From: Nocardioides rotundus
GTDB taxonomy: Bacteria > Actinomycetota > Actinomycetes > Propionibacteriales > Nocardioidaceae
Assembly (NCBI RefSeq): GCF_019931675.1
Contig: NZ_CP082922.1
Location: 3,673,001-3,737,000, forward strand
Reading direction: 5' to 3'
Length of the DNA: 64,000 bases
Position 1 is the first letter of the stretch. The number at the start of each line of letters is the position of its first letter. The position numbers and the translations under genes were made by a program. Shown piece after piece: positions 1-64,000 of the stretch. The notes under the pieces were generated by a model, which had not been told where the DNA came from, searched no databases, and was given only the letters and a program-made list of their open reading frames with translations.

Positions 1-2
1 TT

Positions 3-449
3 CTACCGCGGATCATCCATTCCGACGGCGGACCCTCGATGACCTCACGCACCCTGGGCGACCTGTTCGCCGAACTCGGGATCGAGGTTTCCCGCAACCG
101 ACCAAGGGTGTCGAATGACAACCCCTATTCCGAGGCGCTGTTCAAGACCGCGAAGTACACCCCCGACTACCCGGCCTTCTTCAACGACCTCGACCACGCG
201 AGGTCCTGGGCATCCGACTTCGTCGAGGGCTACAACCATCGCCACCATCACGGCGGTCTGGAGGGCCACACCCCCCACGACGTCCACCACGGCACCTGGA
301 CCGGCGTCCACCACCGACGCCAAAACACCATGGACGCCCTCTACGCCGCCCACCCCGAACGATTCGCCAGCCCGCCTCGGGTCCGGACCCCCATGGCCCA
401 GGTGGCCATCAACCAGAAAACCAACCGCGACCGACTCCACGCAGGTTGA
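3..449 (+). CDS. IS3-family transposase (OrfB), C-terminal part, cut by window edge
   Basis: The frame is open from the first bases, so the true start lies outside the window. The visible part is the second half of a DDE/rve integrase core. It starts with IHSDGGPSM, the usual setting of the second catalytic Asp (HSDxG). The catalytic Glu is in NPYSEALFKTAKY, and the typical tail EGYNHRHHHGGLEGHTP follows. Such enzymes cut and join insertion-sequence ends. The ending looks intact, with a normal stop. I could not identify the terminal inverted repeat in the roughly 110 bases after the stop. The family is clear; the exact IS group is not. Confidence 0.85.
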   Translation, partial: LPRIIHSDGGPSMTSRTLGDLFAELGIEVSRNRPRVSNDNPYSEALFKTAKYTPDYPAFFNDLDHARSWASDFVEGYNHRHHHGGLEGHTPHDVHHGTWTGVHHRRQNTMDALYAAHPERFASPPRVRTPMAQVAINQKTNRDRLHAG

Positions 450-565
450 CAGGTTCCGCAGTAGTGAGGGTTTCAAGCACTGGTCGGAAAAACTTCATGT
501 GGCGCACGTCGCGTACGGCGCATCTCCCCCGCCAAACGCTGCCCACCGTTCGGATTCCGGGCGAT

Positions 566-1522
566 TCAGTGGTCTCGGAGTGGCCGAATCGTTACCTGAC
601 GCTGGGCCAGCCCCGAGCGCGCGGACCGCTCCTCGGCGGTGAGCTCGGCGCCGTCGGCGAGCGCCCGGTCCAGCTTCGCGCGGAAGTCGGCCGCCGGGTC
701 CTCCAGCGCCTCCGGTCCGGTGCCCACGGGGAGGTCCCACACCGGGCAGAGCAGGCCGTGCGCCCGGAACATGCCGACCAACCGCGAGTCGGGGACGAGT
801 ACGTCGTCCCCCGCGGCGTGCAGCCGGGCCAGCGCGTCGAGGAGCTCGCCCTCCGGCTCGGGCATCACCCAACGCAGGTGCTCCTTGGTCCCGACGTCGG
901 CCCACCAGGCCGCCTCGACCTGGGTCAGCCGCGCAGCCGGCTGGACCGAGGAGTTCGCCTGCTCCAGCGCCGCCCGGACGGCCGGGTCGTCGCGCTGGTC
1001 CTCGTCGAGCCAGAAGGCGAAGTCCTCGTGGACGGTGATGTCCAGCGGCTCGTCGAGCACCAGCAGGTCCTGGATCCGCGGCCCGTCCCCGGGCGCACCG
1101 GTCAACCCGACCGGCCCGGGGTCGGCCTCCAGCGCGCGCTCGAGCACGGCGCCGAGGTCGCGGGCGGGGTCGCCGAAGGAGTGCATCACCTGCAGGCCCA
1201 GGAGGATCTCGCCGGAGTCGCGGACCAGCGCGGGCGTCGCGCCCGGCAGGAGGGTCGCGAGGGTGACCGTCCGGTCTGCGTCGCGGAGCCGCACCGGCGC
1301 GGTGGCCGCGGGGACCAGCTCGCGCAGCGCGACCAGGTCGCCCTCCGAGGCGATCCCCTCGAAGGGCCGGCGCACGAAGAGCTCGGCCCCGCCGGGCGCA
1401 CCGTGGCAGGCCTTGTAGCGCTTGCCCGAGCCGCACGGGCAGGGCTGCCGGGGACCGACCTCCCCCACCGTGTCGGTGGCTCGCTGCTGGTCGCGGGTCT
1501 TGGTACGAGAGCGCTTCCCCAT
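566..1522 (-). CDS. DUF5926 family protein with N-terminal SEC-C zinc motif
   Basis: A 318-aa protein starting MGKRSRTKTRDQQ. It has a SEC-C-type metal-binding motif near residue 30 (CPCGSGKRYKACHG), with the CxCx8CH spacing found at the SecA C-terminus. The rest is an acidic domain without recognised catalytic residues. This architecture matches the actinobacterial DUF5926 family, often labelled preprotein translocase SecA-like; that role is unproven. The ATG at 1522 was chosen because it puts the basic tail and SEC-C motif at the N-terminus, as in the family. It lies 26 bases downstream of the glycerophosphodiesterase stop, so the two are probably co-transcribed. Confidence 0.85.
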   Translation of the reverse strand: MGKRSRTKTRDQQRATDTVGEVGPRQPCPCGSGKRYKACHGAPGGAELFVRRPFEGIASEGDLVALRELVPAATAPVRLRDADRTVTLATLLPGATPALVRDSGEILLGLQVMHSFGDPARDLGAVLERALEADPGPVGLTGAPGDGPRIQDLLVLDEPLDITVHEDFAFWLDEDQRDDPAVRAALEQANSSVQPAARLTQVEAAWWADVGTKEHLRWVMPEPEGELLDALARLHAAGDDVLVPDSRLVGMFRAHGLLCPVWDLPVGTGPEALEDPAADFRAKLDRALADGAELTAEERSARSGLAQRQVTIRPLRDH

Positions 1523-1548
1523 GCCGGGAAACCTACCGAAGCCGGAAA

Positions 1549-2340
1549 TCAGCGACCGAGCAGATCCAGGATGAAGGCGGGCTTGTCGGTGATCACCGCG
1601 GAGACGCCCAGCGACTCGCACAGCGCCAGGTCGTCCTCGGTGTTCACGGTCCACACGTGCAGCCGGTGCCCGCTGGCCGCCATCTTCCGGGCGATCTTGC
1701 GGTGCTCGCGCAGGAAGTCCACGCCCGGCCCGAGGATCCGCTGCGCGGGGACCCGCTCGCGCACCTGGTGCCAGCCCCGCTTGGTGTCGACCAGGTTGAC
1801 CAGCGGCAGCTGCGGGGTCAGCCGCTTCATCCGGGCCACCGCGTTGATGGAGAAGCTCATCATCCGTGCTGGTGAGTCGGCGCCGGTCCAGCCGAACTCG
1901 GCGAGCATCTCGGCCAGCCGGCGCTCGACCAGCCCGGAATACCTCGTCGGGTGCTTGGTCTCGATCGCCACCTCGACCCGCCGGTCGTGGTCGGCGACGG
2001 TCTCCAACAGCTTGCGCAGGGTGACGACGCGACGCAGCTCCGGGTCCTCCTCGGGGGCCTCGTCGTCCAGCTCGCGCCAGGGGTCCTTCCACGCCGCGAA
2101 GTCGAGCTGGTCCAGGTCGCGCAGGTCCAGCGTCGAGACGGTGCCCCGGCTGGCCGCCGTACGCCGCAGGTCGCGGTCGTGCAGCAGCACCAGGTGCCCG
2201 TCGGCGGTCAGGCGTACGTCGCACTCCAGGCCGTCGGCACCCGAGGCCAGCGCCTTCTGGTAGGCGCCGAGGGTGTGCTCGGCGCTGTCGGCGCTCGCCC
2301 CCCGGTGCGCGACCACCTGCGGCTGGTACGTCTGCCCCAC
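1549..2340 (-). CDS. glycerophosphodiester phosphodiesterase
   Basis: A 263-aa GDPD-family enzyme that would hydrolyse glycerophosphodiesters from phospholipid turnover to glycerol-3-phosphate and an alcohol. The N-terminal active-site signature VVAHRGASADSAEHT is followed by GADGLECDVRLTADGHLVLLHD, which carries the metal-binding Glu/Asp and second catalytic His. The C-terminal strand HVWTVNTEDDL is also typical. The GTG at 2340, shortly before the HRG motif, fits the family. The longer open frame upstream would translate the repeat block at 2447-2534 and looks spurious. No signal peptide is seen, so it is probably cytoplasmic. Confidence 0.9.
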   Translation of the reverse strand: MGQTYQPQVVAHRGASADSAEHTLGAYQKALASGADGLECDVRLTADGHLVLLHDRDLRRTAASRGTVSTLDLRDLDQLDFAAWKDPWRELDDEAPEEDPELRRVVTLRKLLETVADHDRRVEVAIETKHPTRYSGLVERRLAEMLAEFGWTGADSPARMMSFSINAVARMKRLTPQLPLVNLVDTKRGWHQVRERVPAQRILGPGVDFLREHRKIARKMAASGHRLHVWTVNTEDDLALCESLGVSAVITDKPAFILDLLGR

Positions 2341-2446
2341 CGCACCATCGTCACCCCGCGCCCGGCGCCCCGGTCCGGCCCCACGCCGAGAGGCCCGGAG
2401 AAGAAGGTGGGAGAAAGTCTCGGCGCCGGGGCCGCCACCGCTCCGC

Positions 2447-2534
2447 CGTACCGAACAGTAGGCACCCGCCCCGCGCTCGTACCGAACAGTAGGCACCATT
2501 TCTTCGCGCCGAAGGTGCGTACTGTTCGGTACGA
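2447..2534. repeat. three copies of a 20-bp unit, two direct and one inverted
   Basis: The 20-bp unit CGTACCGAACAGTAGGCACC occurs at 2447-2466 and 2478-2497, identical and 31 bp apart. It recurs inverted at 2515-2534 with one mismatch. Copies two and three could fold into a 20-bp stem with a 17-nt loop. The block lies between the TetR gene end and the start of the glycerophosphodiesterase gene, both on the minus strand. It could be a terminator for the former, operator sites for the latter, or a mobile palindromic element. There is no T-tract. Confidence 0.8.
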
Positions 2535-2578
2535 CGGAGCGCGCGCCCGCCCGGTTCGAGTACGACGAGGGCGCACCC

Positions 2579-3190
2579 TCAGGCGACCGGCTCGGTCAGC
2601 GACTCGAGGATCGGCGGCAGGGCGATCCGGGCGAGCCGAGCGACATCCGCCTCCTGATGCACCAGTCCCTGCTGATGCCCGCTCGAGGCCACCGCCACGA
2701 TCACCCGGAACGCGTCCTCGGGGTCGATGGTGAAGCGCAGGCCGATGCCGGCGAGCCCGTCCACGACGGCCGCGGTCATCCGGCGGTTGAGCCGGTCGAG
2801 CGGGGCGACCCGGGCGGCGTGCCGCTCGGGGTCGCGCGCCGCGTCCAGCATCACCTCCGAGCCGATCAGCGCGATGCTGCGGTCGGGCTGGGCCAGCGGG
2901 ATCAGCCGGGCCACGACGTCGGCGAGGTCCTCGGGGCGCAGGTCCTCCTGCCGCAGCGCCTCGATCGCGTCGATCACCTGCTGCACGTGGGTCTCCAGGA
3001 TCGCCTCGATCAGCTCGTCCCGGTCCGCGAAGTTGCTGTAGAACGCACCCCGGGTGAAGCCGGCCGCCTCGCAGATCTCCGCCACCCCGACGTGCGTCCC
3101 CTTGTCCGCCATCACCTCGGCCGCCGCGGCCACCAGACGGTCCCGGGTCTCCTGCCGCCGGGCGCTGATCGTGCTGCTCACGTTGCTCAT
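2579..3190 (-). CDS. TetR/AcrR family transcriptional repressor
   Basis: A 203-aa regulator. The N-terminal helix-turn-helix spans about residues 10-57 (TRDRLVAAAAEVMADKG, then VAEICEAAGFTRGAFYSNFADRDEL). The divergent C-terminal ligand domain is typical of the family. The gene is transcribed away from the MMPL exporter operon, with a strong bipartite palindrome at 3230-3260 in the 103-bp gap. By analogy with other TetR-exporter pairs it probably represses both itself and the exporter genes until a ligand binds. The ligand cannot be inferred. Confidence 0.92.
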   Translation of the reverse strand: MSNVSSTISARRQETRDRLVAAAAEVMADKGTHVGVAEICEAAGFTRGAFYSNFADRDELIEAILETHVQQVIDAIEALRQEDLRPEDLADVVARLIPLAQPDRSIALIGSEVMLDAARDPERHAARVAPLDRLNRRMTAAVVDGLAGIGLRFTIDPEDAFRVIVAVASSGHQQGLVHQEADVARLARIALPPILESLTEPVA

Positions 3191-3229
3191 CCTCCATCGA
3201 GACCGGGATCACCCTCGACCCGGGTTTGC

Positions 3230-3260
3230 ATACACCACTGTATCCGATACATTCGTGTAT
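3230..3260. promoter_or_regulatory. bipartite palindrome, probable TetR operator
   Basis: Two concentric inverted repeats share a centre at 3245: inner GTATC-C-GATAC (3240-3250) and outer ATACAC (3230-3235) with GTGTAT (3255-3260). The site sits between the divergent TetR gene (start 3190) and MMPL gene (start 3294), in a locally AT-rich patch where promoters are expected. Size and symmetry fit binding by one or two TetR dimers. Binding itself is inference. Confidence 0.8.
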
Positions 3261-3293
3261 CGAAACCGGCTGCATCACACCTCGGAGGGAACC

Positions 3294-6239
3294 GTGTCGC
3301 TCAGCCTCTACCGCCTCGGCCGCGGCGCCGCACGGCACGCCTGGCTCGTCCTGGCCGGCGCGCTGGTGGTCATCGCCGCGCTCGGCGGCCTCACCCTGAC
3401 CGCGGGTGGCCAGACCTCCGAGGTCTACACGGTCCCCGGCACCGAGTCGCAGGAGGCGCTGGACACCATGGGGATCCGCTTCCCCGAGGTCTCCGCCTCC
3501 GCCGCCGACGTCGTCGTCCAGGCGCCGCGGGGCGAGCAGGTCACCGACCCGGAGGTACGCCGCGAGGTCGAGGCGCTGGTCCAGCGGCTGGAGGACGTCC
3601 CGCACGTCACCACCGTGCTCGACCCGTACGACGACCAGGTCAGCGGCGCCCTCAGCGAGGACGGCAGCACCGCGCTCGTCACCGCCCAGCTGGACCTGCA
3701 GTCCTCGGAGGTGACCGACGACGTCCGGGAGTCGCTGAAGAAGCCGCTCGAGCCGACCCGCGACGCCGGCCTGACCGCCGAGGTGGGGGGCGCCGCCTTC
3801 GGCACCGAGCCGCCGCAGCTCTCCCCCACCGAGCTCGTCGGCCTCGCGCTGGCGCTGGTCGTGCTGCTGGTCCTCTTCCGGTCCGTCCGGGCGGCGATGA
3901 TGCCGATCGTCTCGGCCGTGGCGGGCGTGCTGGTCACGGTCATGCTGATCATGACCACGGCCGCGCTGATCGACGTACCCGGCTCGGCGCTCCTCCTCGC
4001 CCTGATGATCGGGCTGGCCGTCGGCATCGACTACGCGCTGTTCGTGCTCTCCCGCCACCGCGAGCTGCTGGCCGAGGGGCACGCCCCCGACGAGGCCGCC
4101 GGGCGGGCGCTCGGCACCGCCGGCTCCGCGGTCGTCTTCGCCGGGCTGACCGTGATGATCGCGCTCGCCGCACTGCTCGTGGTCGGCCTGCCCTTCCTCA
4201 GCGTCATGGGCGTCTCCGCGGCCGCCGGCGTGCTGATCGCGGTGATCTCCACCCTGACCATCGTCCCCGCCCTCCTCGGGCTCTCCGGCGCGGCGCTGAC
4301 CCCGAAGGCACGGCGCGCACCGCGCCGGCGCCTGCTCCGCCGTACTCCGCGGAAGACCCGCGAGCGCCGCGGCTTCTGGCTCACCTGGGTCCGCGTCGTC
4401 ACCGCCCGGCCGCTGGTGACGCTGCTGCTCGTGGTGGTCGGGCTCGGCGCGCTCGCCCTGCCCTCGGCCGGGCTCCAGCTCGCGCTGCCCGACGCGGGCA
4501 GCTCGCCCACCGACACCACCCAGCGCAAGGCCTACGACATCATCGACGAGGAGTTCGGCCCCGGCGCGAACGGACCCCTGCTGGTCAGCGTGGAGCTGAT
4601 CTCCAGCACCGACCCGCTGGCCGACATGGAGGAGATCGGCAACTCCCTCGCGCGCGTCGACGGGGTCGAGCGGGTGGCGCTGGCCACGCCGAACCGCTCG
4701 GGGGAGTACGGCGTCGTCGTCCTCGTCCCCGAGACCGGGCCGCAGGACCCGGCCACCACCGACCTGGTGGAGCGACTGCGGGCGCAGACGGACCGGCTGG
4801 AGGACCGCTACGACTTCGACATGTCCGTGACCGGTCAGACCGCGGTCGGGCTGGACGTCTCCCAGCGGCTCGCGGACGCGCTGATCCCCTTCGGGGTCGT
4901 GGTCGTCGGGCTCTCGGTCGTGCTGCTGGCGATCGTGTTCCGCTCCCTCGTCGTCCCGCTCACCGCCGCGCTGGGCTACCTGCTCTCCCTCGGGGCCGCG
5001 TTCGGCGCGGTGAGCCTGGTCTTCGAGCAGGGCTACCTCGCCGACCTGCTGCACGTCACCCGCACCGGCCCGGTGCTGAGCTTCCTGCCGATCATCCTGA
5101 TGGGCGTGCTGTTCGGGCTGGCGATGGACTACCAGGTCTTCATCACCGCCCGGATGCACGAGGACTACACGCACACCCGCGATCCCCGGGGCGCCGTCGA
5201 GCGCGGCTTCGTGGCCGCCGCCCCGGTCGTCGCGGGCGCCGCGATCATCATGATCGGCGTCTTCGCCGCCTTCATCCCCGAGGGCGACGCGACGATCAAG
5301 CCGATGGCCCTCGCGCTGGCCGTCGGGGTCACCGCGGACGCGTTCGTGATCCGGATGATCGCCGTGCCCGCGGTGCTCTCGATGCTCGGTCACCGCTCGT
5401 GGGCCTTCCCCCGGCGGCTCGGCGAGCGGCTGCCCGACCTCGACGTCGAGGGAGCCGGACTGCGCCGCCAGCTGGAGGCGACCCGGCCCTCGGAGAGCGC
5501 CCCACAGCGGGTGGTGACCGCCGAGGCGCTGGTGCTCGACGGCCCGCGCGGCCGGGTGCTGGACGAGGTGACGCTGGACGTGGACCAGGGCGAGGTCGTC
5601 GCGCTGACCGGCCCCCGCGGCTCGGGCAAGACCACCCTGCTCCTCGCGCTCGCCGGGCGGATCCCTCTCAACGGCGGGCTTGTCGAGGTGGCCGGCGGGC
5701 TGCTGCCCGAGCAGGCGGCGCTGGTCCAGCGGGAGGTCGGGCTCGCGGAGATCCCCGGGCTCAACGACCTCGACCCGCGGCTGGACCTGGAGCACCTGGT
5801 GGCCGAGCGGCTCGCCGCGTCCTCGCTGCGTCCGTGGGTCGGCCGGCGACGCCTGCGCTCCGCGCTGAGCCTGTACGGCGACCTCCTGGCCGCCGCCCGG
5901 GCCGAGGCCCCGGCCGCCCTGCCCGAGACCGACCCCACCGGGTCGACCGACGTCGGCGAGCTCACCGACCTGCAGCGCCGGCTCTTCGGCCTGGCGCTGG
6001 CGCTCGCGTCGGCTCCGCAGCTGGTCGTGGCCGACGACGTCTCCACGCTCCGCACCGACGCCGAGCAGCGGGCCTGGTGGGCCGCCTGCGAGCACGCGGT
6101 GCGCACGGTCGAGCCGCGGCATGCGGCGGGCCGCCGTACCTCCGTCATCGCGGTCACCACCGACCCCGACACCGTTCCCGACGGCGTGCGCGTCGTCGAC
6201 CTGACCCTGCAGACCTCCGACCCGAAGGCGGTCCTCTGA
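3294..6239 (+). CDS. MMPL/RND family exporter with C-terminal ABC-ATPase-like domain
   Basis: A 981-aa membrane protein. GTG 3294 has a good ribosome site (GGAGGGA, 3284-3290). Residues about 1-720 are an MMPL transporter: two sets of membrane helices around extracytoplasmic loops, with the hydrophobic runs GLALALVVLLVLF and FGVVVVGLSVVLLAIVF. From about residue 735 there is an ABC-type nucleotide-binding region. Its Walker A is GPRGSGKTT (Lys779) and its Walker-B-like stretch is LVVADD (Asp914-Asp915). The LSGGQ signature is not recognisable; LTDLQRR lies where it should be. The catalytic Glu is replaced by Asp. MMPL proteins are normally proton-driven, so the domain may be regulatory or degenerate. 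The stop overlaps the next start (TGATG). Confidence 0.88.
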   Translation: MSLSLYRLGRGAARHAWLVLAGALVVIAALGGLTLTAGGQTSEVYTVPGTESQEALDTMGIRFPEVSASAADVVVQAPRGEQVTDPEVRREVEALVQRLEDVPHVTTVLDPYDDQVSGALSEDGSTALVTAQLDLQSSEVTDDVRESLKKPLEPTRDAGLTAEVGGAAFGTEPPQLSPTELVGLALALVVLLVLFRSVRAAMMPIVSAVAGVLVTVMLIMTTAALIDVPGSALLLALMIGLAVGIDYALFVLSRHRELLAEGHAPDEAAGRALGTAGSAVVFAGLTVMIALAALLVVGLPFLSVMGVSAAAGVLIAVISTLTIVPALLGLSGAALTPKARRAPRRRLLRRTPRKTRERRGFWLTWVRVVTARPLVTLLLVVVGLGALALPSAGLQLALPDAGSSPTDTTQRKAYDIIDEEFGPGANGPLLVSVELISSTDPLADMEEIGNSLARVDGVERVALATPNRSGEYGVVVLVPETGPQDPATTDLVERLRAQTDRLEDRYDFDMSVTGQTAVGLDVSQRLADALIPFGVVVVGLSVVLLAIVFRSLVVPLTAALGYLLSLGAAFGAVSLVFEQGYLADLLHVTRTGPVLSFLPIILMGVLFGLAMDYQVFITARMHEDYTHTRDPRGAVERGFVAAAPVVAGAAIIMIGVFAAFIPEGDATIKPMALALAVGVTADAFVIRMIAVPAVLSMLGHRSWAFPRRLGERLPDLDVEGAGLRRQLEATRPSESAPQRVVTAEALVLDGPRGRVLDEVTLDVDQGEVVALTGPRGSGKTTLLLALAGRIPLNGGLVEVAGGLLPEQAALVQREVGLAEIPGLNDLDPRLDLEHLVAERLAASSLRPWVGRRRLRSALSLYGDLLAAARAEAPAALPETDPTGSTDVGELTDLQRRLFGLALALASAPQLVVADDVSTLRTDAEQRAWWAACEHAVRTVEPRHAAGRRTSVIAVTTDPDTVPDGVRVVDLTLQTSDPKAVL

Positions 6240-8635
6240 TGCGTTTCCTTCCCCCGATGAGCAGCACCGAGCTGTCCCGCTTCCGCGGCCCGGCCCGGGT
6301 CGTGCTGGTGGCCCTGGTGCTGGTGCCGGCGATCTACGCCGGCTTGCTGACCTGGGCGAACCTCGACGTCAACCAGGAGATGGACCAGGTCCCCGCGGCC
6401 ATCGTCAACAACGACCGGGTCGTCCAGGTGAAGGGCGAGAACGGCAAGAAGCAGCCGGTCGCGATCGGCCGCGCGATCGCCGGCTCCCTGGTCACCAGCG
6501 ACGACCCGCGCAACCTCGACTGGGAGGTCACCTCGGCCGCGGAGGCGAAGAAGGGCCTGGCCGACGGCGACTACTACGCCGTCCTGACCCTGCCGAAGGA
6601 CATGTCCAAGGACGTGACCTCGACCGACGACGCGGACACCGCCCGCGCGGCCCGGATGGACCTGCAGACCAACGACGCGATCAGCTACCTCTCCGGCTCG
6701 ATCGCCAACACCATCGGGCAGAACGTGATGGACGAGACCGGCGACCGGGTGACCCGGCAGTACCTCGACCAGGTCTATCTCGGCTTCAACGGCATGCACA
6801 CCTCACTGGCCGACGCCTCAGACGGCGCGGGGTCGGTCGCCGACGGTGCGGCGGACCTGGCGAAGGGCTCCGCTCGCCTCGACGACGGTACGGCGGAGCT
6901 CGCCGACGGCCTGGGCGAGCTGGCGTCCGGCTCGGCGCAGCTCGCCGACGGGGTCGGCCGGCTCTCGGGCGGGGCCGACCGGCTCTCCTCGGGCGCGAGC
7001 GAGCTCTCCGCCGGCGCGGGCCGCCTCTCCTCCGGGCTGGACACCATGCACGACCGCACCTCGCAGCTGCCGGCGCAGACCAAGGCGCTGGCCGACGGCG
7101 CCCGGCAGGTCACCGACGGCGCGACCGAGCTCGGCAACGGCGCGGCCCGGCTGGGCGACGGCGCGACCCGCTTCGCCGACGGGCTGCGGCAGCTCTCCGC
7201 CGGCGCCGACCGGCTCGAGGGCGGGGCGAACCGGCTCTCCACCGGGGCCGGCGAGGTCGCCGGGGGGCTGGACACGGCCAACGCCGGCGCGGACCGGCTC
7301 GCCGGCGGGGTGACCGCCTACACCGGCGGCGTGGACGCGCTGTCGGCCAACTGCGCGGCCTCGGGCGCGGCGCCGGAGTTCTGCCAGCGGCTGGCCGCCG
7401 TGTCCTCCCGGTCCGGGGAGCTGCGCCAGGGCGCGGGCGGCCTGGCCGCCGGGCTCGACCCGCTCGAGGCGGGGGCGAACCAGGTGGCCACCGGCGCCGA
7501 CGACCTCGCCTCCGGCGCCTCGGACCTCTCCGACGGTGCGACCGAGCTGGCGGACCGCTCCGGCGAGCTCGCCTCCGGTGGCCGCGACCTGCAGGCCGGC
7601 GGGCAGCGGCTCGCCGCCGGCGGCGCCCGGCTCCAGGACGGCCTGGACCGCCTGGCCTCCGGCACCGGCCCGCTCGTGCGCGGGATCGCCGACGCGTCCG
7701 CGGGCGCGGACCGGCTCTCGTCCGGGGCCGACCGGCTCGCCTCCGGAGCCGGGGACCTCTCGACCGGCGCCTCGCAGGCGGCCGGTGCGGCGGATCAGCT
7801 CGCCGCCGGGGCCTCCGACGCCCGCGACGGCGCGAACCGGCTCGCCGGCGGCGCGTCCGAGGTGGCCGACGGCTCCGCGCAGCTGGCCGACGGCTCCCGC
7901 AAGCTCGCCAACGGGCTGACCGAGGGGGCCGGCGAGGTCCCGACGTACGACAAGCAGCAGCGCGAGCAGCTCGCCGACGTGGTCTCCACCCCGATCACGA
8001 CGGCCTCGTCGCGGGCCAACGAGGTGCCGGCATTCGGCTACTCGCTGGCGCCGTACTTCCTCGCGCTGGCTCTCTGGGTCGGCGGGATGGCGCTCTACAT
8101 GGTGCTCCGGCCGCTGTCCCCGCGCACGGTCGCGTCCAGCGCGCCGGCCTGGCGGGTCGCGCTCGCGGGCTACCTCCCCGGGGCGCTGCTCGGGCTGGTC
8201 CAGGTGGGGGTGCTCGCCGCGGTGATGGTCTGGGGCATGGACCTGAAGATCCCGCAGATGGGCGGCTTCGCGGCGATCGCGATCACGGCGTCCCTGGCGT
8301 TCGTGGCGATCAACTTCGCGCTGGTCGCGCTGCTCGGTGCGCCCGGACGGTTCGTCGGGATGCTGCTGCTGGTGCTGCAGCTGGCGGCCGCGGGGGCGAC
8401 GTACCCCGTGGAGAGCACGCCGGACTTCTTCCAGGCCGCGCACCCCTGGCTGCCGCTGAGCTACGCCGTCAGCGCGTTCCGCTCGGTGATCGCCGGCGGC
8501 TCGGTGGAGCTGGCGGTGCCGCTCGCGGTGCTGCTCACCTGGCTGGTCGGCGCGCTGCTGGTCGCCGTCTGGGCAGTACGCCGCCAGCGCGGCTCGTGGT
8601 CGGTCCAGCGGCTGCACGCTCAGCCGGTCGTGTGA
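6239..8635 (+). CDS. YhgE/Pip-type membrane protein with long glycine-alanine repeat ectodomain
   Basis: A 798-aa protein whose ATG shares one base with the MMPL stop. It has one N-terminal membrane helix (about residues 18-40). A conserved YhgE/Pip domain follows (AAIVNNDRVV, then YYAVLTLPKDMS). From about 185 to 575 runs a long array of short repeats of the type L-A-D-G-x3-L-A-S-G, predicted to be helical. The C-terminal block has about five or six helices (600-790) and looks like an ABC-2/DUF3533 permease. A short insert with two cysteines (SANCAASG and PEFCQRL, near residues 370-385) breaks the array and could form a disulphide. This class often accompanies MMPL exporters and may span the cell wall as a periplasmic stalk. 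The substrate is unknown. Confidence 0.88.
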   Translation: MRFLPPMSSTELSRFRGPARVVLVALVLVPAIYAGLLTWANLDVNQEMDQVPAAIVNNDRVVQVKGENGKKQPVAIGRAIAGSLVTSDDPRNLDWEVTSAAEAKKGLADGDYYAVLTLPKDMSKDVTSTDDADTARAARMDLQTNDAISYLSGSIANTIGQNVMDETGDRVTRQYLDQVYLGFNGMHTSLADASDGAGSVADGAADLAKGSARLDDGTAELADGLGELASGSAQLADGVGRLSGGADRLSSGASELSAGAGRLSSGLDTMHDRTSQLPAQTKALADGARQVTDGATELGNGAARLGDGATRFADGLRQLSAGADRLEGGANRLSTGAGEVAGGLDTANAGADRLAGGVTAYTGGVDALSANCAASGAAPEFCQRLAAVSSRSGELRQGAGGLAAGLDPLEAGANQVATGADDLASGASDLSDGATELADRSGELASGGRDLQAGGQRLAAGGARLQDGLDRLASGTGPLVRGIADASAGADRLSSGADRLASGAGDLSTGASQAAGAADQLAAGASDARDGANRLAGGASEVADGSAQLADGSRKLANGLTEGAGEVPTYDKQQREQLADVVSTPITTASSRANEVPAFGYSLAPYFLALALWVGGMALYMVLRPLSPRTVASSAPAWRVALAGYLPGALLGLVQVGVLAAVMVWGMDLKIPQMGGFAAIAITASLAFVAINFALVALLGAPGRFVGMLLLVLQLAAAGATYPVESTPDFFQAAHPWLPLSYAVSAFRSVIAGGSVELAVPLAVLLTWLVGALLVAVWAVRRQRGSWSVQRLHAQPVV

Positions 8636-8650
8636 GGGGGCCGGGGCCGC

Positions 8651-8740
8651 ACGTTTCACCGGTTCACCGGCGAAACTGCCGCTTGTCGGCTGAAATTTCA
8701 GCCGACAAGTTCACTGAAACCCGGTGAACCGGGGAAACGT
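8651..8740. terminator. 90-bp concentric palindrome after the exporter operon
   Basis: A perfect 28-bp palindrome (8682-8709, half-site CTTGTCGGCTGAAA) is flanked by 20-bp inverted arms at 8651-8670 and 8721-8740 that match at 19 of 20 positions and share its centre (8695.5). The left flank (8653-8676) is itself a near-palindrome, and the right flank is similar. It lies 15 bases after the YhgE-type stop and 82 bases before betB, both on the plus strand. A terminator is the simplest reading. No T-tract follows, so an operator for the bet operon or a cruciform element is possible. Confidence 0.65.
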
Positions 8741-8821
8741 CCCCCACCACCCGAGGGGTCGCGGGGGGCGCGCGGGTGCTGCCAGACTGCAACGTCACAC
8801 CCACGACCACGAGAGGGACCG

Positions 8822-10342
8822 ATGGAGACGCTGTTCATCGGCGGGGCCTGGCGTGCCGCCGCGAGCGGGGAGACCCGCACCATCAACTGCCCGGCGAACG
8901 GATCGGAGGTCGCGGTCGTCTCCGAGGCCGGCGAGGCCGACGCCCGGGACGCCGTCGCCGCCGCGCGCGAGGCGTTCGACCACGGCCCCTGGCCCTCCAC
9001 CTCCACGCCGGAGCGGGCCGCCCTCGTCCGCCGGGTCGCGGACCGGCTCGAGGCGAACAAGGAGGAGGTGGCCCGGCTCGAGGCGCTGGACACCGGCAAG
9101 CGGCTGGTCGAGGCGATGATCGATATGGACGACGTGATCAGCGTCTTCCGCCACTTCGCCGACATCGCGACCAGCGGCGCCGGCCGGGTCGTCGACACCG
9201 GCAACGCGCACGTGTCCAGCCGGATCGTGCACGAGCCGGTGGGCGTCTGCTCGCTCATCACGCCGTGGAACTTCCCGCTGCTGCAGACCTCGTGGAAGGT
9301 CGCGCCGGCCCTGGTCACCGGCAACACGTTCGTCCTCAAGCCGAGCGAGCTGACCCCGTCCACCTCGGTATGGCTGATGAAGGCACTCGCCGAGGAGGGC
9401 CTCCCCGACGGCGTCGCCAACCTCATCACCGGGGCCGGCGCCGACGTCGGCCCCGCGCTGACCACCGACCCGCGGGTCGACCTGGTCTCCTTCACCGGCG
9501 GCCTGGTCACCGGCAAGACGATCATGCGCGCGGGCGCCGACACGGTGAAGCGGGTCGCGCTGGAGCTCGGCGGCAAGAACCCGAACGTGATCTTCGCCGA
9601 CGCCGACCTGCCGGCCGCGATCGACAACGCGCTCACCGCGATCTTCCTCGACTCCGGGCAGGTGTGCTCGGCCGGCGCCCGCCTGGTGGTCGAGGAGAGC
9701 ATCCACGACCAGGTGGTCGACGAGCTGGTACGTCGCGCCGAGGGGATCCGGCTGGGCGGCCCCTTCGACCCCGACGCCGAGACCGGGCCGCTGATCAGCG
9801 AGCAGCACCGGGAGAAGGTGGAGAGGTACGTCGCCGAGGCGCTCGAGGACGGCGCGGTGCTCCGCACCGGAGGCCGCCGCCCCGAGGGCGAGGAGTACGA
9901 GAACGGCTACTACTACCTCCCCACGATCCTGGACGACTGCACCGCCGACATGCGCGCCGTGCACGACGAGTCCTTCGGCCCGGTGCTGACCGTGGAGACG
10001 TTCAGCGGCAGCGACGCCGACGAGGCGGAGGACGCGGCGGTGAAGATCGCCAACGACACGATCTACGGCCTGGCGGGCGCGGTGTGGACGGAGAACTCCG
10101 GTCGCGCCGAGCGGGTCGCGGCGCGGCTGCGGCACGGCACGATCTGGATCAACGACTACCACCCCTACGTCGCCGGGGCGGAGTGGGGCGGGTACAAGCA
10201 GTCCGGCAACGGTCGCGAGCTCGGCAGCGCCGGGCTGGAGGAGTACCTGGAGACCAAGCACGTCTGGCACAACACCCGGCCGGCGAAGGCCGGCTGGTTC
10301 GCCGACCGGGACGCGGCCGGCGAGGAGGAGGGAACGCAGTGA
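8822..10342 (+). CDS. betB: betaine aldehyde dehydrogenase
   Basis: A 506-aa aldehyde dehydrogenase that oxidises betaine aldehyde to glycine betaine with NAD(P)+. Seen in the sequence are the cofactor/active-site region [18 protein letters not shown], the general-base Glu248 in LELGGKNPN, and the nucleophile Cys282 in SGQVCSAG. The substrate is inferred from the operon: choline dehydrogenase follows with a 4-base overlap and then a choline-type BCCT carrier. An aldehyde dehydrogenase alone could not be assigned this precisely. The start has the site GAGAGGGA just upstream. No betI-like regulator is adjacent. Confidence 0.88.
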
Positions 10343-12120
10343 GCGAGCGCTATGACTACGTGATCGTCGGGGGCGGCTCGGCCGGCTCCGCGCTGGCCAA
10401 CCGGCTCAGCTCCGACCCGTCGGCGAAGGTGCTGGTCCTCGAGGCCGGCCGCAGCGACTTCCGGATGGACCCGTTCATCCACATGCCGGCGGCACTGCCC
10501 TACCCGATCGGCAACCGGCTCTACGACTGGAAGTACGAGTCCGACCCCGAGCCGCACATGAACGGCCGCCGGGTCTACCACGCCCGGGGCAAGGTGCTCG
10601 GCGGCTCGTCCTCGATCAACGGGATGATCTTCCAGCGCGGGAACCCGATGGACTTCCAGCGCTGGGCCGGCGACCAGGGCATGGAGCGCTGGGACTACGC
10701 GCACTGCCTGCCCTACTTCAAGCGGATGGAGACGGTGCTGCTGGAGGACGGCAGCACCGGGGCGAACGCGTGGCGCGGCGGGTCGGGGCCGCTGGTGCTC
10801 GAGCGCGGCCCGGCGAACACGCCCCTGTTCGGCGCCTTCTTCGAGGCGGTCCAGGAGGCCGGGTACCCGCTGACCGACGACGTCAACGGATACCGCCAGG
10901 AGGGCTTCGCCAAGTTCGACCGCAACGTGCACCGCGGCCGCCGGCTCTCGGCCGCGCGCGCCTACCTGCACCCGGTCCGCCACCGGAAGAACCTCAGCGT
11001 CGAGACCCTGGCGATGGTCACGGGCGTGCGGATGGAGGGCAACCGCGCCACCGGCGTCGACTACACCCGCGGCGGGCGGCTGCACCGCAGCGTCGAGGCC
11101 GGCGAGGTCATCCTCTGCGGCGGCGCGTTCAACAGCCCGCAGCTGCTGCAGCTGGCCGGCGTCGGCGATCCCGCGGTCCTCGCCGCGGCCGGCGTACAGA
11201 CCCGGGTCGAGCTGCCCGGCGTCGGGCAGAACCTGCAGGACCACCTCGAGGTCTACGTCCAGCACTCCAGCACGCAGCCGGTGTCGATCGCGCCGTGGCT
11301 GGCCCACCACCACAAGCCGCGGATCGGCGCCGAGTGGCTCTTCGGTCGCAGCGGCGTCGGCGCGTCGAACCACTTCGAGGCCGGCGGCTTCATCCGCTCC
11401 AACGACGAGGTCGCCTGGCCGAACCTGATGTTCCACTTCCTGCCGATCGCGATCCGGTACGACGGCAGCAAGCCCGCCGAGTCCGAGCACGGCATCCACG
11501 GCTACCAGGTGCACATCGGCCCGATGTACGCCGACACCCGCGGCCACGTGAACATCCGCTCCGCCGACCCCTACGAGCACCCCTCGATCCTGTTCAACTA
11601 CCTCTCCACCGAGACCGACCGGCGGGAGTGGATCGAGATGATCCGCGCCGCCCGCAACATCCTGGACCAGCCGGCCTTCGCGCCCTTCAGCGGCGGGGAG
11701 ATCTCACCGGGACCGTCGGTGGAGACCGACCAGGAGATCCTGGACTGGGTCGCCCGCGACGCCGAGACGGCGCTCCACCCCTCCTGCTCGGCGAAGATGG
11801 GCACCGACGACGCCTCGGTCGTGGACCCGGCGTCGATGAAGGTCCACGGCACCGAGGGGCTGCGCGTGGTGGACGCGTCAGTCTTCCCCTACGTCACCAA
11901 CGGCAACATCTACGCGCCGGTGATGATGACCGCGGAGAAGGCGGCGGACCTGATCGCCGGGAACACGCCGCTCGACCCGCTGGAGGTCCCGTGGTACCGG
12001 CACGGCGAGGGGCTTCCGCTCTATCCTCCGGGTGACCCCCGCAACAACGCGTGGGACGCCACCACCGACCCGCCGAGCGCCTCGGGTGCCCGACCTGCCC
12101 GCCACGAGGAGCGCACATGA
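10339..12120 (+). CDS. betA: choline dehydrogenase, GMC oxidoreductase
   Basis: A 593-aa flavoenzyme that would oxidise choline to betaine aldehyde. The FAD-binding motif [16 protein letters not shown] is at the N-terminus. GMC signature 1 follows ([15 protein letters not shown]), as does signature 2 ([15 protein letters not shown]). The catalytic His lies in [12 protein letters not shown], with the C-terminal flavin region [15 protein letters not shown] 10339 overlaps the betB stop by four bases and the stop overlaps the betT start by four, indicating translational coupling. It is about 40 residues longer than typical BetA because of a Pro/Ala-rich tail. Confidence 0.92.
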
Positions 12121-14165
12121 CCACCACAACGTCGACCGTCGCCGGCTCACCCACACCGCCCTCGGCGCCGCTGCCGCCCGGTCAGCCGCCGGTGAAGTGG
12201 CCGGTGTTCATCGCCGCCATGGTCGGCGTACTCCTCGTCGCCGGCTGGGCGATCTGGAAGCCCACGGCCGCCTACGACACGATCTACAACTGGACCGTGT
12301 GGGTCGGCGGCGCGTTCGGGTGGTTCTACATCGCCCTGGGCACGGCGATCCTGGTGTTCGTGCTCTACCTCGGGCTGTCGCGCTACGGCACGCTGCGGCT
12401 CGGCCCGGCGCACTCCCGACCGGAGTTCTCCACGTTCGCGTGGGCCTCGATGCTCTTCGCCGCCGGCATCGGCACCGACGTGATGTTCTTCTCCGTGGTC
12501 GAGCCGGTCACGCAGTACGTCGCCCCGCCGACCGGCCAGGCCGAGACGGTCGAGGCCGCCCGTGAGGCGACCGTGTGGACGCTGTTCCACTACGGCATCA
12601 CCGGGTGGGGCATGTACGCCCTCATGGGGATGGCGCTCGGCTTCTTCGCCTACCGGCTCAACCTCCCGCTGGCGGTGCGCTCGGCGCTCGCCCCGATCTT
12701 CGGCAAGCGGATCGACGGGCCGCTGGGGCACGCGGTCGACACCGCCGCGGTGCTCGGCACCATCTTCGGCGTCGCGACCAGCCTGGGCATCGGCGTGGTC
12801 TTCCTCAACTTCGGCCTGGGCGAGCTCTTCGGCATCCAGCAGGGCGTGGGCGCGCAGATCGGGCTGGTCGTGCTGGCCGTCACCATGGCGGCCATCTCGG
12901 CGACGACCGGCGTCGACAAGGGCATCCGCTTCCTCTCCCAGCTGAACGTGATCCTGGCCCTCGGTCTTGCCGCGTGGGTCCTGATCACCGGCAAGACGGA
13001 GATGCTGCTCGAGGGCATCGTGATGAACGTCGGCGACTTCGTCGCCGGGTTCCCGGGGATGACGATGGACACGATGGCCTTCGACGGGGCCAACGAGTGG
13101 ATGAACCTGTGGACCCTGTTCTTCTGGGCCTGGTGGGTGGCGTGGGCGTCGTTCGTCGGGCTCTTCCTCGCGCGGATCTCCCGCGGCCGCACGATCCGGC
13201 AGTTCGTCGCCGGCACGATGGTGATCCCCTTCGCCTACATCGTCATGTGGGTCTCGATCTTCGGCAACGCGGCCCTGGACCGCGTGCGGGGCGGCGACGC
13301 GGACTTCGCCGCCGCGGCGCAGGAGTACGACGGCCGCGGCTTCTTCATGCTGGTGCAGGACTACCCCGCAGCCGGCCTGGTGGTGCTCATCGCGACGTTC
13401 GTGGGCCTGCTCTTCTACGTGACCTCCGCCGACTCCGGCGCCCTGGTGATGGGCAACCTGTGCTCCCAGCTGCGGCACGTGCAGGAGGACTGCGCCCCGT
13501 GGCTGCGGATCGTCTGGGCCGCGGCGACCGGCCTGTTGACCATCGCCGTGCTCGCGGTGGGCGGCATCTACGCCCTGCAGTACGCCACGGTCATCATGGG
13601 CCTGCCGTTCGCGATCGTCCTGGTGCTGGTCATGTTCGGCCTGCACAAGGCACTGCGCGTGGAGCTGCAGCGGATGGACTCCGGCAGCGCCACCCACCAC
13701 ATGACCCACATCCCGGGCGAGCACACCGAGCGCGAGTCGTGGAAGGCGAGGATCGCGCGCGCGACGAACTTCGTCGACCTCGACGACGCGGAGGCCTACC
13801 TGACCCGGGTCGTGGAGCCGGCGCTGATCGACGTCGCCGAAGAGCTCAGCGCCCGCGGGGTGGCCGCGGAGTGCGAGCGCGGCGTGGCCGAGCCCGACGA
13901 GGACCACCCCGACGGCGGCGGCTTCGTGGAGCTGCGGACTCTGGAGGACCCGCACCCCTTCCTCTATCGGGTCCAGGTCGGCCTGCATCCGGTGCCGACG
14001 TACGGCGGCCGGATGATCGGCAACCGCGACCGCTATGCGCGACTGGAGGTCCACCTGACCGACGGCGGGCAGGACTACGACGTCATGGGCTACACCCGCG
14101 CCCAGGTCATCCACGACTGCCTGGACGCCTACGAGCGGCACCTGGAGTTCCTCCGGCTGCAGTGA
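12117..14165 (+). CDS. betT: BCCT-family choline/glycine betaine transporter
   Basis: A 682-aa carrier with about twelve membrane helices. It has the BCCT tryptophan-rich segments ([20 protein letters not shown], then SRGRTIRQF). A hydrophilic C-terminal domain of about 150 residues (after [12 protein letters not shown]) resembles in length the osmosensing tail of E. coli BetT (677 aa). Position at the end of the betBA operon makes choline the likely substrate: it is imported and then oxidised by the two upstream enzymes to the osmoprotectant glycine betaine. The start overlaps the betA stop by four bases. A carnitine or betaine carrier cannot be excluded from sequence alone. Confidence 0.9.
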
Positions 14166-14174
14166 GCCGGGGCG

Positions 14175-14753
14175 TCAGCCAGCGGCGGGCGCGGGCCCGA
14201 GGTCGAAGGACCCGACGATCTGCAGGGCCTCGTCCAGCCGCTCCTGGGGTACGTCGGCCGCGGGCTGTCCGGCGTAGAACAGCACCGCCCAGGTGTCCTT
14301 CTCCTTCGGCGGCTGGTGCAGGTAGATCCAGGCGCTGAGGTCCTCGGAGTCCTGGCGCACCAGGGTGAAGCGGCGCCCGTCGACCGTGACCTGCTCCCGG
14401 GCGGTCCGCAGCTTCCCGCCCTCGCCCTTCATCTCGAAGGCGGCCGCGCGCTTCTCGGAGATCCCGGGCTTGGCCCCGATGATCACGACGTACTGCGCGT
14501 CCTCGGTGTCCAGGACCGCCTTCTGGTCGTTCTCGGGCTCGTAGTCGGCGGGGAGCCGCCAGGTGGCCTCGAGGTCGGTCCCCTCGATGACCACGGACTG
14601 CTCTCGCCCTCCCAAGAGGTCTTCGCCCGGGTCCGCCGGGTCGACCGAGGCGGTGCCGGTCACCCCCGACGGGTTGTCGGAGTTCGACCCGCAGCCGGAG
14701 AGGAGAGCGAGCGTGACCGTCAGCACGGCCGAGCCCACGAACCGTCCACGCAT
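14175..14753 (-). CDS. putative lipoprotein, intact paralogue of the 15.2-15.8 kb pseudogene
   Basis: A 192-aa protein with an N-terminal signal and lipobox (LALLSGC, Cys21), so probably anchored to the outer face of the membrane. The body has no recognised domain. Its C-terminal region (PADVPQERLDEALQIVGSF; VTVDGRRFTLV) is clearly shared with the broken gene at 15198-15813, showing a local duplication. The reverse-strand stop lies nine bases from the convergent betT stop. The start faces the divergent small membrane-protein gene at 14848 across a large palindrome. Function unknown. Confidence 0.75.
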   Translation of the reverse strand: MRGRFVGSAVLTVTLALLSGCGSNSDNPSGVTGTASVDPADPGEDLLGGREQSVVIEGTDLEATWRLPADYEPENDQKAVLDTEDAQYVVIIGAKPGISEKRAAAFEMKGEGGKLRTAREQVTVDGRRFTLVRQDSEDLSAWIYLHQPPKEKDTWAVLFYAGQPAADVPQERLDEALQIVGSFDLGPAPAAG

Positions 14754-14777
14754 TCCGCCTCCCAGCGTCGTCGTGGG

Positions 14778-14813
14778 GTGACTCTAGTCAGTCCCGGGAC
14801 CGACTACGGTCAC
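14778..14813. promoter_or_regulatory. 36-bp interrupted palindrome between divergent envelope genes
   Basis: Reading inward, the arms are GTGAC, TAGTC and GTCCC. They are mirrored by GGGAC, GACTA and GTCAC, with single- or two-base mismatches between blocks. It fills the middle of the 94-bp gap between the lipoprotein gene (start 14753, minus) and the small membrane protein (start 14848, plus). Its position suits an operator controlling both. No regulator gene is adjacent. Confidence 0.6.
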
Positions 14814-14847
14814 CGGTGAGACATCGACTCGGGAGTGAGGCAGTGCT

Positions 14848-15183
14848 GTGGCCAGGAGGAGCAACCTCGGCGGCTGTCTGTTCATGCTGGTCATCTTCGG
14901 GCTCCTCTGCGGGGCCTTCTGGCTCTTGGTGATGAACCGCTCCGACCTGTCCCGCTACACGCTCGAGGTGCCGGTCGAGAACCTGCGTCAGGTCAACATC
15001 GACGGCAGCCTCGACCTGGCCCGGTACACCTATCGAGTCGACGGGCAGGCCTATCGCGGGTCGGAGACGATGGACCCGGACGTCTTCCCCGACATCGACA
15101 TCACCTGCGTCGACCCCGACAACCTCAACGACTCGCGCCTGCCCGACCCGGGAACCACCTGCGCGGAGTTCTCAGGCGAGTAG
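14848..15183 (+). CDS. small membrane-anchored hypothetical protein
   Basis: A 111-aa protein with a GTG start and one N-terminal hydrophobic helix (CLFMLVIFGLLCGAFWLLVM). A short extracytoplasmic domain contains RYTYRVDGQAYRGSETMD and a C-terminal segment with two cysteines (ITCVDPDN, GTTCAEF). The pattern 'YRY-x-(V/F)-x-GQ-x-Y-x-G/D', followed by a C-V-(N/D)-P-D motif, is shared with the protein at 15806-16213. The two are diverged paralogues, with a fold resembling DUF3592-type proteins. Function unknown. Confidence 0.7.
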   Translation: MARRSNLGGCLFMLVIFGLLCGAFWLLVMNRSDLSRYTLEVPVENLRQVNIDGSLDLARYTYRVDGQAYRGSETMDPDVFPDIDITCVDPDNLNDSRLPDPGTTCAEFSGE

Positions 15184-15197
15184 CCGACCAGCGCGGA

Positions 15198-15813
15198 TCA
15201 GCCGAGGGAGTCCTCGGCCGGCTCGAACTCCAATGCCCCGAGCATCTGGTAGACCTCGTCCAGCCTTTCCTGGGGTACGTCGGCCAGCCGGTCCGGGGCG
15301 GTGAAGATGACCGCGTAGGTCGCGTCCACCCGGGGAGGCCGGTGCAGGAACGTGGTGACGCTCCCCCCGTCGCCGCCGTACTCGATCACGGTGAAGTCGC
15401 AACCGCCCCACGGTGATCTTCCGCGGTTCGGTCGACTGGCCATCCTGCGCCGTCCGGGCGAGTTGCTCCTCGGCGGCGGTGGCGACGTCCACGCCGGGCT
15501 TGCCGCCCACGACCAGCTCGTAGGTCCCGCCGTCGGCGTCGCAAGCGGCCTGTTGGGAGTCCAGGCTCTCGTAGCAGTCCTCGGGGAGGCGCCAGCTGAC
15601 GTTGGTGTCGGTGCCGGTGAGGACCACGCCGCGTCGAGCGTTGTCCAGGAGGTCGTCGCCGGGATCGGCCACGTCGGTCAACGGCCCGACGGCGTTCCCT
15701 TCGGTCGAGGGTGGCGTCGTCGCCTCATCGCCTGTCGACGGGTTGTTGGCGCCACAGCCTGCGAGCAGCGTGACGGCCGCCGCGGCGCCGGCCCACCTCA
15801 GCACGTCAGCCAC
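15198..15813 (-). pseudogene. frameshifted lipoprotein gene, paralogue of 14175-14753
   Basis: The reading frame starts with GTG 15813, which overlaps the preceding gene's stop by eight bases. It encodes a lipoprotein signal (AAAAVTLLAGC) and matches the 14175-14753 protein up to KITV. There it leaves frame at a run of four C on the plus strand (15406-15409). Removing one of these bases restores GGCDFTVIEYGGDGG and the shared ending ADVPQERLDEVYQMLGALEF. The total length is 616 bases, one more than a multiple of three. It is either a real one-base insertion or a sequencing error in a homopolymer; I cannot tell which. Confidence 0.8.
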
Positions 15814-16213
15814 GGCCCGTCCCGACCCTCTGGGCGCGCTGATGGCCGTCGGCCCCGACATTCCCCTCTCCGCAACGGGCGTTGGGCCGGAGGATGACGA
15901 CGTGTGAGGCGGGGTCGTCGGGGTTGACGCACACGCGAACTTCGAGGCCGAACTCCTCCCACGCGGTCTGCGAGACCCACCCCGTGTCGGTGTACGTCTG
16001 CCCGCCGAACGTGTAGCGGTAGCGGACCTGCTGACCGTTGGAGGGTGAGTACTTGTAGTTCTTCTCCGGCCTGCCGTCGAGGACCTGGGACTTCGCGGCG
16101 CGGGTGAACGCCGCATCGGAGTCGGCTCCACGCTCCATGCCCCAGACCATGACCCCGAGAACCACACCGAGCATCGCGACGCTGATCGCGCCGACGAGCA
16201 GACAACCCTTCAT
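15806..16213 (-). CDS. small membrane-anchored hypothetical protein (DUF3592-like)
   Basis: A 135-aa protein beginning MKGCLLVGAISVAML, with one N-terminal membrane helix. The exported domain contains RYRYTFGGQTYTDTGWVS and VCVNPDDPASHVVI. It is a diverged paralogue of the protein at 14848-15183. Its stop overlaps the start of the frameshifted lipoprotein by eight bases, so the two were a coupled pair. The pairing of a lipoprotein and a small anchored protein therefore occurs twice within 2 kb, divergent in one copy and co-directional in the other. Function unknown. Confidence 0.7.
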   Translation of the reverse strand: MKGCLLVGAISVAMLGVVLGVMVWGMERGADSDAAFTRAAKSQVLDGRPEKNYKYSPSNGQQVRYRYTFGGQTYTDTGWVSQTAWEEFGLEVRVCVNPDDPASHVVILRPNARCGEGNVGADGHQRAQRVGTGRG

Positions 16214-16312
16214 TGCTCCCGCAGCATAGGTCACACCAGCGGCTCGCGCCGAGGATTCGCCGTCCCGTCCTGGCCTAGGCTGAGCCGATCGACCCACCCC
16301 CGGGAGGCTGCC

Positions 16313-17671
16313 GTGCTCAAGACCCTGTCCCGACCGCTCGTCCGCCTGGGCGAGCGCTACCTGCCCGGCGCGCTGACCTTCGCGGTCGTGCTGACCGCGG
16401 TGGTCGCCGTACTCGCGCTGACGCTCACCGACTCCGGCCCGGTCGAGGTGACCCGCGCGTGGGGCGACGGGCTGATCGGGCTGCTGGCGTTCATGACGCA
16501 GATGGCGCTGGTGCTGCTGCTGGGGCACATGCTCGCGAACACCGGTCCGGTACGGCGCCTCCTGACCGCCGCGGGCAACGTGCCGCGCACGCCCGCGCAG
16601 GCCTACGGCTTCGTCGCGCTGTGCGCGGCGATCGCCTCGCTCATCACCTGGGGTCTCGGGCTGGTCGTGGCGGCGCTGTTGTCGATCGAGGTGGCCGAGA
16701 GCGGCCGGCGGCGCGGACTCAAGCTGCACTTCCCGCTGCTCGTGGCCTCGGGCTACAGCGGCTTCGTGGTCTGGCACATGGGCTACAGCGGGTCCGGCCC
16801 GCTCGCGGCGGCCACGCCGGGCAGCTTCGTGGAGAGCCAGGTCGGCCGGATCATCCCCGTCACCGAGACGATCTTCTCCTGGTGGAACCTGGTCGGGATC
16901 GTGGTGGCGGTGGCCGTCGTGGTCGCGACCGTGGTGGCGATGCGACCGGGCCCGGGCGAGAAGGTCGTCGAGCTGCCCGAGGGCGCGCGGCTCTCCGACC
17001 CCGAGGAGGGCGGTCTGATCGACACCCACGGCGACGAGGGTCCGACGCCGGCCGAGCGGCTGGACTCCAGCCGGATCATCACCCTCGCGCTCGGTCTCGC
17101 GCTGCTCGCCTACCTGGTCATCTGGTACTCCCAGGAGGGCTTCGCGCTCACCCTGGACATCGTCAACTGGACGTTCCTGTGCCTGGTCATGCTGCTGGTG
17201 CGCTCACCGGCCGAGCTCGGCAGGCTGGTCGTCTCGGCGGCCCGCAACGTCGGCGACATCCTGCTGCAGTACCCGCTCTACGCCGGCATCCTCGGCATGA
17301 TGACCGCGACCGGGCTGATCGAGATCTTCGCCGACTTCTTCGTGGGCATCGCCAACGAGCACACCCTCGGCCTCTGGGCCTTCCTCTCCGGTGGCCTGAT
17401 CAACCTGTTCGTCCCCAGCGGCGGCGGCCAGTTCGCCGTGCAGGCCCCGATCTTCCTCGACGCGGCCAACCAGCTGGGCGTCGACCCCGCCATCGTGATC
17501 ATGGGGGTGGCGTACGGCGACCAGTGGACCAACATGATCCAGCCGTTCTGGGCCCTGCCGCTCCTGGCGATCGCGCGGCTGCGAACCTCCGACGTGTTGG
17601 GCTACACCGCCGTCACCATGCTGACCACCGGCGTCGTCTTCGCCGGGATCATGCTGGTCGCCTCGCTGTGA
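16313..17671 (+). CDS. atoE: short-chain fatty acid transporter, AtoE family
   Basis: A 452-aa integral membrane protein with about ten to twelve helices. The family features are SGYSGFVVWHMGYSGSGPL, the glycine-rich LINLFVPSGGGQFAVQAP, and the C-terminal GDQWTNMIQPFWALPLL. AtoE carriers import acetoacetate, butyrate and similar acids. Start GTG 16313 has GGGAGG ten bases upstream. No ato catabolic genes are nearby, so the physiological substrate is open. Confidence 0.9.
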   Translation: MLKTLSRPLVRLGERYLPGALTFAVVLTAVVAVLALTLTDSGPVEVTRAWGDGLIGLLAFMTQMALVLLLGHMLANTGPVRRLLTAAGNVPRTPAQAYGFVALCAAIASLITWGLGLVVAALLSIEVAESGRRRGLKLHFPLLVASGYSGFVVWHMGYSGSGPLAAATPGSFVESQVGRIIPVTETIFSWWNLVGIVVAVAVVVATVVAMRPGPGEKVVELPEGARLSDPEEGGLIDTHGDEGPTPAERLDSSRIITLALGLALLAYLVIWYSQEGFALTLDIVNWTFLCLVMLLVRSPAELGRLVVSAARNVGDILLQYPLYAGILGMMTATGLIEIFADFFVGIANEHTLGLWAFLSGGLINLFVPSGGGQFAVQAPIFLDAANQLGVDPAIVIMGVAYGDQWTNMIQPFWALPLLAIARLRTSDVLGYTAVTMLTTGVVFAGIMLVASL

Positions 17672-17695
17672 GGACCCACCGGAGGGGGCCTATGT

Positions 17696-17722
17696 AGTAA
17701 CTGGAGTGGATTACTCTAGTAT
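17696..17722 (+). promoter_or_regulatory. inverted repeat and -10-like element before the sulfatase
   Basis: AGTAA (17696-17700) and TTACT (17711-17715) are inverted around ten bases. TAGTAT (17717-17722) follows and ends eight bases before the sulfatase ATG. There is no Shine-Dalgarno sequence between it and the start, which would fit a leaderless transcript starting at or near 17731 under a dyad-binding regulator. This is inferred from spacing only. Confidence 0.45.
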
Positions 17723-17730
17723 CAGTCCGC

Positions 17731-19155
17731 ATGACCTCCCTCAACCACGAACTCCCCTCCAGCTCGCGTCTCGGGCGCCGCACGCTTCTCGGGGGCGGGC
17801 TCGCCGCGACCGCGATCGCGGGCTACGCCGGCTCCCGGCAGCCCGCCTCCGCCGCCGAGACCGCCTCGAGTGCCGGCGTACCGGCTCGGCGGCCGAACTT
17901 CCTGCTCGTCGTCGTCGACGACCTCGGCTGGGGCGAGGTCGGCGCCTACGGCCAGGAGGTGCTTCAGACGCCGGTCCTGGACGGGATCGCCGCCGACGGC
18001 CTGCGCTTCGACCAGGCCTATGCGACCCCGACCTGCGCGCCGACCCGCTGCTCGCTGTTCACCGGGCTGCACACCGGACACGCTCGGGTGAAGCAGAACT
18101 CCCAGGCCGGGCGGGGCTTCCTGCCCGAGGACGTCACGATCGGGGAGGTGCTGCAGGGTGCCGGCTACACCACCGGCATCATCGGCAAGTGGGGCTTCGG
18201 CCCGGACCGCGGCGACAGCGCGAGCCATCCGCTGCGACAGGGGTTCGACCGGTTCTTCGGCTACATCACGCACCTGCACGCCCACGACTACTGGCCGACG
18301 TACCTCTGGAGCGACCACACCCGCGTGGAGTATCCCGAGAACGCCGGGGCCGACGTCACCTACGCCGGCACGCTGATCACCGAGGAGGCGCTGCGGTTCC
18401 TCGACGACGTCGGCGCCGACGAGCCGTTCTTCCTCGACGTCTCCTACACCACCCCGCACGCGCCGAACGAGATCCCGTCCGACGCGCCCTACTCCGACCG
18501 GCCGTGGCCCGAGGGCGAGCGCAACCACGCGGCGCAGGTGACCTGGACCGACACCCAGGTGGGGCTGCTGATGGACCGACTGGAGCGCAACGGGCTGGCG
18601 GACAACACCGTCGTGCTGGTGGTCAGCGACAACGGCCCGCACCAGGAGGGCGCGAGCTACGGCCACGTGGGGAGCAACCTCCCGCACGACGCGGAGTTCT
18701 TCGACAGCAACGGGCCGCTGCGCGGGATCAAGCGCGACGTCTACGAGGGCGGCATCCGGGTGCCGATGGTCGCGAGCATCCCGCCAGCGCTGCGCACGGA
18801 CGCCTCGCCCGCGCCGGGCACGGCGGTGCGGACCCCGATCGCGGTCTGGGACCTGCTCCCGACCTTCGCCGAGCTCGGCGGCGCGAGCATCCCCGACGGC
18901 CTGGACGGGATCTCCTTCGCGCCGACCTTCGTCGGCGGGGAGCAGCCCACGCACGACTACCTGTACTGGCAGTTCCCCGAGGGCGGCTTCGACGAGGCCG
19001 TACGCTTCGGACAGTGGAAGGCCGTGCGGCACGACCGGGGAGCGACCCAGCTGTTCCAGCTCAACCGCGACCTCAGCGAGCAGAACGACGTGGCCGCCAC
19101 CTTCCCCTCCGTCGTCCGTCGCGCCGAGAGGCTGATGCGTGAGTCCGTCGCCTGA
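17731..19155 (+). CDS. Tat-exported arylsulfatase, type I
   Basis: A 474-aa sulfatase that hydrolyses sulfate esters. The N-terminus has a twin-arginine signal (LGRRTLLGGG, then a hydrophobic run ending ASAAE). The metal-site aspartates are in VVVDDLGWGEVG (Asp63, Asp64). The active-site motif TCAPTRCS has Cys102 in the C-x-P-x-R context that is converted to formylglycine. Further metal and sulfate residues lie in SDNGPHQEG. The next gene encodes the formylglycine-generating enzyme and overlaps it by 17 bases, so modification and synthesis are coupled. The physiological substrate is unknown. Confidence 0.92.
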   Translation: MTSLNHELPSSSRLGRRTLLGGGLAATAIAGYAGSRQPASAAETASSAGVPARRPNFLLVVVDDLGWGEVGAYGQEVLQTPVLDGIAADGLRFDQAYATPTCAPTRCSLFTGLHTGHARVKQNSQAGRGFLPEDVTIGEVLQGAGYTTGIIGKWGFGPDRGDSASHPLRQGFDRFFGYITHLHAHDYWPTYLWSDHTRVEYPENAGADVTYAGTLITEEALRFLDDVGADEPFFLDVSYTTPHAPNEIPSDAPYSDRPWPEGERNHAAQVTWTDTQVGLLMDRLERNGLADNTVVLVVSDNGPHQEGASYGHVGSNLPHDAEFFDSNGPLRGIKRDVYEGGIRVPMVASIPPALRTDASPAPGTAVRTPIAVWDLLPTFAELGGASIPDGLDGISFAPTFVGGEQPTHDYLYWQFPEGGFDEAVRFGQWKAVRHDRGATQLFQLNRDLSEQNDVAATFPSVVRRAERLMRESVA

Positions 19156-20143
19156 CCCCACTCCCCGCTCCCCCTGCTGTGCTCCGGCCGGCGCCGCCAC
19201 CGGCGCCCCCGCGACCGAGGCGGCCCCCGCCCCGTCCCGCGTCCCGTCGCGGGGTGAGCGCAGCACCCGGGGCCAGCGACCGATCCCGGGCGGGGAGTTC
19301 ACCATGGGCGACGCCTTCGGCGAGGGGTACGCCGCCGACGGCGAGGGACCGGCGCACGCGGTCCGGGTCTCGCCGTACCTCGTCGACGAGACGGCAGTGA
19401 CCAACGCCGCCTTCGCGACCTTCGTGAAGGCGACCGGCTATGTCACCGAGGCCGAGCAGCTCGGGCTCTCCGCGGTCTTCCACCTGGCCGCCGAGGCCGC
19501 GCCGGGCGACGTGGTCGGCCGCGCCGACGGCACGCCGTGGTGGCTGGTGGTCAAGGGCGCGGACTGGCGGCACCCGGGCGGGCCGCGCTCCGGCATCGGC
19601 GACCGGCCGCAGCATCCGGTGGTCCAGGTGACCTGGCAGGACGCGCAGGCCTACTGCGCCTGGGCGGGCAAGCGGCTGCCGACCGAGGCGGAGTGGGAGT
19701 ACGCCGCCCGCGGCGGCCTCGCCGGCGCGCGCTTCCCGTGGGGGGATGAGCTGATGGACCGCGGCCGATGGCGGCTGAACATCTTCCAGGGACGCTTCCC
19801 CCAGCACAACACCGCCGAGGACGGCTGGCTCACCACGGCGCCGGTGAAGTCGTTCCGGCCGAACGGCTACGGCCTGCACCAGATGGCGGGGAACGTGTGG
19901 GAGTGGTGCGCGGACCGGTTCTCGCCGACGACGTACGCCGACCGCGCCGCCTCCGCGCCGGTCACCGACCCGGTGGCGCCGGGCAGCGACGCGTCCGGTG
20001 GCGAGGTCCTGCGGGTGATGCGGGGCGGGTCGTATCTGTGCCACGACTCCTACTGTCACCGGTACCGGGTCGCCGCCCGGTCGGCCAACACCGCCGAGTC
20101 CGCCTCGGGCAACCTCGGGTTCCGCTGCGCCAACGACGCCTGA
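19139..20143 (+). CDS. formylglycine-generating enzyme (SUMF1/FGE family)
   Basis: A 334-aa protein that oxidises the active-site cysteine of type I sulfatases to formylglycine. Recognised features are GGEFTMGD at the domain start, the KRLPTEAEWEYAARGG and NVWEWCADRF motifs, and GGSYLCHDSYCHRYRVAARS. The last contains the copper-binding cysteine pair with the same five-residue offset as in the Streptomyces enzyme. The GTG at 19139 lies inside the end of the sulfatase gene. The first 45 residues are Pro/Ala-rich and may be unstructured. The neighbouring sulfatase is the obvious client. Confidence 0.93.
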   Translation: MSPSPDPTPRSPCCAPAGAATGAPATEAAPAPSRVPSRGERSTRGQRPIPGGEFTMGDAFGEGYAADGEGPAHAVRVSPYLVDETAVTNAAFATFVKATGYVTEAEQLGLSAVFHLAAEAAPGDVVGRADGTPWWLVVKGADWRHPGGPRSGIGDRPQHPVVQVTWQDAQAYCAWAGKRLPTEAEWEYAARGGLAGARFPWGDELMDRGRWRLNIFQGRFPQHNTAEDGWLTTAPVKSFRPNGYGLHQMAGNVWEWCADRFSPTTYADRAASAPVTDPVAPGSDASGGEVLRVMRGGSYLCHDSYCHRYRVAARSANTAESASGNLGFRCANDA

Positions 20144-20151
20144 GACGCGCC

Positions 20152-20281
20152 CCTCGGCCGTCGAGCCTCCCCCCGGTGGTCGAGCCTCCCCTCGGTGGTC
20201 GAGCCTCCCCTCGGTGGTCGAGCCTCCCCTCGGTGGTCGAGCCTCCCCTCGGTGGTCGAGCCTCCCCTCGGTGGTCGAGCC
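20152..20281. repeat. tandem array of 19-bp units
   Basis: Six consecutive copies of GGTGGTCGAGCCTCCCCTC-like units follow a degenerate leading copy, with an exact 19-bp period. They begin nine bases after the FGE stop. The last copy runs into a fuller palindromic form (GGTCGAGCCTGTCGAGACC) that opens the next array. This looks like slippage expansion of one half of a palindromic extragenic element. There are no spacers, so it is not a CRISPR. Confidence 0.9.
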
Positions 20282-20435
20282 TGTCGAGACCACCCACGCG
20301 CCGGTCGAACCCCTTCGGTGGTCGAGCCCGTCGAGACCACCCACGCGCCGGTCGAACCCCTTCGGTGGTCGAGCCCGTCGAGACCACCCACGCGCCGGTC
20401 GAACCCCTTCGGTGGTCGAGCCCGTCGAGACCACA
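20282..20435. repeat. tandem array of three 47-bp units
   Basis: Three near-identical 47-bp units (20282-20328, 20329-20375, 20376-20422) and a partial fourth. Each contains the inverted pair GGTGGTC and GACCACC separated by about eleven bases, plus the filler CACGCGCCGGTCGAACC. The array ends 43 bases before the TOPRIM gene. Elements of the GGTCGAGCxxGTCGAGACC type are, to my knowledge, common between genes of Nocardioides and related actinobacteria; the amplification is local. Confidence 0.88.
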
Positions 20436-20477
20436 ACCCGATGGACGCCCACCGGCCGGCTTGGCAGGCTCGCCGGT

Positions 20478-21029
20478 ATGCCGGTGGTGATCCTGGTCGA
20501 AGGCCGCAGCGATGCCGTGGTGGTGGAGCACCTCCTCCTCGACCAGTGCGTGCGAGCGCGCGTCCTCGCGATCGGCGGCGTCACCAACTTCGCGCGCGAG
20601 CTCGCCCGCAACGCGTGTGACGGTACGACGATCCTCGGGCTGGTCGACGGCGGCGAGGTCGGGATCCTGCTCCGCGCGGTCCGGCGGCGCGGGTGGGACG
20701 TGCCCGGTGCGGAGGCGCTGGGGACCCACGGCTTCTTCGTCTGTGAGAGCGATCTGGAGGACGAGCTGATCCGGGCGCTGGGCACCGACACTGTGCTGGA
20801 CGCGGTCGACCAGCTCGGCGAGCTGGCCCGCTTCCATACCCTGCAGCGGCAGCCCGAGTGGCGCGACCGACCGGTGGCCGATCAGCTGCATCGGTTCGCC
20901 GGGTCGGGCTCGGGGCGCAAGGAGCGGCTGGCCCGCGCGCTCGCCGTACGCCTCTCTCCCGCGACCACGCCGCCACCCCTCGCCGCCCTGCTCGCCGCCG
21001 CAGGCCGATGCCCACCCGAGGACACCTAG
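20478..21029 (+). CDS. stand-alone TOPRIM-domain protein, OLD-like
   Basis: A 183-aa protein. The start of a TOPRIM fold is visible as VVILVEGRSDAVVVEHL, with the conserved Glu8 and E-G-x-x-D spacing. LGLVDGGE follows, with Asp57 at the metal site but Gly in place of the usual second Asp. FFVCESDLEDELIRAL and SGSGRKERLARALA then recall motifs after the TOPRIM core in OLD-family nucleases. There is no ATPase domain and none next to it. It may be a nuclease fragment-type protein or an RNA/DNA-processing enzyme; only the fold is supported. Confidence 0.65.
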   Translation: MPVVILVEGRSDAVVVEHLLLDQCVRARVLAIGGVTNFARELARNACDGTTILGLVDGGEVGILLRAVRRRGWDVPGAEALGTHGFFVCESDLEDELIRALGTDTVLDAVDQLGELARFHTLQRQPEWRDRPVADQLHRFAGSGSGRKERLARALAVRLSPATTPPPLAALLAAAGRCPPEDT

Positions 21030-21046
21030 CCGGGCGACTCTCGGTG

Positions 21047-21093
21047 GACCGTGTGGGATCGGGGTCATCTGATGGCTCCGATCCCACACGGTC
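21047..21093. terminator. 47-nt hairpin with conserved base and loop (copy A)
   Basis: An 18-bp stem (one G-T pair) around the 11-nt loop TCATCTGATGG. The stem base is GACCGTG/CACGGTC. It lies between the convergent TOPRIM and AMP nucleosidase genes, 18 bases after the former's stop, so it probably ends transcription from both sides. Length, stem base and loop are identical to the hairpin at 48498-48544, while the middle eleven pairs differ. There is no T-tract on either side. Confidence 0.75.
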
Positions 21094-21170
21094 GGGGGCC
21101 GGCCCGGCTCGGCTCGGGCGACCGCGCCCTCCGCGCCGCGGGCCGAGCCCGTCACGGCGAGTCGTAGCCA

Positions 21171-21241
21171 CACTGGCAGAACCTGGCTGGGACGGTGTTG
21201 CTGAGCGTGCCCGGGGCGGGGAGGTGGGACTTCTGCCAGTG
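21171..21241. repeat. 11-bp inverted repeat with 49-nt interior
   Basis: CACTGGCAGAA (21171-21181) is perfectly mirrored by TTCTGCCAGTG (21231-21241). It lies in the 199-bp gap between hairpin A and the AMP nucleosidase stop. It may be a second terminator for the minus-strand gene or the remnant of a small element. I see no gene inside. Confidence 0.55.
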
Positions 21242-21261
21242 CCGGTACGCCAGGCAACCCC

Positions 21262-21280
21262 TGGTTGAGCCTGTCGACCA
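21262..21280. repeat. single copy of the GGTCGAGCCTGTCGA-type palindrome
   Basis: TGGTTGAGCCTGTCGACCA matches the core of the 20.2-20.4 kb arrays, with inverted TGGT and ACCA ends. It sits 12 bases beyond the AMP nucleosidase stop. It shows that the amplified element also occurs singly, at the end of a gene, as palindromic extragenic elements usually do. Confidence 0.6.
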
Positions 21281-21292
21281 GCGAGGGGACCT

Positions 21293-22789
21293 CTACTGGA
21301 AGGCGGTCTCCTCGAAGCTGCGCAGCTTGCGGGAGTGCAGCCGGTCGGGCTGCATCGCGGCCAGCTTCTCCAGCGCCCGCAGGCCGATCCGCAGATGCTG
21401 CGAGACCTGCCGCTGGTAGAACTCCGAGGCCATGCCGGGCAGCTTGAGCTCGCCGTGCAGCGGGCGGTCCGAGACGCAGAGCAGCGTGCCGTAGGGCACC
21501 CGGAAGCGGAAGCCGTTCGCCGCGATCGCCGCCGACTCCATGTCCAGCGCGACGGCGCGCGACTGGGAGAGCCGGCGGATCGGGCCGCTGGTCGCCTGCA
21601 GCTCCCAGTTGCGGTTGTCGGTGGAGGCGACGGTGCCGGTGCGCATGATCCGCTTCAGCTCCCAGTCGTCCAGCCCGGTCACCTCGGCGACCGACTCCTC
21701 CAGGGCCACCTGGACCTCGGCGAGCGCCGGGATGGGCACCCACACCGGCAGGTCGTCGTCGAGCACGTGGTCCTCGCGGACGTAGGCGTGAGCCAGCACG
21801 TAGTCACCGAGCTGCTGGGTGTTCCGCAGCCCCGCGCAGTGCCCCAGCATCAGCCACACGTGCGGCCGCAGCACGGCGACGTGGTCGGTGATCGTCTTCG
21901 CGTTCGACGGGCCGACGCCGATGTTGACCAGCGTGATGCCGCTGTGGTCGGGACGGGTGAGGTGGTACGCCGGCATCTGCGGCTCGCGCGCCGGGGGCTC
22001 GCCGGTCGTCGTCCCCTCGGCCAGGGTGACCATGCCGCCCTGGGTCCCCGGCTCGACGAACGACTCGAAGCCCCCGCCGCCGTCGGCCATCAGCTCCCGG
22101 GCGAAGTCGCGGAACTCGTCGACGTAGAAGCCGTAGTTGGTGAACAGCACGTGGTTCTGGAAGTGCTCGGGCTTGGTGGCGGTGTAGTGCGCCAGCCGCT
22201 GCAGCGAGTAGTCGATCCGCGGCGCGGTGAACGGCGCGAGCGGCGCCGGCTCGCCGGCCTGCGCCTCGAAGGTTCCGTTGACGATCTCGTCCTCGGTGGA
22301 CTCCAGGTCGGGCACGTCGAAGAAGTCCGGCAGCGGCCGCCCGAGCTCGCTCAGCGCGGCCCCGCTCACCCACTGGTCGCCACGCACCGCGAAGTGGATC
22401 GGGATCGGCGTCCGCGACTCCCCCACCACCACGGGGATGTCGTGGATGTCCATCAGCCGCTCGAGCTGCTCGGCCAGGTAGGCGTCGAACAGCTCGGGCC
22501 GGGTGACCGTGGTGCTGTAGGTGCCCGGCGCCGGCAGGTGCCCGAACGCGCGCCGCGGGTCCACCTGCCCCGACACCGACGTCGCCACGGTGATCTCGGG
22601 GTAGAACGCGCCGAACCGGTGGTCGGGCTCGGCCTCGCCCGCGGCCAGCGAGGCGAGGGAGTCCCGCAGATAGGCGGTGTTGCGGTCGTAGATCTCCTGC
22701 AGCGCACCGATCGCCTCGCGCGCGTCGGTGAAGCTGCGCGCCTCGACGGGCGGCGGCGTCTGGACGGGCAGGGAGGACGCGTCGGTCAT
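21293..22789 (-). CDS. amn: AMP nucleosidase
   Basis: A 498-aa enzyme that splits AMP into adenine and ribose-5-phosphate. The N-terminal regulatory domain is followed by a phosphorylase-like catalytic domain, with ITLVNIGVGPSNAKTITDHVAVL, WLMLGHCAGLRNTQQLGDYVLA and AVALDMESAAIAANGFRFRVPYG. The DMES signature is shared with nucleoside phosphorylases. The ATG at 22789 gives the expected family length; the upstream open frame overlaps the hydrolase gene on the same strand and is not coding here. The gene probably follows the hydrolase/patatin pair in one transcript. Confidence 0.92.
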   Translation of the reverse strand: MTDASSLPVQTPPPVEARSFTDAREAIGALQEIYDRNTAYLRDSLASLAAGEAEPDHRFGAFYPEITVATSVSGQVDPRRAFGHLPAPGTYSTTVTRPELFDAYLAEQLERLMDIHDIPVVVGESRTPIPIHFAVRGDQWVSGAALSELGRPLPDFFDVPDLESTEDEIVNGTFEAQAGEPAPLAPFTAPRIDYSLQRLAHYTATKPEHFQNHVLFTNYGFYVDEFRDFARELMADGGGGFESFVEPGTQGGMVTLAEGTTTGEPPAREPQMPAYHLTRPDHSGITLVNIGVGPSNAKTITDHVAVLRPHVWLMLGHCAGLRNTQQLGDYVLAHAYVREDHVLDDDLPVWVPIPALAEVQVALEESVAEVTGLDDWELKRIMRTGTVASTDNRNWELQATSGPIRRLSQSRAVALDMESAAIAANGFRFRVPYGTLLCVSDRPLHGELKLPGMASEFYQRQVSQHLRIGLRALEKLAAMQPDRLHSRKLRSFEETAFQ

Positions 22790-22811
22790 ACCCGTGAACC
22801 TAGCGGGCGGG

Positions 22812-23621
22812 TCACGACCGCCCGAGGTGCCGGTGCACGAACGCCAGCACGTCGTCGAGCACCTCGTCCTGGTTGGTCTCGTTGAAGATCTCGTGCCGCG
22901 CGCCGGGGTAGGTCCGCTCCTCCGAGTCCTCCGCCCGGATCCGCCCCCAGCCGTCGCGGGTGTCCCCGATTGGCACCAGCTGGTCCTCCTCACCGTGCAG
23001 CCACAGGGTCGGTACGGCGAGGGCGCCGGCGTCGTTGATCGTGTCGATCTCGGCGGCCAGCGCGGCCAGGGTGGGCCGCTTGAAGTCACCGTGCCAGACC
23101 AGCTCGTCGGCGTCGTATGCCTTGCCGACCTCGGGGTCCCGGCTCAGGGTGTCCGGGTCGATCGGCGTCGCCGGGATCTCCTCCAGGGGCAGCAGCTGCT
23201 CGACCGCGGCCCACCGCCCGAGCACCGGCCCGGAGAGCACGGTCGCGGTCAGCTCGTCGGGGAACCGCTGGGTGTAGCGGGCCGCGATCATCCCGCCCAT
23301 CGAGTGCCCGACGAGCACGACCGGGAGGCCCGGGTGCTCCTCGCTCGCCCGCCGGACGAGCAGGCGTACGTCGTCCACGACGGGCTCGAAGTCCTCCACC
23401 AGCACCCGCTCCCCGTCGCTGCGCCCGTGCCCGACGTGGTCCTGGGCATAGACGACCGCGCCGCCGTCGACCAGCCGCGCGGCCACGTGCTCGTAGCGGC
23501 CGACGTGCTCGCCGTACCCGTGGACGAGCACCGCGACCCAGCTCGGGTCGGCCTCGCCGCTCCAGCGGTAGCCGCGCAGCGTCCCCGCGTGCCCGGCGCT
23601 CTCGATCTCCTCGCGTGCCAT
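22812..23621 (-). CDS. alpha/beta hydrolase, monoacylglycerol lipase-like
   Basis: A 269-aa hydrolase with the oxyanion motif VLVHGYGEHVGRY and the nucleophile elbow LVGHSMGGMIAARY. A late Asp (LHGEEDQLVP) and His (YPGARHEIFNE) complete a Ser-Asp-His triad. The HGxxEH...GHSMGG pattern is typical of monoacylglycerol lipases and lysophospholipases (Hydrolase_4). There is no signal peptide. It ends 22 bases before the amn start and follows the patatin gene by nine bases, so a lipid-turnover operon is likely. Confidence 0.88.
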   Translation of the reverse strand: MAREEIESAGHAGTLRGYRWSGEADPSWVAVLVHGYGEHVGRYEHVAARLVDGGAVVYAQDHVGHGRSDGERVLVEDFEPVVDDVRLLVRRASEEHPGLPVVLVGHSMGGMIAARYTQRFPDELTATVLSGPVLGRWAAVEQLLPLEEIPATPIDPDTLSRDPEVGKAYDADELVWHGDFKRPTLAALAAEIDTINDAGALAVPTLWLHGEEDQLVPIGDTRDGWGRIRAEDSEERTYPGARHEIFNETNQDEVLDDVLAFVHRHLGRS

Positions 23622-23630
23622 GAGCCGACC

Positions 23631-24533
23631 CTAGTGCCCGGCGGCGTCCAGGTGCTCCGCGGCGAGCCGGCGGCCGAGCCCGATCAGCTCCTCGGCGCGG
23701 TGGAAGTCCATCGTGCGCGCGGAGCGGAGCGGCACCGGGACGAGTACGTCGGGCGGGTTCGCCGCGACCCGGTAGCGCGCCATCGCCTCCTGCATCGTCT
23801 CGAAGGACTTCATCATCACGTCGAACGCGCCGGGGTCGGTGTCGGGGTTGCGCCGCGCGGCCTTTTTCTCCGCGGCGGTCTCCCGGTCGCGCGCGGCAAA
23901 GCCGATCCGGGACAGCCAGCTGCGGGTGTCGCCCGCGACGTCGGCCTCCTCGCGCACCGGCGACCCGCCGACCGCCCGCTCCAGCGCGTCCTGCGCGGCG
24001 AGGTCGACGGCGACGGTGAAGTCGGCGTCCACCGAGAGCACCGGCTCGACCGGCACCGGGTTGAGGATGCCCCCGTCGACGAGCAGCCGTCCGCCCATCG
24101 CCACGGGCGTCAGGGCACCGGGGATCGCGATGGACGCGCGGATCGCGGCCGTGAGCGGGCCCCGCTGGAACCACACCTCGCGGCGGGTGGTCAGGTCGGC
24201 GGCCACCGCGGTGAACGGGATCGGCAGCTCCTCGATCTGCAGCTCGCCGAGGATGCCGTCGATCTTCTCGATCACCCGGTTGCCGCGCACCGCGCCCGGC
24301 TCGGTGAAGCCCGCGGGGTCCATCAGCCGGAGCACGCCGCGCTGGGTCAGGGTCCGCACCCAGGTCGCGAACTCCTCGTCCCGCCCGGCGGCGACCAGCC
24401 CGCCGACGAGCGCGCCCATCGACGTACCCGCCACCGCGACGATCTCGTGGCCGCGCTCGCGCAGCTCCTCGACCACGCCGAGGTGCGCGTATCCGCGCGC
24501 TCCCCCGGCCCCCAGCACCAGCGCGACCCTCAC
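23631..24533 (-). CDS. patatin-like phospholipase
   Basis: A 300-aa protein whose N-terminus is the patatin core: oxyanion loop GAGGARGYAHLG, nucleophile Ser in AGTSMGALVGG (GxSxG), and catalytic Asp in LLVDGGILNPVP. It would use a Ser-Asp dyad to release fatty acids from phospholipids, like RssA-type bacterial proteins. The start MRVALVLGAGG places the glycine loop right at the N-terminus, as expected. It is followed by the lipase-like gene on the same strand. Confidence 0.92.
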   Translation of the reverse strand: MRVALVLGAGGARGYAHLGVVEELRERGHEIVAVAGTSMGALVGGLVAAGRDEEFATWVRTLTQRGVLRLMDPAGFTEPGAVRGNRVIEKIDGILGELQIEELPIPFTAVAADLTTRREVWFQRGPLTAAIRASIAIPGALTPVAMGGRLLVDGGILNPVPVEPVLSVDADFTVAVDLAAQDALERAVGGSPVREEADVAGDTRSWLSRIGFAARDRETAAEKKAARRNPDTDPGAFDVMMKSFETMQEAMARYRVAANPPDVLVPVPLRSARTMDFHRAEELIGLGRRLAAEHLDAAGH

Positions 24534-24555
24534 GTCGCCACTGTAGGTGAGGGGG

Positions 24556-25566
24556 TCAGGCCCAGAGGTTCACCCCCGACTCGACGGCGAACCCGTCGAT
24601 CTCGGCCAGCTCGTCCGCGGTGAGCGGCGGGGAGTCCAGGATCGCCAGGTTCGACTCGAGCTGCCGCACCGAGGAGGCGCCGATCACCAGCGAGGTCATC
24701 CGCGGGTCGCGCAGCGCCCACTGCAGCGCGAGCTGCGCCAGCGACTGGCCGCGCCGCTCGGCGATCCCGTTCAAGGCACGCACCCGCTCCAGCACCGCGT
24801 CGTCCAGCCCGGTCAGCGTCGAGCCCTCGCGGGCGGCGCGGGAGTCCTCCGGCACGCCGCCGAGGTACTTGTCGGTCAGCAGCCCCTGCGCCAGCGCGGT
24901 GAAGCCGATGCAGCCCATCCCCTCCTCCTCCAGCACGTCGAGCAGGCGCTCCTCGACCCAGCGGTTGAGCATGGAGTACGACGGCTGGTGGATGAGCAGC
25001 GGCGTGCCGAGATCGCGGGCGATGCTCGCCGCCTCCTGCGTGTGCTCGGGGGAGTAGGACGAGATCCCGACGTAGAGCGCCCGGCCGCTGCGCACCGCGT
25101 GGTCCAGCGCGCGCATCGTCTCCTCGACCGGGGTGTCGGGGTCGAAGCGGTGGCTGTAGAAGATGTCGACGTAGTCCAGACCCATCCGGGCCAGCGACTG
25201 GTCCAGGCTGGCCAGGACGTACTTCCTCGTGCCGCCGCCCTGCCCGTAGGGGCCCGGCCACATGTCGTAGCCGGCCTTGGTGGAGATGATCAGCTCGTCC
25301 CGGTAGGGGGCGAGGTCCTCGCGCAGGTAGCGGCCGAAGTTCTCCTCCGCGCGGCCGTAGGGCGGGCCGTAGTTGTTGGCCAGGTCGAAGTGGGTGATGC
25401 CGCGGTCGAACGCGGTGCGCAGGATCTCCCGCTGGGTCTCCTCGGGCCGGTCGGTGCCGAAGTTCTGCCACAGCCCGAGCGAGAGCACGGGCAGCTGCAG
25501 CCCGGAGCGGCCGCAGAAGCGGTAGTCCATGGAGTCGTAGCGGCGGTCGTCAGCGTGGTAGGCCAT
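24556..25566 (-). CDS. gpr: aldo/keto reductase, YghZ/Gpr type
   Basis: A 336-aa NADPH-dependent reductase. It follows E. coli YghZ (L-glyceraldehyde 3-phosphate reductase) closely: GRSGLQLPVLSLGLWQNFG, HFDLANNYGPPYGRAEENFG with the catalytic Tyr, ISTKAGYDMWPGPYG, and VDIFYSHRFD. ATG 25566 puts MDYRFCGRSG at residue 13, similar to YghZ. YghZ is credited with methylglyoxal and L-glyceraldehyde-3-phosphate detoxification; the same role here is by homology. It is the last GC-rich gene before the lower-GC islet. Confidence 0.88.
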   Translation of the reverse strand: MAYHADDRRYDSMDYRFCGRSGLQLPVLSLGLWQNFGTDRPEETQREILRTAFDRGITHFDLANNYGPPYGRAEENFGRYLREDLAPYRDELIISTKAGYDMWPGPYGQGGGTRKYVLASLDQSLARMGLDYVDIFYSHRFDPDTPVEETMRALDHAVRSGRALYVGISSYSPEHTQEAASIARDLGTPLLIHQPSYSMLNRWVEERLLDVLEEEGMGCIGFTALAQGLLTDKYLGGVPEDSRAAREGSTLTGLDDAVLERVRALNGIAERRGQSLAQLALQWALRDPRMTSLVIGASSVRQLESNLAILDSPPLTADELAEIDGFAVESGVNLWA

Positions 25567-25749
25567 GCAGCCATCCTGACGGCTGGCGGCCCAGGCAGCC
25601 AGGAGAAGGCGGTGGAGACGGCAGGATGGCGCTACGCCGGCGTAGAGGCATCTCGCCAAGCCCGGTCGCCGGGAAGAAGGCCAGTTCCGGAGAGGGCAAG
25701 TTTCGCCATTCCGCCACGCCCGGTGCCTCCGTCGCAATAGAACTCACCC

Positions 25750-26154
25750 GTGCCCACACAGTTGAGGATCGATGGCCGACCCTGGAACCAGAGCGCGGCC
25801 CATCGAGTCTGTATCGTTCTTTTCGCTCTTGCGGTGCTCGTCGCGGCGGCTGTCGTCGGCCTGGTCAGTTCCGCTCAGGCTCAGGGGCTGGAAAGCGGTG
25901 GACGATTCGTCCCTGTGCCCTCCAGCGAGATCGTTAACACCAAAACAGGTGTTGGCGGAAACACCAAGGCCTTCGCCCCCAACGAGACCCGCACCTACGC
26001 GGCGCTGGGCAAAGCGGGTGTCCCGACCCAGAACGTCTCGGCGATCATGGTGTCAATCACCGCGCTCGACGCAACGGTCGAGAGTTCCATGGAGATCGCC
26101 AGCAGCAGCGCCACGTTCACCGACTTCTCCGTTATCCGAATCGAACGACCGTGA
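25750..26154 (+). CDS. small secreted protein with one cell-surface repeat
   Basis: A 134-aa protein with a GTG start and no clear ribosome site. A signal peptide is visible (VCIVLFALAVLVAAAVVGL, cleavage near SAQAQG). The exported part reads RFVPVPSSEIVNTKTGVGG, then GVPTQNVSAIMVSITALDA. This resembles the VRVLDTRTG/GVP-x2-GVSAVxLNVT repeats found in many actinobacterial surface proteins and hydrolases. Only one unit is present, so it may be a truncated or decayed version. Its stop overlaps the next start (GTGA). Confidence 0.55.
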   Translation: MPTQLRIDGRPWNQSAAHRVCIVLFALAVLVAAAVVGLVSSAQAQGLESGGRFVPVPSSEIVNTKTGVGGNTKAFAPNETRTYAALGKAGVPTQNVSAIMVSITALDATVESSMEIASSSATFTDFSVIRIERP

Positions 26155-26630
26155 ACTGGACAGCGCGGACGGCGCCAGGAAATCACAAGGTCAGGCGAAA
26201 GCCGCCTGACATCCGCTGTGACTGGGTGCGCTACGCCACGCGTGGGTGCGTCTACTGGAAGTACCGGCCACGCTTCGTCGCCAACTCGAAGGCATATCCT
26301 CAGAGCGCAGCCATCATCGCCAGGTCGCAGCGAATCAGCGGGGCTGGGGTGGACTTTGCCCTCAGAAGAACAGGTACCACCTCCGTCATTCGGGCTAACC
26401 GCCGAGCAGCCCTAAGAGAATGTCGTAATAGTGGAACGCGGAGAGCAGGACAGGATTGCGACGAATTTCCCTTTGCGTCCACGTGGGATGGGTGCGCACA
26501 GAAGCCTCGCATGTGTCATGCGAGATACATATCGTCCACCGATAATCGTGGCCTCGGCGCGAGGTTGGGAGAGTTCTATCGCAAGGCAAGAGTGTTGGGC
26601 GGCGACTTCTTCTACGTAAAGGTCAGGTAG
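26151..26630 (+). CDS. NucA/NucB-type DNase domain protein
   Basis: A 159-aa protein. Residues 20-42 (IRCDWVRY, RGCVYWKYRPRF) and especially 103-111 (CDEFPFAST), followed by DNRGLGARLGEFY and GGDFFYVKV, match the pattern of extracellular NucA/NucB deoxyribonucleases. These have a CDE(Y/F)PFAS core, a late N-x2-G-x2-L, and end in a hydrophobic strand. It has no signal peptide of its own and its GTG overlaps the upstream secreted-protein gene by four bases in another frame. The two may be halves of one frameshifted secreted nuclease, or a coupled pair. Catalytic activity is not proven. Confidence 0.65.
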   Translation: MNWTARTAPGNHKVRRKPPDIRCDWVRYATRGCVYWKYRPRFVANSKAYPQSAAIIARSQRISGAGVDFALRRTGTTSVIRANRRAALRECRNSGTRRAGQDCDEFPFASTWDGCAQKPRMCHARYISSTDNRGLGARLGEFYRKARVLGGDFFYVKVR

Positions 26631-26633
26631 CGC

Positions 26634-27158
26634 GTGGAGAGTTTTGGGCACGCTAGGATGGCCCTTGCCTCGCTTGCACTACTGCTGACAACTGCTGGGT
26701 GTTCCAGCAGTTCTAGCGAGGCACCAACCACCCAGGTCCCGGAGACTCGGCAGGACTCTGCGAACACGAGGGAGGACGTCAGGAATTGCTGGGTCTTCCT
26801 CCCCAGTGAAGCTCGAGCAGCGCTGACGTTGAGGTCACGAGGGGATGGAAAAGTGATTCTTCTGTCACCAAGCAGTATCCCCTACCCTGCTATCAAAAAC
26901 TCCGAGGGCATGCCCGCAGCCGTGGTTTCGATCATGTATCGCCAACAAGGTGCCGGCGCAGCGCGTGAGGCCATTTTTGTTGATGTTGGAGGTCATAGGT
27001 TCCTTAGTGTCAATGGCGTCGCTCGGAAGGAAACGGCTTGGCCGACCATCGAACGTGATTCATCTGCGCTAGACACGAGGCTCCTTTCTCGACTGCGAGC
27101 CTGCAGATTTCCGGTTGGAGCACTAAATAGAGCCGAGTCGGACCGAGTGAAAGATTAG
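26634..27158 (+). CDS. putative lipoprotein of the nuclease islet
   Basis: A 174-aa protein whose signal ends in a lipobox-like LLLTTAGCSSSSS, so probably membrane anchored. The start is GTG 26634, three bases after the nuclease stop; ATG 26658 is an alternative. The mature part contains two cysteines (RNCWVFLP, LRACRFPV) and no recognised domain. Its 3' end overlaps the convergent gene by 36 bases. Tight linkage to a nuclease suggests an accessory or protective role, which is only a hypothesis. Confidence 0.6.
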   Translation: MESFGHARMALASLALLLTTAGCSSSSSEAPTTQVPETRQDSANTREDVRNCWVFLPSEARAALTLRSRGDGKVILLSPSSIPYPAIKNSEGMPAAVVSIMYRQQGAGAAREAIFVDVGGHRFLSVNGVARKETAWPTIERDSSALDTRLLSRLRACRFPVGALNRAESDRVKD

Positions 27159-28040
27159 CTCCCACTGAGCGCGAAGTTTCGCTACCCACTCGGCAGGCAC
27201 CCCCGAATGCTCTACAAGCACAGAGAGTTTCTCCTCAGGGCTTCTGTTGACCACGGAAAGTGTGAGTGTGGCGGAATCAACCACGAGTTGAAGGTCGGTA
27301 CCGACGTCACGAAAGAGAGACCAGATGGCGTGGAACTGGTCATTGCCACTATCCGTAATATGAGTCCGAATCTCGCCATGGTCGATGTCAAGATACGGAT
27401 CACTCAGAAGAGTCATCCGCTTGTTCGGATAGTCCGAATGAGCGCCCCAGTAGCCACCCCCCTGGGCCCAGGGCCATCCCATTTGGCGCGTGAGCCGGTG
27501 GAATACGTCCGCCTGCTCGCCCGGGTCGAACTCGCCCCTAAACCGCACAGTTCCCATGGATTTCGAGAATGTGTCCACCCCTTCGTACTCAACCACATCG
27601 GTGATGATGGCGCGGGCAGCGTGCTGAGCCCGCTCTCGAATCCCGTCTTCCTTCTGTAAAGTTTCACGGGTTGGAGCGTCATCCCACAAAAGCAGAGATG
27701 GCTGCGGCACAGATGGCCATATCTGAACCAGGAGTCGTTCCGCTGCCGGCGCGTCCAAACCGGCCGATAGTGCGTTCTCGAGAGCAGCAGCGCGCGTGCG
27801 ACCGCCAACCAGCAGGCGAATACGGTAGTCCCCAGGTTTGGCTGTCACCGACAACGACTCGCCTTCCACCAGTTCTTCGACTGCCAAACCGATGACACTG
27901 TGAACGCTAAACTCAAGCGCTCCATCCCAATCATGATTGACAGGGACGATTGGTGTCGAGTCTGACTTTTGAACTTGTACGTCAACCTTCGAGTACTGCC
28001 TTGCGAAAAGGATCCAGAGTTCGCCGAGGTCTCTCGGCAT
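27123..28040 (-). CDS. conserved hypothetical protein of the nuclease islet
   Basis: A 305-aa protein without signal peptide or membrane segment. The stretch LSVTAKPGDYRIRLLVGGR, then RLLVQIWPSVPQPSLLLWDD, recalls actinobacterial hypothetical proteins that share a 'PG-x-YR(V/I)R...(L/V)QxWP' core. The C-terminal half (GWPWAQGGGYWGAHSD; SLFRDVGTDLQLVVDS) has no motif I know. Codon use is AT-richer than in neighbours. I considered a nuclease inhibitor such as ComJ/Nin because of the adjacent NucA/NucB domain, but the resemblance is too weak to call. Confidence 0.55.
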   Translation of the reverse strand: MPRDLGELWILFARQYSKVDVQVQKSDSTPIVPVNHDWDGALEFSVHSVIGLAVEELVEGESLSVTAKPGDYRIRLLVGGRTRAAALENALSAGLDAPAAERLLVQIWPSVPQPSLLLWDDAPTRETLQKEDGIRERAQHAARAIITDVVEYEGVDTFSKSMGTVRFRGEFDPGEQADVFHRLTRQMGWPWAQGGGYWGAHSDYPNKRMTLLSDPYLDIDHGEIRTHITDSGNDQFHAIWSLFRDVGTDLQLVVDSATLTLSVVNRSPEEKLSVLVEHSGVPAEWVAKLRAQWELIFHSVRLGSI

Positions 28041-28404
28041 TTCTGCAAAAGAGTTGTTGGGTAGGGGTAAGCAACGTTCAGCGTTGATTTATGGGGATCG
28101 CGCAGCGCCAAGGCGCACGCGTCGCTTTGTAGAACTGCTGAGTTGGGCTGAGTTTCGGACACGGTCTCCCTACTGTCTCCGGTTTTCCGCTTGCCGGTGC
28201 CGAACATATCGTTCGACACTCGTACCACTTGGCGATGACGGCGATGCGATAAGCCGCTGCAAGCGGTGGCTTTGACTTGGTCTTCGGGCCGCTCGGGCTC
28301 AGCGTGAGCGGTGGAGTCGGCCATATTGCCACAGCCCGGCACCTTGTGTGCGCCCCCATTGGACAATCATCTGCTGCAAGGGAGGACTCCGCCGAAGGAA
28401 TCGG
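28041..28404. other. 364-bp gap without a convincing gene
   Basis: This gap between the islet gene and sppA has lower GC than the sppA side. Short open frames exist on both strands, but none has a ribosome site, a recognisable domain or convincing codon bias. A minus-strand stretch with GCGNMADSTAHAEP faintly resembles a lipobox region and could be a decayed lipoprotein. The return to high GC occurs at about 28400, which I take as the islet boundary. Confidence 0.5.
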
Positions 28405-29628
28405 TCAGCGGCAGAGGTTGGCGACCTGCACGTGCACCGCCATCACCGCCGCACCTCCGGCGCACACCTCGCTGCGCCGGATCGCCGCGGCCGCCCGGTC
28501 CAGCTGCGCCTGCGTCGGCTCGGCGTCGGAGCGGGCCGAGGTCAGCGACTCCAGGAAGCCCAGCGGGGCGGGGGCGACGATCCGCGTGTCATCGGGGTCG
28601 CCGCCGGCGATCTCGGCCGCGCGACGGAAGGCCTCGTCGGCCCCGCGCTCGGTGTCGATCAGCCCGTTGTCGATCGCCTGCCGCGGGGAGTAGATGTAGG
28701 CACCGATGTCGTTGCGGATGACCCGCTCCGGGATCCCGCGGCCGTCGGAGACGTGGTTGACGAAGGCGTCGTACTCATCGTCCATCCCTGCGCTGATCAC
28801 CCGCCGCTCCTCCGGCGTGATGGCCCGCCAGGGGTTGCCGAAGTCCTTGCCCTTGCCCTTGGTGAAGTACTCCTGCGTGATCCCGCCATCGGTGGTCACA
28901 CCGCCGCCGAGCAGGCCGCCCTCGATCGCGGTGACATCGCGGTAGCGCTGCAGCGGGCCGAGGATCACGCCGATGCTGCCGATCATCGTGCCGTGGTCGG
29001 CGATCACCTGGTCGGCGCCGGCCATGGCATACATCCCGCCCGAGGCGGACATGCCGCGGACGAACGCGACCACCGGCTGCCCGGTGCGGTTCTGGTAGCG
29101 CGTGACCGCGTCGGCGATCGCCCTGCTGCCGGTGATGGTGCCGCCAGGGGTGTCCATGGAGAGGAGTACGGCGTCCGCGTCGCCCTTGTCCATCGCGTCG
29201 AGCTGCTCGGCCACGTCGTAGCCGTAGGTGCCGAGCCCGAAGAGCCCGACGCCGCCGCTGCCGGAGTCGGTGAGGATCGGGCCGGTCACCGCGATCTCCC
29301 GGATCGTGGTGCTGGCGTCCTCGGGACCCCACACCGTCTCCAGCGGCGTGCCCTCGCTCGTCGAAGGCGCGCTGGTCACGGTGCTGCCGATCAGTGCCAG
29401 CAGGCCGGCGAGCAGGGCGAAGCCGACGACGCCCACGATCATCGCGATCAGCCCGGCGCCCAGGGCCGCGCCGGCGCCGAGGCCGAAACCGCGCTTGAAG
29501 CCGCCCGGGGGCTGCGGGGGCGCGGGCGGGCCGGCCGGGACCGGCGTCCGCGGCGGCGGGTAGGCCGGCGGAGGAGCCTGGGCGGCCGGCGCCTGCGGCG
29601 GCGGGGCGTCGTCGGGCGTGCGGTCCAT
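28405..29628 (-). CDS. sppA: signal peptide peptidase SppA-type protease (S49)
   Basis: A 407-aa membrane-anchored protease. Residues 1-45 are Pro/Ala-rich and cytoplasmic, followed by a hydrophobic anchor at about 52-82. The S49 domain has MDTPGGTITGS, the nucleophile region VRGMSASGGMYAMAGAD (Ser196) and IGSIGVI. The general-base Lys probably lies in FTKGKGKDFG by analogy with B. subtilis SppA. It degrades residual signal peptides and possibly other membrane peptides. It starts 11 bases after the rimK stop, so the two are co-transcribed. Confidence 0.9.
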   Translation of the reverse strand: MDRTPDDAPPPQAPAAQAPPPAYPPPRTPVPAGPPAPPQPPGGFKRGFGLGAGAALGAGLIAMIVGVVGFALLAGLLALIGSTVTSAPSTSEGTPLETVWGPEDASTTIREIAVTGPILTDSGSGGVGLFGLGTYGYDVAEQLDAMDKGDADAVLLSMDTPGGTITGSRAIADAVTRYQNRTGQPVVAFVRGMSASGGMYAMAGADQVIADHGTMIGSIGVILGPLQRYRDVTAIEGGLLGGGVTTDGGITQEYFTKGKGKDFGNPWRAITPEERRVISAGMDDEYDAFVNHVSDGRGIPERVIRNDIGAYIYSPRQAIDNGLIDTERGADEAFRRAAEIAGGDPDDTRIVAPAPLGFLESLTSARSDAEPTQAQLDRAAAAIRRSEVCAGGAAVMAVHVQVANLCR

Positions 29629-29639
29629 GTCGGTGCTCC

Positions 29640-30833
29640 TCAGTCCTCGCCGTGGATCGGCTGCTTGGGCAGCTTCTTCACCCGGTGCCGTCGCTTGCGC
29701 CGGGTCGGGATCATCCCACGCATCTCCTCCAGCTTGCCGAAGCAGAGCAACCGGTCGTCGGCCTGCAGGGTGTGGCTGTTGCGCGGGTTCGGGATCACCC
29801 GCGAGCCGCGGTTGAGGGTGAGGACGGTGATGTCCCGCTCCCCCAGCCCGGACTCGCCGATGGTCTTCCCGACGATGTCGGCGTCGCCGTGGACGAGCAG
29901 CTCGGCCACGCCGTACCCCGTCGACACCGAGAGCCGCTGCCGCACGTCGATCTGCGGGAAGGCCACCTGGTTGTCGATGTAGTCGATGATCGCGCCGGCC
30001 ACGTCCAGCTTGGTGGCCGTCTCGATCCCCTCCAGACCGGGCGAGGAGTTGACCTCCATCACCAGCGGCCCGTCCCTGCCCTCGAGCATGTCGACGCCCG
30101 CGACCTTGAGGCCCATGATCTGCGCGGCGCGCACAGCCGTGGACTCGAACTCCTCGTCCAGCTCGACCCGCTCGACCGACCCGCCGCGGTGCACGTTGGA
30201 GCGGAACTCGTCCCCCTTGGCGACCCGGCGCATCGCGGCGACGACCCGGTCGCCGACGACGAGCGCCCGGATGTCGCGGCCCTTGGACTCCTTGACGAAC
30301 CGCTGGATCAGCACCTGCTGCTTGGTCGACTGCAGCGTCTCGATGATCGCCTCCGCGACCTTGATGTCTGGGGCCAGGATGACGCCGATGCCCTGGGTGC
30401 CCTCGAGCAGCTTGATCACCACCGGCGCCCCGCCGACCATCTCGATCGCCGGGATCACGTCGGCGCGGTCGCGGACGAACGCCGTGGCGGGCATGCCGAT
30501 GCTGTGCCGGGACAGGATCTGCGTGGCGCGCAGCTTGTCGCGGGAGTTGGTGATGCCGTACGCCGGGTTCGGGGTGTAGACGTCCATCTGCTCGAACTGC
30601 CGGACGACCGCCGTGCCGAAGTAGGTGATGGAGTTCCCGATCCGCGGCAGGATCGCGTCGTAGTCGCTCAGCGGCTTGCCCCGGAACTGCAGGTCAGGCT
30701 CGTCGCCGGACAGGTCGATGCTGAACCGCAGGGTGTTGAGCACCTTGACGTCGTGGCCGCGGTCGAGCGCGGCGGTGCGCAGCCGCTGGGTGCTGTAGGA
30801 GCGCGGCGCGCGGGAGAGGATGGCGAGCTTCAT
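29640..30833 (-). CDS. rimK: RimK-type ATP-grasp ligase with C-terminal RCK_C domain
   Basis: A 397-aa protein. Residues 1-95 are the RimK N-terminal domain and about 96-290 the ATP-grasp fold (PVVIKLLEGTQGIGVIL, LIQRFVKESKGRDIRALVVG, VMEVNSSPGLEGIE). RimK adds glutamates to ribosomal protein S6 or makes poly-glutamate. Residues 300-372 (LLVHGDADIVGKTIGES, VIPNPRNSHTLQADDRLLCFG) form a TrkA-C/RCK_C regulatory domain, which binds small ligands in potassium channels. A Lys/Arg-rich tail follows. A RimB-type protease gene starts 117 bp away on the other strand. The fusion suggests ligand-controlled ligation. Confidence 0.88.
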   Translation of the reverse strand: MKLAILSRAPRSYSTQRLRTAALDRGHDVKVLNTLRFSIDLSGDEPDLQFRGKPLSDYDAILPRIGNSITYFGTAVVRQFEQMDVYTPNPAYGITNSRDKLRATQILSRHSIGMPATAFVRDRADVIPAIEMVGGAPVVIKLLEGTQGIGVILAPDIKVAEAIIETLQSTKQQVLIQRFVKESKGRDIRALVVGDRVVAAMRRVAKGDEFRSNVHRGGSVERVELDEEFESTAVRAAQIMGLKVAGVDMLEGRDGPLVMEVNSSPGLEGIETATKLDVAGAIIDYIDNQVAFPQIDVRQRLSVSTGYGVAELLVHGDADIVGKTIGESGLGERDITVLTLNRGSRVIPNPRNSHTLQADDRLLCFGKLEEMRGMIPTRRKRRHRVKKLPKQPIHGED

Positions 30834-30950
30834 TCGTCACGACCTGATGGATCGGCGGCGGCGGACAGCGCCCCATACAAGCACAGCGGTACGGCGCCTC
30901 CGGCAGTCGCCCACGACCCCGCCGCCGGCCACCTGACAAGATGACCCGCG

Positions 30951-31427
30951 ATGAGCACCGACCACGTCTCGCCCACCGTCGCCGGCTGGCGGGAGTGGGT
31001 CTCGCTGCCGGGCTGCGACGTCCCGTGGATCAAGGCCAAGCTGGACACCGGGGCCCGCTCGTCGGCGATCCACGCCTTCGACCTCACCGAGCTCGAGCGG
31101 GACGGCGAGCTGTGGGTGCGGTTCTCCATCCATCCGTGGCAGCGCACCGACGACGACGTCGCGGTGGTCACCTGCCCGGTGGTCGACCGGCGCGAGGTGC
31201 GCAGCTCCAACGGGCAGACCGAGGAGCGCTACGCGGTGCGGATGGACGTGACGCTGGTCGGGCGCACGATCACCACCGAGATGACCCTGAGCAACCGGGA
31301 CGAGATGGGCTTCCGGATGCTCATCGGCCGCGAGGCGCTCGCGCAGGGGTTCCTCGTGGACTCGGCGCGCTCCTATGCCGGCGGCCGGCCGCGACGCGCC
31401 GTACGCCGGAAGAACTGGGGCAAGTGA
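30951..31427 (+). CDS. rimB: RimB-type retropepsin-like protease
   Basis: A 158-aa protein of the 'ATP-dependent zinc protease' PF05618 family. The single aspartic-protease-like motif is KAKLDTGARSSAIHA, and MGFRMLIGREAL lies near the end. In Pseudomonas, RimB is encoded with RimK and trims the glutamate tail added by RimK. Adjacency to a divergent rimK supports the same partnership. The stop overlaps the next start (TGATG), coupling it to the zinc hydrolase. Confidence 0.85.
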   Translation: MSTDHVSPTVAGWREWVSLPGCDVPWIKAKLDTGARSSAIHAFDLTELERDGELWVRFSIHPWQRTDDDVAVVTCPVVDRREVRSSNGQTEERYAVRMDVTLVGRTITTEMTLSNRDEMGFRMLIGREALAQGFLVDSARSYAGGRPRRAVRRKNWGK

Positions 31428-32374
31428 TGCCGCGCGAGTCCTTCCCGATGGGCTCGGTCCGCATCCGGCCCGGGACGGTCCGCAACCTGGAGCTGCCGAT
31501 CACCAAGCTGGTCACCGGCGCCGACGTGAGCCTGCCGGTGCGCGTCGTGCACGGGCGCGAGGACGGCCCGACGGTCTGGGTGGACGCCGCGATCCACGGC
31601 GACGAGGTCAACGGCGTCGAGGTGATCCGGCAGATGATGGCCGGCCTGGACCCCAAGACGTTCCGCGGCACGCTGATCGCCGTACCCGTGGTCAACGTGC
31701 TCGGCTTCATGAACGGCGACCGCTACCTGCCCGACCGGCGCGACCTCAACCGGTCCTTCCCCGGGTCGGGGCGGGGCTCGCTGGCCAGCCGGATCGCGCA
31801 CCTGTTCATGACCGAGGTGGTGGACAAGTGCGAGGTCGGGATCGACCTGCACACCGGTGCCGACCGGCGCAGCAACCTGCCGCAGATCCGGGCGGACCTC
31901 GACGACCGCCGCACCCACGAGCTGGCCGAGCGCTTCGGGGCGCCGGTGATGCTGCACGCGAAGATCCGCGACGGCTCGCTGCGGCACGCGGCCCGCGAGC
32001 GCGGGGCGACCGTGCTGCTCTACGAGGCCGGGGAGAACCTGCGGTTCGACGACTACGCCGTGGACGCCGGTGTCGTGGGAGTACGTCGCGTCCTGGCGGC
32101 GCTCGGCATGGTCGAGGACGACCCCGGGCCGGCCGACCCGCCCAGCCGCGAGTGCCGGCAGAGCTCGTGGGTCCGCGCCCGGCGCACCGGGATCCTCCGG
32201 CTGGACGCGCACCTGGGCCAGGAGGTCGCCGACGGCGAGCGCCTGGGCAGCCTGGTCGACTCCTTCGGCAAGACCCTGCGTGCGGTCTACGCCAACCGCA
32301 GCGGCGTGGTCATCGGCCGCAACGAGGCGCCGCTGGTGAACTCCGGCGACGCCATCGTGCACATAGCCTGGTGA
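31427..32374 (+). CDS. succinylglutamate desuccinylase/aspartoacylase-family zinc hydrolase
   Basis: A 315-aa enzyme of the M14-like AstE/AspA family. The zinc ligands are visible in WVDAAIHGDEVNGVE (His and Glu) and GIDLHTGADRR (His). RRDLNRSFPGSG gives the substrate-carboxylate region and VLLYEAGENLRFD the catalytic Glu. A C-terminal beta domain follows. Family members cleave N-acyl amino acids. Next to rimK and rimB, a glutamyl or gamma-linked substrate is conceivable but not shown. ATG 31427 shares one base with the rimB stop. Confidence 0.87.
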   Translation: MPRESFPMGSVRIRPGTVRNLELPITKLVTGADVSLPVRVVHGREDGPTVWVDAAIHGDEVNGVEVIRQMMAGLDPKTFRGTLIAVPVVNVLGFMNGDRYLPDRRDLNRSFPGSGRGSLASRIAHLFMTEVVDKCEVGIDLHTGADRRSNLPQIRADLDDRRTHELAERFGAPVMLHAKIRDGSLRHAARERGATVLLYEAGENLRFDDYAVDAGVVGVRRVLAALGMVEDDPGPADPPSRECRQSSWVRARRTGILRLDAHLGQEVADGERLGSLVDSFGKTLRAVYANRSGVVIGRNEAPLVNSGDAIVHIAW

Positions 32375-32376
32375 GC

Positions 32377-33129
32377 ATGCGCGTCGAGACGGTGGGATAC
32401 GCCGCGGTCAAGGGCACCCGGCACCTGACCCGCGACCGGGTCGAGCTGACCGGGGCCGGCGTGGTCGGCGACCGGCGGTGGTGCTTCGTCGACGTGGCCG
32501 CCGGGCAGGTGCTGCGCACCGTGCAGAACCCCGCGCTGGTCACCGTCGAGGTGCGGGTCGACGGGGACGTGCTGACCCTCTCCGCGCCGGGGCTGCCCAC
32601 CGCGTCGGGGGTCCCGGAGCCGACCGGGGAGACCGTCGCGTGCGACTACTGGGGGCGGTCGGTCCCGGTCGCGCTGCTCGACGGGCCGCACAGCGACCTC
32701 GGCGCGCGGCTGCTCGACCGGCCGGTCCGGCTGGCCGAGGCGCCGCCGGGCGAGGTCGTCTACGCCGGCGCGGTGAGTGTCGTCGCCGTCGAGTCGCTGA
32801 CGGCGCTGGGTGACCGGCTCGGGGTGGCGGTCGACGGACAGCGGTTCCGGCCCAGCCTGGTGCTGCGGACCGGCGAGGCGGCCTTCGCCGAGGAGGAGTG
32901 GGTGGGCCGCGACCTCGCCGTGGGCGATGCCGTGGTCAGGTTGAGGCGCCGTACTCCTCGATGCGCGGTGACCGCGCTCGACCCCGCCACGGGCGAGCGC
33001 GACCTGCCGATGCTCACGGCGCTGGCCGAGCGCCCGCTCACCGAGAGCCGGGAGCCGGGCTTCGGGCTGGACGGCGACGTGCTCCGGCCCGGCGTCGTGC
33101 GCCCCGGCGATGGTGTGACCTGGGGCTGA
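32377..33129 (+). CDS. MOSC-domain protein
   Basis: A 250-aa protein with an N-terminal MOSC beta-barrel (VKGTRHLTRDRVELTGAGVVGDRRWCFVD) and a MOSC core (VSVVAVESLTALGDRLG, RFRPSLVLRTG, RRRTPRCAVTALDPATGERD). MOSC proteins handle sulfur with molybdenum cofactor, as in mARC and YcbX. The conserved Cys in TPRCAVT is the likely Mo ligand. ATG 32377 was chosen; GTG 32371, overlapping the upstream stop by four bases, is equally possible. It appears to be the last gene of the rimB unit. Confidence 0.87.
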   Translation: MRVETVGYAAVKGTRHLTRDRVELTGAGVVGDRRWCFVDVAAGQVLRTVQNPALVTVEVRVDGDVLTLSAPGLPTASGVPEPTGETVACDYWGRSVPVALLDGPHSDLGARLLDRPVRLAEAPPGEVVYAGAVSVVAVESLTALGDRLGVAVDGQRFRPSLVLRTGEAAFAEEEWVGRDLAVGDAVVRLRRRTPRCAVTALDPATGERDLPMLTALAERPLTESREPGFGLDGDVLRPGVVRPGDGVTWG

Positions 33130-33207
33130 GGACTCCCGATCCGCCCGAGACCGGCGTATCGTCGGGTGGATGGGAACTGACAGTCACGAAGGGGTCAGCC
33201 GGGTGCG

Positions 33208-33225
33208 CTGAGACCCCCGTCTCAG
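33208..33225 (+). terminator. short hairpin between MOSC and AraC genes
   Basis: CTGAGAC and GTCTCAG are inverted around CCCC. The hairpin ends 17 bases before the AraC-family start. It could end the upstream transcript or act as an operator for the regulator. No T-tract is visible. Confidence 0.4.
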
Positions 33226-33242
33226 GACGGCGGGTGCACGGC

Positions 33243-34244
33243 ATGGCGACGACTCCGCAATCTGCAGGCCAGGACGGGCCGTGGCACGTCTTGTTGGACA
33301 CTGCTGACCTCGAGTTCGCCCGGGACGTCGTGGCGCGGGCCTACGCCCCGCACGGGATCGTGCTGCACGGCTCCCCGGAGAAGTTCCGGGTGCACCAGGC
33401 GTCGCTGGAGCGGGACGGCATGGCGGTGGACCTGTTGACCTACGGCAGCGACTCCGACGTGGTGCCCTTCGAGCCGCTCGGCGCGGTCTACTGCATCATG
33501 CACGCCGCGGAGGGACGGCTGGACGTGATGGCGGGCTCCCGCGAGGTGATGGTCGGCCCCGGCGACTCCGCCGCGATCGACCCGGACACGCTGTTCCGGA
33601 TGCACTGGTACGACGACCTCCTGGTCCGCAACGTCCGGGTGAGCCGCGAGCTCGTGGAGCGGCGCTGGGCGGCACTGACCGGCAACGCCGCCGCGGAGCC
33701 GCCGCCGCTGCAGGTCTCGCCGCCGGCGGACCGCGCGGCCGCACAGCGCTGGCAGAAGTGCGTGGCCTTCCTCGAGCAGTCCCTGGCCGAGCCCGGGCTG
33801 CGGGACGTGAGCGACCTGTGGTGGTCGCGCCTGGAGGAGTACGTCGTCCACACCCTGATGACCACCCACGCGCCGACCGCCGAGCCGAGCGTCTCCGGGT
33901 TGCGGCCGGCGGCCGTGAGTCGTGCGCTGCAGCACATCCACGACCACGCCGGCGATGCTCTGGTGCTCGAGGACCTCGGCGAGGCCGCCGGGGTCAGCCG
34001 ACGCTCCCTGCAGCGTGCCTTCCAGCAGCACCTCGGCACGACGCCGATCGCCTACCTCACCCAGGTGCGGCTGGAGCGGGCGCGGGCGGATCTGCTCGAC
34101 GCCGAGCCCGGGGAGACCACCGTCACCGACGTCGCCAACCGATGGGGCTTCGCGCACCACGGTCGCTTCGCCCGGCAGTTCCGCGAGCGGTTCGGCGAGC
34201 TGCCCTCCGAGGCGCTCCGAGCGACCCGGGCCGCTGGGAACTGA
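33243..34244 (+). CDS. AraC-family transcriptional regulator
   Basis: A 333-aa regulator with an N-terminal AraC-binding-like sensor domain (about 15-180). The C-terminal double helix-turn-helix (about 235-330) reads LVLEDLGEAAGVSRRSLQRA, then FAHHGRFARQFRERFGELPS, the standard HTH_18 signature. The sensor resembles the cupin-like domain of regulators such as AlkR/FeaR (DUF/AraC_binding_2). No divergent target is evident: upstream is the MOSC gene and downstream the convergent DUF418 gene. Confidence 0.9.
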   Translation: MATTPQSAGQDGPWHVLLDTADLEFARDVVARAYAPHGIVLHGSPEKFRVHQASLERDGMAVDLLTYGSDSDVVPFEPLGAVYCIMHAAEGRLDVMAGSREVMVGPGDSAAIDPDTLFRMHWYDDLLVRNVRVSRELVERRWAALTGNAAAEPPPLQVSPPADRAAAQRWQKCVAFLEQSLAEPGLRDVSDLWWSRLEEYVVHTLMTTHAPTAEPSVSGLRPAAVSRALQHIHDHAGDALVLEDLGEAAGVSRRSLQRAFQQHLGTTPIAYLTQVRLERARADLLDAEPGETTVTDVANRWGFAHHGRFARQFRERFGELPSEALRATRAAGN

Positions 34245-34415
34245 CTCTTGTCGCGGCCCGGGTGCCCGGAGGCCACCCGGCGGGACAGACCCGCCTGGCA
34301 GGAGGAGGCGGATCAGGAGGGGCAATCTTCCCCGCCGGGTGGGGAGGTGCAACTTCAACTTCGCTCTCCACGATGCGCCTCGACCGGCCATCCGACCAGC
34401 CGATCCGCGACAGCC

Positions 34416-35423
34416 TCAGCCGCTCTGCGACACCAGCGCCGGAGCGGGGTCGCTCGCGGTCGCGGGGCGGGGGCTCCGGTCGATCCCGGCCCAGGTCACC
34501 CAGCGCCAGACCCGCTCCAGCGGCCCCTGACCCAGGTAGGTGAGCCACAGGCGGCTCAGCCCCCACTGCACGACCAGGATCGCCGCGCAGGCACCCAGCA
34601 TCCGCAGCAGGCCGTCGCTGGTGCCGTCGATGCCGAAGCGGTCGGCGAACGGCTTCAGCGCGAGCAGGATCAGGGTCGCGCCGACGTAGTTGGTGAGCGC
34701 CAGCCGGCCGAAGGGCTCGAGGACGGCGCGGGTGACCGCCCGCAACGGCGAGGCCATCGCCGCGACCAGCAGGCCGGCGTACGCCGTCGCCATCAGCAGG
34801 CCCGCCCCGGCCGAGAGCGGGCTGAAGCCGTGGATCTCCGGGCGGTCGGCCAGGTAGCCGACGAGGGGCGCGGCGGCCAGGCCGGCACCGGCGGCCACCA
34901 GGAGCGGGATCCACGGGCGGTGCGCGTCGAGGCGGCGGACCAGTCCGGCGCGGGCGGCGGTGTAGCCCAGCAGCACCAGCCCCGGCACCAGGAACGTCCC
35001 GCCGTCGAAGACGACGCCGGTGACGGTGAGGGCCGCGCCGGCGACCCCGACCGCCCAGGTGGGCAGCCAGGTCGAGGGGAGGAGCACCAGCAGCCCGGCG
35101 AGGGCGTAGGGCAGCAGCGCCTCACCCGGCTGCAGCAGCTGGTGGCCGGCGCCGAGCAGGAGCAGGAAGCCCAGCCGCTGGGCGAGCACCCGGCGGAACG
35201 GGAGGCCGCTTTCGGCGGCGCCGAGGGCGATGATCCCGAAGCTGATGCCGAACATCAGCGAGAACAGCGGGAAGAAGCGTTCGTGCACGGTCAGGGCCAG
35301 GAGCTCGCGCATCGGGTTGTCCCCGGGCGGGGCGTCGAGGTCGAGCACGGTGGGCGCGTTGGCGGCCAGGATGCCGCACAGGGCGAGGCCGCGGAGGGAG
35401 TCGAGGGTGGCGATGCGAGTCAT
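34416..35423 (-). CDS. DUF418 family membrane protein
   Basis: A 335-aa protein with about eight to ten membrane helices. It opens with RIATLDSLRGLALCGILAANAP, typical of acyltransferase-like DUF418/YeiB proteins, and has FGRLALTNYVGATLILLAL and VQWGLSRLWLTYLGQGPLERVWR, the diagnostic C-terminal DUF418 region. The ATG at 35423 fits the family start; the longer upstream frame runs through the 21-bp repeats and is not coding. The biochemical role of the family is unknown. Upstream control may involve the repeat array at 35504-35629. Confidence 0.87.
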   Translation of the reverse strand: MTRIATLDSLRGLALCGILAANAPTVLDLDAPPGDNPMRELLALTVHERFFPLFSLMFGISFGIIALGAAESGLPFRRVLAQRLGFLLLLGAGHQLLQPGEALLPYALAGLLVLLPSTWLPTWAVGVAGAALTVTGVVFDGGTFLVPGLVLLGYTAARAGLVRRLDAHRPWIPLLVAAGAGLAAAPLVGYLADRPEIHGFSPLSAGAGLLMATAYAGLLVAAMASPLRAVTRAVLEPFGRLALTNYVGATLILLALKPFADRFGIDGTSDGLLRMLGACAAILVVQWGLSRLWLTYLGQGPLERVWRWVTWAGIDRSPRPATASDPAPALVSQSG

Positions 35424-35503
35424 GGGTCCAGGCTCCGCCGTACGGCGGCTCCCCGGCATCGGCCACCCGGCCGGTTCTCCGCGACTCCCCTCCCCCCAAC
35501 GGC

Positions 35504-35629
35504 CGAGTCGGCGCCAATTCACCCCCAGTCGGCGCTACTTCACCCCGAGCCGGCGCTACTTCACCTCGAGTCGGCGTTAATTGACGCCGACTCGGCGTCA
35601 ACAAGCGCCGACTCGGCATTGTGGGAGCT
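35504..35629. repeat. six units with exact 21-bp period, four direct and two reverse-type
   Basis: Units begin at 35504, 35525, 35546, 35567, 35588 and 35609. The first four carry (C/G)AG(T/C)CGGCG followed by an AT-richer C-TA-TTCACC or similar stretch. The last two carry CGACTCGGC, the reverse complement of the core. The core GCCGA-G-TCGGC is itself palindromic. The array lies between the DUF418 start (35423) and the response-regulator stop (35656), both on the minus strand. Two helical turns per unit would place all cores on one face of the DNA. Confidence 0.85.
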
Positions 35630-35655
35630 CTTGGAGGGGGTGAGGGCTCCGGGGG

Positions 35656-36291
35656 TCAGGGGAGGAGGCCGGACTCCCAGAGGCGGGCGGCGATCTCGAC
35701 CCGGTTGCGGGCGCCGAGGCGGGACTGGATCGAGCCGAGGTGGGACTTCACGGTCCCGAGAGAGATGAACAGCTCGCCGGCGATCTCGGCGTTGGTCCGG
35801 CCGCGGGCGACCAGCCGGGCAACGTCGAGCTCCCGCTCGGTCAGCTCGGCGACGCCGGGTACGTCGGGCCGGGACGATCCGGCGGAGCGGGTCCGCTCGA
35901 GCAGGGCGACGGTGAGCTCCGGGGAGATCAGCGCGTCGCCCTCGGCGGCGGCGCGGACCCCCGAGACGAGCAGGTCGGGCCCGGAGTCCTTGAGCAGGAA
36001 GCCGGAGGCGCCGTCGGCCAGCGCGCGGTCGACGTACTCGTCGTGATCGAAGGTCGTCACGATCACGACCCGGGTCAGGCCGGAGACCAGGCGGAGCGCC
36101 TCCAGCCCGTCCAGCCGCGGCATCCGGATGTCGAGGAGCGCCACGTCCGGGCACTCCCGCCGGATCGCCTCCACCGCCTCGACGCCGTCACGGCACTGCG
36201 CGACCACCTCGATGTCGCCGGCCCGCTCGAGGATCATCGCGAACCCCATCCGGACCATCTCCTGGTCGTCGGCCAGCACCACCCGGATCAT
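35656..36291 (-). CDS. NarL/LuxR-family response regulator
   Basis: A 211-aa regulator. The receiver domain has the acidic pair Asp8-Asp9 and phospho-acceptor Asp54 in DVALLDIRMP, plus the Thr and Lys sites (IVTTFD, FLLKDS). The C-terminal LuxR helix-turn-helix reads LTERELDVARLVARGRTNAEIAGEL, split by the usual GLSN-like turn, then GTVKSHLGSI. It overlaps its histidine kinase by four bases, so they form one pair. The adjacent ABC exporter is the likely target. Confidence 0.94.
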   Translation of the reverse strand: MIRVVLADDQEMVRMGFAMILERAGDIEVVAQCRDGVEAVEAIRRECPDVALLDIRMPRLDGLEALRLVSGLTRVVIVTTFDHDEYVDRALADGASGFLLKDSGPDLLVSGVRAAAEGDALISPELTVALLERTRSAGSSRPDVPGVAELTERELDVARLVARGRTNAEIAGELFISLGTVKSHLGSIQSRLGARNRVEIAARLWESGLLP

Positions 36292-37382
36292 CGGCTCACC
36301 TCCGCGGGAACGCGCGCCTCGACCACCCAGGCGTCCGCACCGTCCGGGCCCGCCTCCAGCGTCCCGCCGACCAGCGCGAGCCGCTCGCGGACGCCGACCA
36401 GGCCGTAGCCGCTCCCGCCGCCCACCCCGCCGGAGCCGGCGGCGTCGTTCCACACCCGCAGCCGGATCTCGTCGCCGACCCGACCGAGGGTCACCTCGAC
36501 CCGCCGGGCCGCGGTGCTGTGCCGGCGCAGGTTCGTCAACGCCTCGGCCGCCACCCGCTGCAGGGCCGCGTCGACGGCCGGCGCGAGCTCGACGTCCTCC
36601 ACCTCGGTGGTCATCTGCGCGGTGGAGTCGCCGGCGAAGTCCTCGGCCAGGCGGCGGATCGACGCCGTGCCGCGAGCCGTCGGCCGCAGGGCCGCGTCGC
36701 CCGTCTCCTCACGCAGCGCCTGCACCATGGCGCGAATCTGCTCGAGCGCCTGCTGACCGGACTGCTCGATCCGCCGCAGTGCGTCGCGCGTGGTCGGCTC
36801 GTCCGCGACGGCCCCCGTCGCCTGCGCGAGCACCACGATCCCGGTGACCTCGTGCGCGACCAGGTCGTGCAGCTCACGCGCCATCGACGTCCGCTCCTCG
36901 GTCACCACCGCGCGCCGGAGTACGGCGGCGTTGGCGCGCTGGCTGCGCACCAGCAGGCCGATCCCGATCGACGTGCTCAACGCGGTCGCCATCGCGAGCG
37001 GCAGCAGGCCCTCCACTCCGTACCCCGTCGCGAACGGCGCCAGCACCCCCACCACAGCCACGACCGCCACGAGCGCGAGGTCCCGCCGGCTCACCGCGAC
37101 GGCCGCGAGCACCCCGGCGAGGACCACGGCGGCCCAGCCCAGGCTGCTCAGCCACGTGCCCTGCCAGGCCACGACGCCCTGGACGGCGGCCGCGCCGAGG
37201 AGGACGCCGGCCGTCACCGCGGCGGACGGGCGGCGGGTCGCCGTACGCAACGCGAGGGCCACCACCGCGGCAGCCGCGGCGACGCCCACCACCCACACGA
37301 GCCACCGCGGGTCCGCGACCAGGTCGAGCAGCGCCGCGAGCAGCAGCGGCCCGACCATCACGACCGGGAGCAGACGACGCAT
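36288..37382 (-). CDS. sensor histidine kinase, HisKA_3 type
   Basis: A 364-aa kinase with about five or six membrane helices in residues 1-145 and almost no extracytoplasmic loop. A dimerisation/phospho-acceptor helix carries His172 (MARELHDLVAHEVTG), followed by a HATPase domain with GSGYGLVGVRERLALVGG. This is the NarL-partner (DesK/LiaS-like) class that senses membrane conditions. It is encoded between the ABC permease (24 bases upstream) and the response regulator, an arrangement typical of exporter-linked stress systems. Confidence 0.93.
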   Translation of the reverse strand: MRRLLPVVMVGPLLLAALLDLVADPRWLVWVVGVAAAAAVVALALRTATRRPSAAVTAGVLLGAAAVQGVVAWQGTWLSSLGWAAVVLAGVLAAVAVSRRDLALVAVVAVVGVLAPFATGYGVEGLLPLAMATALSTSIGIGLLVRSQRANAAVLRRAVVTEERTSMARELHDLVAHEVTGIVVLAQATGAVADEPTTRDALRRIEQSGQQALEQIRAMVQALREETGDAALRPTARGTASIRRLAEDFAGDSTAQMTTEVEDVELAPAVDAALQRVAAEALTNLRRHSTAARRVEVTLGRVGDEIRLRVWNDAAGSGGVGGGSGYGLVGVRERLALVGGTLEAGPDGADAWVVEARVPAEVSR

Positions 37383-37406
37383 GGCGTCAGGCTACGGCGC
37401 GCGGGC

Positions 37407-38471
37407 TCAGTCCTCCCAGCGGAACAGCTTCGCGGAGATCACCGTGAACACGAGCGCGAAGCCGAGCAGGACGGCGATGGGTACGACGAGCGCCGAGGGC
37501 CCCTCGCCGCGGACCATCACGTCCAGCATCCCGTTGTTGAGCTGCCCCAACGGGAGCAACCGCGCGACGCCCTGCATCCAGCCGGGCGCCTGCTCCAGCG
37601 GGATGAAGGACCCGGAGAGGAACGCCATCGGCAGGATGATCACGTTGGCCAGCCCGGAGGCGCCCTCGGCGGTCTTGCTGACCGCGCCCGCGACCATGCC
37701 GATCGCCATGAAGGCCAGCGTCCCGACCAGGATCAACGGGATGCACAGCCACCACCAGCCGCTGAGCTGCAGCCCGAAGACGGTCACCCCGAGGAGCAGG
37801 AAGATCGCGGTCTGCAGCAGCGCCACCGACAGGCAGACCACGGTCCGTGAGCCCACGAGCGCACTCGTGCGGACCGGCGTGAGCCGCAGCCGCCGGAGCA
37901 GCTTGTTGGTGCGCCAGGTGACCAGCGGCATGGCGGTGTTGAAGACCCCGCCCATCGCGACCGCCCAGCCGAGCAGGCCGGGTGCGAGGAACTGGATCGG
38001 CTTGAGCGACTGGTCCTCGACCTGCTCGGCCGCCAGGGTGAAGGCGGGCGGCGTCTGGGAGATCGCCTGGTTCGCGCCGTTGACGAAGCCCTCCAGCGTG
38101 CCCCGGACGGTCGCCGCGACGACCTGGTCGGCGGCGGAGTAGTGCAGCACGAGGCGGTCGCCCTGCTGCACGAGCGCGCCGTCCATGTCGCCGGTGCGGA
38201 CCTGGTCGATCGCGGCCTGCTCGGAGCTGAACTCCGTGGTCTCGAAGAGGTCGTCGAACTGGGCACGCGCCGGTGCCGGCAGCTGCTGGACGAACTCCAC
38301 GTCCCCGACCAGGGCCAGGTCGGTCTCGCTCGCTCCCGCGTCGCGGAACAGGAAGCCGAAGAGGAACAGGAACATGAGGGGGAACGCGAGCAGCCAGAAC
38401 CAGTTCTGCTTGTCCCGCCAGAAGCCCCTCCACTGCGCGCGCGTGAGCGCGGCGACGTCGCGGCCGCTCAT
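37407..38471 (-). CDS. ABC-2 type transporter permease
   Basis: A 354-aa permease. It has one N-terminal helix (NWFWLLAFPLMFLFLFGFLF), a large extracytoplasmic domain (about 45-165) and five C-terminal helices including FLSGSFIPLEQAPGWMQGVARLLPL, the usual ABC-2 exporter motif. It pairs with the ATPase gene, which overlaps it by four bases. Substrates of this daunorubicin/linearmycin-type class are lipophilic drugs or lipids. Confidence 0.92.
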   Translation of the reverse strand: MSGRDVAALTRAQWRGFWRDKQNWFWLLAFPLMFLFLFGFLFRDAGASETDLALVGDVEFVQQLPAPARAQFDDLFETTEFSSEQAAIDQVRTGDMDGALVQQGDRLVLHYSAADQVVAATVRGTLEGFVNGANQAISQTPPAFTLAAEQVEDQSLKPIQFLAPGLLGWAVAMGGVFNTAMPLVTWRTNKLLRRLRLTPVRTSALVGSRTVVCLSVALLQTAIFLLLGVTVFGLQLSGWWWLCIPLILVGTLAFMAIGMVAGAVSKTAEGASGLANVIILPMAFLSGSFIPLEQAPGWMQGVARLLPLGQLNNGMLDVMVRGEGPSALVVPIAVLLGFALVFTVISAKLFRWED

Positions 38472-39376
38472 GCGCGGTACTCCCGCCCGGTCAGCTCGAG
38501 GAACACGTCCTCCAGCGTCGGACTGGTCACCTGCAGGCCGGAGAGTGCGTCCCGCTCGGCCAACCGGCTCAGCACCGGCCCCGGATCATGGGTGCTCATC
38601 GCCAACGTGCCCTCATCCACCGAGGCCGACTCCACCCCCGGGATCGCCGAGGCCTCGGCGACCGGCAGCGAGGCCTGCTCGTCCACCAGGATCCGCTGGG
38701 CCTTGCCGAGGCCGGCGATCAGGGCGCGTGGCGTGTCGACGGTGAGGATCGTGCCGTGGTCGATGATCGCGATCTGGTCGCACAGCAGCTCGGCCTCGTC
38801 CATGTAGTGCGTGGTGAGGACGACCGTGTGCCCGCGCGCGTTGATCGACCGGAGCACGTCCCACAGGTTCCGCCGGGCCTGCGGGTCCAGCGCCGCGGTG
38901 GGCTCGTCGAGGAAGATCACCTCGGGGTCGTGCACCAGCGCGCAGGCCAGCGAGAGCCGCTGCTTCTGCCCGCCGGAGAGGTCCTCGGTGCGGGTACGGC
39001 GCTTCTCCTCCAGCCCGACGAGCGCGATCATCTCCTCGACCCGCTCCCGGCCGACGCCGTACAGGTCGGCGAACGTGCGCAGCTGCTCCTCCACCCCCAG
39101 GCGCTCGAAGAACGCGGAGGCCTGGAGCTGGACGCCGATCCGCGGCAACAGGTCGGGGTTGCGCGGCCAGACCGGCATCCCCAGCACCTCCGCCTCGCCC
39201 GCATCCGGGCGGCGGATCCCCTCGATCATCTCCAGCGTGGTCGTCTTGCCGGCGCCGTTGGGGCCAAGGATGCCGAAGAACGTTCCTGCCTCGACGGTGA
39301 GGTCGACTCCGTCGACCGCCGTCACGTCCCCGTATCTCTTGACCAACCCCCGTGCCGCGATCGTCGTCGTGGCCAT
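38468..39376 (-). CDS. ABC transporter ATP-binding protein, drug-export type
   Basis: A 302-aa ATPase with complete motifs: Walker A GILGPNGAGKTTTLE, signature EDLSGGQKQRLSLA, Walker B VIFLDEPTAALDP and the switch His in VVLTTHYMDEAE. The C-terminal extension (LQVTSPTLEDVFLELTGREY) is the DrrA/CcmA-type tail. Start 39376 gives MATTTIAARGLVKRYG. It is the first gene of a minus-strand operon of ATPase, permease, histidine kinase and response regulator. Confidence 0.94.
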   Translation of the reverse strand: MATTTIAARGLVKRYGDVTAVDGVDLTVEAGTFFGILGPNGAGKTTTLEMIEGIRRPDAGEAEVLGMPVWPRNPDLLPRIGVQLQASAFFERLGVEEQLRTFADLYGVGRERVEEMIALVGLEEKRRTRTEDLSGGQKQRLSLACALVHDPEVIFLDEPTAALDPQARRNLWDVLRSINARGHTVVLTTHYMDEAELLCDQIAIIDHGTILTVDTPRALIAGLGKAQRILVDEQASLPVAEASAIPGVESASVDEGTLAMSTHDPGPVLSRLAERDALSGLQVTSPTLEDVFLELTGREYRA

Positions 39377-39443
39377 GGGCCGGAGGCTAGCGGAGACCGG
39401 CCGGCTCCACCCCGGGGGGTGCCCAGGGGGCGATGATGGGCGC

Positions 39444-40484
39444 ATGACCCGCTGGGTGCTGCACGTCGACATGGACCAGTTCCTGGTCGCGGTCGAGCGG
39501 CTGCGGCGCCCCGAGCTGGTCGGCCGGCCGGTCGTGGTCGGCGGACGCGGCGACCCCACCGAACGGGCCGTGGTCTCCACGGCGTCCTACGAGGCGCGGG
39601 AGTACGGCGTCCGCTCCGGGCTGCCGCTGCGGGTCGCCGTACGCAAGTGCCCCGGCGCCGTCTTCCTGCCGGTCGACTTCCCCGTCTACGAGGACGCCTC
39701 GGCGCGGGTGATGGAGACCCTCAAGGCGCGGCCGGGCGCCGTCGTGGAGGTGCTCGGCTGGGACGAGGCGTTCGTCGGCGTGGAGACCGACGACCCCGAC
39801 GCGGTCGCGCGGGAGATCCAAGGGGCCGTGCTCGCGGCGACCGGGCTGCACTGCTCGATCGGCATCGGCGACACCTTGGTCCGCGCCAAGACCGCCACCG
39901 ACTTCGGCAAGCCGCGCGGGGTCTACCGACTGACCCGAGACAGCTGGCTGGAGGTCATGGGCGCGCGCCCGACGACCGCGCTGTGGGGCGTCGGCAAGCG
40001 GATCGCCACCCGCCTGGCGAGCCTGGGGATCGACACCGTCGAGCAGCTCGCGAACTCCCCCGACGAGCCGCTGGTCGCGGAGTTCGGGCCCGCCAACGGG
40101 CCGCACCTGGCCCGGCTGGGCCGTGGCGGCGGTCGCGCGTGGCCCGACGACACCCCGTGGGTGGCGCGGGCGCACGGCCGGGAGACGACCTTCCAGACCG
40201 ACCTGGTCGGGGAGGCGGAGGTCGCCGAGGCACTGACGGCGCTCGCCGAGCGGGTGGTGGCCGACCTGCGCGCCGAGGGGCGGCCGGCCCAGCGGGTCTT
40301 CCTCAAGGTGCGCTTCGTGCCGTTCTTCACCGTGACCCGCGGCCGCAAGCTCGCCGAGCCGACGTACGACGTCGCGACCGTCGCCGCCACCGCGCTCGAC
40401 CTCTATCGCGCCCTCGCCGACGACCGGCCGGTGCGGCTGCTGGGGATCCGCGGGGAGATGGTGCCGCCGGACGGCGGCTACTGA
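39444..40484 (+). CDS. dinB: Y-family DNA polymerase IV, DinB2 type
   Basis: A 346-aa translesion polymerase. Metal-binding residues are in HVDMDQF (Asp9) and GWDEAFVG (Asp, Glu). The finger region is ERAVVSTASYEAREYG; ALWGVGKRIATRLASLG is the helix-hairpin region and ends the catalytic part. The GWDEA form (rather than SIDEA), the 346-aa length and overall pattern match mycobacterial DinB2/DinP better than DinB1. Residue 14, the steric-gate position, is Leu as I recall for M. smegmatis DinB2, where it permits ribonucleotide use. No beta-clamp motif is evident at the C-terminus. Confidence 0.93.
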   Translation: MTRWVLHVDMDQFLVAVERLRRPELVGRPVVVGGRGDPTERAVVSTASYEAREYGVRSGLPLRVAVRKCPGAVFLPVDFPVYEDASARVMETLKARPGAVVEVLGWDEAFVGVETDDPDAVAREIQGAVLAATGLHCSIGIGDTLVRAKTATDFGKPRGVYRLTRDSWLEVMGARPTTALWGVGKRIATRLASLGIDTVEQLANSPDEPLVAEFGPANGPHLARLGRGGGRAWPDDTPWVARAHGRETTFQTDLVGEAEVAEALTALAERVVADLRAEGRPAQRVFLKVRFVPFFTVTRGRKLAEPTYDVATVAATALDLYRALADDRPVRLLGIRGEMVPPDGGY

Positions 40485-40487
40485 CGG

Positions 40488-41645
40488 TCAGGCCAGCAGC
40501 CGTCCGGTGACGAAGGTGCCGTGCACGCTGCGCGTGGCCGCCTGCGCCCACCCCACGAGCAGCCCGAGGAAGTAGGCCACCGCGAGCACCGCGAAGACGG
40601 TCAGCGACGTCTCCCGCCACAGCACGCTCCGCCCCGTGACACAGGTTCCGACGGGGAAGGTGAAGGACCACCAGGTGAGGGCGAACGGCAGACCCGCCCG
40701 CACGCTGCGCAGGGTGACCAGCAGCGCCACCGCGGTCCACAGCACCGCGAAGCCGAGCGTGACGACGCCGTAGACGACCCCGACGCCGGCGAACAGCTGC
40801 GCCAGCCCCGGCGCGACGGCCTGGTCCGCGACCCCGCCGAGGGTGCCGGCCGCGGTGATGGACTGGCCCAGCGGACCGAGGACGATCCACAGCGTCGGCA
40901 CCATCGGCTGCGGCCCGGCACCGTCGCGCATCAGCGCGCCCCAGACCTGGGTGATGATGACGACCGACGCGAACAGGCTGAGCCCGAACATCGACCAGCT
41001 CAGCAGGAACAGGGTGGTGCGCAGCTCACCCGCGGGCAGGTGGGGCACGAGCAGCCCGCCGCCGGTCGCCGACACCATCGGGGGCACGACCGGCATCAGC
41101 CAGCCGGCGAACGGGACCCGGTCCGCGCGCGGCTCGGTGAAGCACAGGTACGGCACCGCGACGGCGGTGACCAGCCCGCCCACGGTGCCGGCCACCCACA
41201 GCACCCCCGCGACGGCCACGGCCGGGCCGGTGCCGACCAGGTCGGGGCCCAGCAGCAGCATCCCGAAGGCCACGGTGAGCACCGCCATCGGGGGCGCGCC
41301 GTAGAAGTGCGCCACGACCGGGTGCCGGTGGTGCGCCCGCGCGCGCTCCCGGTGCTGGAGCCAGTGGCCGGCGGTGGCCGCGGTGACGACCACCAGCATC
41401 AGGGTGGCCAGCAGCCAGACGGCGGTCGCGACCATCCGCTGGCCCGGGACCTGCGCCGGGAGGCCGAGCAGGGAGGTGGCGAGGATCCCGGTGCCCATCA
41501 CCGAGGCGAACCAGTTCGGGGGGATGTTCGCCAGCCGGGCCCACCGGACCGGGGCGGACCCCGAGCCGGAGGTCCCGGGCTCGGTCCGGTCGTAGCTCTT
41601 CACCGGACCAGCGTCCGCCCTGCGCGGGCCGGCGGGAAGGGTCAC
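40488..41645 (-). CDS. TDT/SLAC1-family anion or dicarboxylate transporter
   Basis: A 385-aa membrane protein with about ten helices: IPPNWFASVMGTGILATSLL at the start, HFYGAPPMAVLTVAFGMLLLG, and WWSFTFPVGTCVTG near the end. These fit the tellurite-resistance/dicarboxylate (TehA, SLAC1, Mae1) fold. The substrate may be an anion, malate or sulfite. The start is GTG 41645. The LysR gene is divergent, 43 bp away, with a perfect dyad between, so this is its probable target. It ends three bases from the convergent dinB stop. Confidence 0.85.
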   Translation of the reverse strand: MTLPAGPRRADAGPVKSYDRTEPGTSGSGSAPVRWARLANIPPNWFASVMGTGILATSLLGLPAQVPGQRMVATAVWLLATLMLVVVTAATAGHWLQHRERARAHHRHPVVAHFYGAPPMAVLTVAFGMLLLGPDLVGTGPAVAVAGVLWVAGTVGGLVTAVAVPYLCFTEPRADRVPFAGWLMPVVPPMVSATGGGLLVPHLPAGELRTTLFLLSWSMFGLSLFASVVIITQVWGALMRDGAGPQPMVPTLWIVLGPLGQSITAAGTLGGVADQAVAPGLAQLFAGVGVVYGVVTLGFAVLWTAVALLVTLRSVRAGLPFALTWWSFTFPVGTCVTGRSVLWRETSLTVFAVLAVAYFLGLLVGWAQAATRSVHGTFVTGRLLA

Positions 41646-41656
41646 TTGCCTGTCCC

Positions 41657-41677
41657 GTCACAAGGCTCGCTTGTGAC
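41657..41677. promoter_or_regulatory. LysR-type operator between TDT transporter and regulator
   Basis: GTCACAAG (41657-41664) and CTTGTGAC (41670-41677) are perfect inverted arms around five bases. The inner part follows the T-N11-A form of LysR boxes. It fills the middle of the 43-bp divergent gap, so one bound regulator could control both genes. Confidence 0.8.
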
Positions 41678-41688
41678 AAGATGACGCG

Positions 41689-42603
41689 GTGCCCCTGACC
41701 GACCACATGCCCGACCTCGCGACGCTGGAGGTGCTCGAGGCGATCAGCGCCCGCGGTAGCATCGGGGCGGCGGCGGCCGACGTCGGGATCTCCCAGCAGG
41801 CGGTCTCCCAGCGGATCCAGGCCGCCGAGCGATTGGTCGGCGTCCCGCTCGTGGTCCGCGGCCGTACCGGCTCGCGGCTGACCCGGGAGGGCGAGCTGGT
41901 GCTCGAGTGGTCCCAGCCGGTGCTCGACGGCGCGCGCCGGCTGCGCAGCAGTCTGGCCACCCTCGCCGACACCGGGGCCGGGCCCCTGCGGGTCGCGGCC
42001 AGCCAGACCATCTCGGAGTATCTGCTGCCCGGCTGGCTGCATCGGTACGGCGAGCTCGGCGGCGACCCGGTCGCCCTGAGCTCGGGCAACAGCGAGCAGG
42101 TGCTGGAACGGCTCGCGGACGGCCGAGCCGACCTGGGGCTGGTGGAGACCCCCGAGCTGCCCTCTCGGGTCAACCGGTCCACCGTCGGGACGGACCGGCT
42201 CGTGGTGGTCGTCGGGAGCAGCCACCCCTGGGCCGACCGCAGCGACCCGGTGACCGCCGCCGACCTGGCGGCCACCCCGCTGCTCCTGCGCGAGAGCGGC
42301 TCGGGGACCCTGGAGACCCTGACCACGGCGCTGGCCGCCGCCGGGCTGCACCCGGCCGACCCGGCGGCCGAGCTCGCGACGAACAGCGCCATCCGGGCCG
42401 CCGTACGCACCGGCCTGGCCCCCTCGGTGCTCAGCGAGCTCGCCGTCGCCGACGACCTGGCCACCGGGGCGCTGCTGCGGGTGCCCACCTCGGGGCTGCG
42501 GCTCGGCCGCCCGCTCACCGCCCTCTGGCGCGGACGGCTCCGCGGGTCGGCGCGGCGACTGCTCGACGTCGCGTCGTCCGGCCGGCGTCACCCGGAGGGG
42601 TGA
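41689..42603 (+). CDS. LysR-family transcriptional regulator
   Basis: A 304-aa regulator with a GTG start. The N-terminal winged helix-turn-helix covers about 10-70 (LATLEVLEAISARGSIGAAA, GISQQAVSQRIQAAERLVG). The substrate-binding domain follows (LRVAASQTISEYLLPGWLHR, ADLGLVETPELPSR). It is divergent from the TDT transporter and should act through the dyad at 41657-41677. The inducer is unknown; it may be the transported anion. Confidence 0.92.
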   Translation: MPLTDHMPDLATLEVLEAISARGSIGAAAADVGISQQAVSQRIQAAERLVGVPLVVRGRTGSRLTREGELVLEWSQPVLDGARRLRSSLATLADTGAGPLRVAASQTISEYLLPGWLHRYGELGGDPVALSSGNSEQVLERLADGRADLGLVETPELPSRVNRSTVGTDRLVVVVGSSHPWADRSDPVTAADLAATPLLLRESGSGTLETLTTALAAAGLHPADPAAELATNSAIRAAVRTGLAPSVLSELAVADDLATGALLRVPTSGLRLGRPLTALWRGRLRGSARRLLDVASSGRRHPEG

Positions 42604-42689
42604 AGCGACACACGGGGGCTCAAACGACGCCAAATATCGGGATGTGACCCAGTTAGCATCGTCGTACCCCCCGACTGCTAGGAGCAGTG

Positions 42690-43961
42690 ATGAACAGCGA
42701 TTTCATGAACGGTATCGATTGGTCATCGATCCTGGAGAAGGCGGCGTACGCCATCATCGTCCTTCTCATCACCTGGATCCTTGCCAAGGTGGTGAAGTGG
42801 CTCTTCACCAAGCTGACCGGGCGCATCTCCGCCCTCCGCCACGCCGGATCCAACGGCGAGACCCTGGGCGAGTCCCTGGGCACCATGGCCTCGTTGGTGG
42901 TCTGGCTGCTGGGCCTGATCGCCATCCTCCAGGTCTTCGGGCTGAGCCAGGTGCTCACGCCGATCCAGACGATGCTGAACAAGCTGCTGGAGTTCCTCCC
43001 GAACATCATCGGCGCCGCCGTCGTCTTCTTCGTCGGCTTCCTGCTCGCCAAGATCGTGCGCGAGCTGCTCCAGCGCGTGCTCGAGACGCTGCCGTTGGAG
43101 CGGTGGTTCCGCTCCGCCGGCGCCCGCGCCTCGCGTGAGACCGGTACGGCGACCGCCGCCTCCGCCGCCTCCGGCTCGAGCGAGACCACCTCGACCGAGA
43201 GCCGCGCCGAGGGCTCGACCCTCACCACGACCGTCGCGACCACGGTGGCGACCGTCGCCTACGCGCTGATCCTGATCGTGGTGGCGATCGCCTCCCTGCA
43301 GATCCTCGGCATCGAGGCGATCTCGCGGCCGGCCGAGCAGATGCTCACCGCGATCTTCGACGCGATCCCGAACATCATCGCGGCCGGCCTGCTGCTGGCG
43401 CTGGGCGTGCTCATCGCCAACTTCGTCGGCGACATCCTCACCACCCTGCTCGACGGGCTCGGCCTGGACCGGGCGCTCAACCAGGTGGACGCCCTGCCGG
43501 AGGGCCGCAGCGCCTCGCCGATCATCGCCAAGGTCGCGCAGATCGGCATCGTGCTGTTCTTCGCGGTGATGGCGGCGCAGCTGCTCGGCTTCCCGCAGAT
43601 CACCCGGTTCCTCTCCGAGGTGCTGGCCCTGGGCGGCAAGGTGATCTTCGGTGCGGCGATCATCGCGGTCGGCTTCTTCGTGGCCAACCTGCTGGCCCGG
43701 ATGATGGGCGACTCCGGCACCGGCGCGACGGTGGTCAAGTACGCCACCCTGGTGCTGTTCGTCGCGATGGGCCTGTCCTACATGGGCATCGCCGACTCGA
43801 TCATCGAGCTGGCCTTCGGCGCCCTGGTCGTCGGCGGTGCCGCGGCCGCGGCCCTGGCCTTCGGCCTCGGTGGCCGCGACGCCGCCGCGCGCCAGCTGGA
43901 GTCGCTGTCACGTCGCCGCGGCTCCTCCGGCGACGGGCAGACGAGCCGGCCCTCGGTCTGA
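42690..43961 (+). CDS. CmpX-like mechanosensitive-channel-related membrane protein
   Basis: A 423-aa protein. ATG 42690 has AGGAG six bases upstream; a GTG just before it is less likely. It contains several amphipathic TM_helix repeats with the pattern (F/L)LPN-I-I-x-A-x3-(F/L)-x-(V/I)G-x3-A. Examples are FLPNIIGAAVVFFVGFLLAK and IPNIIAAGLLLALGVLIANF. A Ser/Thr-rich linker (about 145-172) separates the halves. This resembles CmpX/MscS-related proteins thought to respond to membrane tension. The canonical MscS beta domain is not seen, so channel function is not certain. Confidence 0.82.
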   Translation: MNSDFMNGIDWSSILEKAAYAIIVLLITWILAKVVKWLFTKLTGRISALRHAGSNGETLGESLGTMASLVVWLLGLIAILQVFGLSQVLTPIQTMLNKLLEFLPNIIGAAVVFFVGFLLAKIVRELLQRVLETLPLERWFRSAGARASRETGTATAASAASGSSETTSTESRAEGSTLTTTVATTVATVAYALILIVVAIASLQILGIEAISRPAEQMLTAIFDAIPNIIAAGLLLALGVLIANFVGDILTTLLDGLGLDRALNQVDALPEGRSASPIIAKVAQIGIVLFFAVMAAQLLGFPQITRFLSEVLALGGKVIFGAAIIAVGFFVANLLARMMGDSGTGATVVKYATLVLFVAMGLSYMGIADSIIELAFGALVVGGAAAAALAFGLGGRDAAARQLESLSRRRGSSGDGQTSRPSV

Positions 43962-43982
43962 GCCCGAGCACCCTCACATCGA

Positions 43983-44015
43983 CTCTCCCGTCCCCGGGTA
44001 CCGGGGGCGGGAGAG
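43983..44015 (+). terminator. GC-rich terminator hairpin
   Basis: CTCTCCCGTCCCCGG and CCGGGGGCGGGAGAG pair over 15 positions with one G-T pair and the loop GTA. It lies 21 bases after the CmpX-like gene's stop and 113 bases before the HPt gene. There is no T-tract, as is common in high-GC actinobacteria. Confidence 0.75.
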
Positions 44016-44127
44016 CTCATGTTCGGGCCGCGGCGCCGGCGGGCCGCGGCACCGGCTGACAACGAACCGGCCCTTCGCTGCGTCTACTGTGAGTGGGGTA
44101 TGTCCTCCCTCTCCCAAGGAGCCTGGT

Positions 44128-44484
44128 GTGACGACTGACGGTGACGGCCTCGATCGCGGACGCCTCGACGAGCTCAAGTCCCTCGACGCCTCCGGCGCCA
44201 TGCTGCGGAACGTGATCGCGACCTTCGATGCCACGACCGGCCAGCTGCTCGGCGACCTGGAGTCCCAGCTCGACAGCGGACAGGACGACCCGGCGCGCGA
44301 GACCGCCCACACGCTGGCCGGACGGGCCCTGATGATCGGCGCCACGGCGGCCGGCGAGTCCGCGCGGTCGCTGGAGCACTGCCTGGTCGCCGGAGACCCT
44401 GCGGGGGCGCGCACCCGGTGGCCCGACGTCCAGCAGGCATTCGCCCGGGCCCGGGAGTCCCTGGCGGCCTACGTCGCCGACTGA
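44128..44484 (+). CDS. HPt phosphotransfer protein
   Basis: A 118-aa protein with GTG 44128 and AAGGAG seven bases upstream. It is an all-helical HPt domain, with the phospho-accepting His61 in [19 protein letters not shown], where the HxLxGxxxxxGA frame is conserved. It would pass phosphate between a hybrid kinase and a response regulator. The hybrid kinase gene is convergent and overlaps its end by 16 bases, a strong hint that the two are partners. No downstream output regulator is encoded nearby. Confidence 0.85.
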
Positions 44485-46559
44485 CCCTCGACCCGCGCCA
44501 GCCAACGATCGAGCGCCGCCCTGAGCTGTTCGGGAGCCACCGGCTTGCTGACGAAGTCGTCCATGCCCGCATCCGCGCAGCGCAGCCGGTCCTCCTCCAA
44601 GATGCTGGCCGACACCGCGATGATCGGCACGTGGCGCAGACCCTCCTCGCGGGTCCGCCACTCCCGCGCGGCATCGAAGCCGTTCGTGCCGGGCATGTGA
44701 CAGTCCATCAGTACGGCGTCCCAGCGCTCGCCGTACAACCCGAGCGCGGCCTCGGCGGAGCCGACCGGCACCGCCTCGTGACCGAAGCTCTCGACCATGC
44801 CCGCGGAGACCATCTGGCTGATCACGTCGTCGTCGACGACGAGGACCCGGGCGGGCACCCGGGGGCTCTCGTGTGCCTCCTGCGGCGTCGGCTCGCGGGT
44901 CGTCGGCTCCTCGAGCCGATCCATCGGGATGACCACCCGGAACCGGCTGCCCGCCCCGGGGCTGCTGATCACCTCCAGCTGCCCGCCCATCAGCCGGACC
45001 AGCTGGTGGCTGATGAACAGTCCCAGTCCGGAGCCGCCGTACCGCCGCGTCGTGGAGGAGTCCGCCTGCACGAAGGGGTCGAAGATCCGGGTCATCTCCT
45101 CCTCGCCGATGCCGATCCCGGTGTCCGCGACCTCGAAGGTCGCCTCGACCCGGCCGTCCGGCAGCGGCTCGGCCGTGGCCGTCAGCGTGATGGTGCCCCT
45201 GGTGGTGAACTTCACCGCATTGCCGGCGAGGTTGACCAGGATCTGCCGCAGCCGCCGCGGGTCCCCGACGAGCGGCATGTGCGCCGACTCCGCCACGCTC
45301 ACCCGGACCGCGAGCCCCTTCTCCCCCGCCGTCGCCTCGACCACGCCGGCGGTCTCGGCGATCAGCTCCGCCGGGACGAGCGGCAGCCGCTCCAGGGTGA
45401 GGCCGCCGACCTCGGCGCGCGAGGAGTCCAAGACGTCGTCGATCAGCGACAGCAGCACGCCGCTGGCCTGGCGCACCCCTTCGGCGTACTGCCGCTGCTG
45501 CGGATCCAAGGGCGTGTCCAGCAACAGCTTGGTCAGCCCGATGACACCGTTCATCGGCGTGCGGATCTCGTGACTCATCGTGGCCAGGAAGGACGCCTTG
45601 GCTCGGCCCGCGACCAGGGCGTCGTCGCGGGCGTGGGCGAGCTCGCGGTTGCTGCGGTCCAGCAGCCGGAGCAGGCGGCTCATGCGGAGATAGGCCAGGA
45701 GCAGCAGGAAGGACATGGCGAGCACCACCGGCCACGGGTCGACGTGCCGCCCGGCCAGTTGCGTGAGGGCGAGCAGGAGCGGTGGGATCACCATCGGCGC
45801 GCCGCTGATCAGCAGGGTGGTCCCGACCGAGGGATGCGAGGGGGTGGGGCGCGGTGTCTGCGGGTCGAACTGGGGCAGGCTGTAGAGCGCCATCGTCGCC
45901 GCCCCGAGCATGAACCCGATGTCCCCGACGATGACCGCGACCGGCCCCATGCCGAAGATCAACACGACCAGGTCGCCGACCAGCCACAGGCTGATCCCCA
46001 CCTCGAACGCGCTGTGCCGCCACCACCGCGGACCGCGCACGAGGAGGGCCCGGAGCGCGAGGGCCAGCACGATCGAGGACGCGATGGGGTACGCGGCGAT
46101 GGCCAGCGGCCGGTAGGCGGTCTGGGTCGCCGTGAAGCTCTGCGCGTGCAGGGTGTAGACGACCAGCACGGAGACGGCGAGCACGGTGAGGGTGTCGAGG
46201 GCCCCTTCCACACGGCCCTCGTGGTGGGTCTCCCGGTCGAGCACCCGCCACATGGCCAACGCCAGGGGCAGGTAGGACAGCAGCCAGAGCACCTCGGCGA
46301 TCCGCACCAGGACGCTCGGGCCCCCGGCCCAGGCGAGCACGCTCAGGATGTCGGCGACCGCGCTGACCGAGAGTCCGACGGCGATCAGGCCGGCGACGAG
46401 CCGGGAGCCACGAGGGCGGAGCATCGTGCCGACGACGGCCAGGAGGGCGGCGCCGACGGTGACGATCAGGTAGGGCACCCAGCCGAAGGTGTCCCCCGCG
46501 AAGAGCCGGGCGACCGATGAGCCGCCGAACGCCAGGCCCAGTCCTGCTGTTGCCCTCAT
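44469..46559 (-). CDS. hybrid sensor histidine kinase with receiver domain
   Basis: A 696-aa kinase. Residues 1-300 form about eight to nine membrane helices (MASE-like, no large outer loop). HisKA carries His330 in [16 protein letters not shown], followed by HATPase ([50 protein letters not shown]). From about 575 a receiver domain has phospho-acceptor Asp in [15 protein letters not shown] and Lys in FVSKPV. Phosphate would flow from His to the receiver Asp and then to the HPt protein encoded tail-to-tail. The signal is unknown. Confidence 0.93.
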
Positions 46560-46614
46560 CAGGCCCTCCTCCCCGCGATAGTAGGGCGCGAGGGACCGCG
46601 GCGTCAGCCCCGGA

Positions 46615-46634
46615 ATAGTTGAATCCTTAACTAT
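46615..46634 (+). promoter_or_regulatory. dyad upstream of the LLM/FMN-reductase operon
   Basis: ATAGTT (46615-46620) and AACTAT (46629-46634) are perfectly inverted around eight bases, in an unusually AT-rich patch 38 bases before the chosen LLM start. The form resembles MarR or HxlR-family operators, but no such regulator is adjacent. Confidence 0.55.
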
Positions 46635-46672
46635 GTTTGGTCGGCATGACTCAGCACGAGAACCTTGGGACC

Positions 46673-47833
46673 ATGAGCGACAACCCGATCCAGCTCGGCA
46701 TCTTCTCCGTCGGCGACGTGACGACCGATCCCACGAACGGACGGACGCCCACCGAGCACGAGCGGATCAAGAACACCGTCGAGATCGCGAAGAAGGCCGA
46801 CGAGATCGGCCTGGACGTCTTCGCCACCGGTGAGCACCACAACCCGCCGTTCGCTGCTCCGGCGAACCCCCCGGTGCTGCTGGCCCACCTGGCGGCACTG
46901 ACCGAGCGGCTGATCCTCACCACCTCCACCACCCTGATCACGACCAACGACCCGGTCCGGATCGCGGAGGACTACGACTACCTCCAGCACCTGGCCGACG
47001 GCCGGATGGACATCATGCTCGGCCGCGGCAACACCGGCCCGGTGTATCCGTGGTTCGGCGAGGACATCCGCCAGGCGATCCCGCTGACGGTGGAGAAGTA
47101 CGCCCTGCTCCGCAAGCTGTGGTCTGAGGACGTCGTGGACTGGGAGGGCGAGTTCCGCAGCCCGCTGCACGGCTTCACCCTCACGCCGCAGCCCCTGGAC
47201 GGTGTACCCCCCTTCGTCTGGCACGGCTCCATCCGCACCCCGGAGATCGCCGAGCTGGCCGCGTTCTACGGCGACGGATTCTTCTCCAACCACATCTTCT
47301 GGCCGGCCTCGCACACCGCGCGGATGGTGCAGCTCTACCGCCGCCGGTTCGCGCACTACGGCCACGGCACCGAGAAGCAGGCGATCGTCGGCCTGGGCGG
47401 CCAGATCTTCATGCGGAAGAACAGCCAGGACGCGGTCAACGAGTTCCGGCCCTACTTCGACAACGCCCCGGTCTATGGCCACGGCCCGTCGCTGGAGGAC
47501 TTCAGCGCGGCCACGCCACTCACCGTGGGCTCGCCGCAGCAGGTGCTGGAGCGGACCCTGTCGTTCCGGGAGTACGTCGGCGACTACCAGCGCCAGCTCT
47601 TCCTGATCGACCACGCCGGCCTGCCGCTGAAGACGGTGCTGGAGCAGCTGGACCTGCTCGGCGAGATCCTTCCCGACCTGCGGGCCGGCTTCGCCGAGGG
47701 CCGCGACCCCGAGGCAGCGGCCGCCCCGACGCACGCGAGCATGGTGGAGGCGGCCCGGAAGAAGGCCGAGGCCGCCGACGAGTCCGAGGTGCTGGCCGGT
47801 GCCGGCTCCTCCGGAGAGGAGAGCAATGACTGA
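46673..47833 (+). CDS. LLM-class flavin-dependent oxidoreductase (CE1758 type)
   Basis: A 386-aa luciferase-like monooxygenase. The family opening [20 protein letters not shown] is followed by [20 protein letters not shown] and [20 protein letters not shown], typical of F420/FMN-binding barrels. Start 46673 was chosen because homologues begin a few residues before LGIF; ATG 46646 is possible. The last eight bases overlap the FMN-reductase gene. Such pairs are common in actinobacteria: the reductase supplies reduced flavin. The substrate is unknown. Confidence 0.88.
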
Positions 47834-48443
47834 CCTGGTGATCGTCAGCGGAGGGCTGCGCGAGCCGTCCTCCACCCGGCTGCTGGCCGACCGGCTGGCC
47901 GCCGCCACCACCCGGGCGCTGGCCGAGGAGGGCCGCGATGCCTCCACCACCGTGGTGGAGCTGCGGCCCCTGGCCCGCGACATCGCCGACGCGATGACCG
48001 CCGGCTTCGCGCCGGAGCGGCTGGAGGAGGCCTTCGAGACCGTCGGCTCGGCCGACGGGGTGATCGCGGTGACGCCCGCGTTCAACGCCTCCTTCGGCGG
48101 GCTCTTCAAGAGCTTCTTCGACGTGCTGCCGGAGGAGACCCTGCACGACATGCCGGTGCTGATCGGCGCGACCGGCGGGACCGACCGGCACTCGCTGGTG
48201 CTGGAGCACGCGCTGCGGCCGATGTTCTCCTACCTGCACGCGATCGTCTCGCCGACGGCCGTCTACGCCTCGACCGACGACTTCGGCGGCTCCGGCGACG
48301 GGGAGGCGCTCAACCGGCGGGTCGCCCGGGCGGCGTCCGACTACGCCCGGCTGCTCACCTCGTGCGGGCGCCGTATTCGTCCCGACGCCTTCACCGAGGA
48401 GCTGGACTCGATGACCGCGCTTCTCAACTCCGGGCGCGGCTGA
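47826..48443 (+). CDS. NADPH-dependent FMN reductase (CE1759 family)
   Basis: A 205-aa flavodoxin-like protein: LVIVSGGLREPSSTRLLADR at the FMN-phosphate loop, VIAVTPAFNASFGGLFKSFF in the central FMN-binding strand, and LIGATGGTDRHSLVLEHAL. These match the CE1759 family that accompanies the CE1758 LLM enzyme. It would reduce FMN with NAD(P)H for its upstream partner, to which it is coupled by an eight-base overlap. It ends at the convergent hairpin B. Confidence 0.9.
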   Translation: MTDLVIVSGGLREPSSTRLLADRLAAATTRALAEEGRDASTTVVELRPLARDIADAMTAGFAPERLEEAFETVGSADGVIAVTPAFNASFGGLFKSFFDVLPEETLHDMPVLIGATGGTDRHSLVLEHALRPMFSYLHAIVSPTAVYASTDDFGGSGDGEALNRRVARAASDYARLLTSCGRRIRPDAFTEELDSMTALLNSGRG

Positions 48444-48497
48444 GCCTCCCGCTCGTCCGGGGGGCTCCGGGCGCTGCCCGGGGCCGGGACGCAGCCC

Positions 48498-48544
48498 GAC
48501 CGTGAAGCCGGTGAGTCATCTGATGGCTCACCGGCTTCACGGTC
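48498..48544. terminator. 47-nt hairpin with conserved base and loop (copy B)
   Basis: A perfect 18-bp stem around TCATCTGATGG, between the convergent FMN-reductase and saccharopine-dehydrogenase-like genes (stop at 48552). The stem base GACCGTG/CACGGTC, loop and total length equal those of the hairpin at 21047-21093. The middle eleven pairs (AAGCCGGTGAG here) differ from copy A but remain fully paired. Bidirectional termination is the likely job. Confidence 0.75.
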
Positions 48545-48551
48545 CCCCGGG

Positions 48552-49562
48552 TCAGCGGGTGTGGCGGCGGAACTCCTCGACCGCGGTGACCCAGGCGCCC
48601 GAGCGGGCGTCGAGGTCGGCGATCAGCGGGGTGAGCTCGGCGGAGAAGGACTCGCTCGCCTCGCGCGGGAGCAGCGAGGGCAGGTTGTCGATCGCGATCA
48701 CGTCCAGCGGCGGGTCGTCGGCGACGCGACGGACCGGCTCGTCCCAGGAGGTCACCGCGGAGTTCACCGGGATCAGGTTGAGGTCGGAGGTGACGTCGTT
48801 GGTGACGTCGGAGACCACGCGCAGCCGGCGCTCGGCGGCCAGATCCTGGTCGCGGACGAACGGCTCGGCGGGGACCCGGGTGACCACGCAGTTGACGAGC
48901 ACGTCGTGGGCGAGCAGCGCGTCGTGGTCCAGGTTGCGGGTGTCGTTGACGTCCCACCCGGTCACCTCGGCGCCGGCCACCTCCAGCGCCTCCACCGCGC
49001 CCCGGCCGCTGCGGCCGCGGAAGCCGGTGACCAGGGCCCGGACGGGCGAGGCGTCGGCCGCGAGCACGCCGTCGAGCGTGGGCTTGTCGGTCGGCGTCAC
49101 CGGCGCCTCCAGCGAGCCCCGGGCGGCGAGCACCGCGAGCGCAGCGCCCATGTAGCCGGCCCAGCGGCCGAACGCCACGACCCGGCGGCCCTCGAGGGTG
49201 AGGTACTCCACGTCCAGCAGCTGGCCCCCGCCCCGGGCGAAGCGGTCGAGCAGCTCCTCCGCCCCGTCCTGCCCCTTGAAGGCGTGGGCGAAGTAGATGT
49301 GGACGTGCCGCAGCTCGGCGGGCTCGTCGGGCAGCTCCTTGATCCCGACGACGTAGGCGTCCTCGGGCGCGTCCACCCAGGAGCCGGCGGGAGCGGTGGC
49401 GCACCCGGCGGCGACGTACTCCTCGATCCCGAAGACCCGGTACGGCGACTCCTCGACCGTGACGCTCACCCCGTCGGCCACCAGGCGGGCGGCGTCCGCG
49501 GGGACGATCGGCGTGCGCTGCTCGGTCGGCCGCGCCTCCGCGCGGATCCACAGATGGGTCAT
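48552..49562 (-). CDS. saccharopine dehydrogenase-like protein (LYS1/alanine dehydrogenase fold)
   Basis: A 336-aa protein. The N-terminal domain (HLWIRAEARPTEQRTPIVPA, ADGVSVTVEESPYRVF) is the AlaDH/PNT-N fold found in fungal LYS1, which makes lysine from saccharopine with NAD+. A Rossmann segment follows (ALVTGFRGRSGRGAVEALEV). The Lys and His active-site pair of LYS1 may be represented by GIKELPDE and YFAHAFKGQ. No lysine-degradation neighbours are present, so substrate assignment is tentative. Confidence 0.85.
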   Translation of the reverse strand: MTHLWIRAEARPTEQRTPIVPADAARLVADGVSVTVEESPYRVFGIEEYVAAGCATAPAGSWVDAPEDAYVVGIKELPDEPAELRHVHIYFAHAFKGQDGAEELLDRFARGGGQLLDVEYLTLEGRRVVAFGRWAGYMGAALAVLAARGSLEAPVTPTDKPTLDGVLAADASPVRALVTGFRGRSGRGAVEALEVAGAEVTGWDVNDTRNLDHDALLAHDVLVNCVVTRVPAEPFVRDQDLAAERRLRVVSDVTNDVTSDLNLIPVNSAVTSWDEPVRRVADDPPLDVIAIDNLPSLLPREASESFSAELTPLIADLDARSGAWVTAVEEFRRHTR

Positions 49563-49593
49563 GCCGCGCAGGCTATCGACCGGCAGGCCTCGG

Positions 49594-50490
49594 TCACGAG
49601 TCCAGCGCGGCGCCAGCCTCCGCCAACGCGTCGAGGACCGTCGCCACCGAGAGCCGGGCGGCGCGGTCCGCCCGCGCCAGAGCCACGACCGCCCGGTCGG
49701 CGCGCACCCCCGTCAGCGGCCGCAGCACCAGTCCGCGGCGGGGCCGCGTGGTGAAGCGCGGCAGCAGGGAGAGCCCCTCCCCGGCGACCACCAGCGCCTC
49801 GTTCAGCCGGTTGTCGCGCAGCCGCTGCACCCGCTCGAGCGGCTCCCCGATCAGCTGCTCCACCACCACCAGGATCGAGTCGAACGGGTAGCCCACCGGC
49901 ACGCCCAGCCACCGGGTGCCCACCAGGTCCGCGGGTCGCAGCCGCTCCTTGCGGGCCAGCGGGTGGCGCGCCGGCAACGCGACGTCGATCGGCTCACGCG
50001 CCAGCACCCGCGTGACCAGCCCCTCCGCGCCGACGGGCACGTCGCTGGTGAGGCTGTGCCCGATCACCACGTCCGCGTCCAGCGTGCGAGCGGCGTAGTC
50101 TGCCTCGGCCAGGTCGAAGTCCTCGACCTCGAGCGTGATGCGAGTACGGCGGAGCGCGCGCACCAAGCCCGGCAGCAGCGCCTCCCCCGCACTCGGCAGG
50201 CTGCCGATCCGCACCACCCCGACCGGCTCGCCGCGCAGCTCGTCCAGCCGGGCGCGCACGCCGGCCAGGGTCGCGCCGACCTCGTCGGCCGCGCCCGCGA
50301 GCAGCTCGCCCTCCGGCGTGAGCCGCAGCCCGCGCCCGTCCCGGACGACGAGCGGGACGCCCAGCTCCCGCTCGGCGGTGCGCAGCTGCTGGGAGAGGGC
50401 GGACGGGGTGCGGTGGGTCGCCTCCGCGACGGCGGCCAGGGTGCGCCGTACCGACAGCTCGCGCAGCAGCTCCAGATGGCGCACGTCCAT
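49594..50490 (-). CDS. LysR-family transcriptional regulator
   Basis: A 298-aa regulator with helix-turn-helix at about 3-60 (HLELLRELSVRRTLAAVAEA, RTPSALSQQLRTAERELG) and a two-lobe effector domain (VVRIGSLPSAGEALLPGLVR). It is divergent from the EamA transporter with 72 bp between, which carries AT-rich half-sites around TTGACTGCAGAACATT. It probably controls the transporter and itself. The effector is unknown. Confidence 0.92.
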   Translation of the reverse strand: MDVRHLELLRELSVRRTLAAVAEATHRTPSALSQQLRTAERELGVPLVVRDGRGLRLTPEGELLAGAADEVGATLAGVRARLDELRGEPVGVVRIGSLPSAGEALLPGLVRALRRTRITLEVEDFDLAEADYAARTLDADVVIGHSLTSDVPVGAEGLVTRVLAREPIDVALPARHPLARKERLRPADLVGTRWLGVPVGYPFDSILVVVEQLIGEPLERVQRLRDNRLNEALVVAGEGLSLLPRFTTRPRRGLVLRPLTGVRADRAVVALARADRAARLSVATVLDALAEAGAALDS

Positions 50491-50562
50491 GTAGGCAGCC
50501 TAAAGGTTGACTGCAGAACATTTCGCTGGTGCTTCACCTCTGATGCGCTCAGGCTGGAGGGC

Positions 50563-51867
50563 ATGCCCACCCGTCACGTCCTCCTCGCCGTGGGCGTCGC
50601 CGTCCTCTGGGGCCTGAACTTCCTGGCCATCCACGCCTCCCTGGAGCAGTTCCCGCCCCTGCTCCTGGCCGGTCTCCGCTTCCTGGTGATCGCGGTGCCG
50701 ACCGTGCTGTTCGTGCCGCGGCCCGACGTGGAGCTCCGGTGGCTGGTCGGCTACGGGCTCGGGTTCGGCACGCTGCAGTTCCTCGGGCTCTACCTCGGCA
50801 TGGCGGCCGGTTTCCCCACCGGGCTCGCCTCGCTCGTGCTGCAGTCCTCCGCCCCGTTCACCGTGATCCTGGGGATGGTGCTGCTGGGCGAGCGGCTGAG
50901 CGCGCGACGGGCCGCGGGGGTGCTCGTCGCGGTGCTGGGCCTGGCGCTGGTGGGCGTCTCCCGCGCGACCACCGCGGAGTGGTGGCCGTTCGCCCTGGTC
51001 GTCCTGGGCGGCTTCGGCTGGGCGCTGGGCAACCTGGCCAGCCGGCAGGCCAGGGCCCCCCGGCCGCTGCACCTGACGCTGTGGATGTCGGTGGTGCCGC
51101 CGCTGCCGATGTTCGCGCTGTCCTGGTGGCTGGAGGGGCCGGAGCGGATCGGGCGGGCCTTCGCCACCTCGCTCACCGTCGAGGCGGTCCCGGCCTGGCT
51201 GGGGCTCGCCTACACCGTCGTCCTCGGCACCGTGGTCGGCTCGGGGATCTGGGTCTGGCTGATGTCGCGCCACCCCGCCGGGATGGTGGCGCCGTTCTCG
51301 ATGCTGGTGCCGGTCACCGGGATGCTCGCAGCCTGGCTGGCCCTGGACGAGACGCCGTCCCCGCTGGAGCTCGCCGGCGGCGTGCTCGTGGTCGGCGGGG
51401 TGCTGTGGGCGAGCCTGCCCGGGCCGCGCCGTACTCCTCCCGCGGGGAGCCCCTCCGCGCACGGTGCCGACCGGGGGGTGTGGCGACGGCTTGACCGGCT
51501 CGTGTTGGCTGGAGGCATGAAGAAGCTCGCTGCTGTTGCCCTGACCGCCGCCCTCACCCTGGGCGCCACCGCCTGCTCGGAGGCGCAGGAAGCCGCCGAC
51601 CAGGCGAGCGACGCCGCCTCGAAGGCCAGCGACGCCGCGTCCAAGGCCGGCGACCAGGCATCCGACGCCGCCGACCAGGCCCGCCAGGCGGCCCGCGACG
51701 TCAACTGGGACAAGTACCCCCGCGAGCTGCGCGACCGGGTGCAGAAGATGGCCGACAAGGCAGACTGCAAGGGCCTCAACGGGGTGCTCGACAACCTGGA
51801 CCCCGGCAAGGACGGCGCGGCGATCACCTGGGTGCGCGCCCAGCTGAAGCAGGCCGGCTGCGCCTGA
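50563..51867 (+). CDS. EamA/DMT-family exporter, open in frame into a lipoprotein sequence
   Basis: Residues 1-300 are a ten-helix drug/metabolite transporter with two EamA repeats (VAVLWGLNFLAIHASLEQFP, PTGLASLVLQSSAPFTVILG, GMVAPFSMLVPVTGMLAAWL). Homologues end around the motif corresponding to LWASLPGPRR. Here no stop follows. The frame continues through about 30 Pro/Gly/Arg-rich residues into MKKLAAVALTAALTLGATAC, a complete lipoprotein signal, and ends at 51867 (434 aa). Either a stop has been lost, giving a fusion, or the lipoprotein has its own start at 51517 and the overlap is nested. Amino-acid or metabolite export is likely. Confidence 0.85.
   Translation: MPTRHVLLAVGVAVLWGLNFLAIHASLEQFPPLLLAGLRFLVIAVPTVLFVPRPDVELRWLVGYGLGFGTLQFLGLYLGMAAGFPTGLASLVLQSSAPFTVILGMVLLGERLSARRAAGVLVAVLGLALVGVSRATTAEWWPFALVVLGGFGWALGNLASRQARAPRPLHLTLWMSVVPPLPMFALSWWLEGPERIGRAFATSLTVEAVPAWLGLAYTVVLGTVVGSGIWVWLMSRHPAGMVAPFSMLVPVTGMLAAWLALDETPSPLELAGGVLVVGGVLWASLPGPRRTPPAGSPSAHGADRGVWRRLDRLVLAGGMKKLAAVALTAALTLGATACSEAQEAADQASDAASKASDAASKAGDQASDAADQARQAARDVNWDKYPRELRDRVQKMADKADCKGLNGVLDNLDPGKDGAAITWVRAQLKQAGCA
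51517..51867 (+). CDS. small lipoprotein with amphipathic repeats (in-frame internal start)
   Basis: ATG 51517 follows GGAGG with only one base of spacing. It opens 116 aa with a lipoprotein signal (Cys20 in GATACSEA). A run of ASDAASK/AGDQASDAADQA heptad-like repeats follows, predicted as one amphipathic helix, then a compact C-terminal domain with two cysteines (ADKADCKGLNG; AGCA). It shares frame with the EamA gene, so it can be read alone or as that protein's tail. A separate protein makes more biological sense because its signal peptide would be useless in a fusion. Function unknown. Confidence 0.6.
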   Translation: MKKLAAVALTAALTLGATACSEAQEAADQASDAASKASDAASKAGDQASDAADQARQAARDVNWDKYPRELRDRVQKMADKADCKGLNGVLDNLDPGKDGAAITWVRAQLKQAGCA

Positions 51868-51906
51868 CGCCTCGACAGGCCGGCCGGTCCGCGTGAGGAT
51901 CGGCGG

Positions 51907-52986
51907 GTGCATCGGCTCACCCCGCAGGACGCCCGGCGGATCGCCGTACGCGCCCAGCTCCTGGCCCGGCCGCGGCCCGCGGGGCTGGACGAGACGGTCC
52001 GGCACCTGACCCTGCTGCAGCACGACCCCACGACGGCGGTGGCGCCGAGCGCCGACCTGGTGGCGTGGAGTCGCCTGGGGTCGTCGTACACCCTCGGCGA
52101 CGTCGAGCAGGCCTGGGCCACGGGCCGCCTCGTCGAGCTCGACCAGATGCTCCGCCCGGCCGAGGACATCGCGCTGGTCACCGCCGAGATGGCCGCCTGG
52201 CCGACCCCCGACGTGCCGGACGAGGTCGTCCGCTGGCTGGACGCCAACGACGACTGCCGCGGGGAGATCCTCGACCGGCTCCATGACGAGGGCCCGCTGC
52301 CCTCGGCCGAGCTGCCGGACTCGATCGCGGTCCCGTGGCGCTCCAGCGGGTGGAACAACGACCGCTCGGTCCGGATGCTGCTGGGCCTCATGGTGGCCCG
52401 CGGCGAGGTGGCCGTGGCCGGCCGCGAGGGGCGGACGACGATGTGGGACCTGGCCGAGCGGGTCTACCCCGACCTGCCGCCGGTGCCGCTGGAGGAGGCA
52501 CGCCGGCTCCGCTCCGAGCGCCGCCTGACCGCGTTGGGGATAGCCCGCCCGAGGTCCGCCAAGACGCCCAACGATCCGGACCACGTGGGCGAGGTCGGCG
52601 AGGAGGCCGTCGTCGAGGGCGTGCGCGGACGATGGCGCGTCGACCCGGCGTACCTCCACGACGACTCCGCGGGTCGGGTCGCCCTCCTCTCCCCGCTCGA
52701 CCGGCTGGTCTTCGACCGTCGGCGGATGGCGGAGCTGTGGGGCTTCGACTACCAGCTGGAGATGTACAAGCCGAAGGCGAAGCGCCGCTTCGGCTACTGG
52801 GCGATGCCGGTGCTGGACGGCGAGGAGCTGGCCGGGAAGGTCGACGCGACCGCCGAGCGCGACCGCGGCGTGCTCCGGCTCGACGCGGTGCACGAGGACG
52901 GCGCGTGGACGCAGGCCCGGAGGCGGGCGGTCGACGAGGAGCTGGAGGAGCTGGCGGGCTTCCTCGGGCTGGTCCTGGAGCGCTAG
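51907..52986 (+). CDS. YcaQ/AlkX-type winged-helix DNA glycosylase
   Basis: A 359-aa protein of the HTH_42/AlkZ-like family. The N-terminal region has LTLLQHDPTTAVAPS, where Q-H-D corresponds to the Q-x-D catalytic motif of E. coli YcaQ (AlkX). A central winged-helix region follows. The diagnostic C-terminal block is LLSPLDRLVFDRRRMAELWG, then FDYQLEMYKPKAKRRFGYW. Members unhook DNA interstrand crosslinks or remove bulky alkyl adducts. Within an unrelated neighbourhood it seems to be a stand-alone repair gene. GTG 51907 is the start. Confidence 0.87.
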   Translation: MHRLTPQDARRIAVRAQLLARPRPAGLDETVRHLTLLQHDPTTAVAPSADLVAWSRLGSSYTLGDVEQAWATGRLVELDQMLRPAEDIALVTAEMAAWPTPDVPDEVVRWLDANDDCRGEILDRLHDEGPLPSAELPDSIAVPWRSSGWNNDRSVRMLLGLMVARGEVAVAGREGRTTMWDLAERVYPDLPPVPLEEARRLRSERRLTALGIARPRSAKTPNDPDHVGEVGEEAVVEGVRGRWRVDPAYLHDDSAGRVALLSPLDRLVFDRRRMAELWGFDYQLEMYKPKAKRRFGYWAMPVLDGEELAGKVDATAERDRGVLRLDAVHEDGAWTQARRRAVDEELEELAGFLGLVLER

Positions 52987-53013
52987 GTCAACTGGCGTTC
53001 ACCCGCCCCTGTC

Positions 53014-53520
53014 ATGGTGGAGGGCATGGCGGCGACGGGGACGCAGGCGCGCTCACGCACCGACTCCTTCCACCAGGGGTTCAGCGCCTTCGTGCACCGG
53101 CTGCACGCCGCGCTCCCGACGCCGGTGCGCAGCCGCGTCCCCATCACCTTCGTCGCGTTCGCGCTCATCAACGGGTTCACTTTCTCCGTCGACCTGACCC
53201 TGCTGGCGGTGCTCTACGACGGCCTCGGGGTGTGGAACCCGGTCGCGGTGACGACGGGGTACGCCGTCGCGTTCGGGCTCGCCTTCTGGCTCAACCGCTG
53301 GCTCAACTTCGACGTGCACGGCGACGTGGGACGACAGGCGGCGCGCTATGTGCCGGTCCTGGCCGTCAACTACGTCGGGATCATCCTGGCGGTGGGATCG
53401 GGGCTGACCTTCCTCGGCGTGCCGTTCTGGGTGGCCCGGCTGCTCGCCGGGGCGCTGGAGGCGGTGTGGATGTACTCCGCGCTCCGCTGGTTCGTCTTCC
53501 GGGGGCGGGCGCGCGCCTGA
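53014..53520 (+). CDS. GtrA-like membrane protein
   Basis: A 168-aa protein with four membrane helices matching GtrA: ITFVAFALINGFTFSVDLTL, TTGYAVAFGLAFWLNRWLNF, VLAVNYVGIILAVGSGLTFL and a short final helix. GtrA proteins move lipid-linked sugars or assist glycosylation of surface polymers. There are about 40 hydrophilic N-terminal residues. A second ATG at 53026, preceded by GGTGGAGGG, is an alternative start. No glycosyltransferase is adjacent. Confidence 0.85.
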   Translation: MVEGMAATGTQARSRTDSFHQGFSAFVHRLHAALPTPVRSRVPITFVAFALINGFTFSVDLTLLAVLYDGLGVWNPVAVTTGYAVAFGLAFWLNRWLNFDVHGDVGRQAARYVPVLAVNYVGIILAVGSGLTFLGVPFWVARLLAGALEAVWMYSALRWFVFRGRARA

Positions 53521-53544
53521 GGCGACCCGATAGCGTCGCCGCCC

Positions 53545-54564
53545 ATGCAGCGGATCGTGGTCGTCGGCGGCGGCATCGCCGGCCTCACCCTCGCCGCGGC
53601 CCTGGACCCGGCGCGGTTCGAGGTCGAGCTGGTCGAGGCGCAGCCCGAGCGGGTCTCCGGCGGCGCGGCGCTGGGCCTATGGCCCTCGGCGCGCCGGGCG
53701 CTCGCCGGTCTCGGCGTCCTTCCCGCGACCGGCGACGGCGTCGCCGGGACGACAGTGGCCCTGCACGACCTGGCGGGCCGCCGCTTGGCGAGTGCGCGGG
53801 GCCCGGACATCGCGCTGGTCGACCGGCCCGCGCTGATGGCGGCCCTCGAGCGGGCGGTCCCGCCGACCGTCCGGCGCCGGGTCGCGGAGGTCGAGGACCC
53901 GTCGCAGCTCGACGCCGACCTGGTGGTCGGCGCGGACGGGGTGCGCAGCCGGGTCCGCGGGCTGGTGGACGCCTCGGCCGCCGATCGGGTGGAGACGCCG
54001 TACGTCGCGCTCCGGGGGATCCTGCCGTCGGTGGCCGGCGGCTACGGGGAGTATTGGGGAGCCGGCCGGCTGTTCGGGCTGGCGCCGATGCCGGACGGGC
54101 GGGCCTACTGGTTCTCCACCCATCGGTCGACGCTGGGCCCCGAGCCGCTGCCGGTCGCCGACGTGCTCGCCGAGGCCCGGCAGCGCTTCGACGGGGCGGC
54201 GTCGACCATCCGCGACGTCCTCGCCGACCCGGGCGAGCCCGTGCTGGCGACGCGGCTGTGGGTGGCGCCGCCGATGACCCGCTACGCGCGCGGGAGGTAC
54301 GTCGTCCTCGGGGACGCCGCGCACGCGTCCCTGCCCAACCTGGGCCGCGGCGCCTGCGACGCGATCCTGGACGCGGCCGCTCTCGCCCGGACGCTCGATG
54401 CCGGCCGGTCCCTCGCCTCGTGGCAGGCGCGGCGCCTGCCGCCGACCCAGGCGGCGCGGCTCGCTGCCGGCGGGCTGATGCGACTCGCGCTGCTCGACCG
54501 CGGTCAGCGGGTGCGGGACGGGGCGCTGGCGAGGCTCGGGGCCCTCACATCGGCCGGACGGTGA
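53545..54564 (+). CDS. FAD-dependent aromatic monooxygenase
   Basis: A 339-aa flavoprotein of the PheA/UbiH class. The FAD Rossmann motif is RIVVVGGGIAGLTLAAALDP. A conserved DG motif (ADLVVGADGVRSRVRGLVD) binds FAD and NADPH, and the GD motif GRYVVLGDAAHASLPNLGRG contacts the flavin ribitol. It would hydroxylate an aromatic or related substrate; which one is not apparent. The 3' end overlaps the convergent thioesterase gene by 20 bases. RBS support is weak, but the start directly precedes the Rossmann fold. Confidence 0.9.
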   Translation: MQRIVVVGGGIAGLTLAAALDPARFEVELVEAQPERVSGGAALGLWPSARRALAGLGVLPATGDGVAGTTVALHDLAGRRLASARGPDIALVDRPALMAALERAVPPTVRRRVAEVEDPSQLDADLVVGADGVRSRVRGLVDASAADRVETPYVALRGILPSVAGGYGEYWGAGRLFGLAPMPDGRAYWFSTHRSTLGPEPLPVADVLAEARQRFDGAASTIRDVLADPGEPVLATRLWVAPPMTRYARGRYVVLGDAAHASLPNLGRGACDAILDAAALARTLDAGRSLASWQARRLPPTQAARLAAGGLMRLALLDRGQRVRDGALARLGALTSAGR

Positions 54565-55327
54565 GGATCTGGCTCATCGTGCCGATCGGTCCGCGCTCGT
54601 CGTGCAGCACGGACGCGGTGAGCCCGAGCCCGCGGTCGCCGAAGCTGACCCGGGTGTCGAAGCCGAGCCAGTCGCCGGTGGGCTCGGCGAACAGGTGGGC
54701 GGTGAGGTCGAGGTTGGGGAAGGCGACCTCACGCGGGTCCTGGCGCACCGTCATGCCGTTGGCGATGTCGAAGAGGCGAGCCGCGTGGGCGAGCCCGCCG
54801 ACCGGCTCGCCGTCGAGCAGCGCCACGTCCGAGCGGACCCAGAAGACGGCGCGGCCGGGCTCCTCCTGAGCGCGGCGCAGCTGCGCGGACTCGATGAACC
54901 CGCCCGGCCAGACCGTGGTCGGGTCCCACGGCTCCAGCTCGTCCGGGCCGGGGATCGGATCCAGCGCGGTCCCGGCCACCGCGGCGGTGTCGCCGGGACG
55001 CATCAGCCACGCCCGGAGGAGTACGGCGTCCCGGCCGCCGCTCGACATCCGCGACTGCACCAGCTCGATCGTCCGCCCCGCTCGCAGCACCTCCACGTCG
55101 GTCTCGACCTCGCCGACGGGCAGCGTCCCGAGGATGTCCCAGGAGAGCCGGCCGATCACCAGGCCGTCGTCGCGCCGCGCGTCGCGGTCCTGCTCGACCA
55201 CGTGCGCGAGCAGCCCCAGCGCGGGGGCGATGTGCTGCTCGTCGGTGCGCCAGGCGCCGCTCAGCCGCGGGGTCGCGCGGAACCGGCCGGCTCCGTCGAG
55301 CCGCTCGAAGTACGCCGTCTCAGCCAC
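54545..55327 (-). CDS. acyl-CoA thioesterase-like protein (double hotdog)
   Basis: A 260-aa protein with the TesB-like 4HBT_3 layout: YFERLDGAGRFRATPRLSGA at the start, VIGRLSWDILGTLPVGEVET in the first hotdog, and FPNLDLTAHLFAEPTGDWLG near the end, where the Asp and Thr of the active site are expected. It would release fatty acids from acyl-CoA. The gene is convergent with the monooxygenase and precedes the TfoX-like gene in the opposite transcriptional sense of the BNR exoprotein. Confidence 0.85.
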   Translation of the reverse strand: MAETAYFERLDGAGRFRATPRLSGAWRTDEQHIAPALGLLAHVVEQDRDARRDDGLVIGRLSWDILGTLPVGEVETDVEVLRAGRTIELVQSRMSSGGRDAVLLRAWLMRPGDTAAVAGTALDPIPGPDELEPWDPTTVWPGGFIESAQLRRAQEEPGRAVFWVRSDVALLDGEPVGGLAHAARLFDIANGMTVRQDPREVAFPNLDLTAHLFAEPTGDWLGFDTRVSFGDRGLGLTASVLHDERGPIGTMSQILTVRPM

Positions 55328-55357
55328 CCCGCCAGCATGGCACCGGCGGCCCGGGGC

Positions 55358-55696
55358 TCAGCGGCCGGGCTTGGGCGGCAGCGAGCGGGCGTACGCCGTA
55401 CCGATCCCCACCCAGTCGCCCAGCACGGCGTCGTCGTCCAGCGCAGCCCGGTCGACCAGCAGCCACCCGGCCATCGGCCGCCCGCGCATCACCATCGGCG
55501 CGGCGCCGTCGCCGGCGAGCTCCTCGGATCGCTCCGGATCGACCCGGACCATCAGGCCGCCACTGCTGGCCGCGGCCACGGCCAAGTGGCCCTCGATCAT
55601 GAAGCCCAGCCCGCCGAACATCCGCCGCTCGGTCACGCCCGGCTCGTCGGCGAGGCGGTCGCGGATCCGCTCGGCCAGCGTCTCGTCGTACGCCAT
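55358..55696 (-). CDS. TfoX/Sxy N-terminal domain protein
   Basis: A 112-aa single-domain protein: MAYDETLAERIRDRL, then the diagnostic RRMFGGLGFMIEGHLAVAAA and the end MAGWLLVDRAALDDDAVLGD. In gamma-proteobacteria Sxy activates competence genes. In actinobacteria such small TfoX-N proteins are widespread and uncharacterised. ATG 55696 was chosen from the family N-terminus; the longer upstream frame lies opposite the BNR protein gene. Confidence 0.88.
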   Translation of the reverse strand: MAYDETLAERIRDRLADEPGVTERRMFGGLGFMIEGHLAVAAASSGGLMVRVDPERSEELAGDGAAPMVMRGRPMAGWLLVDRAALDDDAVLGDWVGIGTAYARSLPPKPGR

Positions 55697-55760
55697 GACC
55701 GAAGTATCGACCACTCGCCGCACTCTGGACACCCCCGCGGCGCTGCAGCAGGGTGCTGGC

Positions 55761-56828
55761 ATGCGCACCCTGACCGGAGTCCTGGGGGCAGCGGCCCTCG
55801 CCGTGCCTCTCGCCGTCGCCGCGCCCGCGGTCGCCGCTCCCCGCCTGCCGGCGTCCGACTGGCGCGTGAGCGTGACCGATGCCGACCAGAGCCTCCGCGG
55901 ACTGGACGCGGTCGACCGGGAGACCGCCTGGGTCAGCGGGGGCAGCGTCTCCGGCGGATCGGGCGGGGTCTTCCGGACCACCGACGGCGGCGCGACCTGG
56001 GAGGACGTGAGCCCGCCGGACGCCGAGGGTCTGGGCTTCCGCGACGTGGAGGCGCGCAGTGCCACCGAGGCGGTGGTGCTCTCCATCGGCGAGGGCGAGG
56101 CGTCCCGGATCTACCGCACAACCGACGGCGGCGCGACCTGGAGCGAGGCGTTCCGCAACGCCGAGCCGGCCGCGTTCTACAACTGCCTGGACTTCTACCC
56201 CGGCGGCCGGGTCGGGCTGGCGGTCAGCGACCCGGTCGACGGACGCTTCCGGATCGCCCGGACCACCGACGGTGGTCGGAGCTGGGAGCCCCTCCCCGAC
56301 GACGGGATGCCCGACTCGACCGGTGAGTTCAACTACTCCGCGAGCGGCGACTGCCTGACCATCCGCGGCAACGACGCGTGGTTCGGCTCCGGGGGCGCCG
56401 CTGCGCGCGTGTATCACTCGCGGGACCGCGGCCTGACCTGGCGCGCCTCCGACGCCGGCGTCGCCACCGGGGAGGCGGCCGGCGTGTTCGCGCTGGCCTT
56501 CCGGACCCCGCGCGAGGGCGTGGTGGTCGGCGGTGACTTCGCGGCGCCCGCGCCGGGCACCTCGTCACGCACCCGGGACGCTCGCACCTGGAGCGCGTCC
56601 AGCACGCTCCCCGCCCTGGGCGAGGACGCCGCGTGGGTCTCCGGCGCCTCGCGGACGGTGCTGGCCGTGGGCGAGGCCGGCGACGTCGGGGGTACGGCGA
56701 TCAGCCGCGACGGCGGCCGCACCTGGTCGTCGTACTCCTCCCAGGCCTTCCACACCCTCGACTGCACCCGCGACGGCTCCTGCTGGGCGGCCGGCTCCGG
56801 CGGGCGCGTGGGCGTGCTGGCGCGCTGA
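55761..56828 (+). CDS. secreted BNR/YCF48-like beta-propeller protein
   Basis: A 355-aa protein with a Sec signal (AAALAVPLAVAAPAVAAP). Repeated sialidase-type Asp-box motifs follow: RTTDGGATWED, RTTDGGATWSE, RTTDGGRSWEP, HSRDRGLTWRA and SRDGGRTWSS. These predict a six- or seven-bladed propeller. Plant and bacterial homologues are annotated as oxidoreductase-like or photosystem-assembly-like; enzyme activity is not indicated here. It likely acts outside the cell. Confidence 0.85.
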   Translation: MRTLTGVLGAAALAVPLAVAAPAVAAPRLPASDWRVSVTDADQSLRGLDAVDRETAWVSGGSVSGGSGGVFRTTDGGATWEDVSPPDAEGLGFRDVEARSATEAVVLSIGEGEASRIYRTTDGGATWSEAFRNAEPAAFYNCLDFYPGGRVGLAVSDPVDGRFRIARTTDGGRSWEPLPDDGMPDSTGEFNYSASGDCLTIRGNDAWFGSGGAAARVYHSRDRGLTWRASDAGVATGEAAGVFALAFRTPREGVVVGGDFAAPAPGTSSRTRDARTWSASSTLPALGEDAAWVSGASRTVLAVGEAGDVGGTAISRDGGRTWSSYSSQAFHTLDCTRDGSCWAAGSGGRVGVLAR

Positions 56829-56861
56829 GTCGCGGCCCTCGCAGCGCACCTCGGCCCCGGG

Positions 56862-56905
56862 ACGTCATACGCCCCGGGGAAGCGGTTCCCCGGGGCGTAT
56901 GACGT
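56862..56905. terminator. perfect 20-bp hairpin between convergent genes
   Basis: ACGTCATACGCCCCGGGGAA is perfectly mirrored around the tetraloop GCGG (56882-56885). It lies between the BNR-protein stop (56828) and katG stop (56917), which converge. It is a likely bidirectional terminator. Unlike hairpins A and B it lacks the TCATCTGATGG loop. Confidence 0.8.
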
Positions 56906-56916
56906 TGTGGCTGGGG

Positions 56917-59596
<2,680 letters not shown>

Positions 59597-59610
59597 CCCA
59601 ACCCCCTTTT

Positions 59611-59625
59611 CTTGAACGAGTCAAG
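59611..59625 (-). promoter_or_regulatory. FurA-type operator before furA-katG
   Basis: CTTGA-N5-TCAAG is a perfect dyad in an AT-rich patch between the nupC stop and the furA start. Position and sequence suit the known autoregulation of furA-katG in mycobacteria and Streptomyces. The promoter must lie here or inside the end of the nucleoside transporter gene. Confidence 0.65.
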
Positions 59626-59633
59626 TTTGGCCG

Positions 59634-60884
59634 TCACCCGATGAGCACGCCCGCGATCGCCGCGCTCATCAGGTTCGCCAGCGTCGCGGCCAGGATCGCC
59701 CGGATGCCCAGGCTCGCGATCTCCGGGCGGCGCTCCGGCGCCAGGCCGCCGAGCCCGCCGAGCAGGATGCCGAGCGAGCCGAGGTTGGCGAAGCCGGTGA
59801 GCGCGAAGGAGATGATCGCGGCGGTCTTGTCGCTGAAGCTGCCGATCTCCGGGCCGAAGGCGCTGAAGGCGACGAACTCGTTGACCACGACCTTCTGCCC
59901 GACGAAGCTGCCGGCCTCCACGGCTTCGCCCCACGGGACGCCGATCATCGCCATCACCGGGGCGAAGAGCCAGCCGAGGATCTGCTCGAAGGTGAGGTCG
60001 CCGTACCCGAACCAGCCGGCGACCCCGCCGATGATCAGGTTCGCCAGCGCGATCAGCGAGATGAAGGCCAGCAGCATCGCGCCGATGGTGGCGGCCAGGC
60101 GCAGGCCGTCGGAGGCGCCGGAGGCGGCCGCGTCGATCACGTTGCGGTGCCGGGTCTCGTCGCCCTCCCTCGCCCCGCCGCGGGCGGAGGAGGCCTGCAC
60201 CAGCTCCCGCTCCGCGGCCACCGCCTCCGCGTCGTCCTCCGGGACCAGGATCTTCGCCATCAGCAGCGCCCCGGGGGCCGCCATGAAGCTGGCGGCGATG
60301 AGGTACTCCAGCGGCGCACCCAGCAGGGAGTAGCCGACCAGCACCGACCCGGCGACCGTGGACAGGCCGCCGACCATGACGGCGAACAGCCCCGACCGGG
60401 ACAGCCGCTTGATGAAGGGGCGGATCACCAGCGGCGCCTCGGTCTGGCCCACGAAGATGTTCGCCGCCGCGTTCACCGACTCGGCGTACGACGTCCCCAG
60501 CAGCCGGCCCAGGCCGCCGCCGATCACGGCGACCACCCGCTGCAGGATCCCCCAGTGGTAGAGCACCGCGGTCAGCGAGGCGAAGAAGATGATCACCGGG
60601 AGCACCTGCAGGGCGAACACCACGCCGTCGTCGGGCAGCAGCGGGCCGAAGAGGAAGCCGATGCCCTCGCGGGAGGAGTCGATCACCGCCTGCACGCCCT
60701 GGGACGCCGCCGCAAGGGCACGCCGTCCGGGCGACCAGTAGAGCACCAGGACCCCGAACCCGACCTGCAGCGCCAGCGCGCCCAGCACCGTCCGGGGCCG
60801 GATCGCCCGCCGGTTGGTCGAGAACAGGACCGCGATGCCGAGCAGCCCCGCCATCCCGGCGATCCCCCACAGCACGTCGAGCAC
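59634..60884 (-). CDS. concentrative nucleoside transporter (CNT/NupC family)
   Basis: A 416-aa carrier with about ten helices: LQVLPVIIFFASLTAVLYHWG, NAAANIFVGQTEAPLVIRPF (the conserved QTEAP nucleoside site), SVLVGYSLLGAPLEYLIAAS and the C-terminal GFANLGSLGILLGGLGGLAPE. CNT proteins import nucleosides with protons or sodium. GTG 60884 has GGGAG upstream. The stop is 37 bases from furA. A possible functional link is to AMP nucleosidase elsewhere in the window, but no operon connects them. Confidence 0.92.
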   Translation of the reverse strand: MLDVLWGIAGMAGLLGIAVLFSTNRRAIRPRTVLGALALQVGFGVLVLYWSPGRRALAAASQGVQAVIDSSREGIGFLFGPLLPDDGVVFALQVLPVIIFFASLTAVLYHWGILQRVVAVIGGGLGRLLGTSYAESVNAAANIFVGQTEAPLVIRPFIKRLSRSGLFAVMVGGLSTVAGSVLVGYSLLGAPLEYLIAASFMAAPGALLMAKILVPEDDAEAVAAERELVQASSARGGAREGDETRHRNVIDAAASGASDGLRLAATIGAMLLAFISLIALANLIIGGVAGWFGYGDLTFEQILGWLFAPVMAMIGVPWGEAVEAGSFVGQKVVVNEFVAFSAFGPEIGSFSDKTAAIISFALTGFANLGSLGILLGGLGGLAPERRPEIASLGIRAILAATLANLMSAAIAGVLIG

Positions 60885-60926
60885 GTGACCACTCCCTCTG
60901 CCGTCGCCGGCTCGGTTCCTCTCAGG

Positions 60927-62348
60927 TCAACGCCGACCCATCGCCCGCATCAGCTCCTGCTCCGCGTCGGCACTGGGTGCCACCTTGGCCAACCGCAGCA
61001 TGAAGAACAAGCCGACCAGGGTCCACACGCCCACGATCACCCACTCGTAGGGCCAGATGAGCGCGGCCGCCTGACCGGGCATGAAGAGGAACGCCATGCC
61101 GCCCGCGGCCAGCACGGCGAGCACGCCGACGGCCACCCCGCCCGGCGTGCGGAACGGCCGCTCCATGCCGGGCTCGCGGCGGCGCAGGACCACGAAGCTG
61201 AGCGAGACCATGAGGAACGCCGCCACGATCGCCAGCCCGCCGGCGTCGACCAGCCAGACCAGGGTGGACTGACCGAACAGGGGCGCGATCACCGACAGGG
61301 CACCGATGAAGAGGATCGCGTTGCCCGGGGTGCGGTAGCGCGGGTGCAGCCGGCCGAACCAGCCGGGCAGCATCCCGGAGCGGGCCATCGCGAACACCAG
61401 GCGCGAGGCGCCGATCAGGAAGCCGTTCCAGGACGTGAGGATCCCGGCGATGCCACCGATCACCAGGACGGTGCCCATCGTCGGCGAGCCCCACAGCGCC
61501 GACATGGCGTCGGCTGCTGCCAGGTCGGAGGCTGCGAGCTCGCCGACCGGCAGCGCCGAGCCGACGGTGAGCATGACCATGACGTACCACCCGATGGCCA
61601 TCAGCACCGAGACCAGGAGCACGACCCCGATCTGGCGGTACTCCAGGTTCACCTCCTCCGCGGACTGCGGGATCACGTCGAACCCGACGAACAGGAACGG
61701 GGTGGCCACCAGGACGCCGATCACCCCGGTGACGCCGCCGTTGAGCAGCGGCTGCATGTTGTCGCCTGCGCCGCCCACGGCGGATCCCGCGACCATCGCC
61801 ACCCCCACGAGCAGCAGGAAGCCCACTGCCACGGTCTGGAACATCGCCGCAGGACGCACGCCGACGTAGTTGAGCGCGGTGATGACGACGGCGGCACCGA
61901 CACCGACCGCGACCCAGCTGGCGTAGACGTCGTAGTCGGCGACCGTCCACAGCCGGCCGGCCAGCATGTCCGGGAAGAGGTAGAGCAGGGTCTGCGGCAG
62001 GGCGACGGCCTCGAAGGCGACCACGCTGACGTAGCCGAGCACCAGCGTCCAGCTGGTGAAGAACGCCGGCCGCGAGCCCATCGCCCGCAGCACGTAGTTG
62101 TGCTCGCCGCCGACATGCGGCATCGCCGCCACCAGCTCGGCGTAGCACAGCCCGACCAGCAGCACGACGATGCCGCCGAGGACGAAGGCCAGCACCGCAC
62201 CGAGCGTGCCGGCCTCCTCCAGGAAGCCGCCGGTCAGGACGATCCAGCCGAAGCCGATCATCGCGCCGAAGGCGACCGCCAGCACGTCGAAGCGGCCGAG
62301 GACCCGGCTCATCGAGTGCTCGTGGTGTTCGCTGGTCGTCTCACTCAT
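60927..62348 (-). CDS. APC-superfamily amino acid permease
   Basis: A 473-aa transporter with twelve predicted helices. Helix 1 has the APC glycine motif (AFGAMIGFGWIVLTGGFLEE), helix 3 AELVAAMPHVGGEHNYVLRA, and helix 6 LFVGFDVIPQSAEEVNLEYR. These resemble the amino-acid/polyamine permeases that import an amino acid with a proton. ATG 62348 has AGGAGG six bases upstream. It is divergent from lon. Confidence 0.9.
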   Translation of the reverse strand: MSETTSEHHEHSMSRVLGRFDVLAVAFGAMIGFGWIVLTGGFLEEAGTLGAVLAFVLGGIVVLLVGLCYAELVAAMPHVGGEHNYVLRAMGSRPAFFTSWTLVLGYVSVVAFEAVALPQTLLYLFPDMLAGRLWTVADYDVYASWVAVGVGAAVVITALNYVGVRPAAMFQTVAVGFLLLVGVAMVAGSAVGGAGDNMQPLLNGGVTGVIGVLVATPFLFVGFDVIPQSAEEVNLEYRQIGVVLLVSVLMAIGWYVMVMLTVGSALPVGELAASDLAAADAMSALWGSPTMGTVLVIGGIAGILTSWNGFLIGASRLVFAMARSGMLPGWFGRLHPRYRTPGNAILFIGALSVIAPLFGQSTLVWLVDAGGLAIVAAFLMVSLSFVVLRRREPGMERPFRTPGGVAVGVLAVLAAGGMAFLFMPGQAAALIWPYEWVIVGVWTLVGLFFMLRLAKVAPSADAEQELMRAMGRR

Positions 62349-62428
62349 GCCGGGCCTCCTCGCCGCCGCCGGACCCATCGGGGCAGGCCCGGCTCTCCCC
62401 GCATGAAACGCACAGTTCGGTCGTCTTG

Positions 62429-62468
62429 TCGAGAGGTACGGCGCTCGACAGGCCGACGTACCTCTCGA
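62429..62468. promoter_or_regulatory. 12-bp inverted repeat between APC permease and lon
   Basis: TCGAGAGGTACG (62429-62440) and CGTACCTCTCGA (62457-62468) are perfect inverted arms around 16 bases. Both neighbouring genes point away from it, so a terminator makes no sense. An operator or a 5'-leader hairpin of one transcript is more likely. It is not the CTTGAGT-type HAIR element known for HspR control of lon. Confidence 0.6.
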
Positions 62469-62536
62469 GGAGGTTCGCTCAGGGCGAACACGCCGTATCG
62501 CGGGAATCGGACATCACCCCGAAGTGTTGAGCCGGC

Positions 62537-64000
62537 ATGACCGAGACCGTGCAACTGCCCGTCCTGTTCCTCAACGACGTGGTCGTGCTGCCCGGGATGG
62601 TCGTGCCCATCGAGCTCGACGAGACAGCGCGCGCGGCGATCGACGCCGCCCGCCTGGCCGCCGGCGAGACCGGCACCCCCCGGGTCCTGATCGCGCCCCG
62701 ACTAGAAGACCGCTACGCGACGTACGGCGTCTCCGCCGTCGTCGAGAAGGTCGGCCGCTTCGCCGGCGGCAACCCCGCCGCCGTGCTGCGTGCCGAGGAC
62801 CGGGCCTCCATCGGCTCCGGCGTCACCGGCCCCGGTGTCGCCCTGTGGGTGGAGACCGAGTCCGTCCCGGACGCCGAGCCGACCGAGACCACCCGCGAGC
62901 TGGCCGAGCAGTACCGCTCCCTCGTGGTGTCCATCCTGGAGCGCCGTGAGGCGTGGCAGGTGATCAACACCGTGCGCGGGATCGAGGAGCCCGGCGCGCT
63001 GGCGGACACCTCCGGCTACGCCCCCTACCTGACCACCGACCAGAAGCGTCAGGTCCTGGAGACCCCCGACGTCGAGGAGCGGCTGCGGCAGCTCATCGAG
63101 TGGACCACGGACTACGACACCGAGGACGAGGTCAACGACAAGATCAGCCAGGACGTGCAGGAGAGCCTGGAGAAGAACCAGCGCGAGTTCCTGCTGCGCC
63201 AGCAGCTCGCCGCGATCCGCAAGGAGCTCGGCGAGGGCGAGCCGGACGGCTCCGACGACTACCGCGCTCGCGTGGAGTCCGCCGACCTGCCCGACGCGGT
63301 CCGTGAGGCCGCCATGCGCGAGGTGGAGAAGCTCGAGCGCTCCAGCGACCAGAACCCCGAGGCGGGCTGGATCCGCACCTGGCTGGACACCGTCTTGGAC
63401 CTGCCCTGGAACGTGCGGACCGAGGACAGCAACGACGTCGCCGCGGCGCGGGCCGTGCTGGACGCCGACCACCACGGGCTGGACGAGGTCAAGGACCGGA
63501 TCACCGAGTACCTCGCCGTGCGTGCCCGCCGCGCCGAGCGCGGGCTGGACGTGATCGGCGGCCGCGGCTCCGGCGCGGTGATCCTGCTCGGCGGCCCTCC
63601 GGGCGTCGGCAAGACCTCGCTGGGCGAGTCCGTGGCGCGCACCCTGGGCCGCACGTTCGTCCGGGTCGCCCTCGGCGGCGTCCGCGACGAGGCCGAGATC
63701 CGCGGCCACCGACGGACCTACGTCGGCGCGCTCCCGGGCCGGATCGTGCGGGCCATCAAGGAGGCCGGCTCGATGAACCCGGTCGTCCTGCTCGACGAGG
63801 TCGACAAGGTCGGCGCGGACTACCGCGGCGACCCGGCGGCCGCGCTGCTGGAGGTGCTCGACCCGGCGCAGAACCACACGTTCCGCGACCACTACCTCGA
63901 GCTCGACCTGGACCTGTCCGACGTCCTCTTCATCGCCACCGCCAACGTGGTGGAGCAGATCCCCTCGGCCCTGCTGGACCGCATGGAGCTGGTCACCATC
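62537..64000 (+). CDS. lon: Lon ATP-dependent protease, N-terminal 488 residues, cut by window edge
   Basis: The frame is open to the last base. The visible part contains the LonN substrate-binding domain ([20 protein letters not shown]) and the coiled-coil [20 protein letters not shown]. The start of the AAA+ domain follows: Walker [17 protein letters not shown] (Lys359), the pore-loop region [18 protein letters not shown] and Walker [12 protein letters not shown]. The proteolytic domain with the Ser-Lys dyad would lie beyond the window. Lon degrades misfolded and regulatory proteins in the cytoplasm. Confidence 0.96.

Follow-up and report, generated by a model that had tools for sequence, protein, structure and literature searches.

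We think it rather likely that two hairpins, copy A and copy B, in a 64,000-nucleotide stretch of the Nocardioides rotundus genome (the window) represent solo copies of the ends of a small and probably mobile cassette in which two palindromes bracket a single gene. The cassette itself and the association between hairpins and gene were well supported, and comparison at the sequence level showed locus-specific end pairs, solo hairpins, presence and absence of the unit, both orientations at one site and, in one lineage, terminal inverted repeats. We infer that the cassette protein binds, cuts and moves the unit. The data are best read as a mobile family resembling REP/RAYT, with a palindrome-binding nuclease of homing type as its enzyme instead of an HUH transposase.

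Hairpins of the window

Copy A lies at 21047..21093 (+; arms 21047-21064 and 21076-21093, centre 21065-21075) and is a solo hairpin of the type at the left end of the cassette, and copy B lies at 48498..48544 (+; arms 48498-48515 and 48527-48544, centre 48516-48526) and is a solo hairpin of the right-end type. A sequence-only reading of the window had described both as 47-nt hairpins with the base GACCGTG/CACGGTC, the centre TCATCTGATGG and a mid-stem that differs between the copies yet stays paired, and this description was confirmed. The pattern GACCGTG-N20..40-CACGGTC matched twice in the window, versus a mean of 0.05 in 100 dinucleotide shuffles, none of which reached two matches. Folding energies of the strand as written were -42 and -42.5 kcal/mol, and 0 of 200 shuffles of either hairpin folded as well. 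The shared “loop” reads CATC-T-GATG and is self-complementary, which gives a predicted fold of 22 pairs and a 3-nt loop; in copy A, stem position 17 (21063/21077) is a G.T pair. No Rfam family was found in the whole window at gathering thresholds.

Both copies sit between genes that face each other. To the left of copy A, a gene at 20412..21029 (+; codon-usage gene call and ORF list) stops 17 nt from the hairpin, and to the right a gene at 21293..22789 (-; ORF list and codon-usage call), which we take to be AMP-nucleosidase-like, has its stop facing the hairpin. Copy B is preceded by a presumably FMN-reductase-like gene at 47826..48443 (+), whose stop is 54 nt away, and followed by a gene at 48552..49562 (-), presumably saccharopine-dehydrogenase-like, whose stop is 7 nt away (both by codon-usage call). 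There was no orthologous empty site to compare with copy A, since the AMP-nucleosidase-like gene was found in N. rotundus alone among 96 genomes (E<=1e-80); having no match in the 95 others, this gene may have been acquired. The orthologous empty site of copy B was not found either, the saccharopine-dehydrogenase-like gene adjoining the FMN-reductase-like gene in 0 of 29 other loci. At 20056-20500 of the window, GC-rich repeated segments give repeated peptides in overlapping reading frames.

Hairpin family in the complete genome

In the window's own genome (G000, 4.09 Mb, one contig), the exact 11-base centre occurred 12 times, all 12 within the same 47-nt hairpin, and the reversed-pattern control occurred 0 times. 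A covariance model (R1), which had been named earlier as a check, was built from these 12 hairpins and found further copies, with at least 21 distinct places at E<=0.01 among the 150 of 3693 first-look candidates that were scored. Copy A was the top match, and the place at 2199676 fitted a second hairpin type better. Type B hairpins were located at 1396787, 1864187, 2719593 and 3721498, the last being copy B, whose 47 nt exactly match those at G000:C1:1396787-1396833. For the 11 distinct sequences among the 12, 91.4% of cells paired versus 83.1% in shuffles, and 7 of the 18 stem pairs showed changes on both sides.

Twenty of the 21 places were set against genes predicted by a simple codon-usage caller, the place left out being the right end of the cassette (178024). 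None of the 20 lay inside a called gene, so neither of the outcomes that had been named against a hairpin family, a lack of further copies or copies placed inside genes, was found. Where both neighbours could be called (19 places), the neighbours were tandem at 10, convergent at 7 and divergent at 2, and most solos in this genome were near gene 3' ends. The earlier statement that both copies sit between convergent genes thus stands for the window but does not carry over to the genome (7 of 19 places), and with 10 of 52 gene pairs convergent and 7147 of 64,000 bases intergenic in the window, location between convergent genes is at most a tendency.

At hairpin positions 19/29, the pair beside the centre was T.G in 16 of 18 G000 hairpins (L013-L030) and T-A in two, which means that the two strands are not equivalent. 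A connection between this T.G pair and mismatch recognition by Vsr was considered and dropped as speculation; other hairpin types have T-A there.

Cassette of palindrome, gene and palindrome

Two of the 21 hairpins bracket one gene at G000:C1:176931-178070, outside the window. The left palindrome is of type A, and the right palindrome is of type B and overlaps the end of the reading frame. The stem variants of copies A and B are most simply explained as the two end types of one cassette, each also occurring as a solo elsewhere. Besides a second core copy of the gene, flanked by a hairpin on just one side, G000 has a third copy that is more distant. R1 matches among relatives were patchy (14 of 39 genomes, G000 included), and four hairpin pairs 1.03-1.09 kb apart (G000, G012, G017 and G023) each bracketed a single gene of the same family.

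Other arrangements were also seen. At G003:C1:519428-519807 (L047, L055), hairpins about 0.3 kb apart flank a fragment of the nuclease gene, which gives this locus the look of a MITE-like copy with an internal deletion. At G017:C1:226794-226899 and at G012:C1:1996036-1996152, hairpins of two different types are no more than about 120 nt apart, and these couples are perhaps dimers like those described for REPs. In L158, L174, L154 and L205, and after miaB in G066, a second, shorter palindrome type was found beside the main hairpin on both sides of some cassettes, its order being inverted in L158 and L174 and direct in L205.

The gene product was predicted to join an AbiEi-antitoxin fold and a Vsr/I-Bth0305I-like nuclease fold in one chain. 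Residues 8-313 of the structure model were placed on AbiEi and Vsr-type folds, with a predicted AbiEi fold in the N-terminal part and, in the C-terminal part, a predicted fold like that of Vsr and the I-Bth0305I catalytic domain; the fold match came from VIA-align 2 starting from a Foldseek ranking, and folds outside that ranking are also possible. With 73 family members, no Y1_Tnp was found in Pfam (E<=0.01) and no match in NCBIfam, and the profile had one meaningless match (E 0.8) among PDB sequences. Judged from its sequence, the gene is under purifying selection. The family had 1699 matches among 8000 candidates scored, and its members are now annotated as “AbiEi family antitoxin domain-containing”, “very-short-patch-repair endonuclease” or “hypothetical”.

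Hairpin pairs at the loci of relatives

Of 39 genomes, 35 had matches to the gene profile, a count that takes in G000 and the distant subfamilies. For the core loci, 51 of 54 were counted, the three omitted being partial or at a contig end, and palindromes of 14-15/15 were present in 43 of 102 flanks versus 1 of 612 control windows (at least 12/15, 65 of 102 versus 55 of 612). A further set consisted of the best 80 of 290 loci, chosen by protein motif alone, from Nocardioidaceae, Gordonia and Mycobacterium/Mycolicibacterium, and 78 of these had enough flank. A palindrome of at least 12/15 was found on both flanks in 35 loci, on one flank in 34 and on neither in 9, and in 194 of 1530 control windows; other genes of the same loci had palindromes on both flanks in 1 of 82 cases versus 35 of 78 for the cassette gene. 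The best match of a left hairpin among the 78 right hairpins was its own partner in 37 of 78 loci, and in 27 of 35 where both were strong, which means that the hairpins are locus-specific. At most loci the 5' palindrome was about 65-115 nt ahead of the matched start.

The constancy of the stem was analysed in 28 left/right pairs, which were loci among the 35 with both hairpins at least 12/15. Pairs with an even centre and pairs alike at fewer than 24 of 47 positions were left out, a choice that biases the set towards likeness. The same pair was kept at stem positions 5-9 in 24-28 of 28 and at position 18 in 27 of 28, whereas positions 10-17 drifted; most changes there were one-sided, and each position showed 0-4 compensations involving both sides. 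The idea of selection on a structure with constant parts was borne out in these pairs, the base and near-loop being constant and the mid-stem drifting but paired. In a second hairpin type (GCGGT...ACCGC, 45 nt between anchors; 14 hairpins selected by their common anchors), 15 of 21 pairs showed both-sided changes and 92.9% of cells paired versus 72% in shuffles. Hairpins of this second type were present in 21 of 96 genomes, cassette ends counted.

In the distant subfamily, 13 of 28 flanks (14 of 15 loci) had palindromes of at least 12/15 versus 15 of 168 control windows, with clear pairs at some loci (L119, L120). Hairpins of the GTCATACG...CGTATGAC type were noted at L121, L124 and L276 (G068) of this subfamily, and in G068 a hairpin like this type also stood alone after miaB. 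Homologues were found in 13 of 198 genomes of a phylum sample, G000 included (E<=1e-30). For homologues in other Actinomycetota, 16 of 21 loci had enough flank, and 7 of 32 flanks reached 12 versus 14 of 160 controls, with no locus among the 16 having palindromes on both flanks. At loci whose flanks were labelled “unlike”, protein similarity correlated with hairpin similarity (Spearman 0.31, n=2452), but this result was discarded, as the label was wrong for some pairs (e.g. L142/L181).

Presence, absence and orientation of the cassette

The spacer after miaB was compared in 55 Nocardioides genomes (miaB and the other gene names at compared sites are putative assignments from the sequences). 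The core cassette was present in 12 of the 55, six in each orientation relative to miaB, and a gene of the distant type in one; G013 and G054 had weak matches (19.8 and 13.4 bits). Of 42 spacers without a clear gene, 32 had no palindrome of at least 12/15 within 300 nt and 10 had one or more, most of which look like ordinary terminators. The spacer of G021 had a lone hairpin whose type is that of the right-hand end of the cassette that N. sediminis has at this site. In G044 the facing stop codons were 26 nt apart with no hairpin, and over 2.4 kb the left flank shared 88% identity with an occupied locus. No target-site duplication was seen by eye in one comparison of an empty and an occupied site.

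A protein tree with 128 members required 8 changes of site label, and its well-supported branches forced at least 4 changes for one orientation and at least 3 for the other. L165 and L172 are sister proteins (support 100) at the miaB site in opposite orientations, and at a second site the orientation was opposite in N. albidus and N. carbamazepini. The two ends of the cassette in N. furvisabuli (G007) form inverted repeats with 86% identity over 80 nt, and G059 had terminal inverted repeats of 81% over 73 nt; in ends of the G000 type, the shared sequence is limited to the palindrome itself. An intergenic solo in N. furvisabuli, 80% identical over 87 nt to one cassette end, was common to N. lacusdianchii and missing from the aligned spacer in G294, G022 and G059, and the same spacer in G058 had a hairpin-like sequence that by eye was of another type. 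Gain of a solo at strain level was seen in no species. The site data are consistent with insertion, inversion and loss of a unit, for which the cassette protein is a candidate enzyme, and part of the site patterns could also come from homologous-recombination replacement at a permissive spacer.

Proposed working and alternative explanations

According to PMC7319586, AbiEi binds its own promoter at two inverted repeats of 23 bp with 3 bp between them, and PMC3943268 describes I-Bth0305I as a nuclease that dimerises on a target nearly 60 bp long. An AbiEi-like and Vsr-like chain together with palindromes of about 22+3+22 nt suggests two molecules on two arms. The cassette-encoded protein is a candidate for recognising the hairpins through their constant parts. 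Its AbiEi-like part would bind the two 22-bp arms and read the constant base and near-loop pairs, the palindrome being bound as a duplex, an extruded hairpin or a single-stranded hairpin. The nuclease part would then cut the palindrome or an unoccupied target, and repair of the break could place a copy of the cassette, or of one end, in a spacer between genes, often close to a gene 3' end. Recombination between two like ends would invert or delete the gene, leaving a solo. Counting against this reading are the loci with a palindrome on one flank or on neither, the one-sided second core copy in G000, the weak pairing in homologues of other Actinomycetota and the failure to see a target-site duplication or a strain-level gain of a solo. 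The mid-stem keeps complementarity rather than sequence, which suggests that the arms pair at some step, as a cruciform, a single-stranded hairpin or RNA. With slightly less than even confidence, we propose a new class of mobile element in which a palindrome binder of antitoxin type, fused to a homing-type nuclease, mobilises the gene that encodes it and, in trans, bare hairpin ends from one intergenic spacer to another. Such a class would be REP-like with hydrolytic nuclease chemistry, and recognition would be split between the stem base and the near-loop pairs, the paired mid-stem being free to drift.

Autoregulation without active movement is an unlikely but not negligible alternative. The 5' palindrome would be an AbiEi-type operator with two inverted half-sites, the 3' palindrome a terminator or second site, and the solos further sites bound by this protein or relics left by lost cassettes. 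The AbiEi repeats described in PMC7319586 are close to 22+3+22, and the position of the 5' palindrome before the matched start at most loci fits an operator, but the matching palindrome behind the gene and the occurrence of both orientations and absence at one site are left unexplained, and the G000 solos are mostly near 3' ends, with a divergent setting in 2 of 19 places only. Slightly less probable still is a REP-like repeat family that is mobilised by some other enzyme (a RAYT or a host recombination pathway), with the nuclease gene as a passenger or a domesticated palindrome cleaner. G000 has 21 hairpin places versus 2 core gene copies, and REP families without a dedicated transposase are reported in PMC3733652; against this, the two ends of a gene are alike and unlike the ends of other genes, as cognate pairs should be.

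The sequence-only reading had proposed a class of bidirectional terminator or RNA-binding element. We now regard it as quite improbable that the hairpins are bidirectional terminators, or RNA hairpins of 3' ends, that came to be copied near this gene family by chance. The RNA folds are strong, many copies are near 3' ends, and the convergent share (7 of 19) can be set beside 10 of 52 gene pairs in the window. However, no T-run followed any of the 12 exact-centre copies, so the U-tract of an intrinsic terminator was absent there, copies also lie between tandem and divergent genes, and the hairpins are locus-specific in sequence and pair on both flanks with one family of nuclease-like genes (35 of 78 versus 1 of 82). 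The hairpins could still be terminators of a kind that lacks a U-tract, and they possibly have a side role in termination.

Comparison with known systems

Mobile elements are commonly classed by their enzyme. If the proposed mobile class is real, a palindrome family with a dedicated Vsr/homing-type nuclease and an antitoxin fold would add a class of mobile element and suggest a role for a large protein family that now stands under antitoxin, repair-endonuclease or hypothetical names; if mobility by the cassette protein were disproved, the finding would reduce to an unusual regulatory or homing arrangement. A literature search of partial coverage (few subscription papers, at the level of titles and abstract openings) found no description of such a cassette, and on that search the newness would lie in the pairing of this enzyme with this repeat family. 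To our knowledge, a palindrome-bounded cassette is not part of the systems of Vsr mismatch endonuclease, DUF559 proteins or TnsA.

The cassette shares a predicted Vsr-like catalytic fold with the EDxHD homing endonucleases (I-Bth0305I, free-standing homing genes), and occupied and empty alleles of the cassette exist, but gene-matched terminal palindromes, solo ends and an AbiEi-like binding part set it apart from them. It shares the predicted AbiEi fold with the AbiEi antitoxin of the type IV AbiE toxin-antitoxin system, whereas the cassette protein is fused to a nuclease-like part and each of the four cassettes has one gene. Terminal inverted repeats, as in insertion sequences, were present in N. 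furvisabuli and G059.

The closest comparison is with the REPtrons (REP with RAYT/TnpA-REP). In PMC3733652 and PMC8266576, REP/RAYT systems are described as a palindrome-bounded gene with dispersed extragenic solos, mostly in tandem or convergent spacers near 3' ends, and RAYT genes bounded by long terminal inverted repeats are part of the group compared here. The palindromes of the cassette are 47 nt long, versus 20-40 bp for REPs, and no constant unpaired GTAG or CGTC tag was found beside the G000 hairpins, whose flanks vary. The REPtron enzyme is an HUH (Y1) transposase, while the cassette enzyme has the predicted AbiEi and Vsr-like folds. Like the REPtrons, however, the cassette has a gene bounded by its cognate palindromes and solo palindromes dispersed in extragenic sequence.
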